In this document: one piece after another, positions 1-42,473 of the stretch
How the letters are laid out: the number at the start of each line of letters is the position of its first letter
Position numbering within the stretch: the first letter of the stretch is position 1
Assembly: GCA_013289395.1 (NCBI GenBank)
Contig: JABCZY010000007.1
Coordinates: 1 to 42,473, forward strand
Direction of reading: 5' to 3'
DNA length: 42,473 nt
Source of the DNA: Bacteroidota bacterium
GTDB taxonomy: Bacteria; Bacteroidota; Bacteroidia; JABEUT01
The notes under the pieces: generated by a model
The model's database searches: none
What the model was told of the DNA's origin: nothing
The model's input: only the letters and a program-made list of their open reading frames with translations
Program-made: the position numbers and the translations under genes

Positions 1-350
1 ACATGAGTCAGAATATCTTGTAAAGTATTCTGAAACTTCTCACCTTTCGAATTGGTATAATTAAGTGTCTTTCCTAAATCTTCTTCAGTAAGATTATTAC
101 AATAAGCAAACCAGAGATCGCTTAGTTCAGCATACATCTTCAAGCATTCATCAAACGTTTTCTTTTCCCAGGGAGTGTAATTTATTTGTTTGTTATTTGA
201 CCTTGAATACCATATTAGCTGAGCCATTAAAATATGTGCCATCCATTCCACACATTTCTCATCCTGCACCGGTAGCTGTTTCATAGCATCAAGCACTCTG
301 CCTGTTGCCCATTTTTCGTATTCGAAAAGAAGAGTATAATGTTTTTTCAT
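1..350 (-). CDS. DinB-like four-helix protein, C-terminus cut by window edge
   Basis: About 116 codons are visible, starting at an ATG at 348-350 and running off the left edge with no stop. The translation begins MKKHYTLLFEYEKWATGRVL, with a central HILMAQLIWYSR segment and a later LQDILTHV segment. This layout (an N-terminal helix with YxxWA, a middle helix with a metal-binding-type His, then a helix with LxDIxxHV) is that of the DinB/YfiT-like putative metalloenzyme superfamily. In that superfamily three His residues bind a metal; the last ones would lie outside the window. The start lies 7 bases after the stop of the upstream sugar permease, so the two are probably co-transcribed. The substrate is unknown. 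The family call is moderately sure, the function is not. Confidence 0.7.
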   Translation of the reverse strand, partial: MKKHYTLLFEYEKWATGRVLDAMKQLPVQDEKCVEWMAHILMAQLIWYSRSNNKQINYTPWEKKTFDECLKMYAELSDLWFAYCNNLTEEDLGKTLNYTNSKGEKFQNTLQDILTH

Positions 351-357
351 ATTGTAA

Positions 358-1764
358 TTATTCTAAAACTATAGCATCTGCATCCATTCCCTGAGCTTTA
401 AAAACAGAACGCACTTTCCAGCCATAAAAAGCCAGGTATGCAAAACAGAATACAGGAACTATATAAGATATGTGGGCTCCGTAATTATCTACTATAAGCC
501 CTTGTATAGGTGGAATAATAGCACCTCCCAATATCATCATAATTAATAATGAAGAACCTTGTGTAGTGTACTTACCCAGCCCTGCAATAGCTAGGGAGAA
601 TATACATGGCCACATTACCGAACAATATAGTCCACCACTGATAAAGGAAAACAATGCGATATTTCCTTTGGTCAAAAGACCTAGTATCATTAATGCACCA
701 GCAATGCAACTAAAGAGGATTAAGGTGCGTGCGGGTTTTTCCTGGCTAATAAAGAAAGCTATTATAGCCAGTACCAGGTAAGGCAGGTAAAAAGTGTAAT
801 CGGAAATATTGCTGTTCCGTAAATAATTAATACCACATATTACTACGAAAGCAACAAGCGGAACAATGGTCATAAAAAAGACCCTCACTTTTTTCGAAAG
901 ATTAAATATGGTCAATGAACCTCTCCATCTGCCAATCATTAGGCTACCCCAATAAAGTGAGATATAAGGTGATATTTGGCTTGCAGTAATTCCTTTTATT
1001 TCGGGTAGTTTTAAAAGTGCGCCCAAATTACTTTGTATGGTTACTTCAACCCCTACATAAAAGAAAATAGCAAGCATACCTAATGTCAACTGAGGATATT
1101 TAAGTGCTTCAGGTTTACGTTCAGGTTTCTCTTGTTCAGTTATTGCAGGTAACGATGAAAAAGCAAGTATGGTTGCGCAAAGTAAGAACATGCCGCAAAG
1201 TATGATGGATGGAATTTTTACGTTTGAAATATCAGCAACCGGAGTATATGAACTGCTTATTTGCCCAAACAGTGCAAGGCTTAACAGCACGGGCCCGATG
1301 GTTGTGCCAAATGAGTTTATTCCACCCGCTAAGTTCAACCTATGTGAACCGGTAGATGGAGAGCCTAATGCAATTACATAGGGATTAGCTACTATTTGCT
1401 GAATGGTAAAGCCAAGCCCTATAATAAACATGCATGAAAGTAACATGGGGTATGAATGCATATTGGCTGCCGGAATAAACCCGATTGCTCCTATTGCGGA
1501 TACCAATAGTCCAATGATAAGCGATTTCTTATATCCTATTCGTTGAATAGGGTCTTCATACGAAATTGTTATGAAGAAATAAATAGCAGAACCGAGAAAA
1601 TAGGCCACATAAAATGCAAGGTCAACCAATTGCGATTTGAATTGCGATAGCGTAAATATTTCTTTAAATAAAGGAATAAGTATTCCATTGGAAGCAGCTA
1701 CAAATCCCCAAAAGAAGAATATGCTGATCAATATTGCCAATGAGGACAAGCGCGAATTTTTCAT
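358..1764 (-). CDS. FucP-type sugar:proton symporter (major facilitator superfamily)
   Basis: This 468-residue inner-membrane protein has about twelve hydrophobic segments. The first is preceded by MKNSRLSSLA and contains FFFWGFVAASNGILIPLFK, followed by a QFKSQLVDLAFYVAYFLGS stretch. That pattern is characteristic of the FucP / glucose-galactose permease branch of the major facilitator superfamily, which imports monosaccharides such as fucose, glucose or galactose with protons. A later NLAGGINSFGTTIGPVL segment and a C-terminal cytoplasmic tail also fit. The length is close to the family norm. The ATG at 1762-1764 gives a normal N-terminus. The DinB-like gene follows 7 bases after its stop. 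The exact sugar cannot be told from sequence alone. Confidence 0.85.
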   Translation of the reverse strand: MKNSRLSSLAILISIFFFWGFVAASNGILIPLFKEIFTLSQFKSQLVDLAFYVAYFLGSAIYFFITISYEDPIQRIGYKKSLIIGLLVSAIGAIGFIPAANMHSYPMLLSCMFIIGLGFTIQQIVANPYVIALGSPSTGSHRLNLAGGINSFGTTIGPVLLSLALFGQISSSYTPVADISNVKIPSIILCGMFLLCATILAFSSLPAITEQEKPERKPEALKYPQLTLGMLAIFFYVGVEVTIQSNLGALLKLPEIKGITASQISPYISLYWGSLMIGRWRGSLTIFNLSKKVRVFFMTIVPLVAFVVICGINYLRNSNISDYTFYLPYLVLAIIAFFISQEKPARTLILFSCIAGALMILGLLTKGNIALFSFISGGLYCSVMWPCIFSLAIAGLGKYTTQGSSLLIMMILGGAIIPPIQGLIVDNYGAHISYIVPVFCFAYLAFYGWKVRSVFKAQGMDADAIVLE

Positions 1765-1862
1765 TCCTGCATTTTAATGTGTAAGAGTAAAAATAATTAA
1801 TTCCGTTTCCCACAATTGGCAAATCATAATATAGATATAACCTGTTGTATGTTTAAAACCAC

Positions 1863-1870
1863 TATTTTGG
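1863..1870 (+). promoter_or_regulatory. candidate -7 element TATTTTGG before the drug exporter
   Basis: The octamer has the TAnnTTnG shape seen in front of many genes in this window (Bacteroidota consensus TAnnTTTG). It lies 17 bases before the ATG at 1888, with a TTG at 1845-1847 upstream. It lies inside the reading frame that would start at 1816, which argues for the 1888 start. Confidence 0.35.
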
Positions 1871-1887
1871 CATTTGATTTCTTACCC

Positions 1888-3102
1888 ATGGCAGATAACA
1901 AGAAAACAGCAGCATTAGGATTTATATTCGTTACATTGTTTTTAGATGTAATGGGGCTGGGAATTATTATTCCTGTTTTTCCAAAGCTTATTGCTCAACT
2001 TATACACGGAGACCTGAGCACTGCTGCCCTATGGGGTGGATGGCTGGTTTCAGCATTTGCAATAATGCAGTTTTTGTTTTCACCAATTATGGGGGGCTTA
2101 AGTGACAGGTACGGACGCCGACCTGTTCTATTACTTTCATTACTTGGTTTTGGACTCGATTATTTTGTAATGGCTTTTGCTCCAACAATCTGGTGGCTGT
2201 TTGCTACACGCGTAGTAGCAGGTGTGATGGGTGCAAGTTTTACTACGGGTACAGCCTATATTGCAGATATAAGCACACCTGAAAAGCGTGCACAGAATTT
2301 CGGATTGATAGGAATGGCATTTGGTCTTGGATTTATGGTGGGCCCTGCCTTGGGAGGCATTTTAGGAAAGATAGGTCCACGTATTCCATTTATTGTTGCA
2401 GGCTGTGTTTCATTACTGAATACCTTATATGGTTATTTTATTCTTCCTGAATCGTTGCCAAAAGAAAACCGTCGTAAGTTCGATTGGAAGCGTGCGAACC
2501 CTATTGGCTCATTGAAGCAATTAGGTAAGTATCCTGTTGTATTGGGTATGGTTGTTTCTATTCTTTGCATTTATATGGCTGCACATGCTGTGCAATCTAC
2601 ATGGACATACTTTACAATGCTTAGGTTTAATTGGGATGAAGCAACTGTAGGCTATTCTCTTGCACTTGTAGGGCTCTTGGTTGGTGCCGTTCAAGGTGGA
2701 CTTATACGTATTGTAATTCCTAAAATCGGGCAGAAGTGGTCGGTGTATGTAGGCTTAATGTTATATACCGTAGGCTTAATGCTGTTTGGTTTGGCAAATC
2801 AATCGTGGATGATGTTTGTTTTTTTAATACCGTACGCTATGGGTGGTATTGCAGGCCCTGCATTGCAAGGAATTATGTCAACCCAGGTGCCTGCTAATGC
2901 GCAGGGAGAATTGCAGGGTGGTTTAACAGGGCTTGTGAGTTTGACTTCTATTTTTGGCCCAATGCTAATGACAGGACTATTTCATTACTTTACAGGTAAA
3001 GATGCGCCGGTTTATTTTCCGGGTGCACCATTTTTTATGGGTGCCTTGTTGTGTCTGGCCTCTTTGTTGTTTGCAATGCGTTCACTAAAGAAACATCTTT
3101 AG
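1888..3102 (+). CDS. TetA/TCR-type drug:proton antiporter (MFS)
   Basis: From the ATG at 1888 this is a 404-residue protein beginning [20 protein letters not shown], followed by [12 protein letters not shown], the usual first helix of tetracycline-resistance-type (Tet(A)/TCR) exporters. The MFS motif A between helices 2 and 3 is visible as [12 protein letters not shown]. Twelve hydrophobic segments are expected. The family exports drugs or metabolites in exchange for protons. An upstream in-frame ATG at 1816 would add 24 residues that look like translated leader ([11 protein letters not shown]...). I reject that start because the candidate promoter lies inside it and MADNKK fits the family. 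The stop overlaps the 3' end of the convergent cysteine desulfurase gene. The substrate is unknown; tetracycline resistance should not be assumed. Confidence 0.85.
3085..3102. terminator. hairpin built on the overlapping stop codons of two convergent genes
   Basis: CTAAAGA at 3085-3091 and TCTTTAG at 3096-3102 form a perfect 7-bp inverted repeat with a 4-base loop. It contains the TAG stop of the exporter (3100-3102) and the complement of the desulfurase stop (3099-3101). There is no strong T-run, so termination is only a guess. Confidence 0.35.
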
Positions 3103-4250
3103 GTTTCACTTCTCATTTTCCTTACCACCTCGCTTAACTGAGAAATAACCGTTTCTATTTCTTCTTTAGTTGTGTATTTGCCCAAGCTGAAACGTATCGA
3201 AGAATTTGCATATTGTTCCCTGCCCATTGCTTTTAATACGTGCGATGGCTCAGGCAATGCGGAAGTGCAAGCAGAACCCATTGCCATTGCAATATTAGGT
3301 AGTTGGGCAATTAACCTGTCGGCTTGTATGCCTGCAAATGCAAGGTTGGTGACATGGGGTAACCTATGTTTTTGGCTACCATTCACAAATACATTGCCAA
3401 GGTCGAGCAGGCTTTGTTCTAAAAAGGTACGTAGTACGGAAAGCCCTTCGGCATCGTCCCACATTTCAGCGCCAGCAATGGCACAGGCTTTTCCTAATCC
3501 TACAATTCCAGGTACGTTTAGAGTGCCTGATCGTATTCCTCTTTCCTGTCCGCCACCATGTATTTGAGGAGTTACCTTCACACGTGGATCTTTTCTGCGT
3601 ATATAAAGGGCCCCGGCCCCTTTAGGCCCGTACATTTTATGTGCTGAAATACTCATCAGGTCAATTCCTTCTTCCTGTACATCGAGCAGAACTTTACCTG
3701 CAGCCTGCGTAGCGTCGCAAAACAACAGACTTTTTTTTGCATGAACTATTTCGGCAATTTTTTTTATCGGGAATATTGTACCTGTTTCATTATTTGCATA
3801 CATGGCACATACTAAAACCGTATCTGCCCGTATTGACCTTTCCAGTTGTTCAAGGTCCGGCAGGCCCTCACTATCAACCGGCAGAATATCTATCTGCCCG
3901 CCACGTTCACCAACATATTTACAGTTATCAAGCACTGCATTGTGCTCAGTAGCAAAAGCCAAAATATGCCTGCCTTTAGTGGTATACGATTTATATACAC
4001 CTGTAATGGCCAGACTAACCGCTTCGGTTGCACCTGAGGTGAAAATAATTTCCTGCGGATCGCAATTAATAAGGTTACTTACCTGGGCTCTTGCTTCTTC
4101 AACTGCCCTGTTGGCTGTCCACCCTGCTGCATGTGTATGGCTTGAAGCATTTCCGAATTTATCAGAGAAATAAGGAAGCATAGCATCAAGCACCCTTTTA
4201 TCAACCGGAGTAGTGGCGTTATAGTCAAGGTATATCAGCTTATTACTCAT
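3099..4250 (-). CDS. cysteine desulfurase, NifS/IscS family
   Basis: This 383-residue PLP enzyme takes sulfur from L-cysteine, forms an enzyme persulfide and passes it to Fe-S assembly or tRNA thiolation. Seen directly: the N-terminal [21 protein letters not shown] for phosphate binding, His103 in TEHNAV over the PLP ring, the Schiff-base lysine K205 in [12 protein letters not shown], and the persulfide cysteine C328 in [17 protein letters not shown]328 carries the same number as in E. coli IscS, and the length is near the family norm (about 380-405). Its ATG overlaps the stop of the upstream nuclease-fold gene in an ATGA junction (4247-4250), implying coupled translation. No IscU, IscA or regulator is adjacent. 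IscS-like (housekeeping), NifS-like and DndA-like roles cannot be separated from sequence alone. The tRNA thiolase MnmA encoded at 22 kb is a plausible sulfur acceptor. Confidence 0.93.
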
Positions 4251-4717
4251 TTGCTCATTAGTTCCTTATAAGATGGGATGGCTTTAAGTGCCGCATAATC
4301 GCCATTCTCCAATGAGGCGCAATATATGTTTATTCCATTGGTAACCAGCAGTATTTTTACCTGCATAACCAAATTATAACGCACCACCTGGTCAAAAACT
4401 TCCTGTGTAATAGGAACATCAAAACTTTTGCATTCAACCATTAAAATGGGCGCACCGGTATTACTGCAAGCTACTATATCAGCCCGTTTACTTAATTTAT
4501 TATACGTGAATTCCTTTTCAACTAACAATAAACTAAGGGGGTATTCCTTGTGTTTATTCAAATATTCTATCACATGTTGGCGTACCCATTCTTCAGGTGT
4601 TAAAACCACCATTTTTTTGCGTACAGGGTCGAATATTCTAGGCTGTCCGGCCTCCTCTTCAATGCGGAAATCACCAGCAGGGAACGTAAGTTGAGGGAAA
4701 TTAACAATGCTACCCAT
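4247..4717 (-). CDS. small HsdR N-terminal-like protein with PD-(D/E)XK nuclease core
   Basis: This 156-residue protein consists almost only of a domain like the N-terminus of type I restriction enzyme R subunits (HSDR_N_2). The nuclease-type core is visible: D80 in KRADIVACS, then E95 and K97 in PILMVECKSFD, followed by a helix with ITQEVFDQVVRY resembling the QxxxY motif of these folds. There is no helicase or ATPase domain and no HsdM or HsdS gene nearby, so this is not a restriction system by itself. The gene is divergent from holA (61 bases between starts) and overlaps the cysteine desulfurase start. I recall small proteins of this kind next to holA in other Bacteroidota, which suggests a housekeeping DNA role, but none is established. 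The domain is well supported, the activity is inferred. Confidence 0.8.
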   Translation of the reverse strand: MGSIVNFPQLTFPAGDFRIEEEAGQPRIFDPVRKKMVVLTPEEWVRQHVIEYLNKHKEYPLSLLLVEKEFTYNKLSKRADIVACSNTGAPILMVECKSFDVPITQEVFDQVVRYNLVMQVKILLVTNGINIYCASLENGDYAALKAIPSYKELMSK

Positions 4718-4760
4718 ATAAAAAGATGAAATACAAAGTTATGAATAGAATAGAAAGGCG

Positions 4761-4768
4761 TAATTTGG
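4761..4768 (+). promoter_or_regulatory. candidate -7 element TAATTTGG before holA
   Basis: A TAnnTTnG octamer ends 10 bases before the holA ATG. It would give a very short 5' leader, as at mnmA. No convincing -33 TTTG was found. Confidence 0.3.
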
Positions 4769-4778
4769 CGGTAGAATT

Positions 4779-5843
4779 ATGGCATTATCCTATAAAGACA
4801 TATTATCGGACTTAGAAAAGAAGCTCTATCACCCTGTCTACTTTTTTTGTGGTGAGGAACATTATTACATAGACCTGCTCAGCCAGTTTATAGAAAAGAA
4901 TGTACTTGACGAAGGCGAACGGGAATTTAACCAGATGATATTTTATGGCCGTGAGAATAGTATTGCAACCGTGTTAGATGCTGCTTACCGGTTCCCGATG
5001 ATGTCGAACCACCAGGTAATTATTGTAAAAGAGGCACAGGAAATGCGTGATCTGCTTACAGGTGGCGGTGAGGATAAAAACATGCTGCTTACCTATTTAG
5101 AAAAGCCTCAGAAGTCGACCATACTGGTGTTTTGCTATAAGTATAAGAAGCTTGATATGCGTACTTCGGCGGGTAAAAAGCTGTCGAAGAATACCGTGTT
5201 TTTTGATTCCGCTAAACTATACGACAGGCAAATTCCGGCTTGGATAGAAGGGTATATAAAAGAGAAGGGATATATAATCGGCCATAAGGCGTTGGCTTTA
5301 CTGGCAGAATATTTAGGAAGCGACCTGAGTAAAATATCGAACGAATTAGGTAAGCTGATGATAAACCTGAAGCCACCTGCTGAAATTACCGTTGCTGATA
5401 TTGAATCGAATATAGGGATTAGTAAGGACTACAACATATTTGAATTACAGACAGCCCTGGGCTCTAAAGATATGGGCAAGGCTTTGAAGATCGTGGAATA
5501 CTTTGCATCCAATACTAAGGACAATCCTTTTGTGTTGAGTGTTGTTTCGTTGTATAATTATTTCAGTAAGCTGTTTATTTATCATTCCTTGAAAGATAAA
5601 TCGAGGAACAATGTGGCAGCTAAATTGGGTGTATCTCCATTTTTTGTGCAGGACTATGAAAAAGCTGCACGGGTATACAGCCAGTCTACCTTGCATAAAA
5701 TATTTCATGTATTACGTGAGTACGATCTGAAATCGAAGGGAGTAGGGAATGCTACCACTGACGAAGAAGAGATATACAAAGAGTTTATTTTAAAACTTAT
5801 GTATGTTGATGCTATTCCGCAGACAGAGTTGAAAGTAGTGTAA
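4779..5843 (+). CDS. holA: DNA polymerase III delta subunit
   Basis: This 354-residue protein is a subunit of the clamp loader, where delta opens the beta sliding clamp. Seen: an N-terminal AAA+-like module beginning MALSYKDILSDLEKKLYHPV, then YFFCGEEHYYID (the usual xYFLxGEExYxID start), RFPMMSNHQVIIVKEAQ, and KSTILVFCYKYKKLDMR. The C-terminal collar domain contains GSDLSKISNELGKL and NPFVLSVVSLYNYFSKLF. The length matches the family (about 330-350). It is divergent from the HsdR_N-like gene and convergent with the GH92 gene, whose stop codon directly abuts its own. Confidence 0.93.
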   Translation: MALSYKDILSDLEKKLYHPVYFFCGEEHYYIDLLSQFIEKNVLDEGEREFNQMIFYGRENSIATVLDAAYRFPMMSNHQVIIVKEAQEMRDLLTGGGEDKNMLLTYLEKPQKSTILVFCYKYKKLDMRTSAGKKLSKNTVFFDSAKLYDRQIPAWIEGYIKEKGYIIGHKALALLAEYLGSDLSKISNELGKLMINLKPPAEITVADIESNIGISKDYNIFELQTALGSKDMGKALKIVEYFASNTKDNPFVLSVVSLYNYFSKLFIYHSLKDKSRNNVAAKLGVSPFFVQDYEKAARVYSQSTLHKIFHVLREYDLKSKGVGNATTDEEEIYKEFILKLMYVDAIPQTELKVV

Positions 5844-5850
5844 CTACTTT
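5832..5850. terminator. hairpin spanning the abutting stop codons of holA and the GH92 gene
   Basis: AAAGTAGT (5832-5839) and ACTACTTT (5843-5850) form a perfect 8-bp stem with a 3-base GTA loop. It covers the holA TAA (5841-5843) and the complement of the GH92 TAG (5844-5846). A T-rich stretch (ATTTCTATTTC) follows on the plus strand, so it best serves holA. Confidence 0.45.
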
Positions 5851-8800
5851 ATTTCTATTTCATCAATAAAAATAAACGCGCTATCTGGGTAGCCGGGGTG
5901 CCATTTAGGTAGTTGGCCATAGTTTTTCGCAAAGACCTTTATATACCGCGCTTGTTGCGCAGGAATTTCTTTTCCGAATGATTTTATGGTGGGTGTTTCC
6001 ATTGTATCTGCAATGGTATTTACAACATGTGCAACAGGGATAAAGTGTATGCTATCGGTTGATACAGAGAAATCAACATAGGTAGGCATATATATATAGC
6101 TCAAAGCATCTTGCAAAAATTCTGCACTCACATTTTTAACTGTTTCTGTTTTACCCAGATCAACAACCGCCTCAAAATCCTGGTACTGGTAACCCTGCCA
6201 TTTGCCTAAGTGAAAATCAGTACTGGCATGTTGGAAATCAATTAATGCTTCAGGTCCACCTGCAGTATATTGCCTATTGGGTGTAGGTTTAATTTTTATT
6301 TTTCTGCCTTTTGGGATTTTGATGAAATGTGCATCCATAAGAATGTAGAATCTTGGGAATGTTCCACCTTCTTCGAAATTTGAACTTAGTTTTCCCTTGG
6401 GTCCTCTTTGAGCATAGCAACTTATACTGTCCGTTTTGCTTATATAAAAAGCCGAATCATAAGGTATTGAACCTTCTGTGCCCTCTACTGAATCAATATG
6501 ACATGATGAAATCTCGAGCCTGTCATCTGGTGAATATCCTTTGGCAATTATTCTAACTGAATCAGTAAACAATACATTATCATATTCTAAATATGGTATC
6601 GGCACAATACTTTCACCTTTAGGAATAGAATCTACTGGTACATTATTCCCCGTTCCCCAGGTTGATAGTAAATTAGTCGTGGTGAATGTATAACTCAGTG
6701 TGCCGCCATTCATTAAATCAGTATAATGTAAGAAAGAGCCCATATGGTCTTTGCCATTTAATGTTGCAGCCTCAATATCACCTGAACTATTTTCAAGATT
6801 AGCAGCAATAATTGAAAACGTTTTTCCATTCTCTAAGTGTATTGTTACAGTATCAAACAGAGGAGTAGTTAACTCAAACTGCCCATCACCCGGGCAAACC
6901 TGGTACAAACCCATGGCACTCATTACATACCAAGCAGATAGCGCACCACAATCATCATTACCACAAATTCCATCGGGCTTAGCGGTATAAAAATTTTCTA
7001 TTTCATGCACATATTGGGCAGTTTTCCAAGGCTGTCCAACGTAGCTATATAAATATGCCATATGGTGACTTGGCTCATTACCCTGTGCATATTGCCCTAT
7101 CATTCCTGTAATATCAGGCTGCTGCCTGCCATCCATTTTCGATGAAGTGGTAAATAGAGTATCTAATTTCATCGCCAGTTTTTCTTTGCTGCCATACAGA
7201 TCTATCAATCCACTAATATCTTGCGGAGTGTAAAAATTATATTGCCATGCATTGGCTTCGGTATAATTAAATGTTACTGCCTTTGGGTCAAATGTCACAC
7301 AGAACCTTCCATTCTCACGCCCCTGCATAAAATCGTTATTGGGGTTGAACACATTCTTAAAAGCCTGCGCCAATTGTATGTATCTTTTGTAATCATCCAT
7401 CTTGCCCAATGATTTTGCCATTTGCGCAATGCACCAATCATCGTAAGCACATTCTAATGTTTGTGAAACCGATTCACTGCTTTTATCAGCCGGTATGTAT
7501 CCATATTCTCTCATTGCAGGTAAGCCCCTGCTATCTGCATCGGCGCTATGTTCCATAGCTGCCAATGCTTCGTTTGCATCAAAGCCCCGTATGCCTTTTT
7601 GATATGCATCATTAATTACCGATACCGAATGATACCCTATCATGCAATTGGTTTCGTTAGCAGAAAGTTCCCACACGGGTAGCATTCCGCCTTGCTCATA
7701 TTGTTTTAAAAATGTTTGAATAAATTGCCTGTCAATATTTGTATCAATAATTGTTAATAGCGGATGTAATGACCTGTAAGTATCCCATAATGAGAATACG
7801 GTATACATATCAAAGCCTTTTGCTGTATGGGTTTTATTATCCCGTCCACGGTATTGGCCGTTTACATCGGTATATAAACTAGGGTGAATAGCAGTGTGGT
7901 AAAGTGCTGTATAAAACTTTGTCAGCATAGTATCACTCTTTGATGATACTTCTATTTTATCTAAGTAATCATTCCATGCCTTTTGTGTTTTCTTCAATGT
8001 GCCATCAAAATCCCAGCCAGGTTCATCATGCTCTAAATTCTTTCTTGCATTATCGGTACTTATACCTGAAATACCAATTTTAACAAGTATAGTATCGGAC
8101 TTATCAAAATCGAAACGGACTTTGATATCCTTCGAAACTAGCTTATAACGTTCCTGAATGTCTTTCGCACTCATTGAACTGACTTTGGGTAGTTCGCGTA
8201 ACCCAAAGCCACCAAGTTGAGAATTGTCAATAAACTCTGCTATGTCTGAGATAGGCTTTGAGAATCGTATATCAAAGTAGATCCATTTATTTTTCGTCCA
8301 GGCTTTTGTTTCTCTATATCCGCATATTTCTGTATCACTAAGACATGTATATTCTGAATAAAGTACTTCATTTCTGTGCTTTAAATCGAGCATGATAGAG
8401 CAGCTATCTCCTGTAGAGTATATGTAACGGTGCATACCTGCCCTTTCGGATACAGTAAGGTCAGCCTTAATATCGTTATTTAGTTTTACTGAATAATACC
8501 CTGCCGATGCTTGCTCATTTTTGTGGGAGAAAGTAGAAAAATAAAAACTAGGATTGATGATATATGAAAATGTATCTTGGGCTTCATAAGGCCACTTATT
8601 CCATGCTGTTGGCATTAACAAAATATCTCCATAATCTGAACAGCCTGTACCGCTTAAGTGTGTATGTGTAAATCCGTAAATAGTATCATCGGCATAATAG
8701 TAGCCTGAGCAGCCATCCCAACCCGATGTGCGGGTATCGGGGCTTAATTGCATCATTCCAAAAGGATAACATGCACCTGGGAAAGTATGTGCATGCCCGG

Positions 8801-8987
8801 CAGTACCAATAAATGGATCAACATAATGCTGCAGATCTTTTTGGGCAAAAGTTGTATTGAATAGAAACAAAAATAAAAGCGTAATCCAAAACCCGACCTC
8901 ACCCTGGCCCTCTCCTACAGGAGAGGGAAACAAGTCTCCCCGCATGGGGAGATTTAGAGGGGCAAACGTTAAGGAATTACTTCTCAC
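5844..8987 (-). CDS. secreted GH92 alpha-mannosidase with C-terminal carbohydrate-binding-like domain
   Basis: This 1047-residue protein belongs to glycoside hydrolase family 92, which are calcium-dependent exo-alpha-mannosidases acting on mannan or N-glycan mannose. Seen: YVDPFIGTAGHAHTFPGACY (N-terminal beta domain), GWDGCSGYYYADDTIYGFTHTHLSG, EANAWQY near residue 577 (probably the acid Glu of the family), GNEPSHHMAYLY near 638 and GNDDCGALSAWYVMSAMG near 678. After about residue 800 there is a chitobiase-like Ig segment, then a discoidin (F5/8)-like domain ending FIDEIEIK. There is no T9SS tail, so it is probably periplasmic or surface-tethered by other means. No ATG lies upstream of the repeat. 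The GTG at 8985-8987 is the earliest plausible start; an in-frame ATG (8943-8945) lies inside an apparent 75-bp insertion. The hydrophobic signal core FWITLLFLFLFNTTFAQ begins right after that insertion. It is last in the minus-strand cluster after the Omp85 gene. Confidence 0.88.
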   Translation of the reverse strand: MRSNSLTFAPLNLPMRGDLFPSPVGEGQGEVGFWITLLFLFLFNTTFAQKDLQHYVDPFIGTAGHAHTFPGACYPFGMMQLSPDTRTSGWDGCSGYYYADDTIYGFTHTHLSGTGCSDYGDILLMPTAWNKWPYEAQDTFSYIINPSFYFSTFSHKNEQASAGYYSVKLNNDIKADLTVSERAGMHRYIYSTGDSCSIMLDLKHRNEVLYSEYTCLSDTEICGYRETKAWTKNKWIYFDIRFSKPISDIAEFIDNSQLGGFGLRELPKVSSMSAKDIQERYKLVSKDIKVRFDFDKSDTILVKIGISGISTDNARKNLEHDEPGWDFDGTLKKTQKAWNDYLDKIEVSSKSDTMLTKFYTALYHTAIHPSLYTDVNGQYRGRDNKTHTAKGFDMYTVFSLWDTYRSLHPLLTIIDTNIDRQFIQTFLKQYEQGGMLPVWELSANETNCMIGYHSVSVINDAYQKGIRGFDANEALAAMEHSADADSRGLPAMREYGYIPADKSSESVSQTLECAYDDWCIAQMAKSLGKMDDYKRYIQLAQAFKNVFNPNNDFMQGRENGRFCVTFDPKAVTFNYTEANAWQYNFYTPQDISGLIDLYGSKEKLAMKLDTLFTTSSKMDGRQQPDITGMIGQYAQGNEPSHHMAYLYSYVGQPWKTAQYVHEIENFYTAKPDGICGNDDCGALSAWYVMSAMGLYQVCPGDGQFELTTPLFDTVTIHLENGKTFSIIAANLENSSGDIEAATLNGKDHMGSFLHYTDLMNGGTLSYTFTTTNLLSTWGTGNNVPVDSIPKGESIVPIPYLEYDNVLFTDSVRIIAKGYSPDDRLEISSCHIDSVEGTEGSIPYDSAFYISKTDSISCYAQRGPKGKLSSNFEEGGTFPRFYILMDAHFIKIPKGRKIKIKPTPNRQYTAGGPEALIDFQHASTDFHLGKWQGYQYQDFEAVVDLGKTETVKNVSAEFLQDALSYIYMPTYVDFSVSTDSIHFIPVAHVVNTIADTMETPTIKSFGKEIPAQQARYIKVFAKNYGQLPKWHPGYPDSAFIFIDEIEIK
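8892..8966 (-). repeat. 75-bp double-hairpin repeat inserted in frame in the GH92 signal-peptide region
   Basis: The segment holds two perfect hairpins: a 9-bp stem (CCCTCTCCT / AGGAGAGGG, 8908-8927) and a 6-bp stem (CTCCCC / GGGGAG, 8936-8951). It reads, in the GH92 frame, as 25 residues containing GDLFPSPVGEGQGEV. GC-rich palindromes of this type, with CCTCACCCTGGCCCTCTCC, are known to me as dispersed intergenic repeats in many bacteria including Bacteroidota (from memory, not searched). Its composition differs clearly from the AT-rich surroundings. The boundaries are inferred from the length (75 = 25 codons) and from the intact signal peptide that results if it is removed. Confidence 0.65.
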
Positions 8988-9003
8988 ACTATGTATTATA
9001 ACA

Positions 9004-9011
9004 CGAATGTA
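9004..9011 (-). promoter_or_regulatory. candidate -7 element TACATTCG before the GH92 gene
   Basis: A TAnnTTCG octamer on the minus strand lies between the two dispersed repeats, 16 bases before the GTG start. If used, transcripts would start just upstream of the GTG and carry the repeat inside the coding region. Confidence 0.3.
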
Positions 9012-9050
9012 CGGAATAAATCAGGGAAATTATAGCCAGATAAAACATTT

Positions 9051-9124
9051 GCCAAAAGGCACGAAGACACAAAGTATGGCAGTGTATTTCTTTGTGTTCC
9101 TTAGTGACTTGGTGTCTTTGTGGC
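9051..9124. repeat. dispersed imperfect inverted repeat (CACGAAGACACAAAG type)
   Basis: The left arm (9051-9074) contains GCACGAAGACACAAAG. The right arm (9090-9124) contains CTTTGTGTTCCTTAGTGAC and GGTGTCTTTGTGGC. Together they make an interrupted palindrome typical of the 'cacaaagacactaag' intergenic repeats that I recall from many Bacteroidota, Chlorobi and cyanobacteria. It fills most of the gap between the Omp85 and GH92 genes. Confidence 0.6.
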
Positions 9125-9138
9125 GGAAGTTCTCTATT

Positions 9139-10563
9139 CTACAGCCCTGCCTGGAAGTGTATAAAAAGCCCATGTTGTCCAAGGGCATTAAAGGAGTATT
9201 CGAATCTCCAGATAAGATCGTAGTAGGCAACAAGGTCAATACCTACACCATTACCCCACATTTGCTGATTAGCAAGAAAATCATTAACTACATAAGGCGA
9301 AGGTGAAGTTAAATATCCCCAATCGGAAAAAACGGTAAAATACAATGCATAGTATGCCTTGTTAAATTGCTTTACACCAAATAATGGAAGTGTTTGAACC
9401 GGTACATTCAGAAACCTGAATTTAAGTTCATTCTTAACCAAAATAAAATCATTACCATCAACTACATAATCTTCATATCCTCTTACCAGGTCATTTCCGT
9501 AGCCCATTCCATGCTGAATATAATAAGGTTGCGGAACATTATTGGAAAGCTTACCTTCAACCATTGATGCAAAAAAGAAATACTTGGAGAGTGCCCAGTA
9601 TTTATGTAAGGAGGTTTGCACGTAAATAATATTAAACGGGTGATTAAGCAAGTTAAGCCCGAAATCATTAACACCAAAGTCAATATAATAGCCGGAAAGC
9701 GGGAAAGGAGAATAATCACGAACATCGCGCCGGAAATAATATTTTACACCAAAAAAATTTGTGGATGTTTGATTGGACGGAAAATAATCGGTTGTAAGTT
9801 TCAGAATAGTATCATTAATAGTACATGAGTGAAAATTTACTTCTAGGTAATGCATATTGTAAAACCCTTGCCGGTAACTGTAATCAACTCTTGCTGTATA
9901 TTCCTGCCGTAAAACATTCTCCGGTGTATTCAGAAATGTGAGTATACCACCTACAGATGTATAGGCAATATCTTTATTCTGTGAAGAAGTTGCTGAGAAT
10001 TGCAGCCCACCTTTTTGTTGTTTATCAAGATAAGGGATGGAATAGCTTAATCCGTATTGTTGGGTATAACCAAGTTGCACACTTGCTTTCAATACTTGCT
10101 TTAGCCCGAGTGTATTATTGTCGGCCAATATCAGCCCATAATCAACTTTATTAAGGCTGCGATGATCCTGTTGCCACCACACATTAAAATTGCGTTCTTC
10201 TATTTGTAGTATTGGTGCAGGCCATATGTACCACTTCTCAACAACTGTTATCGATACGCCTGTTTGCCCGGTTGAAAGATGAACCGTATCAACTGTTACA
10301 AAGTTGAATAAGGAAGTGTTCATCAGGTTATCTTTCGAACGTAAAGCAATGGTGGGCCATTCGCTCACACGTATGGTATCTCCCTTATCGAAGGTAAGTT
10401 CCCTATGAATGATCGAGGTTCTTGTTTTGTAATTGCCGTCTACATAAATATCGTATACAACAAATTTCTTGTTCGATGTAGAATCAGTATTCTGGCAAAA
10501 CGCAGGTGAAACTGAGCCGGCAAATAATAATGCAAGAAATAAGTGGCGTACGTAAAACTTCAT
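9139..10563 (-). CDS. small Omp85/BamA-TamA family outer-membrane barrel with one POTRA-like domain
   Basis: This 474-residue protein has a signal peptide (MKFYVRHLFLALLFAGSVSP, ending AFCQ). About residues 33-115 look like a single POTRA domain (VYDIYVDGNYKTRTSIIHRE ... VSITVVEKWYI). The rest is a C-terminal beta-barrel of alternating aromatic and polar strands. The Omp85 signature appears as LVRGYEDY near residue 361, and the last strand ends GLFIHFQAGL. It is much shorter than BamA (about 800), like the short Omp85 proteins of Bacteroidota. Such proteins assemble or export outer-membrane or surface proteins, but the client is unknown. Its ATG follows the CBS gene stop by 6 bases, so it is translated from the same message; GH92 lies downstream after the repeats. 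Confidence 0.8.
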   Translation of the reverse strand: MKFYVRHLFLALLFAGSVSPAFCQNTDSTSNKKFVVYDIYVDGNYKTRTSIIHRELTFDKGDTIRVSEWPTIALRSKDNLMNTSLFNFVTVDTVHLSTGQTGVSITVVEKWYIWPAPILQIEERNFNVWWQQDHRSLNKVDYGLILADNNTLGLKQVLKASVQLGYTQQYGLSYSIPYLDKQQKGGLQFSATSSQNKDIAYTSVGGILTFLNTPENVLRQEYTARVDYSYRQGFYNMHYLEVNFHSCTINDTILKLTTDYFPSNQTSTNFFGVKYYFRRDVRDYSPFPLSGYYIDFGVNDFGLNLLNHPFNIIYVQTSLHKYWALSKYFFFASMVEGKLSNNVPQPYYIQHGMGYGNDLVRGYEDYVVDGNDFILVKNELKFRFLNVPVQTLPLFGVKQFNKAYYALYFTVFSDWGYLTSPSPYVVNDFLANQQMWGNGVGIDLVAYYDLIWRFEYSFNALGQHGLFIHFQAGL

Positions 10564-10569
10564 TACCGT

Positions 10570-11232
10570 TTAAATATTCAGGTAATGCATCAATGCATCG
10601 TAGCGGTCTTTTATACCTGTATTTTGTGTGCTCTGCGAAAAAGAAGCTTTAACTGTGTAACTGAACCGTTCGAAGGTTTGCAACACAGCAGAAACATCCT
10701 GCACGCTTAACTTAATTGTAACATCAAGTTCAGTTGAGTTTTCCCGCGGTGTAAGGAAAAGGCTTAATATCTTGGCCCCGTTGGACTCGGCTATCTGGGC
10801 AATTTGTGAAAGCGAATAATCATGTTGGTGAAGTTCTAATACTATTAAACTTCCGGGTTCCTGTGCAGCGCTGAGTTGGGCAAAATAGTCAAGCATTTTT
10901 TGCATAGTAACCACACCCACGTAGTGTTCCTTGGCATCGATTATGGGTATTACCGATATCTTAAGTAATGAATACATCTTCAGCACATCGTATGCATGTT
11001 GATGCTCAAATACAAATGGTTTGGTAAGCGTACGGCGTATTTTACTTATATGGTCAGTTGCAGAAATGTGGTCGAGTATTTCAGCATCTGAAACAATACC
11101 TACATAATGCGTTTTATCAATAACCGGCAGATGAGATACTTTAAATTCATCCATCCACTCCAGCGCTTTTTTCGCTTCATCACCCACCTTAAGTGGCGGT
11201 ATATCTGTACTTATAAGGTCTTTCGCTAGCAT
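10570..11232 (-). CDS. tandem CBS-domain protein with ACT-like C-terminus
   Basis: This 220-residue cytoplasmic protein starts MLAKDLISTDIPPLKVGDEA. Two CBS motifs occupy about residues 1-62 (FKVSHLPVIDKTHYVGIVSD) and 68-122 (LLKISVIPIIDAKEHYVGVV). The remainder (about 130-205) resembles an ACT fold, with GSLIVLELHQHDYSLSQIAQ followed by IAESNGAKIL. CBS pairs usually bind adenine nucleotides and sense energy state or second messengers; ACT domains bind small ligands. No catalytic domain is present, so it is probably a regulator or sensor. It lies between a large outer-membrane-type protein gene (53 bases upstream) and the Omp85 gene (6 bases downstream), the only cytoplasmic protein in this cluster. 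The ligand is unknown. Confidence 0.82.
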   Translation of the reverse strand: MLAKDLISTDIPPLKVGDEAKKALEWMDEFKVSHLPVIDKTHYVGIVSDAEILDHISATDHISKIRRTLTKPFVFEHQHAYDVLKMYSLLKISVIPIIDAKEHYVGVVTMQKMLDYFAQLSAAQEPGSLIVLELHQHDYSLSQIAQIAESNGAKILSLFLTPRENSTELDVTIKLSVQDVSAVLQTFERFSYTVKASFSQSTQNTGIKDRYDALMHYLNI

Positions 11233-11285
11233 GTTCTGTTACTATATCTGAGTCAAAGCTACAACTATTTGTTCATATTGGCTAA

Positions 11286-14200
11286 TTAAAAGAAAGCCCT
11301 TACCTGTGCCGTACCTGTATTCACTAGTTTTGAGCCCTCGCTATCACGGCCTGTATACGATATATTTAACTGAATGTTCTTCGATATATTGCACTGGTAG
11401 GTCGCTCCCCAGGTGTAATTATCACCTATATTCAAGCCCTGCAGCATTTCCAAGCCAAGGGGGCTGTTAGCCAGTTCATTAAACTTAATATTTATATAAT
11501 TAAAATTAGCAAGCAAACTACCCTTATTCAACACATTGTATTTTAATTCAGCACCATAGTTTTGTTGTAACGATTGCCCTCCACCTTCTGAATATGAATT
11601 CAGCTTGTCGGTAAATGTATACAGTACTGATATTCTGAAACTGGTGCTGGGCTGGTAGCTGAGTTTAGGCTGGCTTATGTAATACAGAATATTGAAATTA
11701 TTACTCGTGAAGTAATTTGAATTACTAATGTCATTTCCGAATTTCTCATCATCTTCTATCATCCATTTGGTGCTATAATTAAACCGGCCATGCAGTTCAT
11801 TATATTTATTCTCCCTGGCTTGTGTGCCGGTTTCCTGTAAGGTGGTTTTATTTATTGCATCGTTGTAACTGTAATCGGCGCCAAATTTCGGGTTAAGCTG
11901 GTTAAAGAAAACAGTATTACGTATAGTAGTATTAAGGCCAACAAGGTTGGTGTCGTTTGCGTTTTGCAGAAGAGGATTATAGACTTGCGCCACATTGGTT
12001 GATGTACTTTTTTTATCGGTATGGAATGCCAGTTGCTCTGAGAAAAGTGCAAAGAAGGAGCGGATATCTTTTGTGTTTGCCCAAAGAGCGGCAGGCCTCA
12101 GGCTGAATGTTTCGGTAAGCCCACTGGTGTATGTTTTAATGAATTGGTTGGTTGGCGTATAAACTTTTATATAATCAGCCTGATCTGGAAATGGTGCAAT
12201 GTAAAATTCGTTCAGTTGTTTTATTCCATCCCCGTTAAAATCTGTCCACGCATAAATTCCCTGGCCTTGCGCAACCTGCACATAGGTGTAACTTTCTTTT
12301 GGCTGCAGGCCAGATCCAGCCTCGTAATAAGTACTGCTCATAATAAGTCCATGCGCAGCGTTCAGGTCATATTGTGCCTGCCCGACAAGGGCATTTACCG
12401 GTTGCTGACCTTGTGCCAATGCGCTATCATAAACTGAAAGTATATGGTATGTTACATTTGCTTTAAAGCGGCTTTTCGGGTTTTTGACGATGTTCAGGTT
12501 CAGCGAAATATTTTTAGAGAAAAGAGATTTCACCATTTCATCTTCAGTCGGAGCAAAGTCTGTTCTCTCCTGATAGTTTATACCATAACTTAACTTACTG
12601 GTGTCGGCAGAATGAATGAAAGTATTCCACTGATAATATTTAAAAGTTGAAGCCTGTTCAAATAATGATGTTGAATTTGTGACAATACTATCTGTACGTC
12701 GTGATCGGAAAATATCATTCTCGGTGCCTTCGCCTGCACCTACCACCCAGTGCACGATTTTATAGGACAGTGTACCAAATTCCTTATAATAATTACTCTT
12801 ATTATCGACCGATAAGGTGTTTAGTAAAGCTCCGTTAAAATCGGCTGTGAAATTCTTTTCGCTGGCTTTTAAAATAGCAGTTTGTCGGGTTGCATTATAA
12901 TTCCCTCCTTCCAGGAATGCCTGGAATCCGTAGCCAAACAGGTCTCTTTTATTACCCAAACTTATTGTTGTACTAAGTATATTCTGGTCAGCATAAATAC
13001 TGTCACTTGTTCTATTCCAGTCTCGTGAAAATTCTACCGGGCGATATCGCTCGATCGGCGAAAAATCTTTTTGTACTCCTTCATATCCTACATCAGTTGT
13101 AACACGCCATGCGTCTTTTTTATGTTCAATGGTATCCTGCAGGAAACTAATGTTGTGAAAATTAAGTTTCCCTGCAAAACCTACATCCTGGCCCTTATCC
13201 AGTTTCGAAAAGGTATTAATATCATTGTTCGACACGGCAGTCTCAACCTGTATGCTTGAGCCAGCCGATAATTTGTAATCGCCGCCAAGTGTTATCATTT
13301 GTTTTTTCTTCGGGGTAATGAGTAGCACCTGTGCAATATAATTTCCCTGCCTTACTCCGCTAATGGGCGCAACCCATTTAAATACTCTTCCATTAGCTGC
13401 TGAGGGTATTTCAACATAATCGCCTTGCCCCTGATTAACTTGAGAAAAACTTAACCTGTAATGTGCTTTCGTTGAGTCTACAGAGTAAACATAAATAGTA
13501 TCGTTGAATCCCAATGCAACATTAATTGTATCTATTTTCCGATAGAGCACTTCTGTGTTATTAAATGCTATACTGTCTGCTCCCGGTACTAAAGCATTTT
13601 GAATATGGTTTCCTACCGAGGCCATTAATTGTTCCTGAGGAAATGTAAGCGATTGCTGAAGTGGTTGCGTTTTTGCATCCTGTTCAGAATATAAATTGAA
13701 TCGCAGGTTAAGTTTATTGTTATGGTATTCAGTTCCTGCAAAATAGAGTGAACGCAGGTATGTTTGATCGCTATATTGAAATTCTACTACAATGCGGGTG
13801 GTTTGTAGAATAAGGTGCTTTGGGGTAAATGTAATTTGTGCGGCGTTGTAATCAATTGTATAGTCGTTGTTCTGTCCGCGTAGCATTAATTGTCCATCTA
13901 AATAGACTTTCTCAGTACCTGAAAGCACAACAATAAAGTTCTCATTGTCGCTACCTGTCAGACGATAGGGGCCCATATTCCCATCTATAGGCGTAACATT
14001 ATTACTGGCGAATTTACCTTTCGATATTGCTCCTCCACCTGTTACTCTCAGGTAGGCGGCCTTATTGCTATCCTTTTCGGGCCCAACAATAAAGCGTGTA
14101 GAGAACATTCCACCTTCAGCTTTTTTATAATATTTCATAAAATAACCGCTAGGGCTGCTCAGTTCATAGTCACCTGCAATAAGGCTTGTATTTTTATTGT

Positions 14201-15128
14201 AAAGCTTTATAAATACTTTATCAAAGTCCTGCAATGTCGCAGTGTTCCCCTCGGGTTGAATAGGGAGGCTATTATCGGTAGCTGATACCAAAACATTTAC
14301 ATTGTTACTCAGTTTACCGGCAAGTTGTAAATTAAGCGCAGAGTTTACGGTAAGGTTTTGTGCATTGCCAAATGTAATTCCTCTTGAAATATTTCCGCTC
14401 TTGTCTAATGTGCCAAGGTCAAAAGGGTCGTTGCTGTTTTTGTTTTGATCTACCTGGTATATGAAACCTTGTTGTTGCCCATACTTAGTAGGATGCATGA
14501 TGTTATTATCCTTATGCTCGTGCGTTTGAGTGAGCAAAAAAGGAAAGACCCTGTATGCACAGTATATACTATCTGAAGTAATTCCATTTTTTTTCAGCGC
14601 TACTGAGTTCAACACAATTTTACCTTCAGCAGGCTCAAGTGTATAATAAGTACTGTCGAGTATTTTGCCATTGGCAGTTATTAAATGCACCGATTGTGGT
14701 AATATGCTAAGGGTGTCAATACGTATTGTATCATTCCCCTTTACTGAAATAGTTTTTTTGCGCTGGTTGGTTAACTGGTTGAACGGAATAGGTTTCGGAG
14801 GAATGATAGGTACTCGGTATGTGCAGTAAAGTGTATCAGCTTTAACAGTATTTTTCTTCAAGCCCGCTAAGTCTAATGTTAGTCTCCCTTTTATAAAGTC
14901 AACTTTGTAAAATAGGCTGTCTAATTTTTGTTTGCCATTTAAATGGAGTGATAGCGAATTGGGAAGTATACCTAGCGAATCAATTCTAATTATTGTATCG
15001 TGTAAAGACAATGTATCTTTTAAATGCAATGCAATAGCTTTATTGCGAAGGTTGTTTTGCTGTTGAGCATACCCTTGCAGGGAAATAATTCCTAAAAACC
15101 CAATTATCAGAAGGGAAAGCTTTCTCAC
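11286..15128 (-). CDS. uncharacterised ~1280-residue secreted, beta-rich outer-membrane-type protein
   Basis: I do not recognise a named family. A GTG at 15126-15128 gives MRKLSLLIIGFLGIISLQG then YAQ, a clean signal peptide. A TTG at 15134 is the only earlier option before an in-frame TAG at 15138-15140. Two homologous domains follow at about residues 44-107 and 132-195, each running from DTI(I)RID to C-[TA]-YRV. Next comes GNISRGITFGNAQNLTVNSA and a section with QPEGNTATLQDFDKVFIKLY and GYFMKYYKKAEGGMF. The C-terminal two thirds are long alternating strands, as in very large barrels. Near residue 963 sits DFNGDGIKQLNEF, which resembles a calcium loop. It ends in RAFF, an aromatic terminal residue as in barrels, with no T9SS tail. 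It is first in a minus-strand run with the CBS, Omp85 and GH92 genes. The wording in the middle recalls SprA-like giant proteins, but I would not name it so. Confidence 0.75.
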   Translation of the reverse strand: MRKLSLLIIGFLGIISLQGYAQQQNNLRNKAIALHLKDTLSLHDTIIRIDSLGILPNSLSLHLNGKQKLDSLFYKVDFIKGRLTLDLAGLKKNTVKADTLYCTYRVPIIPPKPIPFNQLTNQRKKTISVKGNDTIRIDTLSILPQSVHLITANGKILDSTYYTLEPAEGKIVLNSVALKKNGITSDSIYCAYRVFPFLLTQTHEHKDNNIMHPTKYGQQQGFIYQVDQNKNSNDPFDLGTLDKSGNISRGITFGNAQNLTVNSALNLQLAGKLSNNVNVLVSATDNSLPIQPEGNTATLQDFDKVFIKLYNKNTSLIAGDYELSSPSGYFMKYYKKAEGGMFSTRFIVGPEKDSNKAAYLRVTGGGAISKGKFASNNVTPIDGNMGPYRLTGSDNENFIVVLSGTEKVYLDGQLMLRGQNNDYTIDYNAAQITFTPKHLILQTTRIVVEFQYSDQTYLRSLYFAGTEYHNNKLNLRFNLYSEQDAKTQPLQQSLTFPQEQLMASVGNHIQNALVPGADSIAFNNTEVLYRKIDTINVALGFNDTIYVYSVDSTKAHYRLSFSQVNQGQGDYVEIPSAANGRVFKWVAPISGVRQGNYIAQVLLITPKKKQMITLGGDYKLSAGSSIQVETAVSNNDINTFSKLDKGQDVGFAGKLNFHNISFLQDTIEHKKDAWRVTTDVGYEGVQKDFSPIERYRPVEFSRDWNRTSDSIYADQNILSTTISLGNKRDLFGYGFQAFLEGGNYNATRQTAILKASEKNFTADFNGALLNTLSVDNKSNYYKEFGTLSYKIVHWVVGAGEGTENDIFRSRRTDSIVTNSTSLFEQASTFKYYQWNTFIHSADTSKLSYGINYQERTDFAPTEDEMVKSLFSKNISLNLNIVKNPKSRFKANVTYHILSVYDSALAQGQQPVNALVGQAQYDLNAAHGLIMSSTYYEAGSGLQPKESYTYVQVAQGQGIYAWTDFNGDGIKQLNEFYIAPFPDQADYIKVYTPTNQFIKTYTSGLTETFSLRPAALWANTKDIRSFFALFSEQLAFHTDKKSTSTNVAQVYNPLLQNANDTNLVGLNTTIRNTVFFNQLNPKFGADYSYNDAINKTTLQETGTQARENKYNELHGRFNYSTKWMIEDDEKFGNDISNSNYFTSNNFNILYYISQPKLSYQPSTSFRISVLYTFTDKLNSYSEGGGQSLQQNYGAELKYNVLNKGSLLANFNYINIKFNELANSPLGLEMLQGLNIGDNYTWGATYQCNISKNIQLNISYTGRDSEGSKLVNTGTAQVRAFF

Positions 15129-15167
15129 AATCAAAAACTACGAATATCGTAAATAACGCAGAATTTA

Positions 15168-15175
15168 TATTTTTG
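15168..15175 (+). promoter_or_regulatory. candidate -7 element TATTTTTG before the exonuclease III gene
   Basis: A full TAnnTTTG match ends 20 bases before the ATG at 15196. It lies in the 67-base divergent gap with the large secreted-protein gene. Confidence 0.4.
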
Positions 15176-15195
15176 TTGAGTTTAGCAATACACCC

Positions 15196-15957
15196 ATGAA
15201 GAAAATAGTAACATACAATGTGAACGGTATCCGTTCTGCCATGTCAAAAGGTTGGCTCGACTGGGTAAAAACAGTTAGCCCCGATATAATATGCCTTCAG
15301 GAAATAAAAGCGCTTAAAGAGCAATTGAATCTTGATGATTTTACAAAAGCGGGGTACCACAGTTATTGGTATTCAGCTGAAAAAAAAGGCTACAGTGGGG
15401 TTGCCATACTTACAAAAGCGAAGCCCGATCATATAGAATATGGCTGCGGATTTCATGATAATGAAGGAAGGGTAATAAGGGCAGATTATGGCGATGTTTC
15501 TGTCATTAGCGTATATATGCCTTCAGGCACTTCGGGTGATGAAAGACAGGCATTTAAAATGCAATGGATAGCTCAGTTTCAGGACTATATTGCTAAACTA
15601 AGGAAAAAGAGGCCAAACCTTATCATTGCAGGTGATTATAACATTTGCCACAAACCCATTGATATTCATAACCCGGTAAGCAATGCCAATTCATCGGGGT
15701 TTTTACCTGAAGAACGGGAATGGATAGATGGTTTTATGAAGACCGGATTTATTGATTCGTTGAGGCAATTCAATAAAGAACCCCATCAATATACCTGGTG
15801 GAGTTTCAGAGCAAATTCGCGGGCCAATAACAAAGGTTGGCGGATAGACTACCAGCTGGTGAGCGAGCCGTTCGGAAAAGCGCTTAAACGTGCAGTAATA
15901 CTAGCCGATGCAAAACATTCCGACCATTGCCCCATGCTTATTGAAGTGGACTTTTAG
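15196..15957 (+). CDS. xth: exodeoxyribonuclease III / AP endonuclease
   Basis: This 253-residue enzyme of the EEP (endonuclease-exonuclease-phosphatase) superfamily cuts DNA 5' of abasic sites and has 3' exonuclease and phosphatase activity in base-excision repair. Seen: KIVTYNVNGIRSA (Asn8), DIICLQEIKAL (metal-binding Glu36), GYSGVAILTKAKP, the AGDYNICHKPIDIHNP loop with the catalytic Asp and Asn, WRIDYQLVS, and the terminal SDHCPMLIEVDF with the Asp-His pair. All key motifs are intact and the length is typical (about 250-268). It is a single gene read away from the large secreted-protein gene, with its own promoter-like element. Confidence 0.95.
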   Translation: MKKIVTYNVNGIRSAMSKGWLDWVKTVSPDIICLQEIKALKEQLNLDDFTKAGYHSYWYSAEKKGYSGVAILTKAKPDHIEYGCGFHDNEGRVIRADYGDVSVISVYMPSGTSGDERQAFKMQWIAQFQDYIAKLRKKRPNLIIAGDYNICHKPIDIHNPVSNANSSGFLPEEREWIDGFMKTGFIDSLRQFNKEPHQYTWWSFRANSRANNKGWRIDYQLVSEPFGKALKRAVILADAKHSDHCPMLIEVDF

Positions 15958-16021
15958 TGCCAAACAAATTCGTTTTATGGTATTTGCGAAAGTTCTGTGT
16001 CGTCAATTTGGATATTTTTTT

Positions 16022-16029
16022 TACTTTTG
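16022..16029 (+). promoter_or_regulatory. candidate -7 element TACTTTTG before the peptide-binding lipoprotein gene
   Basis: A full TAnnTTTG match lies 64 bases before the ATG at 16094, in a 136-base gene-free gap. A TTTG at 16007-16010 is too close (11 bases) for a canonical -33. Confidence 0.4.
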
Positions 16030-16093
16030 AACCTTAGACTTATACCCACAGGAAGTATAAGGAGATAGGATAAACGTTTTTTCTATATTTAGT

Positions 16094-17890
16094 ATGAAAA
16101 TAAAATTGATACCGGTTATCGCGTTTGGCTTGCTGCTGGCAGCTTGCGGAGGATGTGGAAATGACCACGGGAAAACAAATACGCATTTAGCTAAGGGCGG
16201 AGTTTATTACGGAGGTGTATTTCGTCTTAATTGGGTAATCGGTTTCAGAAGTCTTTTCCCTGATAATGTGGGTGATATACCTGCTCATAATATTGCTAAC
16301 CAGGTTTACGAAGGCCTTGTAAAACTTTCTTCAAAAGATCTTACTAATACACCTTGCCTTGCTACACGTTGGGAAAGGAACGATAATGCTACAGTCTGGA
16401 CCTTCCATATCCGTAAGGGTGTTAAGTTCCACGATGACCCTTGTTTCCCTGACGGTAAAGGCCGTGAAATAACTGTTAAGGATTTTAAATGGTGCTTTGA
16501 CCAATTATGTACTGCTGGCCCGCAAAATCAACAGTTCGAAGTTACATTTAAGAACCGCGTTTTAGGAGCTGATCAATACTACCAGCTTTCAGCAGATAAA
16601 AAACCTTTACCGGCAGATGGTGTTGAAGGAGTTAAGGTGGTTGATGATTCTACCCTAAGGATTACATTAAGTGCGCCATTCGGAGGTTTTTTAAATTTAC
16701 TTACTGAGCCAGGATGCTGGTTATACCCGAAGGAAGCGCTTGATAAATACGGAATTGATATGCGTATCCATATGGTTGGTACAGGTCCTTTTATGCTGAA
16801 AGAAGCTAAAGAAGACCAAGCTGTTGTGTTGGTGCGTAACCCGAACTATTGGGGAGTTGATCAGTACGGCAACCAATTGCCATATCTTGATGCTATTCAC
16901 TACTCTTTCGTTCATGAAAAGAAATCGGAATTACTTGAATTCCAACAAGGTAACTTGGAAATGATGTACCAGATACCAATTGAGATCATTCCTCAGATAT
17001 TGGGTCAAATGAATTCAAGTGAAAGTGGCACAGGAAATAAGGTAGACTATACCTTAGACGTAAAACCGGCTATGAGTACCTATTTTTACGGGTTCCAAAC
17101 TCGTGATAAACTTTTTAGTAATAAATACCTGAGACAAGCATTCAATTACGCAATTGACCGTGATAAGATTGTTAACTACACATTACAAGGTGAAGGAATA
17201 CCGGGTACATATGGTATCGTTCCTCCACAGGCTTTCCCAGGGTATGATTACAAGCAGTTGAAGGGCTATAATTTCGACCCTGATAAGGCAAGGGAATTAT
17301 TAGCTAAAGCCGGTTACCCTAATGGTAAAGACTTCCCTGAAATAACCCTGCAAACAAGCAGTGACGGTGGACAACGAAATGTACAGATCGCTGAAGTGCT
17401 TCAAAAAATGTTAAAGGAGAATTTAAATGTAACAGTGAAGATCAATGCTGTTCCATTCCCTCAACATCTGGATGCTTTCCTTCGCGGAAAGGTTCCTGTG
17501 TTCAGAGAAGAGTGGGTAGCTGATTATCCAGATCCTCAAACATTCCTAACTATGTTCTGTGGTGCTAACGTGCCTAGAGATACTGATGCAATGGCCTATA
17601 CAAATGCTTGCAGGTACAATAATCCTGAGTTTGATACAGTTTTTGCTCATGCCTTACTTGCTGTTAATGATAGTGTTAGGTATAAATTATATGCTCAGGC
17701 CGATCAGATCGCATTGGATGAAGCGCCTTACTTATGCATTTACTACGAAGAAAACTACTATTTGTATCACAACTATGTAAGAAACTTTTATGGTAATTCA
17801 ATGGATTATCTCGATTTTGGTAAAGTGTATATAATACCTGCAAACAAACGGGTGTCGAATAATCCGAATCCTTCTCCTGCAGCAAATTAA
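16094..17890 (+). CDS. peptide/nickel-type ABC transporter substrate-binding lipoprotein
   Basis: This 598-residue protein has a lipoprotein signal (MKIKLIPVIAFGLLLAAC, lipidated Cys18). It belongs to the extracytoplasmic solute-binding family 5 (OppA/DppA-like). Seen: AHNIANQVYEGLVKLSSKDL near the N-terminus, ATRWERNDNATVWTFHIRKG then VKFHDDP (the family's W-x-F-x-LR-x-GVKFHDG region), DDSTLRITLSAPFGGFL, KYLRQAFNYAIDRDKIV and FDPDKARELLAKAGYP. The protein would bind an oligopeptide or similar ligand in the periplasm. No permease or ATPase gene is adjacent, so it is an orphan here. The desaturase gene starts 69 bases downstream on the same strand. Its tail SNNPNPSPAAN is low complexity. The ligand is not predictable. 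Confidence 0.88.
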   Translation: MKIKLIPVIAFGLLLAACGGCGNDHGKTNTHLAKGGVYYGGVFRLNWVIGFRSLFPDNVGDIPAHNIANQVYEGLVKLSSKDLTNTPCLATRWERNDNATVWTFHIRKGVKFHDDPCFPDGKGREITVKDFKWCFDQLCTAGPQNQQFEVTFKNRVLGADQYYQLSADKKPLPADGVEGVKVVDDSTLRITLSAPFGGFLNLLTEPGCWLYPKEALDKYGIDMRIHMVGTGPFMLKEAKEDQAVVLVRNPNYWGVDQYGNQLPYLDAIHYSFVHEKKSELLEFQQGNLEMMYQIPIEIIPQILGQMNSSESGTGNKVDYTLDVKPAMSTYFYGFQTRDKLFSNKYLRQAFNYAIDRDKIVNYTLQGEGIPGTYGIVPPQAFPGYDYKQLKGYNFDPDKARELLAKAGYPNGKDFPEITLQTSSDGGQRNVQIAEVLQKMLKENLNVTVKINAVPFPQHLDAFLRGKVPVFREEWVADYPDPQTFLTMFCGANVPRDTDAMAYTNACRYNNPEFDTVFAHALLAVNDSVRYKLYAQADQIALDEAPYLCIYYEENYYLYHNYVRNFYGNSMDYLDFGKVYIIPANKRVSNNPNPSPAAN

Positions 17891-17959
17891 GGGTATTTTA
17901 GTTGTGGTGCGTCTATATGTATAATTGGTGGAGTAATAGCTGCCTTTAAAAAGAGTTTT

Positions 17960-18691
17960 ATGCCGATACTGATTTTCTTCATTGCACACTGGTTTCTTTC
18001 CCTCTTCTGTCAAACCTTCTTTCTGCATAGGTATGCTTCGCACAAAATGTTTACCATGAGCAAGGGATGGGAACGTTTCTTCTATATTCTTACTTTTATT
18101 ACACAGGGCTCATCTTTCCTTAACCCAAGGGCCTATGCTATATTGCATCGCATGCACCATACTTATAGTGACACGGAAAAGGATCCGCATTCTCCGCATT
18201 TTTTTAAAGATGTGTGGAGCATGATGGTACAGACAAAGAATATGTACATGCTGTATGTAGATAAAAAGGTAGAGCCCGAAGAAGCATTTAGAGGTAATTA
18301 CCCGGAATGGCCTTTTTTAGATAGAATAGCTGATAACTGGTATACTCGCCTGTTCTTTGCTTCAATATATATAGCGTTCTATATTTCATTTGCGCCCTCG
18401 GCATGGTGGTTCTTGTTATTACCTTTTGAATTTCTTATCAGCCCGGTGCAAGGTGCAGTTGTAAATTGGTGCGGACATAAATACGGTTATTCTAATTTCG
18501 ATAATGGAGATAAGTCAAAAAATACAAGCCCGATAGATATTCTTTTACTCGGCGAATTGTTCCAGAATAATCACCATAAAAGCCCCAACAGCCCTAACTT
18601 TGCGAAGAGGTGGTTTGAGTTCGACCCAACATATCCTGTAATGCGAATGTTGAATTCGCTGCACATTATCAAACTAAGAAGAACGAGTTAA
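17960..18691 (+). CDS. membrane fatty acid (acyl-CoA/acyl-lipid) desaturase
   Basis: This 243-residue integral membrane di-iron enzyme introduces a double bond into acyl chains. The three histidine boxes are present: HRYASH (H23, H28), HRMHH (H63, H66, H67) and NNHH (H205, H206), with an additional GHK (H173). Hydrophobic segments flank the boxes (about 1-20, 42-52, 132-163). The length is compact compared with about 300+ residues for stearoyl-CoA desaturases but typical of short bacterial members. It ends one base before the convergent lpxD stop. It may adjust membrane fluidity; electron donor and chain position are unknown. Confidence 0.88.
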
Positions 18692-18692
18692 T

Positions 18693-19640
18693 TTAAGAAG
18701 GCTGAGAGTTTTCTTTCTTCGCCATTTCTTCGGTAATTTTTTTCAGCGTAATAAGCTCACGCATTTTGTCTTTTGCATCGCCTGCGGGGCTACCCAAATA
18801 AGATTTACCACCTTCTAATGATTTGCTTGGTGCTGATTGACCTAGTAGAATAGCTCCTTTACCAATGTGAATATTGCTTGGCACACCAACCTGACCCCAA
18901 AGCGTAACATTATCTTCAATAGTAACCACACCGGCAATTCCTACTTGCGCTGCAAACAGGCACATTTTACCAATCTGTGTATCGTGCCCTACATGCACCT
19001 GATTATCTAATTTAGAACCTGCACCAATGCGTGTGGTATCTGAAACACCTCTGTCAATAGTGCAGGCAGCGCCTATCTCAACATCATCTTCTATTACCAC
19101 ATTACCGCACGAAACCATTTTGTCAAATAGCTCGGGCCTGCGTTTAAAATAGAATGCATCACTGCCTATTACCGTTCCTGAATGAATGGTTACATTATTA
19201 CCAATAACCGTTTCATCATATATAGATACGTTAGGGTGAATAACACAATTATCGCCTATCACAACATTTTTGCCGATAAATACACCCGGCATTATGCTGG
19301 TGTTCTTACCAATCTTAGCAGTTGAGCTTATCATTTCCTTCTGGCTAAAATCGTCAGGGTGAAAATGCTTGATGATCATTATATATGCACTAAAAGGGTC
19401 ATCGCAAAAAAGAAGCGCCTTGCCTTTTGGGCAGGGAACCTTTTTATTAATGATTATAGTAGTGGCGTTCGATTGTAAGGCTTTATCGTAATACTTAGGA
19501 TGATCGACAAAAACTATGTCTCCGTTAACTACCCTGTGTATTTCATTAAGTCCTGTAATCTGGTGTTTAGGGTCCCCATCAAAAGTAGCGCCAATAATGG
19601 CTGCTATCTGTTCCAGTGTTTGAGCAGGAGAAATTTTCAT
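18693..19640 (-). CDS. lpxD: LpxD-like UDP-3-O-acylglucosamine N-acyltransferase
   Basis: This 315-residue enzyme would add the N-linked hydroxyacyl chain in lipid A synthesis. Seen: an N-terminal uridine-binding-like domain (about 1-100, with NGDIVFVDHPKYYDKAL), then a left-handed beta-helix of hexapeptide repeats (about 105-270, e.g. IGKNVVIGDNCVIHPNVSIY). The catalytic region LDNQVHVGHDTQIG holds H219, which aligns with the catalytic His of E. coli LpxD. A C-terminal helical tail follows (DKMRELITLKKITEEMAKKE). Segment YFKRRPELFDKMVSCGN lies between coils. It stands alone, not in the lpxD-lpxC/fabZ-lpxA order common in Bacteroidota, so it could be a second, stand-alone paralogue with altered acyl or sugar specificity. 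Confidence 0.82.
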   Translation of the reverse strand: MKISPAQTLEQIAAIIGATFDGDPKHQITGLNEIHRVVNGDIVFVDHPKYYDKALQSNATTIIINKKVPCPKGKALLFCDDPFSAYIMIIKHFHPDDFSQKEMISSTAKIGKNTSIMPGVFIGKNVVIGDNCVIHPNVSIYDETVIGNNVTIHSGTVIGSDAFYFKRRPELFDKMVSCGNVVIEDDVEIGAACTIDRGVSDTTRIGAGSKLDNQVHVGHDTQIGKMCLFAAQVGIAGVVTIEDNVTLWGQVGVPSNIHIGKGAILLGQSAPSKSLEGGKSYLGSPAGDAKDKMRELITLKKITEEMAKKENSQPS

Positions 19641-19705
19641 GACGGCAAATGTAGGGATAATGGGCTATAAAAAGAAATAAAATGCTCGATTATCAATACA
19701 TTTTC

Positions 19706-19713
19706 TACCTTTG
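19706..19713 (+). promoter_or_regulatory. -7 element TACCTTTG before tRNA-Leu
   Basis: A full TAnnTTTG match, followed by GC as is common before Bacteroidota tRNA genes, ends 18 bases before the mature tRNA 5' end. Confidence 0.6.
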
Positions 19714-19731
19714 CAGCCGTCTTTCACATAA

Positions 19732-19813
19732 GCGGATGTGGCGGAATTGGTATACGCGCCAGACTTAGGATCTGGTGCCGCGAGGCGTACGGGTTCGAGT
19801 CCCTTCATCCGCA
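19732..19813 (+). tRNA. tRNA-Leu(UAG)
   Basis: This is an 82-base class II tRNA. The 7-bp acceptor stem is GCGGATG/CATCCGC with discriminator A at 19813. The anticodon stem CCAGA/TCTGG encloses loop CTTAGGA, giving anticodon TAG. A long variable arm (GCCGCGAGGCGT) and the T loop GGTTCGAGTCC are present. CCA is not encoded (CTT follows). It is a single tRNA unit with its own promoter and terminator. Confidence 0.97.
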
Positions 19814-19820
19814 CTTTACA

Positions 19821-19863
19821 AACCCTGAATACTATGTTGTAGTATTCAGGGTTTTTATTTTTT
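19821..19863 (+). terminator. rho-independent terminator after tRNA-Leu
   Basis: A perfect 14-bp stem (AACCCTGAATACTA, 19821-19834, with its complement at 19840-19853) has a 5-base loop. It is followed by TTTTTATTTTTTT. It begins 8 bases after the tRNA. Confidence 0.93.
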
Positions 19864-19889
19864 CGAAATATGCTAGCTAAATGTCGAAA
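19861..19889. promoter_or_regulatory. imperfect palindrome upstream of tig
   Basis: TTTCGA (19861-19866) and TCGAAA (19884-19889) flank a central GCTAGC, making a near-palindrome with one unpaired base. It lies about 30 bases upstream of the tig -7 element, where an operator could sit. It is not the CIRCE heat-shock operator. The role is unproven. Confidence 0.25.
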
Positions 19890-19918
19890 AAGGGTATCTA
19901 AATACCGATAAAAAAGCC

Positions 19919-19926
19919 TACTTTCG
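19919..19926 (+). promoter_or_regulatory. candidate -7 element TACTTTCG before tig
   Basis: A TAnnTTCG octamer ends 29 bases before the tig ATG. It lies after the tRNA terminator, so tig-clpP would be an independent unit. Confidence 0.4.
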
Positions 19927-19955
19927 CCCTCCATTTTAAAAGATAAATAAACATC

Positions 19956-21293
19956 ATGGATATAGTAAAGGAAAGCATTGACGAAACCAATGCAGTAATT
20001 AAGGTAAAGGTTATTCCGGCTGATTATAAAAAAGCTGTAGACAAATCAATAAAAGACTACCAGAAAAAAGCGGTTATTCCGGGTTTTCGCCCTGGTTTAG
20101 TGCCTACGTCGGTTATTACCAAGCGTTTTGGTAAGTCAATATTAGCCGATGAAGTAAACCATATTCTTTCTCATTCACTTGATAATTACATAAAGGAAAA
20201 TAAACTTCGCATTGTAGGTGAACCATTGCCACAAGCGAGCAATGTTGAACTGGAATTCGAAAAGGAATTTGAATTTGCTTTTGAAGTAGGTCTGGTGCCT
20301 GACTTTGATGTGCCACTTTCAACAACCCAAAAATTCACATTGTTCCAGGTGAATATTGATGAAAAATTTGTTGACGAGTATGTTGAAGAAATGCGTTTGC
20401 GTTTTGGAAACCTTACTCACCCTGATGTATCAGGTGAAAGTGATATTTTAATTGGCGACTTTGTTGAATTAGATGCAAATGGAGAAATATTGCCTGGTGG
20501 TATTTTCAAGTCATCAGCCATTAACCTTGGTAAATTCCCTGCCGGTAAGAGTAAAGAAAAATTCTTAGGCCGAAAGGAAGGCGATAAGCTTATCTTGAAG
20601 CTGGACGAAGTTACCAAGGACTATGAAGAAGTAGCTGCTATGATGAGCATTCCTAAAGATAAGGCTGCAAGTCTTACCTCATCTTTCCAGGTTACGTTGA
20701 AACATGTTCACCGTATTATTCCTGCTGAAATTAACCAGGAATGGTGGGATAAGATATATGGCCCGGGCAAAGTAAATAACAGTGAAGATTTCCGTGCTAA
20801 GGTAAAACAAGAACTTGTTTCTGTTTTTGGCCCACAGGCTGAGCGTAAGCTTCAAAACGAAATGGTGGAATACCTTATTGGAAACACTACCATAAAAATG
20901 CCTGAAACATTTCTTAAAAAATGGTTACACAGGGTTAGTAAGGAACCAATTTCAGATGAACAAATGAATATTGAGTTCGAGGTGTATGCCCAATCATTAA
21001 AATGGAGACTCATAGAGGATAAGATATTCAAGGATAACAATATGACAGTTACCCAGCAAGAAGTTATGGATTATACCCATGCACTTGTACATGGTTACTT
21101 AGGCCAGGGAGCAAACGAAGAACAGGTTAAAGCAACCGTTCAGCGCGTATTAAGCGATGAAAAAGAAGTAAATCGCATATACGAACGTCTGTATGACATG
21201 AAGCTCGTGGACCTTCTTAAAAAGACCTATACAATTGAAAATAAAGAATTGCCACGGGAAGAATTTGAAAAGATAATGGAAAACGTAAAGTAA
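19956..21293 (+). CDS. tig: trigger factor (ribosome-associated chaperone)
   Basis: This 445-residue protein binds the ribosome exit site and shields nascent chains. Seen: an N-terminal ribosome-binding domain (about 1-120) with the signature PGFRPGLVP, close to the canonical GFRxGKxP but with Leu in place of Lys. A middle region (about 150-250) stands where the FKBP-type PPIase domain lies in E. coli, but it is divergent (SGESDILIGDFVELDANGEI). The C-terminal helical arms run from about 265 to 445. The divergent middle is common in Bacteroidota trigger factors and may lack isomerase activity. It is followed after 38 bases by clpP in the same direction, the classic tig-clp chaperone/protease pairing. 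Confidence 0.92.
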   Translation: MDIVKESIDETNAVIKVKVIPADYKKAVDKSIKDYQKKAVIPGFRPGLVPTSVITKRFGKSILADEVNHILSHSLDNYIKENKLRIVGEPLPQASNVELEFEKEFEFAFEVGLVPDFDVPLSTTQKFTLFQVNIDEKFVDEYVEEMRLRFGNLTHPDVSGESDILIGDFVELDANGEILPGGIFKSSAINLGKFPAGKSKEKFLGRKEGDKLILKLDEVTKDYEEVAAMMSIPKDKAASLTSSFQVTLKHVHRIIPAEINQEWWDKIYGPGKVNNSEDFRAKVKQELVSVFGPQAERKLQNEMVEYLIGNTTIKMPETFLKKWLHRVSKEPISDEQMNIEFEVYAQSLKWRLIEDKIFKDNNMTVTQQEVMDYTHALVHGYLGQGANEEQVKATVQRVLSDEKEVNRIYERLYDMKLVDLLKKTYTIENKELPREEFEKIMENVK

Positions 21294-21331
21294 AAAAATC
21301 ACTACTTTTAAATCCTTAAAACCAAAGAATT

Positions 21332-22030
21332 ATGTTTAAACAAGATGAATTCCGTAAATATGCTGTAAAGCACAAAGGGATCAGCGGATCGAACTATGAT
21401 AGGTATTCTGCTCAATTCAACAATAACTTTACTTCAATGCCAACTAACTGGGTATCTCCGGTTATTATTGAAGAACGTCAGTTGAACATTGCACAAATGG
21501 ACGTGTTCTCCCGTCTTATGATGGACAGGATCATTTTCCTGGGTGCACCTATTAACGATGAAGTTGCTAATATTATCCAGGCACAACTTTTGTTCCTTGA
21601 TTCTGCCGATGCTAAGAAAGATATTTCAATATACCTTAATACTCCCGGCGGTTCAGTATATGCAGGCTTAGGTATATACGATACTATGCAATATGTTTCG
21701 CCGGATGTGGCAACAATTTGTACCGGTATCGCAGCTAGTATGGGTGCTGTTTTAATGTGTGCAGGCGCTCCTAAAAAAAGAACTGCATTACCACACTCAC
21801 GTGTAATGATTCACCAACCATTGGGTGGTGCTGAAGGACAGGCATCTGATATTGAAATTACTGCAAAAGAGATCATGAAGTTGAAGAAAGAGCTTTATGA
21901 TATCATAGCAAAGCACTCTGGCCAGACCTACGAAAAGGTATATAAGGATAGTGACCGTGACTATTGGATGACCGCACAGGAAGCCAAAGATTATGGCATG
22001 ATAGATGAAGTGCTGACTAAAAGCAAATAA
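21332..22030 (+). CDS. clpP: ATP-dependent Clp protease proteolytic subunit
   Basis: This 232-residue serine peptidase forms a tetradecameric chamber fed by ClpX or ClpA/C unfoldases. The catalytic triad is visible: Ser136 in GIAASMGAVLM, His161 in RVMIHQPLGGAEGQ and Asp210 in DSDRDYWMTAQEAKDYG. YLNTPGGSVYAGLGIYDTM carries the oxyanion-type glycines. The N-terminus is about 35 residues longer than in E. coli, as is usual in this phylum, and may be a processed propeptide. It is co-directional with tig and ends in a strong terminator. No clpX lies immediately downstream; mnmA follows instead. Confidence 0.95.
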   Translation: MFKQDEFRKYAVKHKGISGSNYDRYSAQFNNNFTSMPTNWVSPVIIEERQLNIAQMDVFSRLMMDRIIFLGAPINDEVANIIQAQLLFLDSADAKKDISIYLNTPGGSVYAGLGIYDTMQYVSPDVATICTGIAASMGAVLMCAGAPKKRTALPHSRVMIHQPLGGAEGQASDIEITAKEIMKLKKELYDIIAKHSGQTYEKVYKDSDRDYWMTAQEAKDYGMIDEVLTKSK

Positions 22031-22050
22031 GTAACAAAGTATATTGTAGG

Positions 22051-22084
22051 AAAGCGTTCTGCAGTACTTGCAGGACGCTTTTCT
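22051..22084 (+). terminator. rho-independent terminator after clpP
   Basis: A 13-bp stem (AAAGCGTTCTGCA, 22051-22063, pairing with 22069-22081 with one G-T wobble) has a 5-base loop. It begins 20 bases after the clpP stop. The T-run is short (TTTTC). Confidence 0.75.
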
Positions 22085-22103
22085 CGCTTAAATAACGTAT
22101 ATT

Positions 22104-22111
22104 TACGTTCG
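22104..22111 (+). promoter_or_regulatory. candidate -7 element TACGTTCG before mnmA
   Basis: A TAnnTTCG octamer ends 10 bases before the mnmA ATG, after the clpP terminator. It implies a nearly leaderless message for the mnmA operon. Confidence 0.35.
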
Positions 22112-22121
22112 GAAACACACA

Positions 22122-23213
22122 ATGAGTAAGAAAGGAAAAGTGCTTGTGGCAATGAGTGGGGGAGTGGATAGCTCTGTTGCTGCTTTGTTATTGCATGAAC
22201 AAGGCTATGAAGTAATTGGCATTACCATGAAAACATGGGATTATGCCTCATCAGGTGGTAACAAAAAGGAAACCGGTTGTTGCAGCCTTGATTCTATAAA
22301 TGATGCCCGCCAGTTAGCTGTAAAATGCGGTTTCCCGCACTATATACTCGACCTCAGGGGAGAGTTTGGTGAAAGTATCATAAACAATTTTGTTGATGAA
22401 TATATGGTGGGGCGCACACCTAATCCTTGTGTGTTGTGCAATACCTATATTAAATGGGAGGCTTTATTGAAACGTGCAGATATGCTGGAGTGCGAATTCA
22501 TAGCTACCGGGCATTACGCCAGTGTGAGGAAGGAAAATGAAAGGTATGTTATTTCACGTGGCATAGATAATACAAAGGATCAGTCGTATGTGCTTTGGGG
22601 CTTAACCCAGGATAGCCTGAAAAGAACCATGTTCCCTTTAGGTAATTTCCATAAAAAAGAAATACGTGCATTAGCTGAAGAAAGGGGTTACCTGGAATTA
22701 GCCAATAAGAGCGAGAGCTATGAGATATGTTTTATACCCGATAACGATTACCGTTCGTTTTTGAAGAGAAGGGTAGGGGAAGATAAAATAAATGATGGTG
22801 ACTTTGTATTGGCTGATGGTACTAAGATAGGCCGCCACAAAGGATATCCTTTTTATACAATTGGTCAACGTAAGGGCTTGGAATTAGCAGTTGGGCACCC
22901 TATGTTCGTTACCGAAGTTATTCCTGAAACCAATACAGTTGTGTTGGGAACGGAGGAAGAATTGAATAAACAAAGCATGACGGTAGGGCGCTATAATCTT
23001 GTGAAATACGCTAAGTTACCAGTAGATATGCAAGCCCATACCAAAATACGCTATAAAGATATTGGCGCACAGGCAACCATTAATGAAGAAAATGGAAAAG
23101 TGAAAGTGCTTTTTCACAAAAAGGTTAAGGCAATTACACCGGGGCAGTCAGCTGTGTTTTACGAAGGCGAGGATTTACTTGGTGGAGGATTTATTGAGCT
23201 ACAAGCAAAATGA
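22122..23213 (+). CDS. mnmA: tRNA-specific 2-thiouridylase MnmA
   Basis: This 363-residue enzyme makes 2-thiouridine at position 34 of tRNA-Lys, -Glu and -Gln, using ATP and relayed persulfide sulfur. Seen: the PP-loop MSGGVDSSVAALLL (residues 11-24), the catalytic cysteine C103 in NPCVLCN (E. coli C102) and the second cysteine C203 in SYEICFIPDNDY (E. coli C199). TGHYASV and the C-terminal beta-barrel region (FYTIGQRKGL to the end) are also present. It heads a tight operon: the lipoprotein gene overlaps its stop by 4 bases (ATGA, 23210-23213), then pdxJ and a hydrolase follow at 6 and 3 bases. A likely sulfur donor is the cysteine desulfurase at 3.1 kb. Confidence 0.95.
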   Translation: MSKKGKVLVAMSGGVDSSVAALLLHEQGYEVIGITMKTWDYASSGGNKKETGCCSLDSINDARQLAVKCGFPHYILDLRGEFGESIINNFVDEYMVGRTPNPCVLCNTYIKWEALLKRADMLECEFIATGHYASVRKENERYVISRGIDNTKDQSYVLWGLTQDSLKRTMFPLGNFHKKEIRALAEERGYLELANKSESYEICFIPDNDYRSFLKRRVGEDKINDGDFVLADGTKIGRHKGYPFYTIGQRKGLELAVGHPMFVTEVIPETNTVVLGTEEELNKQSMTVGRYNLVKYAKLPVDMQAHTKIRYKDIGAQATINEENGKVKVLFHKKVKAITPGQSAVFYEGEDLLGGGFIELQAK

Positions 23214-24001
23214 GCAAAAAAAGCGCCACATATTTTTTACTTGCTATAGTTATAATGCTTGCTTCATGTAAAAAAGATAAGCCTGCAAGTATTTATTTGG
23301 GTTATGATTATTTCCCGAATAATGTTGGCCATTGGGTAATTTATAATGTTGATTCTATATCATTTAACCCTTTGCTTCCATGCGATTGCGGGTCCGATAC
23401 ATTTCAATACCAGGTAAAGGATATAATAGATTCCTTTTATACTGACAATACGGGAGCAAGAACGCAGGTTATAGAAAGATTTAAAAAATCGAATGCATCT
23501 AACATCTGGGTGTATCAGAAAACGTATACTGCAAACCTTACTAAAACTGAAGCAACAAGGTCTGAGGATGGTGTGAAGTATGTTAAACTTGTTTTTCCTG
23601 TAACAGTAAATAATACGTGGAATGGTGGCCCGTTCAACCCGATACCCTCTACCTATTTTCCATGGAGTGATACTACATTCAGCTATACATCAGTAAACTC
23701 GCCTTTAACTATTAATGGAAATTACTTTGATTCTTCACTTACCGTTATTCAAGATAATGAAAACACATTTATATATCACCGTCTGTATACCGAACAATAT
23801 GCAGTTAACGTGGGCCGCATCTACAAACAAATTGTTGAGATAGACGCGAATGCTTCAAATGGCCTATTGATTGGCTTTGACCCTAATTTTGGAAAAGATT
23901 CACTGCTTGTTCCATCAGACTATGTTCCGCTTGTTATGGCAAACAGGCTTGCACAAGGTAGTACCATATATACTGAGACTTATGTTGCATCAGGTAATTA
24001 A
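23210..24001 (+). CDS. uncharacterised lipoprotein
   Basis: This 263-residue protein has a lipoprotein signal (MSKKSATYFLLAIVIMLASC, lipidated Cys20) followed by KKDKP, a usual sequence for Bacteroidota lipoproteins. The rest is beta-rich and polar (GYDYFPNNVGHWVIYNVDSI, QYQVKDIIDSFYTDN, WVYQKTYTANLTKTEA), resembling small beta-sandwich or barrel lipoproteins of this phylum. I recognise no enzymatic motif. Its ATG overlaps the mnmA stop, so it is translationally coupled, although a function in tRNA modification is unlikely. It may be a surface or periplasmic lipoprotein carried in a housekeeping operon. Confidence 0.82.
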   Translation: MSKKSATYFLLAIVIMLASCKKDKPASIYLGYDYFPNNVGHWVIYNVDSISFNPLLPCDCGSDTFQYQVKDIIDSFYTDNTGARTQVIERFKKSNASNIWVYQKTYTANLTKTEATRSEDGVKYVKLVFPVTVNNTWNGGPFNPIPSTYFPWSDTTFSYTSVNSPLTINGNYFDSSLTVIQDNENTFIYHRLYTEQYAVNVGRIYKQIVEIDANASNGLLIGFDPNFGKDSLLVPSDYVPLVMANRLAQGSTIYTETYVASGN

Positions 24002-24007
24002 ACTAAC

Positions 24008-24721
24008 ATGACAAAGCTTAGCGTAAATATTAATAAAATAGCACTTCTACGTAATTCACGTGGAGCTAATTTGCCTGATGTATTGAAAGCAGCGCAGGAT
24101 TGTGTCCGTTTTGGTGCACAGGGTATTACGGTGCATCCCAGGCCTGACGAAAGACATATTAAATACAAAGATGCAATAGACCTGAAACCAATTCTTTCTG
24201 TTGAGTTTAATATTGAAGGTTATCCATCGGAAGAATTTTTAAGCCTTGTTGAAGATGTGAAACCACGCCAGGTTACACTTGTACCTGATGCTCCTGACGC
24301 ATTAACATCAAATGCCGGTTGGGATACAATTCATAATACAGGCTTTTTGAAGGAAATTATTGCTCGTTTAAAAAAGCAAGGCATACGTACTTCGTTATTT
24401 ATTGATACTGATCTTGATCAGATAGAAGGAGCAGCAGCTACAGGTACCGACCGAATAGAATTATATACTGAAGAGTATGCTAAAAACTATTCGAAAAGCC
24501 CTGAATTAGCTATTGCCCCATATCAGAAAGCGGCACAACGTGCGCATAAATATGGTTTGGGTATTAATGCAGGCCATGACCTGAACCTTGACAACCTTGC
24601 CTATTTTCATAAAAGTATACCACATCTTGCAGAGGTATCTATTGGTCATGCACTTATTGCCGATTCACTTTATCTGGGTCTGGAAAATACAATCCAACTT
24701 TATCTCCGACAGTTAAAGTAA
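24008..24721 (+). CDS. pdxJ: pyridoxine 5'-phosphate synthase
   Basis: This 237-residue TIM-barrel enzyme condenses 1-deoxyxylulose 5-phosphate with 3-amino-2-oxopropyl phosphate, the ring-closing step of the DXP-dependent vitamin B6 pathway. Seen: [16 protein letters not shown] at the first strand, [17 protein letters not shown] (His and Arg of the active site), [32 protein letters not shown] and [19 protein letters not shown] near the C-terminus. The length matches the family (about 235-245). It sits 6 bases after the lipoprotein gene and 3 bases before the hydrolase gene. Its product becomes PLP, the cofactor of the cysteine desulfurase also in this window. Confidence 0.95.
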
Positions 24722-24724
24722 TTT

Positions 24725-25504
24725 ATGAAACTGGCATTTCGAAAACTCGGAACTGGTAAACCTTTATTTATTCTGCATGGCCTTTTTGGTTCTGCCGATA
24801 ATTGGCAAACACTAGGAAAGCATTTCGCCGAGTACTTTACCGTTTATTTTATTGATCAACGGAATCATGGCCAATCGCCACATAGTGCAGAATGGAATTA
24901 TGAAGTAATGAGCGAGGACATGAAGGAGCTTATGGAAGATGAAGGACTTGACAGAGTAAATATCATTGGTCACTCAATGGGCGGTAAAACAGCTATGCGC
25001 TTTACTGTTCGTTATCCGGAAAAAGTTGAGAAATTGGTTGTGGTTGATATTGGGCCTAAAAAATACCCTATTACCAATCAGTTTGTGATAGATGCAATTG
25101 ATCAATTCAATCCTGAAATGGTGAAATCTCGGAAGGAAGCTGATGAGATCATGTCAAAATATATAGAAGATGCCAGTGTAAGGCAGTTTTTACTTAAAAA
25201 CCTGTACTGGGATGAGAACCAAAAGTTGAAATGGAAATTTAATTATGAGGTAATAAAGCAAAATATAGCTGCTGTAAGCGAAGCAACTCCTTTGCCTATA
25301 AACCCAATTACTATTCAGGCATTGTTTGTTAAGGGAGAAAAATCTGATTATGTATTTAACTCCGATATTAAACGTATCAATGAAATGTTTCCCAATGCTA
25401 CCTTGGTGGCAATTCCAGGGGCCGGCCATTGGGTTCATGCTGATCAGCCACAGGCATTCTTTAAAGTAGTTTCGGAATTCCTGTTGGGTAGTGAAACTAA
25501 ATAA
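24725..25504 (+). CDS. alpha/beta-hydrolase (YbfF-like esterase)
   Basis: This 259-residue cytoplasmic hydrolase starts MKLAFRKLGTGKPLFILHGL, carrying the oxyanion-hole HG motif. It then has SADNWQTLGKHFAEYFTV, DQRNHGQSPHS, the nucleophile elbow IIGHSMGGKTA (Ser84), and the final catalytic His in IPGAGHWVHADQP. The DQRNHGxS and GHSMGGK motifs match the YbfF/abhydrolase-1 esterases. The substrate is unknown. It is last in the mnmA-lipoprotein-pdxJ-hydrolase operon; pdxJ and this hydrolase are often neighbours in Bacteroidota, as I recall. Confidence 0.88.
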   Translation: MKLAFRKLGTGKPLFILHGLFGSADNWQTLGKHFAEYFTVYFIDQRNHGQSPHSAEWNYEVMSEDMKELMEDEGLDRVNIIGHSMGGKTAMRFTVRYPEKVEKLVVVDIGPKKYPITNQFVIDAIDQFNPEMVKSRKEADEIMSKYIEDASVRQFLLKNLYWDENQKLKWKFNYEVIKQNIAAVSEATPLPINPITIQALFVKGEKSDYVFNSDIKRINEMFPNATLVAIPGAGHWVHADQPQAFFKVVSEFLLGSETK

Positions 25505-25554
25505 GCTGTTTAAAACTTTTCATATGAAGCATAGTGTTTACCGACTCACATACA

Positions 25555-25562
25555 TACTTTTG
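25555..25562 (+). promoter_or_regulatory. candidate -7 element TACTTTTG before the CCG-domain gene
   Basis: A full TAnnTTTG match ends 18 bases before the ATG at 25581, in a 76-base gap after the hydrolase stop. Confidence 0.45.
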
Positions 25563-25580
25563 TAACCCTATTAGAAAGCG

Positions 25581-26303
25581 ATGATAGTAGATATTTTTAT
25601 ACCCTGTTTTATAGATCAGATTTACCCTAATGCCGGCATGAATATGGTTAAGGTGTTAGAGAAAGTCGGTTGCGATGTAAATTATAATCCGGAACAAACC
25701 TGTTGCGGACAGCCTGCTTTCAATGGCGGTTTTTGGGAAGATGCCAAGGTTGTGGGAGAAAAATTCATTAAGGAATTTCAACAGGATAGATATATAGTTT
25801 CTCCATCTGCTTCATGCGTGGGCATGATAAAGAACTACTACCCTGAAATGTTTCATAACTCTGCATTGCATAATGAGTATAAACAGCTGTCGAAGAATAT
25901 TTATGAGTTCAGCAGCTTCCTGGTTAATATAATGAAGGTAACCGATGTAGGTGCAAAATTAGATGGCATTGGTACCTACCATGATTCATGTGCTGCGTTA
26001 AGAGAATGCAAAATAAAACAGGAGCCAAGAACATTATTAAAGCATGTTCGCGGCTTGGAAATAATTGAAATGAAAGACACGGAAAGCTGTTGCGGTTTTG
26101 GCGGAACCTTTTCTGCAAAATTTGAACCAATAGCTGTAGGGATGGGCGCTGATAAGGTAAAAAATGCATTAGATACCGGTGCTCAATACCTGATATCAAC
26201 CGATGCATCATGTCTTTTACATATGGAGGGCTATATTAAAAAACAAAATAAAGACATTAAGACCATGCACCTTGCAGATGTACTTGCAAGCGGGTGGCAA
26301 TAA
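25581..26303 (+). CDS. (Fe-S)-binding CCG-domain protein, LutA/YkgE-like
   Basis: This 240-residue protein has two cysteine-rich CCG domains. The first has Cys9 in IFIPCFIDQIYP, CCGQPAFNGG (C41, C42) and SASCVG. The second has YHDSCAALRECK, SCCGFGGTFSAKF and STDASCLLH. These domains bind Fe-S or zinc-type clusters in LutA, GlpC and heterodisulfide reductase subunits. LutA works with LutB and LutC to oxidise L-lactate, but no lutB or lutC gene follows here; a terminator does. It may therefore pair with partners encoded elsewhere. The length (about 240) is the LutA norm. Confidence 0.9.
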   Translation: MIVDIFIPCFIDQIYPNAGMNMVKVLEKVGCDVNYNPEQTCCGQPAFNGGFWEDAKVVGEKFIKEFQQDRYIVSPSASCVGMIKNYYPEMFHNSALHNEYKQLSKNIYEFSSFLVNIMKVTDVGAKLDGIGTYHDSCAALRECKIKQEPRTLLKHVRGLEIIEMKDTESCCGFGGTFSAKFEPIAVGMGADKVKNALDTGAQYLISTDASCLLHMEGYIKKQNKDIKTMHLADVLASGWQ

Positions 26304-26331
26304 CGGTTAAGAAAAGACCTTATTAAATAAG

Positions 26332-26358
26332 AAAGGATACCGCTCGGTATCCTTTTTT
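26332..26358. terminator. bidirectional terminator between two convergent genes
   Basis: AAAGGATACC and GGTATCCTTT form a 10-11 bp stem with a 4-base loop, followed by a run of T on the plus strand and by TTTC on the minus strand. It separates the CCG-domain gene from the NHL-repeat gene. Confidence 0.85.
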
Positions 26359-26377
26359 ATTTATAGAGTGAACTTTT

Positions 26378-29300
26378 CTATTGAAGTACTATCTTACGAT
26401 ACAGTACTCCTTCTGCTGTTGTAACCTGTACAAAGTAAATTCCCTTACTGTATTGCGACAGATCGAACTGTGTTTTCAAATGGCCCGAAGTTGTTATGTA
26501 ATTATCAGCCCAAATAACTTCTCCAATTGCATTGAAGACCTTTACGCCAACGTTTTGTTTCCCGTTAGTTAGCGTTACACTCAGGTCAGTAATGCCGTTA
26601 GTAGGATTAGGGTAAACTTCCAGTGAGTTGCTCTCAGCTTCTATGTTTCGAATTCCCAACGGGCCAACTACAACACTACCGGTGTTTGATTTTCCTGCAT
26701 TATAATTTATTGCTAATGTTCTTGCGGTTGGATTACATACATCAGGCCCTTGAATCCCTACGCAATAAAGCACAGTATCTTTAGTGATCAAAGGATTTTT
26801 ATCATTCCAGATAACTGATGTATTAGGCACAGAATCATATAAGGTATATTTTCCTCTAATTGTGTCTCTGTATATATAATAATAGCTACCAAAGCTTCCT
26901 ATATATAGGTCCCAAACTAACTTAATAGATGTTCCATTTGTATTGGGGTAAACTGATAAGTGAATTGAGTTTAATGACGGACTTAAAGGAGATTCTTTAC
27001 CACAAGAATCTATCTCAGACAATTTATAGGTATAGCTTAGTAATTGAGAGTTAGCAACTGAATCAAAAAATTCAGTTATGCTTGTAGCGCAAACATTTCC
27101 AATTAAGTTATAGGTAGTGTCTGCAGATGCTTCTCTGTAAACATTGTACGATTGTATCCTTTTCTCACCTGTCCTGTTCCATATTACCAGGTTCTTTTGG
27201 TTAGTGTCAACTGTTACCATACATATTGGAACGCCAATAGGAGTATTATTATCAACTATTGCAGAAGCGCTTCCTTTGCAATTATTATTGTCGGTAATAG
27301 TTAAATTGTATACCCCTGTAGTAAGGCCACCGATATTCGATGTCGTTTTTCCGTCGCTCCACAAGTAGGTAAATGGTGCTGCTCCGCCACTATCAGAAAC
27401 TGTAATGGCTCCATTTGTTGAATTACCACAATCAGTGTTAGTTATACTGGTTACTTTAACTACCGGTCCATTTGTGTTGTTTACCACGGCTGTTATTGAA
27501 TCCTTACAGCCGGCTTTATCGGTTACAACCACAGGGTAAGTGCCTGCGCCAATACTCGAGATGCTAGCTGATGTTGTAGTGGCTGCATTATTCCAGCTAT
27601 ATGTATACGGACCTGTTCCACCACTAACATTGGCCGTTGCACTACCATTGGTTAAGGTACATCCGGCATTAGTTATAGTAGTATTCATACTTAACGCTGA
27701 AGGCTGGGTTACAGAAATGCTCAGGATTACAGTACAACCAGTGCCATCGGTTACAGTTACCTGGTAAGTTCCGGCAGCCAGGTTAGTCAGGTTTTGCGTG
27801 GTATTTTGTGAAACTGCTGAACAGGACTGTGCCTTACCTTTTGACCAATTATATGTAAAAGGCCCGGTACCGCTAACTGCAAGTGTAATCGACCCGTTTG
27901 CCATTCCATTACACGTTACATTGGTTACTGTAGGAGTTACAGTAGGGCCGTTAGAACTTGTTACGGTAACCGGTAATTGTACAGAGCAATGATATGAATC
28001 TACAATAGTGGCTTGATATAATCCAGCAGGTAATTTGCTGGCAGTATCGGATATGCTGCCACTGCTCCAGGCATAAATGTACGGTGGTGTTCCTCCTGCA
28101 GCAGTTACTATGGCTTCACCGTTATTTGTTCCGCACGTGGCATTAGTTACTTTAAAAGTTCCTGTTATAGCAGGAGACTGTGTGAGCGTAGTTGAGGTGC
28201 TTGCAGTACAACCATTAGCATCTGTTACCATAACTGAATAAGTACCTGCACTCAGGTTGTTAGCTGTAGCATTGGTTCCACCATTTAGGCTCCAGTTATA
28301 ACTATAAGGTCCAGTACCATTTGTAGGAGCAACTGTTGCACTACCAGTGCTGGCACCAAAACATAATACGTTTGTAAAAGTACTGATACTAGCTTTTAAG
28401 GTGCATGAATTAGTAAGTTCTCTTACGCGATTATTATTATTATCGGAAACATAAATATTCCCTGAAGCATCAATTGCAATACCTGTTGGTGCATTTAATT
28501 GAGATGCAGTTGCTGCTGCGCCGTCACCACTAAAGCCCGGGGTTCCATTACCGGCTATAGTTGAAATAATACCGTTTGAATTCATTCTCCGAACACAATT
28601 ATTATTATTATCGGAAATATAAACGGTTGAACCATTTACCATAACACCAACGGGTCTGTTCAGCTCAGCTGCAGTGGCAGCAGATCCATCACCTTTGTAT
28701 CCGGCAGTTCCATTACCTGCAATAGTTGAAATAATTCCGGTTGTGCTAACTTTCCTTATACGATTATTAAGCGCATCTGCAATGAATACATTTCCCTGGC
28801 CATCAACAGATACCTGTGTAGGATTACTTAATTCGGCTGCAGTAGCTGCTGCCCCATCGCCTGCATATCCTGCCGTTCCATTACCCGCAAATGCATTAAT
28901 GGTACCACTTGAATTTATAACCCGAACACGATTATTGCCATGGTCAACAACATAAATATTTCCTGAGCCATCTACTGCTACTCCGCTAGGCGCATAGAAA
29001 GAAGCTGCTGTGGCCGGGCCACCATCACCTGTGGTACCTACATTTCCGTTACCTGCAATGGTTGAAATGACCCCACTGGTATTTACCATTCGTACATAGC
29101 CATTTTTCGTATCTGCTATATACATATTTCCTGCAGCGTCTTTAACAATTCCTGTCGGGTGATATAGTTCTGCATTAACAGCCTTGCCTGCATTCCCTGC
29201 ATACCCGGCTATGCCATCACCTGCAATAGTTGAAATAAGGCCGCTCGAACTTACCTGCCGTATACGTTCATTTTCACAGTCGGCAATAAACAAGTCGCCT

Positions 29301-30529
29301 GCTCCATCCGTAATAACATCTGAAACGCTGTAACTTGAAGTACTGTTGAGGGCTGTTTGCAGATAAGCATTAGAAGCAGGAGCTCCATCGCCCGCACCAC
29401 CACCTGCATAAGTGGTAATTATGCCTGTACTGCTTATTTTACGTATTCTTCCATTATCAACTATATATGCATTATTTTGACCATCAGATGTAATGCCGGT
29501 AGAATAATTTATTTCGGCTGAAGTAGCTGCGCCTCCATCTCCTGTATAACCACCTGTTCCATTGCCTGCAATAGTTGAAACTAATCCGGAACTACCTAAT
29601 TTGCGAATGCGCTGATTGTATTCGTCAACTATGTATAGGTTACTACTTGCGTCAACAAAAACGCCCGAGGGCTGATATATTGTAGTACTTGCACCCGGCA
29701 TACCATCCCCTGAATAGCTTCCAGTTCCGTTACCAACAACAGTAGTAATAGTGCCTCCCGAATTAACTTTTCTGATACGGTTATTAGTCTGATCGGCTAT
29801 ATAAACATCACTATAGTTGTCGGTCGCTACTCCCACCGGACCATTTAAAGATGCTCCTGTTGCAGGCCCATTATCGCCCGCGTAAGTAGCTGTACCATTT
29901 CCGGCATAAACACTAATGTTGCCACCTACTGTAAATACACGAACTACGTTATCATTTTGGTCAGAGATATAAATATTCGAACCTGAAACCGCTATTCCTT
30001 GCGGATAGGTAAGCTCAGCTGCTGTGGCAGGTCCATTATTCCCTGTATATCCGAGAACTCCAGTACCGGCAACTGTTGAAATAATGCCACTGGTATTAAT
30101 TTCACGAATGCGATAATTAGAGTAGTCGGCAATAAAAATATTACCATTTGCGTCAACTGCAACACCCATAGGGTTGTTTAATTGAGCGGCAGTTGCAGCA
30201 GCACCATCGCCTGAGAAACCGGCAACTCCTGTGCCGGCAATAGTTGTAATTATTCCTGCAGTAGTTACTTTTCGTACTCTATTAAATCCACCATCAGCAA
30301 CATATATATTGCCTGATGCATCTATAGCTACACCAGATGGCTTGCTTGCAGCGCTCGTAGCAGAGTACCCGTCACCAATTCCTCCTCCTGCATACGTATT
30401 GATATTATATGTCTGTGCATTTACTTCACCACTAAAAAAAGATAAGCATATAATAGCAACTGCAAATACTTTTAATGTGGTTCTTGTAAATGAATAGTTG
30501 ATTTTTCTAATAGTAGAATTTAAATTCAT
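26378..30529 (-). CDS. T9SS-exported protein with twelve NHL repeats and five SprB-like repeats
   Basis: From the ATG at 30527-30529 this is 1383 residues, with a signal peptide (MNLNSTIRKINYSFTRTTLK ... SFFSGEVNAQ). An ATG 42 bases upstream (30569-30571) gives an odd prefix and is less likely. About residues 40-700 hold twelve NHL repeats of about 55 residues (typical unit VDASGNIYVADGGFNRVRKV), enough for two six-bladed propellers. About 705-1100 hold five SprB-like domains (C-x-NG ... GG-PY-YxW ... GTYxVxVTDxxGC). About 1100-1290 look like two fibronectin-III-like domains (IQSYNVYREASADTTYNLIG; YYYIYRDTIRGKYTLYDSV). The end is a type A T9SS sorting domain: LEVYPNPTNG ... GIYFVQVTTAEGVLYRKIVL. 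The protein would cross the outer membrane by T9SS and be attached to or released from the surface. The ligand is unknown. Confidence 0.9.
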   Translation of the reverse strand: MNLNSTIRKINYSFTRTTLKVFAVAIICLSFFSGEVNAQTYNINTYAGGGIGDGYSATSAASKPSGVAIDASGNIYVADGGFNRVRKVTTAGIITTIAGTGVAGFSGDGAAATAAQLNNPMGVAVDANGNIFIADYSNYRIREINTSGIISTVAGTGVLGYTGNNGPATAAELTYPQGIAVSGSNIYISDQNDNVVRVFTVGGNISVYAGNGTATYAGDNGPATGASLNGPVGVATDNYSDVYIADQTNNRIRKVNSGGTITTVVGNGTGSYSGDGMPGASTTIYQPSGVFVDASSNLYIVDEYNQRIRKLGSSGLVSTIAGNGTGGYTGDGGAATSAEINYSTGITSDGQNNAYIVDNGRIRKISSTGIITTYAGGGAGDGAPASNAYLQTALNSTSSYSVSDVITDGAGDLFIADCENERIRQVSSSGLISTIAGDGIAGYAGNAGKAVNAELYHPTGIVKDAAGNMYIADTKNGYVRMVNTSGVISTIAGNGNVGTTGDGGPATAASFYAPSGVAVDGSGNIYVVDHGNNRVRVINSSGTINAFAGNGTAGYAGDGAAATAAELSNPTQVSVDGQGNVFIADALNNRIRKVSTTGIISTIAGNGTAGYKGDGSAATAAELNRPVGVMVNGSTVYISDNNNNCVRRMNSNGIISTIAGNGTPGFSGDGAAATASQLNAPTGIAIDASGNIYVSDNNNNRVRELTNSCTLKASISTFTNVLCFGASTGSATVAPTNGTGPYSYNWSLNGGTNATANNLSAGTYSVMVTDANGCTASTSTTLTQSPAITGTFKVTNATCGTNNGEAIVTAAGGTPPYIYAWSSGSISDTASKLPAGLYQATIVDSYHCSVQLPVTVTSSNGPTVTPTVTNVTCNGMANGSITLAVSGTGPFTYNWSKGKAQSCSAVSQNTTQNLTNLAAGTYQVTVTDGTGCTVILSISVTQPSALSMNTTITNAGCTLTNGSATANVSGGTGPYTYSWNNAATTTSASISSIGAGTYPVVVTDKAGCKDSITAVVNNTNGPVVKVTSITNTDCGNSTNGAITVSDSGGAAPFTYLWSDGKTTSNIGGLTTGVYNLTITDNNNCKGSASAIVDNNTPIGVPICMVTVDTNQKNLVIWNRTGEKRIQSYNVYREASADTTYNLIGNVCATSITEFFDSVANSQLLSYTYKLSEIDSCGKESPLSPSLNSIHLSVYPNTNGTSIKLVWDLYIGSFGSYYYIYRDTIRGKYTLYDSVPNTSVIWNDKNPLITKDTVLYCVGIQGPDVCNPTARTLAINYNAGKSNTGSVVVGPLGIRNIEAESNSLEVYPNPTNGITDLSVTLTNGKQNVGVKVFNAIGEVIWADNYITTSGHLKTQFDLSQYSKGIYFVQVTTAEGVLYRKIVLQ
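28420..30450 (-). repeat. tandem in-frame NHL-encoding repeats (twelve units)
   Basis: Twelve units of about 160-170 bases, each encoding GxGDGAAAT-like spacer, a D-A/G-x-GN-I/V-Y/F segment and a RIRK-like end. Neighbouring units share blocks such as the code for ATAAELNRPVG and IISTIAGNGTAGY. Units 1-6 and 7-12 each begin with YAGGG-x-GDG. Confidence 0.85.
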
Positions 30530-30616
30530 GATACTTTTTTTAGATAGGGGGTCGTTATCAATCAATTTCAATGCTTAAATATAAGACAGAAAAAAGAGAA
30601 ACAGCTGAAAAGAAAG

Positions 30617-30624
30617 CAAAAATA
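30617..30624 (-). promoter_or_regulatory. candidate -7 element TATTTTTG before the NHL-repeat gene
   Basis: A full TAnnTTTG match on the minus strand, with a TTG (complement of 30641-30643) 16 bases upstream. It lies 87 bases before the ATG at 30529. Confidence 0.45.
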
Positions 30625-30705
30625 TATTTCTGAACCGATGCAACCCTTTTGTAAAGCGTTGATAATATTGGATTTCTGCCCATAATTTTCTATATATAAT
30701 GTGCA

Positions 30706-30713
30706 TATATTTG
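30706..30713 (+). promoter_or_regulatory. candidate -7 element TATATTTG before the NTF2-like gene
   Basis: A full TAnnTTTG match ends 28 bases before the ATG at 30742, in the divergent gap with the NHL-repeat gene. An AT-rich TATATATAAT run lies just upstream. Confidence 0.4.
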
Positions 30714-30741
30714 TTATTTAAAAACACCTAAAACCCATAAT

Positions 30742-31107
30742 ATGAAGCAACATATTGATAAAAGAAAAGTAGTTAAAGCTTATTATTCAGGCTTCGAAAA
30801 GCATAACTGGAATTTAGTAGTAAGCCAACTTGCTAAAAGTTTTACATTCACCAGTCCAAATAATGATGATCATATTTCTTTTGAAAAATTTAAAGAGAGA
30901 TGCTGGCCTACTAATAGTTTTATTAAAAAGGTTAACTATATTAAAATGACCGAAAGTAGTAATGACCTTATCTTGTTAGTTGAGATAATTACCACAGATA
31001 AGAAAGTCGTTCGCAATATTGATGTTTTTAGCTTCAGCAGGGGAAAGATAAAATCTGTTGAAGTATTTTTTGGACTTGGTGCAGGGTACCCCGGCAAAAA
31101 AAATTAA
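30742..31107 (+). CDS. small NTF2-like / SnoaL-like protein
   Basis: This 121-residue protein has the NTF2-fold pattern: an N-terminal helix (RKVVKAYYSGFEKHNWNLVV), a short helix SQLAKSFTFTSPNND, a central segment with FEKFKERCWPTN, and a C-terminal beta sheet (LILLVEIITTDKKVVRNIDV, FSFSRGKIKSVEVFFGLG). These folds serve as small enzymes (isomerases, cyclases) or as ligand-binding modules. No active-site set can be named. It has its own candidate promoter and sits 102 bases upstream of the ammonium transporter gene, with a palindrome between them. Confidence 0.8.
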   Translation: MKQHIDKRKVVKAYYSGFEKHNWNLVVSQLAKSFTFTSPNNDDHISFEKFKERCWPTNSFIKKVNYIKMTESSNDLILLVEIITTDKKVVRNIDVFSFSRGKIKSVEVFFGLGAGYPGKKN

Positions 31108-31144
31108 GAACTCTGTACCTGTATTTAATAAGCCTGTAAACCAT

Positions 31145-31158
31145 GAATTTGTAAATTC
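31145..31158 (+). promoter_or_regulatory. palindrome GAATTT-GT-AAATTC upstream of amt
   Basis: A perfect 6-bp inverted repeat with a 2-base centre lies 65 bases before the amt start and just upstream of a TATGTTTA (31171-31178) that could be a weak -7 element. An operator is possible; no regulator gene is nearby. Confidence 0.25.
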
Positions 31159-31209
31159 CATAAAATCTCTTATGTTTACAATAATATACTAACCTAAAAA
31201 ACAAAACTG

Positions 31210-32439
31210 ATGACTACATTCGATACTGGAAGCACGGGTTTCATGCTTATCGCTTCGGCCCTTGTTATGCTAATGACTCCGGGACTGGCATTTTTTTACG
31301 GAGGATTAGCCGGAAAACGTAATGTGGTTAGTATTATGTTTCAAAGTTTTGTGTCCTTGGGTATAACCACCATTATGTGGTATGTTGTAGGATATTCACT
31401 TTGTTTTAGTGGCGGCGAGGGTGGTATAATTGGTAACCTCGATAAAGCTTTTCTAAAGGGAGTGGGCCCAATGTCACCATTTTCAGGTAATCCTAAAATA
31501 CCTGAATATGTATTTATAGTGTACCAACTTATGTTTGCTATAATTACCCCTGCCCTTATTACCGGTGCATTTAAAAAGAGGGTTACGTTCAAAGCATATT
31601 TAATATTTCTGGTGCTATGGCAGTTGCTGGTATATTACCCATTTGCACATATGATATGGGGTAATGGCTGGTTAGCAAAATGGGGAGTGTTAGATTTTGC
31701 CGGAGGTATTGTAGTTCATGCCACAGCTGGTTTTGCGGCACTGGCTTCAGTAATTTATGTAGGCCGCCGGAATGTTATGCAACATACTCCTAACAGTCTT
31801 CCTCTTATTGCAATAGGTACAGGTTTGTTATGGTTCGGCTGGTTTGGTTTTAATGCAGGAAGCGAGCTTGATGTAGATGCAGTTACAGGGTTGGCTTTTA
31901 TGAATACCCATGCTGCTGCCGCTTTTGCAGGAATAACCTGGATGATAATAGATTGGATAAGGGAAAAGAAACCCAAACTGGTTGGTTTTTTAACTGGTGC
32001 TGTCGGTGGGCTTGCAACTATAACCCCGGCATCAGGATTTGTTCCGCTAAAGGGTGCCATCATTATCGGCATACTAGCGGCTGTTGTATGTTATGGTGCT
32101 GTAATGCTTAAAAACAAAATGAAGTGGGATGATGCCCTAGATGTTTGGGGTGTGCATGGTGTGGGTGGAGTTTTAGGCACGGTAATGCTGGGAGTATTTG
32201 CTTCGCACTTTGTTAACCCTTCTGTAAAAATGGATGGTCTTTGGTATGGAGGAACAACCTTCTTTTTAAAGCAATTAGCGGCGGTTGGTATAACCTGCGT
32301 GTATGCATTTGTATTTACGTATGGTACACTTGCTCTCATTAACCTTATTACACCAGTAAGGGTTACACCTGAACATGAAGAGGGCGGATTAGACGATGCC
32401 TTGCATGGAGAAGTGGGCTATGATGAGGGGGCATTGTAG
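31210..32439 (+). CDS. amt: ammonium transporter (Amt/MEP/Rh family)
   Basis: This 409-residue inner-membrane protein forms trimeric channels that carry ammonium or ammonia. The pore residues of the family are visible: Asp162 in LDFAGGIVVH, the twin histidines His170 (GGIVVHATAGF) and His316 (DVWGVHGVGGVLG), and the phenylalanines F109 and F214 (FGWFGFNAGS). There is no extra N-terminal signal sequence, and the protein ends with a short acidic tail (EHEEGGLDDALHGEVGYDEG) where the PII protein normally docks. No glnK/glnB gene is next to it, although amt-glnK pairs are common. It ends before a bidirectional terminator shared with the tRNA-Gln gene. Confidence 0.95.
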   Translation: MTTFDTGSTGFMLIASALVMLMTPGLAFFYGGLAGKRNVVSIMFQSFVSLGITTIMWYVVGYSLCFSGGEGGIIGNLDKAFLKGVGPMSPFSGNPKIPEYVFIVYQLMFAIITPALITGAFKKRVTFKAYLIFLVLWQLLVYYPFAHMIWGNGWLAKWGVLDFAGGIVVHATAGFAALASVIYVGRRNVMQHTPNSLPLIAIGTGLLWFGWFGFNAGSELDVDAVTGLAFMNTHAAAAFAGITWMIIDWIREKKPKLVGFLTGAVGGLATITPASGFVPLKGAIIIGILAAVVCYGAVMLKNKMKWDDALDVWGVHGVGGVLGTVMLGVFASHFVNPSVKMDGLWYGGTTFFLKQLAAVGITCVYAFVFTYGTLALINLITPVRVTPEHEEGGLDDALHGEVGYDEGAL

Positions 32440-32465
32440 AATGTATAGTCATTCCTTATGAAATT

Positions 32466-32493
32466 AAAAAAACCGCAATATTGCGGTTTTTTT
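32466..32493. terminator. bidirectional terminator between amt and tRNA-Gln
   Basis: A perfect palindrome: seven A, CCGCAA, TA, TTGCGG, seven T. It can act for amt (plus) and for tRNA-Gln (minus), ending 3 bases from the tRNA 3' end. Confidence 0.93.
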
Positions 32494-32496
32494 ATG

Positions 32497-32569
32497 TTGC
32501 CCGACCTGGGCTCGAACCAGGACTCTTTTCCTCCAAAGGGAGACGTGTTGCCAGTTACACCATCGGGCA
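32497..32569 (-). tRNA. tRNA-Gln(UUG)
   Basis: This 73-base minus-strand tRNA has an acceptor stem TGCCCGA/TCGGGCA with discriminator A, a D stem GTGT/ACAC and a T arm CCTGG-TTCGAGC-CCAGG. The anticodon loop is CTTTGGA with anticodon TTG (complement of 32534-32536). CCA is not encoded. The anticodon stem TCTCC/GGAAA contains one C28-A42 mismatch; the rest is canonical. UUG tRNA is a normal MnmA substrate. Confidence 0.93.
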
Positions 32570-32591
32570 ATGTACTATTTCAAAAGGAGCG

Positions 32592-32621
32592 CAAAGATAA
32601 AAAATATTTCTTGCCACAAAA
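32592..32621 (-). promoter_or_regulatory. promoter of tRNA-Gln: TTTTG, 17 bases, TATCTTTG
   Basis: On the minus strand a TTTTG (complement of 32617-32621) lies 17 bases upstream of TATCTTTG (complement of 32592-32599). It matches the Bacteroidota consensus TTTG and TAnnTTTG with suitable spacing, and ends 22 bases before the tRNA. It is the best promoter match in the window. Confidence 0.75.
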
Positions 32622-32729
32622 CCTCTAAATAATGCCTAATTAAACTAAAATGTAATGTTTTGCGCTTTGAGCGGGTAATTGTTTGGTCAAAGCCTTGATA
32701 AAAGCAGGGCCTGCAAGGGCTATATTCTG

Positions 32730-32737
32730 TATTTTCG
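32730..32737 (+). promoter_or_regulatory. candidate -7 element TATTTTCG before the DUF2723 gene
   Basis: A TAnnTTCG octamer ends 36 bases before the TTG start at 32774. Confidence 0.35.
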
Positions 32738-32773
32738 CCCATATTCCTTATAAAATTGACATTAAAATAGATT

Positions 32774-35700
32774 TTGGAGCTAACAGAACAAAAATACCGC
32801 CGTTTTAACACCATTTTAGGCTGGCTTGTGTTCTGTATTTCGGCTTGGGTATATTGGTCAACCATTGAACCCACCGCTAGTTTTTGGGATTGCAGTGAGT
32901 TTATTTCCGTCGACTATAAGTTGCAAATAGGCCATCCACCGGGAGCTCCCTTTCTTCAACTGGTAGCTCATCTTATATCACTGCTTACTTTTGGTAATGT
33001 ACATAAAGTAGCGCCCTATATTAATAGGGTTTCAGCCACCTGCAGCGCATTAACTATCATGTTTCTTTTCTGGACAATTACGTGGTTTGCCCGGAAACTT
33101 GTTTCAAAGAATGGTGGACTAAATAATAGTAAAATAGTAGTTATTCTTGGGGCAGGCTTGATAGGTTCTTTAGCCTATACTTTTAGTGATTCTTTCTGGT
33201 TTTCAGCAGTTGAAGGCGAGGTTTACGCTATGTCGAGTTGTTTTACGGCAATGGTTTTTTGGTGCATTACCAAGTGGGAACGAGCTGATCAATTTGCAGA
33301 AAGATGGATTGTGTTTATTTTTTACCTCATAGGCTTATCAATCGGGGTGCACTTATTATGCCTGCTAACTATCCCGGCAGTTGTATTTGTTTATTATTTC
33401 AAGCAGTATCCTGAAGGAATAAATCTTAAATGGTTTTCAGTTCCGCTATCATTTATAACTAGGAAACCGAGAGAGCAGGGCGCAATTATTGCCGGAATAA
33501 TAGCCATTGTTTTATTAGGTTCAATTCAAGCTATTGTTATACCGGGCATATTGCAAGTGGCAACTTCTTTCGAGTTGTTTTTTGTAAATAAAATGGGCAT
33601 GCACTTTGAATCGGGCACACTTATGTATGCTGCGTCAATAACTATTGGGGTGGTTGCAGGCTTATTCCTAACTCGGCGTTTTAATAAACCGGGTTGGAAT
33701 ACTGCTATACTGGCATTTACAATGCTTATAGTTGGGTATTCTTCATTTCTTATATTGGTCATTCGTTCCAATGCTCATACACCAATGGATGAGAATCATC
33801 CTAGCGATGCAATTAATCTGCATGCTTACCTGGGCAGGCAACAATATGGTGATTGGCCTCTGCTTTACGGGCAATATTATACTGCTCCGCTTGATACTGC
33901 AAAGCCATATAAAGATGGTGAACCTGTATATGCCAAAGATGAAAAGACTGGCAAGTATATTGTAACCAATGATATGAAGGAGCAGGAACCAAATTACGAT
34001 TCGCGCTTCTGCACTTGCTTTCCGAGAATGTATGATGGAGGAGAAGGGCACCCTGATGGATATAAGAATTGGGGCGATACAACTATGGATAGAATATTGT
34101 TTACTGAAAAGGATGGAAAGAAGCGGATCATTGAAAAGCCTATATACTTAGATAACTTCCGTTATTTTATTCGCTACCAGGTGAATTTCATGTTCTTGAA
34201 ATATTTTATGTGGAATTTTTGTGGCAGGCAAAATGATATTCAGGGATATGATAGTGATGATAAGTTGCATGGAAACTGGATAACGGGAATTCCATTCATA
34301 GATAATCTGATGGGTATTCCGCAAAAAAATATACCAGAGGAATATTCAAAGAACAAAGCAAATAATGCAATGTATGGTTTGCCATTTTTATTAGGGCTAT
34401 TGGGTTTTATATACCAAATAAAAAAAGACAGAGCAAATGCATTGGTAATTTTGGTATTCTTCTTTTTTACAGGGTTGGCTATAATTCTATACCTTAATCA
34501 AACACCTTACCAGCCGAGGGAAAGAGATTATTCATACGTAGGTGCCTTTTATGCGTTTGCAATTTGGATAGGCTTAGGTGTGCTGGCTATTTTCGATTTT
34601 CTTTCTACAAGAATTAAAAATCAGAACCCAGCAAATATTGCATTCGGAGCGACAGTATTTGCAATGATCGTGCCATTGGTTATGGCTCATGCTGAGTGGA
34701 ACGACCATGATCGTTCAGGAAGATATGTATGTCGCGATATGGCCATCGATTACCTGGAGTCGTGTGCACCAAATGCTATTTTATTTTGTAACGGAGACAA
34801 TGATACCTTCCCACTTTGGTATGCCCAGGAAGTAGAAGGAATACGAAAAGATGTGCGGGTTTGTAATTTGAGTTTACTTGCAGGTAGTTGGTATATCGAT
34901 CAAATGAAAAGGCAAGTATACGAATCGGCTCCATTGCCGTTTTCCATGACACATGAACAATATATGGATGGTACACGCGATTACTTGCCCATACTAAAGA
35001 GTAACGATTCGATAGATGATCTAAGAAGTGTGGTTGATTTTTTTAAAAGCGATGACCATGAAAAGCAAATAAAATTAGAAAGTGGAAAGTACATTAATTA
35101 TCTGCCAACAAATTATTTCAAGATAGAGGTAGATAAAGAGCAGGTGCTTAAGAATAATGTAGTTCCTGCATCAATGAAAGATAGTATTGTTTCCTCAATT
35201 GTGTGGAAGTTGCCGGGCAGTTATGTTGAGAAGAATACCATGATAGTACTTGATTTATTAGCACACGATGACTGGAGCAGGCCGATTTATTTTACCACCT
35301 TCGCAGGAACTGCATCATATATGGGATTGGAAAAATATTTCCAACTAGAAGGGCTTGCATATCGTTTAGTACCCTTACGAAAAGATAAATCAAGCGCTGA
35401 TTTTGATACAAGAGTTGCAACTGATATAATGTACAATAACGTGGTGCATAAGTTTCACTGGGGTAATATGGGTTCAGGAGTTTACCTGGATGAGAACGCA
35501 AGAAGAATGGCTGCACAGTTAAGGACAAACATTGGTACGCTTGCCCAGTCGCTTATTGATGAGCATAAAAAAGATTCTGCTCTCAGGGTACTTAATTTAT
35601 GTGTTGATTCAATTCCTTCAGCAAATTACCCTTATGATACACCTATGATACTTATAGACTATTGTTATTACGAAGCAGGTGATAGAATGAAAGGCAACAA

Positions 35701-35929
35701 GCTTGCAAAAAAGATGTTTGTCGAAGGAGAAGCAAAATTAAAATACTTTGCCACCTTAGATACTGACCCAAGAAGTTATTATGGCTACGAGGGAAGCCAG
35801 GTGCAAGCGAACTTGCAAAAGCTTGCATTACTCGTTCAGGCATTTGATCAAAAAGAATTATTTGCTGATTTCAGTTCAAGGTTAGATGCAATGTACAAAG
35901 CGCATATTATATCACCAACGCGTCAATAA
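32774..35929 (+). CDS. DUF2723 multi-pass membrane protein (GT-C-like, possible protein/lipid glycosyltransferase)
   Basis: This 1051-residue protein has about twelve N-terminal membrane helices (to about residue 640) and a large soluble C-terminal part. Seen: the family hallmark EPTASFWDCSEFISVDYKLQ then IGHPPGAPFLQL (about residues 32-62), AYTFSDSFWFSAVEGEVYAM, and NQTPYQPRERDYSYVGAFYAF. The WDCxEF loop with acidic residues just after the first helix resembles GT-C glycosyltransferases such as PMT/ArnT, but the acceptor is unknown. There is no ATG near the N-terminus. An in-frame TAG at 32768-32770 leaves the TTG at 32774 as the only sensible start, and it gives the usual family N-terminus. 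The C-terminal end (about 900-1040) is helical and TPR-like. It stands alone after tRNA-Gln. Confidence 0.88.
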   Translation: MELTEQKYRRFNTILGWLVFCISAWVYWSTIEPTASFWDCSEFISVDYKLQIGHPPGAPFLQLVAHLISLLTFGNVHKVAPYINRVSATCSALTIMFLFWTITWFARKLVSKNGGLNNSKIVVILGAGLIGSLAYTFSDSFWFSAVEGEVYAMSSCFTAMVFWCITKWERADQFAERWIVFIFYLIGLSIGVHLLCLLTIPAVVFVYYFKQYPEGINLKWFSVPLSFITRKPREQGAIIAGIIAIVLLGSIQAIVIPGILQVATSFELFFVNKMGMHFESGTLMYAASITIGVVAGLFLTRRFNKPGWNTAILAFTMLIVGYSSFLILVIRSNAHTPMDENHPSDAINLHAYLGRQQYGDWPLLYGQYYTAPLDTAKPYKDGEPVYAKDEKTGKYIVTNDMKEQEPNYDSRFCTCFPRMYDGGEGHPDGYKNWGDTTMDRILFTEKDGKKRIIEKPIYLDNFRYFIRYQVNFMFLKYFMWNFCGRQNDIQGYDSDDKLHGNWITGIPFIDNLMGIPQKNIPEEYSKNKANNAMYGLPFLLGLLGFIYQIKKDRANALVILVFFFFTGLAIILYLNQTPYQPRERDYSYVGAFYAFAIWIGLGVLAIFDFLSTRIKNQNPANIAFGATVFAMIVPLVMAHAEWNDHDRSGRYVCRDMAIDYLESCAPNAILFCNGDNDTFPLWYAQEVEGIRKDVRVCNLSLLAGSWYIDQMKRQVYESAPLPFSMTHEQYMDGTRDYLPILKSNDSIDDLRSVVDFFKSDDHEKQIKLESGKYINYLPTNYFKIEVDKEQVLKNNVVPASMKDSIVSSIVWKLPGSYVEKNTMIVLDLLAHDDWSRPIYFTTFAGTASYMGLEKYFQLEGLAYRLVPLRKDKSSADFDTRVATDIMYNNVVHKFHWGNMGSGVYLDENARRMAAQLRTNIGTLAQSLIDEHKKDSALRVLNLCVDSIPSANYPYDTPMILIDYCYYEAGDRMKGNKLAKKMFVEGEAKLKYFATLDTDPRSYYGYEGSQVQANLQKLALLVQAFDQKELFADFSSRLDAMYKAHIISPTRQ

Positions 35930-35958
35930 AAAACCTCCTTGCTGATTAAGCAAAGAGG
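35928..35958 (-). terminator. rho-independent terminator of the 1723-residue surface protein gene
   Basis: On the minus strand CCTC-x-TTGC / GCAA-x-GAGG pair as a 9-bp stem (35934-35958) with one mismatch and a 7-base loop. Six T follow, the last two of them complementary to the DUF2723 stop codon. It starts 27 bases after the minus-strand stop at 35985. Confidence 0.8.
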
Positions 35959-35984
35959 CCGGGGGCCGAAAGGAAAGCAAGCTA

Positions 35985-38900
35985 TTATTTTATAAGTGTT
36001 ACTGAACCAATGTAGGAGTGTTGTTTTTTGAATAGATCGGTAAGCTTGATCACATATACATAGGTATCTTCTTGTGAAATTTTGGTTCCGCCATTTACAG
36101 TTCCATCCCATCCTTTATATAAGTCATGCGTTTCGAATAAGAACATTCCCCAACGGTCGTATATAACCATATCGTATTCTATAATTCCAATTCCTTTGCC
36201 ATTGAACGTCTCATTCTTTCCGTCACCATTAGGACTGAATGCATCGGGCACATAAAAAGTAAACTCAGGTAGAATTCGCACTGTATCAACTGCTGTATCA
36301 GGGCATCCAAAGCTGTTATTTGTATATTGATGAACAACGTAAGAACCTGTGTCAGCGTAGGTATGTGATGCATTTCTTTCACCCGAATAAGGAAGGGTAG
36401 TTTTATCTCCAAAATCCCAGGCCCAGCTATCAGCATGTACAGAAGCATCTATAAACGAAATGGTAGGTTCGAAGATAGGCGCATCCTTAGGGTCAGCAGT
36501 AAAACCCGCTTTGGCAGTTGGATATACAATTACTTTAGCTGGTGCAGTAGCAGTATTTCTGCAGCCTTGGGTAGATGTTATTATTATTGTTACAGTATAT
36601 AGGCCTGTTTGTGTATATGAATGCGATATTGGATTTGTATTGCCTGTACTACCATCACCAAAATTCCAGAGATAACTATCACCGGCATTTGCCGCTGAAG
36701 AATCGTGATACGTAAATGTAACGCCTCTGCATGAAGCCGCAGTTTGTGCAGGTATTTGAATGTATGGAAGCGGGTTTACTTTTACAATAATAGTTTTAGT
36801 TACTGTGCTTCCACACTGGTTGCCTGCATTGATTGTAAATGTTGTATCACTAGTAGGCACTATATGAAAAGGTCCAGTACCATTAAAGCCATTGCTCCAG
36901 TTAATATTTACAATGCCTGAATTGCTATTTGTTACCATTGCAGACAAACTTACCGTATCACCATAACATACTGTTTGAGGAGGAGTAACAGATAAGTTGC
37001 CGGCACCCAGATTCCAGGTATTAATTGTTACCATTGCGGGCTTACCCTTACAACCATTGCCATCAACTGCAGTTACAGTGTAAGTAGTTGCATTTATGGG
37101 TGTAACGTTTTGTGTAGCAATAGAGCCTGTTCCTGTACTCCATATATAACTATATGTGCCATTTCCTCCGCTTCCAGCTGCAACTATTGTAACTGTAGTA
37201 TTGCTGCAAATGCTATCCGGAGCGGTGGCTTGGGTTATAACCGGTGTAGGTTGTGTAATAGTAACCTGTGCACTTATAGGGCAATTGTGAGCATCTACTA
37301 TATTAACAGTATATGTGCCAGCACCTAAGCTTGATGCAATGTAGCCGGTTTGGTTAGTGGAACTGTTCCATGAATATGAATATGGAAGTGTGCCACCTGT
37401 TACATATACACTGGCAGAACCAGTACTGTCGCCATAACAAATTGGATTAATGGCATTTACTATTGAAGCCATAAGTACAAATGGTTGAGATACTTTTACT
37501 GTATCTGTTTTAGTACAACCGTTCGCGTCCTTTATCATAACTGTATAAGTAGCTGCACCCAAATTGGAAGCAGTACCAGAATATTGATTTGGAGATGTTC
37601 CCCATACATAACTGTATGAAGGTATACCACCTGAAGTATTTATTGCTGCAGATCCATTTTGCAGACCATTACATGATGGTGAGGTTACGGATACTGATGT
37701 TGCGATTGGTTTTGGTTGAGTAAGTGTGGCTAAAACCTTAGTTGTACAACCATGTGCATCTGTTATGTTTACTGTATAGTTACCTGCACTCAGGTTGTTT
37801 GCTGAAGTATTACTACCTACATTCGGACTCCATGTATATGAATAACCGGGTGAACCACCTGCAGCTGAAATTGCAATACTACCGTTATTACCTCCATTGC
37901 ATAATATGTTTGTTGCGGAAACAAGTTTGCTTGTAAGAAGTGTAGGTTGTGTAATTATTACTGAGGTATTGGTTGTACATTTATTTGCATCTGTAACAGT
38001 TACCGAATACGTTCCGGCGGTGAGATTATTTGCGCTATAAGATGAGCTTACATTTGGTAACCATGAATAAGTATATCCGGCAATTCCACCTGTTGTGTTT
38101 ACTGCGCCACTTCCATTGTTCCCACCATAACAACTAACGTCTGTTAATGAAGCCACGCTTAAATTAAGAGGAGCAGGTTGCGATATAGTTGTTACAACTG
38201 TTGTCGGACAATTATGTGCATCAGTAATATTAACCGTGTATGTACCGGCTGTCAGGTTAGTTGCTGTGTAACCTGTACCGCCTTGTGGTAACCATGTATA
38301 AGAATAGGGCGGCGTTCCGCCTAATGCACCAACTCCTGCATCTCCGTTATTACCACCATTGCAAGATACATTCGATACAGGACCTGCTAAAGCAGTTAAT
38401 GGAACAGGTTGTGCGATATTTAAATTCGTAAGTGTAGTACATCCTCTTGCATCTGTAACAAGAACTGAATATGTGCCAAAACCTAAACCTATAGCACTAT
38501 CGGTTACACTAACCTTAGGCGTCCATGAATAAGAATAAGGGCTTACGCCACCTGCAACAACAACTTTGGCCGTTCCATTAGTACCTCCATTGCAACTAAC
38601 ATTGGTCGAAAATGATAATGATACTAATGCAGGTGGTTGCACAACATTTATTGTAGCAGTATGTTTACAACTGTTAGCATCTGTAATAGTAACTGTATAT
38701 GTTCCGGCACTTAAGTTATTGGCTACAGAAGTATTTGCACTATTAGGATTCCATGAATAGGCATAAGGTGGTGTACCACCGTTTGCAATCACTGTGGCAC
38801 TTCCGTTATTGCCACCAAAACAACTAACACTCGATGAAGATGAAGAGCTTGTAATAGTGGAAGGCTGAGTAACAATATCTGAGGCTGTAAGTGAACAATT

Positions 38901-41156
38901 ATTCACATCGGTTACGGTAACTACATAAGTACCTGTTACCAGATTTGTTGCGGAAGAATTTGATCCTCCGTTTGGTGCCCAGGCATATGAATAGGGAGGA
39001 GTACCGCCTGTAACAATATCAGTAGCGGATCCATTGTTCCCACCATAACAACTAACCGGAGAGATTGCAACAAACGAATTTAAAGCTGTAGGTTGCGAAA
39101 CAGTAAGCGTGGTTGAGTTAGTACATCCATTTGCATCGGTTACATTAATTGTATATGTGTTTGCTGTCAGGCCCGTTGCAGTATTTGCGGTTCCACCGCT
39201 TGGTGCCCATGAAAATTTATATGGTGAGGTACCACCATTAGTGGTAACACTTGCGCTTCCATTATTACCACCGTTGCAGCTTACATTCGTTATCGCACCA
39301 GGACTTAAGATAAGTGGAGCGGGTTCTGTAATACTTACCTTAGCAGTATCTGAGCAACCGTTTGCATCGGTTACTATAACCTGGTAAGCACCGGAAGTAA
39401 GATTTGAAGCAGTAGCATTTGTTCCACCAATAGGAGACCACGCGTAACTATAAGGTGGTAACCCTCCGCTTGCCGCAGCAGTAGCAGTACCATTATTTCC
39501 TCCATTACAACTAACATTAGTGAGTGATTGATTCGTAGATACTGCAGGTACCATACTACCCGTAACGGTATCCACAATAGTATCAGCACAGCCACCACCA
39601 ATTATACTTGTAACTGCTACTTTATATATACCAGGGCAACTTACTTTTATGCTTTGTTGATTGGTTGGACCAACAATACAAGGGCCACTCCACAAATAGG
39701 AAGAAGCGCCTGAAGGAGCATTCGCAGTAAGTGTAGCTACATTTGAACAAAGTGTAGGTAATGAGGTTATGATACCGGCTACACAAGTAGCGTCAAAGTA
39801 AGCATAACCAAAGTGACCGCCAAGTTCACAATCAGAGACTGTGACAATAATAGTAACACATTGGCCTATATATGCCTGTAGTGGCACAAATACGGTTGTC
39901 CATGGTTTGCAATACACAGTATCCTTATTCGGATTATAATAAATTCCTGTATAGCCTGGTAGCCCTGGTCCGGATACAACTGAGTAATTGCCACAGTTAG
40001 GTATTGGGTTGCCATACTGGTCATTCATTTGTACATTAAAATATGGCTGTTGGTAATAGGCATGGCCTGGGTTCTCTAATACAACGGCATACATATAAAC
40101 GAAATTTGCATTTGCATTCGTCACTGTGAATGTTTGTTGTATCTGGCCCATTTGTGCACCATTACGTGTGCTATCACCAATCCGGCATGAATAAGAACCA
40201 CCCGTTGGGCATACCAGAGGTATAAGAGCTCCGGCTACAGGATCTGTTCCTGCACCTGACATTATAGCAACCTGGTAATCGAGGGTATTGGGATCATATG
40301 CTGAACGCGTTACCGCGCCGCATGCACCACCTGTAAATGTGGTATTGCTGAATGCTGTAACTGAAGAAGTATTTTGGGCATAGTAAGCGCTCCACGCAGA
40401 AAGATCTCCATTTTCAAAACCTATGTTATCGCAGGCAGGGTTACATGCAGCTTGTGCAGTATGCGATATATGATTAGCATATTCAGCTAAACTACCGGGG
40501 AATTCTTTCTCTATATTTCTGAAGGTAATGAATAGTGTTTCGTACTCGTTTACTTTTTGTGCAGCGTATTTTTGAATATCTGCATCAGTAGTGATCTGTT
40601 TGCTTCTTACTGCATTCCAAAACTCACTTACATCATTGCCTGATAATTTATCGTAGTAATAATTGCAAAAGAGCTTCATTTCGTCAGCAGATGCGCCGAC
40701 TTGTTGCTGAACGGTATCTAATATATGATACGCGTTAAGCTTGGTTGTAGCAAGTTCAATGTCCTCACCTGTTGAAGGCTTGCTGCTAAGAGTGGTAACT
40801 GAAGGTACTGTGAGGTCATTTATTAAATTCGTTGTTTTTGGTTGCTCGTAGTTTTCCTGAAGTCTATTTGATTTTGAAGTTATATCTTTCTTTATTGTTT
40901 CCGCTTCCATTCCGCTTTCGAAAGCCCATGTTTGGGAGGAATTATTCGGGGCGATACAGCGGCTTTCGTTTACAAACGACTGTATGCCCCGGAGAGTTCT
41001 ATCTCCGTCTTCATGAGAAGGTGCTTTGTTTCGAATATTGTATGCAATTGCTGAATGGCAAATAAAAAGGCATGGCGTGGCTGCAATCAGTATTATCCGC
41101 AATCCGTGCAGAAGCCTGCTCAATAAGTATCCCGATAGTGTAGTGTTTGGTTCCAT
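35985..41156 (-). CDS. giant T9SS type B cargo: jelly-roll-like head, ten SprB repeats, PKD domains
   Basis: This 1723-residue protein has a long-headed signal peptide (core LRIILIAATPCLFICHSAIA). About 40-240 is a mostly helical region with no known match. About 245-450 is a Cys-rich beta-sandwich-like head (NIGFENGDLSAWSAYYA to FGYAYFDATC). About 455-530 looks Ig/PKD-like. Ten SprB repeats span about 540-1320, each of about 80 residues (VSCNGGNNGxA ... GGTPPYSYxW ... GTYTVxxTDANxC). Two Ig/PKD-like domains follow, then two clear PKD domains with NFGDGS near 1497 and DFGDKT near 1582. The last 96 residues are the gliding-motility-associated type B sorting domain (FSPNGDGKNETFNGKGIG; YDRWGMFLFETHDLYKGWDG). 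It would be exported by T9SS to the cell surface, probably as an adhesin. It lies 235 bases downstream of sprA on the same strand. Confidence 0.92.
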   Translation of the reverse strand: MEPNTTLSGYLLSRLLHGLRIILIAATPCLFICHSAIAYNIRNKAPSHEDGDRTLRGIQSFVNESRCIAPNNSSQTWAFESGMEAETIKKDITSKSNRLQENYEQPKTTNLINDLTVPSVTTLSSKPSTGEDIELATTKLNAYHILDTVQQQVGASADEMKLFCNYYYDKLSGNDVSEFWNAVRSKQITTDADIQKYAAQKVNEYETLFITFRNIEKEFPGSLAEYANHISHTAQAACNPACDNIGFENGDLSAWSAYYAQNTSSVTAFSNTTFTGGACGAVTRSAYDPNTLDYQVAIMSGAGTDPVAGALIPLVCPTGGSYSCRIGDSTRNGAQMGQIQQTFTVTNANANFVYMYAVVLENPGHAYYQQPYFNVQMNDQYGNPIPNCGNYSVVSGPGLPGYTGIYYNPNKDTVYCKPWTTVFVPLQAYIGQCVTIIVTVSDCELGGHFGYAYFDATCVAGIITSLPTLCSNVATLTANAPSGASSYLWSGPCIVGPTNQQSIKVSCPGIYKVAVTSIIGGGCADTIVDTVTGSMVPAVSTNQSLTNVSCNGGNNGTATAAASGGLPPYSYAWSPIGGTNATASNLTSGAYQVIVTDANGCSDTAKVSITEPAPLILSPGAITNVSCNGGNNGSASVTTNGGTSPYKFSWAPSGGTANTATGLTANTYTINVTDANGCTNSTTLTVSQPTALNSFVAISPVSCYGGNNGSATDIVTGGTPPYSYAWAPNGGSNSSATNLVTGTYVVTVTDVNNCSLTASDIVTQPSTITSSSSSSSVSCFGGNNGSATVIANGGTPPYAYSWNPNSANTSVANNLSAGTYTVTITDANSCKHTATINVVQPPALVSLSFSTNVSCNGGTNGTAKVVVAGGVSPYSYSWTPKVSVTDSAIGLGFGTYSVLVTDARGCTTLTNLNIAQPVPLTALAGPVSNVSCNGGNNGDAGVGALGGTPPYSYTWLPQGGTGYTATNLTAGTYTVNITDAHNCPTTVVTTISQPAPLNLSVASLTDVSCYGGNNGSGAVNTTGGIAGYTYSWLPNVSSSYSANNLTAGTYSVTVTDANKCTTNTSVIITQPTLLTSKLVSATNILCNGGNNGSIAISAAGGSPGYSYTWSPNVGSNTSANNLSAGNYTVNITDAHGCTTKVLATLTQPKPIATSVSVTSPSCNGLQNGSAAINTSGGIPSYSYVWGTSPNQYSGTASNLGAATYTVMIKDANGCTKTDTVKVSQPFVLMASIVNAINPICYGDSTGSASVYVTGGTLPYSYSWNSSTNQTGYIASSLGAGTYTVNIVDAHNCPISAQVTITQPTPVITQATAPDSICSNTTVTIVAAGSGGNGTYSYIWSTGTGSIATQNVTPINATTYTVTAVDGNGCKGKPAMVTINTWNLGAGNLSVTPPQTVCYGDTVSLSAMVTNSNSGIVNINWSNGFNGTGPFHIVPTSDTTFTINAGNQCGSTVTKTIIVKVNPLPYIQIPAQTAASCRGVTFTYHDSSAANAGDSYLWNFGDGSTGNTNPISHSYTQTGLYTVTIIITSTQGCRNTATAPAKVIVYPTAKAGFTADPKDAPIFEPTISFIDASVHADSWAWDFGDKTTLPYSGERNASHTYADTGSYVVHQYTNNSFGCPDTAVDTVRILPEFTFYVPDAFSPNGDGKNETFNGKGIGIIEYDMVIYDRWGMFLFETHDLYKGWDGTVNGGTKISQEDTYVYVIKLTDLFKKQHSYIGSVTLIK
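37215..39560 (-). repeat. tandem in-frame SprB-type repeats (ten units)
   Basis: Ten units of about 230-250 bases encode VSCNGGNNG ... GTYxVxxTD modules. Several share near-identical blocks, e.g. the code for NVSCNGGNNG in units 1, 2 and 6. The array is a likely site of recombination or copy-number change. The same module occurs five times in the NHL protein at about 27.2-28.4 kb. Confidence 0.88.
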
Positions 41157-41240
41157 GATGTAAACAGTTTATCCCTCAATTATAGGTAAACGCTGCTACT
41201 AACAGGAGGTTACGTATATTTCATATCCCATGCAGAAATA

Positions 41241-41256
41241 TCAATCAATCAATCAA
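41241..41256. repeat. four copies of the tetranucleotide TCAA
   Basis: A short perfect simple-sequence repeat (TCAA x4) lies in the 235-base gap between sprA and the adhesin gene, 85-100 bases before the adhesin start. Copy-number slippage could change spacing in the leader, but four copies are few. Confidence 0.6.
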
Positions 41257-41300
41257 TTACGAAATGTTAAATAATTTATACCCATAACTAAATCAATTAG

Positions 41301-41320
41301 ATTAACCTGTTCAGGTTAAT
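41301..41320. promoter_or_regulatory. 20-base palindrome between sprA and the adhesin gene
   Basis: ATTAACCTG and CAGGTTAAT form a perfect 9-bp inverted repeat around TT. No long T-run follows on the minus strand, so it is either a weak sprA terminator or an operator for the downstream gene. The rest of the 41157-41391 gap shows no gene. Confidence 0.4.
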
Positions 41321-41391
41321 ATGTTTTAATTAAAAGTAAACATGAAGCGTAACATTTTAAATGCTATACGTAAAAGGGCAATTTAAGAATA

Positions 41392-42473
41392 TCAGGATAG
41401 CGTGAACCTGATCGCTATTCCACCATCCATAGTTGATGTAGGATATGATGAGGAGATGAATGGTGTGTTAATAACCTTGTCGAAGAAGAGGCGGAAACTT
41501 ACTCGCTGATTAATATTGTACTCGGCTTGCGATTTAATGGACAAAATAGATTGCCCGCCCGTTATCTGGCTTGAAAGATCTTCGGTATTACGTATTATGG
41601 TTTCATTTTCGCGTAATGAAAAATCAACCTTAATGGTAAGATCATTCTTAAGCGGTTTGCTACCTATCTTAAAAGGAAGAGGTACATTTTTAATCTTATA
41701 CCCAAGTCCCATAATGTATTCCGACCCATGCACTTCATCAATTGTCAGGTCACTCATGTTAAGCGCTATTTGCCTGTCTGTTCTCACTTCAATATTCGAC
41801 ATAACATTATTTTTTAAGGTAACACTGATCTTTACAAGAGGCGAGAACTGTTCACTTAGTGATACGGTTGGTATCTGATCTTTTGCTATAAAGTTGTTAT
41901 ATGCATCACGTGCCCATGGAGCATTTGGATCGGGATTATACAAAAGATTATAATTATAACTACCAACACTATAGGATGAAGTATAAGCACTGCTGATATT
42001 TACACTTTGTGTATGACTCTTTACCCACGGAATTATTTTTGTTAGCCCTGAGTATGAAATAGTCCAGTTTGGAAATGGAATGGGTGGGAATGCAGTAAGC
42101 GGTATTTTGCTTGCGCTTTGTCCGGAATACGCAGCCAAAAATGCTGGTATTACAACATTCTGCGAGTTCAAACCATATCCATCATATGCAGCCGTATCAC
42201 CATACCCGGTAAGTTGCCCACTTGACTGGCCTCCACTTGCAAGTGCCTGACGCCTTGAGATTATTATTCTATTGGCGCGATACGTATTAAATATAGATGC
42301 ATCAGCAATGCGGAATGAAGTTGGCAACATAAAGTACGACATGCTGAAACTTCCTGCTTCGGTATATGTATTAATAACAGGGAAAAGATTATATGTAACA
42401 GGAGACGCTGAATCATGCAAATACGCACTTGTGCTCTTGGTTTGAGAATGTGTCGCAGTAACATCGATCTTCA
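41392..42473 (-). CDS. sprA: C-terminal part of SprA (T9SS outer-membrane translocon), 5' part outside window
   Basis: About 360 codons are visible and the frame is open to the right edge, so the gene begins outside. It is the C-terminus of the giant SprA barrel (over 2300 residues in other Bacteroidota), the pore through which T9SS cargo crosses the outer membrane, needed for gliding in Flavobacterium johnsoniae. Recognised pieces: WTISYSGLTKIIPWVKSHTQ then VNISSAYTSSYSVGSYNYN, VSLSEQFSPLVKISVTLKNN, EYIMGLGYKIKNVPLPFKIG, NDLTIKVDFSLRENETIIR, and the final FRLFFDKVINTPFISSSYPT followed by a GGIAIRFTLS end. The segment at the window edge (KIDVTATHSQTKS) continues in the same frame. A leucine TTG at 42420 is not the real start. 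The giant type B cargo gene follows downstream. Confidence 0.9.
   Translation of the reverse strand, partial: KIDVTATHSQTKSTSAYLHDSASPVTYNLFPVINTYTEAGSFSMSYFMLPTSFRIADASIFNTYRANRIIISRRQALASGGQSSGQLTGYGDTAAYDGYGLNSQNVVIPAFLAAYSGQSASKIPLTAFPPIPFPNWTISYSGLTKIIPWVKSHTQSVNISSAYTSSYSVGSYNYNLLYNPDPNAPWARDAYNNFIAKDQIPTVSLSEQFSPLVKISVTLKNNVMSNIEVRTDRQIALNMSDLTIDEVHGSEYIMGLGYKIKNVPLPFKIGSKPLKNDLTIKVDFSLRENETIIRNTEDLSSQITGGQSILSIKSQAEYNINQRVSFRLFFDKVINTPFISSSYPTSTMDGGIAIRFTLS

Follow-up and report, generated by a model that had tools for sequence, protein, structure and literature searches.

The Rickettsia palindromic elements (RPE) are short palindromic repeats which lie in frame in many unrelated genes, N-termini included, and are kept in the protein (PMC10969869, PMC3733652); they are about 150 bp in size and are reported as confined to Rickettsia (PMC10969869). 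The REP/BIME elements (REPIN) consist of two inverted GC-rich hairpins with outer tails; they are dispersed and mostly intergenic, but sometimes form 20-30-residue dimers in proteins (PMC3733652, PMC6006769). In the REP super-families that have been described, the base of the stem bears a tetranucleotide tag, GTAG/GTGG or CGTC, and the associated enzymes are REP-associated Y1 tyrosine transposases (RAYT; PMC6006769). Lastly, DUF559 proteins are described as Vsr-like PD-(D/E)XK enzymes, e.g. Caulobacter VsrA (PMC12907096).

The window analysed here is a stretch of 42,473 nucleotides from a Bacteroidota bacterium (GenBank assembly GCA_013289395.1, contig JABCZY010000007.1, forward strand), in which a 75-bp unit made of two hairpins lies near the start of a GH92 glycosidase gene. 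Like the RPE, this element is in frame, is retained in the protein frame and has empty counterparts in relatives; it differs in its 75-bp length, in its occurrence in the Bacteroidota and in having DUF559-bearing forms at shared sites, no nuclease-bearing full form of an RPE being mentioned in the accessible portions of those reports. With the REP/BIME it shares two inverted hairpins occurring as a dispersed pair, but on reading the sequence neither stem has a GTAG/GTGG or CGTC tag beside it, the tie is to DUF559 instead, and no cognate RAYT flanked by the same repeats was found in this genome as assembled (52%) or at the RAYT loci of the genus. As with a MITE, the element is gene-less and appears to keep only the ends of a larger element, but no target-site duplication is definable (only TTT is shared) and a nuclease rather than a transposase is presumed to help it. 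Since palindrome-decorated proteins are already known from Rickettsia and other bacteria, the GH92 insertion alone is a further case of a known phenomenon. As far as the open-licence literature shows, neither the tie to DUF559 nor the presence of translated cassettes in core enzymes has been described; no link of such repeats, transposition, homing or tRNA synthetases to DUF559 was found there, which is weak evidence. Reports of palindromes that form part of proteins go back to the Rickettsia work, and to our knowledge it has never been clear what moves them. Because the protein-borne pairs share their type of end with nuclease cassettes, and empty, pair and full forms occur at the same site, the question of the mover becomes testable.

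The GH92 gene and its 75-base unit

The GH92 assignment made by an earlier reading of the sequence alone is borne out by the presence of both PF07971 (Glyco_hydro_92; E 1e-169) and PF17678 (Glyco_hydro_92N; E 6e-70). The features of the region are as follows.

5844..8987, minus strand: GH92 gene of 1047 codons, with PF17678 and PF07971
8892..8966, minus strand: inserted double-hairpin element, 75 bp, 25 codons (FAPLNLPMRGDLFPSPVGEGQGEVG), recognised by its length, frame and ends, by being missing in orthologues and by its dispersed copies
8935..8952, minus strand: first hairpin, TCTCCCC-ATGC-GGGGAGA, stem 7, loop 4, strong fold
8953-8963, minus strand: outer tail of the first hairpin, GCCCCTCTAAA, the same end being found in the G001, G007 and G004 copies
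8908..8927, minus strand: second hairpin, CCCTCTCC-TGTA-GGAGAGGG, stem 8, loop 4, strong fold, with nine further matches in the genome
8894-8907, minus strand: outer tail of the second hairpin, CCAGGGTGAGGTCG, from the sequence
8985..8987, minus strand: GTG, likely ancestral start codon (MRSNSLT...), from promoter spacing and orthologue start positions
8943..8945, minus strand: in-frame ATG which the element contributes with its first hairpin loop, a possible new start, from the sequence
8841..8891, minus strand: hydrophobic core and cleavage region of the signal peptide, FWITLLFLFLFNTTFAQ, aligned with orthologue signal peptides
9004..9011, minus strand: -7 promoter box TACATTCG, 24 nt upstream of GTG 8987, score 8.45, combined 9.55

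Codons 1-49 of the gene read MRSNSLT-FAPLNLPMRGDLFPSPVGEGQGEVG-FWITLLFLFLFNTTFAQ, codon 1 being GTG. The sequence-only reading had described a repeat of 75 bases with two hairpins coding for 25 N-terminal residues, and positions 8966-8892 are indeed exactly 75 bases, form two strong hairpins and make up codons 8-32. It had also stated that excision would join MRSNSLT to a signal peptide, and with the 75 bases omitted MRSNSLT is fused directly to FWITLLFLFLFNTTFAQ. Its stretch of 8892-8987 was too wide: the insertion itself occupies 8892-8966, the remainder being the seven older codons MRSNSLT.

A comparison with the N-termini of GH92 orthologues, which that reading had proposed, found the 25 residues absent from all nine same-genus orthologues having the N-terminal part (ten same-genus genomes searched), and the flanking order around the start region agrees with theirs. 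The -7 promoter box of the genus was modelled on 648 upstream regions in three genomes; it reads TAnnTTTG and is situated mostly 24-33 nt upstream of the start codon. The best box in the window is TACATTCG at 9011-9004, the combined score of which is reached by about 2% of shuffled regions. In 6/7 orthologues compared (L079, L080, L081, L083, L084, L085) the codon that corresponds to residue 50 in the alignment is preceded by such a box at a distance of 82-101 nt, no comparable box being found in the remaining one (L082). The corresponding distance in the window is 171 nt, or 96 nt after subtracting the 75 bases; without them GTG 8987 lies at -72, and the orthologue starts, several of which are TTG, at -54 to -75. 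Since the spacing fits the orthologues only without the 75 bases, the start codon and the signal-peptide core were already present when the repeat came to lie between them in frame, which is what the sequence-only reading had supposed. This comparison of sequences shows the 75-bp unit to be a dispersed double-hairpin element that has been inserted after the GH92 start codon and ahead of the hydrophobic core. The idea that AACGTTTG (8970-8963) serves as promoter, the element having replaced the leader and start codon, was rejected on its chance-level score and the finding of TACATTCG instead.

The sole in-frame start downstream of the element is a TTG within the hydrophobic core, and the protein therefore begins upstream of the element or inside it, where ATG 8945 and a TTG at 8933 are possible starts. 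A start downstream of the repeat, which would have refuted the sequence-only reading, is consequently unlikely; the internal ATG which it had noted is in frame at 8945, and its use as a start in place of GTG 8987 is undecided. The lengthened n-region also held, going from 7 to 32 residues, and its net negative charge is refined to a change of side-chain charge from +1 to -1. The predicted fold of the 5' mRNA is -44.9 kcal/mol over 131 nt against a shuffled mean of -35.3. By inference, a signal peptidase cut near FAQ would remove all element-coded residues and leave the mature enzyme unchanged. We infer that tolerance of the insertion rests on its length being divisible by three, on its open frame and on its position within the part that signal peptidase should remove, the signal peptide being a tolerant landing place whose added residues should be discarded. 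The longer and less basic n-region, together with the strong 5' mRNA hairpins, would probably lower or re-tune expression and export of GH92, an effect which is inferred and untested.

Three other accounts of the locus have to be weighed. That the 25 residues have long belonged to the protein, or result from misassembly, can be entertained because the species is represented by one incomplete assembled genome, but this is contradicted by the nine orthologues without the residues, by the DNA being a dispersed repeat and by flanks which match those of the orthologues, and it is scarcely tenable. It is possible, if rather unlikely, that the old start no longer serves for translation of the repeat and that transcription or translation begins inside it at ATG 8945, the element having provided mainly a new leader and start codon; this is the sole ATG upstream of the core and is in frame, and Di Nocera and others have cautioned that many of the REPs assigned to protein N-termini in fact lie outside genes (PMC3733652). 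The well-placed box 24 nt before GTG 8987 speaks against it, as do the chance score of AACGTTTG before the ATG and the position of this ATG in the loop of a strong hairpin, and even from there 18 element-coded residues would be translated. Abolished secretion and a decaying GH92 gene would agree with the growth of the n-region, the net loss of positive charge and the burial of the start region in RNA structure, but the remaining 1015 codons after the element are open with a full GH92 score and the signal core is intact, which makes decay quite improbable.

Dispersed copies of the double hairpin

The source genome as assembled (1.87 Mb, 52% complete) is the only assembly of its species available to the analysis and allows no same-species comparison. 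A sequence search of it and of relatives, again as proposed from the sequence alone, found the right half of the element plus tail at nine additional places in the genome (E 4e-11 to 5e-4), which have a common GAGGTCG boundary and unrelated flanks and are essentially all intergenic. The whole hairpin pair, both ends included, is present in the same-genus G001:C60 with a score of 78, the best of 200 shuffles scoring 43. The proposal that a dispersed palindrome has become protein-coding is supported by these copies. Neither hairpin pattern has a second occurrence in the window (shuffled expectation 0.06 and 0.00), and a local or tandem origin there was rejected on that ground. A hairpin-plus-tail scan of 0.81 Mb sampled from this genome gave 23 elements, whereas the same sequence reversed gave 3. 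Of the 23 elements, 19 are outside frames, though frames make up 92% of the sample. A second dispersed hairpin family, GCCCCAAACCCCTAAAGGGGCTT, was seen at L327 (G000:C58), L328 (G000:C9) and about ten other places. In the secretion-tail domain of a secreted protein (P0003; L110 1336-2688) a further in-frame hairpin copy lies at about codons 400-430.

A similar pair, coding for APSQLSPLGKESTTTHQVLPNGEDLGGAGT, is present in a TPR-SpoIIE (PP2C) phosphatase of the same genome (P0002), with a short single repeat further on; both are absent from the paralogues in that genome. A PAS-PP2C phosphatase of G004 has a hairpin pair at the same site, the outer 17 bases of its left end being common with the window element, and the likeness over the whole end is weak (46 against 43 for the best of 200 shuffles). 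In G008:C3 and G004:C37 the same site holds about 130-150 extra residues, which are a DUF559 (PF04480) domain, followed in G004:C37 by residues of the repeat end VLPNGEDLGGAG. The pair-only form of this site is thus observed in this genome and in G004 and the full DUF559 cassette in two relatives, the paralogues in this genome being empty. The TPR-SpoIIE (PP2C) phosphatases form large families in same-genus genomes (L110 9616-12024), several of them adjacent, and have 45 matches in this genome.

DUF559 cassettes within core enzymes

DUF559 was found in 84/149 Bacteroidia genomes, and among the matches listed about 45, counted by hand, are in open frames of at least 500 residues. A GC-rich stem of at least 7 occurs within 200 nt of DUF559 on at least one side at 30/35 loci (4/70 control pairs) and on both sides at 17/35 (1/70), the control pairs having been taken about 1 kb away from the same loci. 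As in the window, poly-pyrimidine/poly-purine arms are the rule, being present in 52/53 hairpins at DUF559 loci. Inverted hairpins bracket several of the free-standing DUF559 genes in the genus, those at L241 being of the window's right-end type. On alignment with the cassette flanks the right half of the window element has a mean score of 22.6 as compared with 12.7 in distant windows, few single loci being separated. No full-length match was found between the ends of the window element and those of DUF559 cassettes, the likeness residing in type, tails and parts of the sequence. The only DUF559 gene found in this genome has a pair of the other hairpin family (GCCCCAAACCCCTAAAGGGGCTT), on its 3' side only.

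DUF559 with flanking hairpins was found inside methionine synthase (MetH; L249, L251, L252, L254, L259), acetyl-CoA synthetase (Acs; L266, L268) and a type I restriction subunit (HsdR; L250), as well as in leucyl-tRNA synthetase (LeuRS), where the hairpin-flanked embedded loci are L248, L256, L258, L260, L262, L269, L271, L273 and L315-L324. The host enzymes were named from sequence motifs, with additional support from TIGR00396 for LeuRS. In LeuRS, MetH, Acs and PP2C no stop codon interrupts the reading frame across the cassette. By coordinates matched by eye, DUF559 lies within or directly beside the LeuRS frame in 19/149 genomes. In aligned LeuRS it occupies two exact places, residues 297 and 538 in the numbering of this genome's own uninterrupted LeuRS; place 297 has empty and full forms, and place 538 empty, pair-only (L309, about 30 residues) and full-cassette forms. 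The poly-pyrimidine/purine hairpin was found in none of the 30 best-scoring unbroken LeuRS frames, and the hairpins therefore mark inserted forms. A nuclease gene at exact sites in a conserved gene, with empty alleles in relatives, is thus seen for the LeuRS cassettes, and not for the window element itself. As side observations, L309 (G094:C8) has at site 297 a different in-frame repeat, RHPELVSGSDNEMLKQVQHD, where other genomes have DUF559, and in the LeuRS frame of L324 (G153:C49) a 22-nt hairpin is repeated five times in tandem, in frame and 35 residues apart, after the DUF559 domain.

When 45 DUF559 domains are placed in a tree, those from free-standing genes cluster (98/95) with one embedded exception (HsdR). 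The embedded ones intermix across host genes and sites, with 7 label changes for LeuRS-297 and 5 for LeuRS-538, and one acetyl-CoA synthetase copy is nested among the LeuRS-538 copies (96/90). Such mixing is what would be expected of something moving between genes; most branches of the tree are weak.

An AlphaFold model of the DUF559 domain from this genome (pLDDT 87) matches, by structure comparison, the catalytic domain of the homing endonuclease I-Bth0305I (E 7e-5, TM 0.70), and also an endonuclease-like protein of known structure, 3hrl. Homing endonucleases, among which I-Bth0305I belongs to the EDxHD family, mostly reside in self-splicing introns or inteins. The cassettes resemble such elements in fold and in exact insertion sites in conserved genes; they differ in being translated within the host enzyme, with no intron or intein, although homing activity is untested and no specific search for splicing domains was made. 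Caulobacter VsrA belongs to the same Pfam family as the DUF559 of the cassettes, but neither hairpin brackets nor insertion inside other enzymes is reported for that type in the open part of its description (PMC12907096).

Proposed origin of the element

We consider it probable that the window unit is an inserted dispersed element composed of two inverted ends of a larger, DUF559-bearing element. In its full form that element would carry a gene for a DUF559 nuclease, which resembles Vsr and homing endonucleases, bracketed by hairpins like those of the window unit. The nuclease may drive movement, and the gene-less pairs may move with its help; both the mobility and the origin of the pairs are inferred and have not been shown. 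Because the window element, as do the pair-only forms of PP2C and LeuRS, consists of two such ends without a gene, we regard it as a non-autonomous, MITE-like relative. Against this stand the other hairpin family at the genome's own DUF559 gene, ends which are alike mainly in type, and an assembly that is 52% complete.

Alternatively, the element could be a REP/BIME (REPIN) of the ordinary sort which owes its movement to a RAYT, in which case its connection with DUF559 would be secondary. Two inverted hairpins with tails are the BIME/REPIN architecture (PMC6006769), and Y1_Tnp genes are present in 10/10 same-genus genomes. But none was found in this genome as assembled, and at 12 Y1_Tnp loci of the genus only 1 of about 14 hairpins is of the poly-pyrimidine/purine type which dominates at DUF559 loci. 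With no Y1_Tnp in the assembly and other hairpins at the RAYT loci of the genus, a RAYT as the mover is not supported, and we judge this account improbable.

Returning to the DUF559 reading, we lean, with some reserve, towards a class of Bacteroidia elements in which a hairpin-bracketed DUF559 nuclease invades exact sites of essential genes and is translated in the host enzyme without intron or intein (subject to the missing splicing-domain search), the GH92 insertion being a gene-less offspring in a signal peptide that is cut off. If this is true, many Bacteroidia have core enzymes, LeuRS and methionine synthase among them, that contain a selfish nuclease domain annotated as the enzymes' own. 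Elsewhere in the window, the intergenic region at 9050-9130 contains an inverted pair, GGCACGAAGACACAAAG / CTTTGTGTTCCTTAGTGACTTGGTGTCTTTGTGGC, which is possibly another dispersed repeat.
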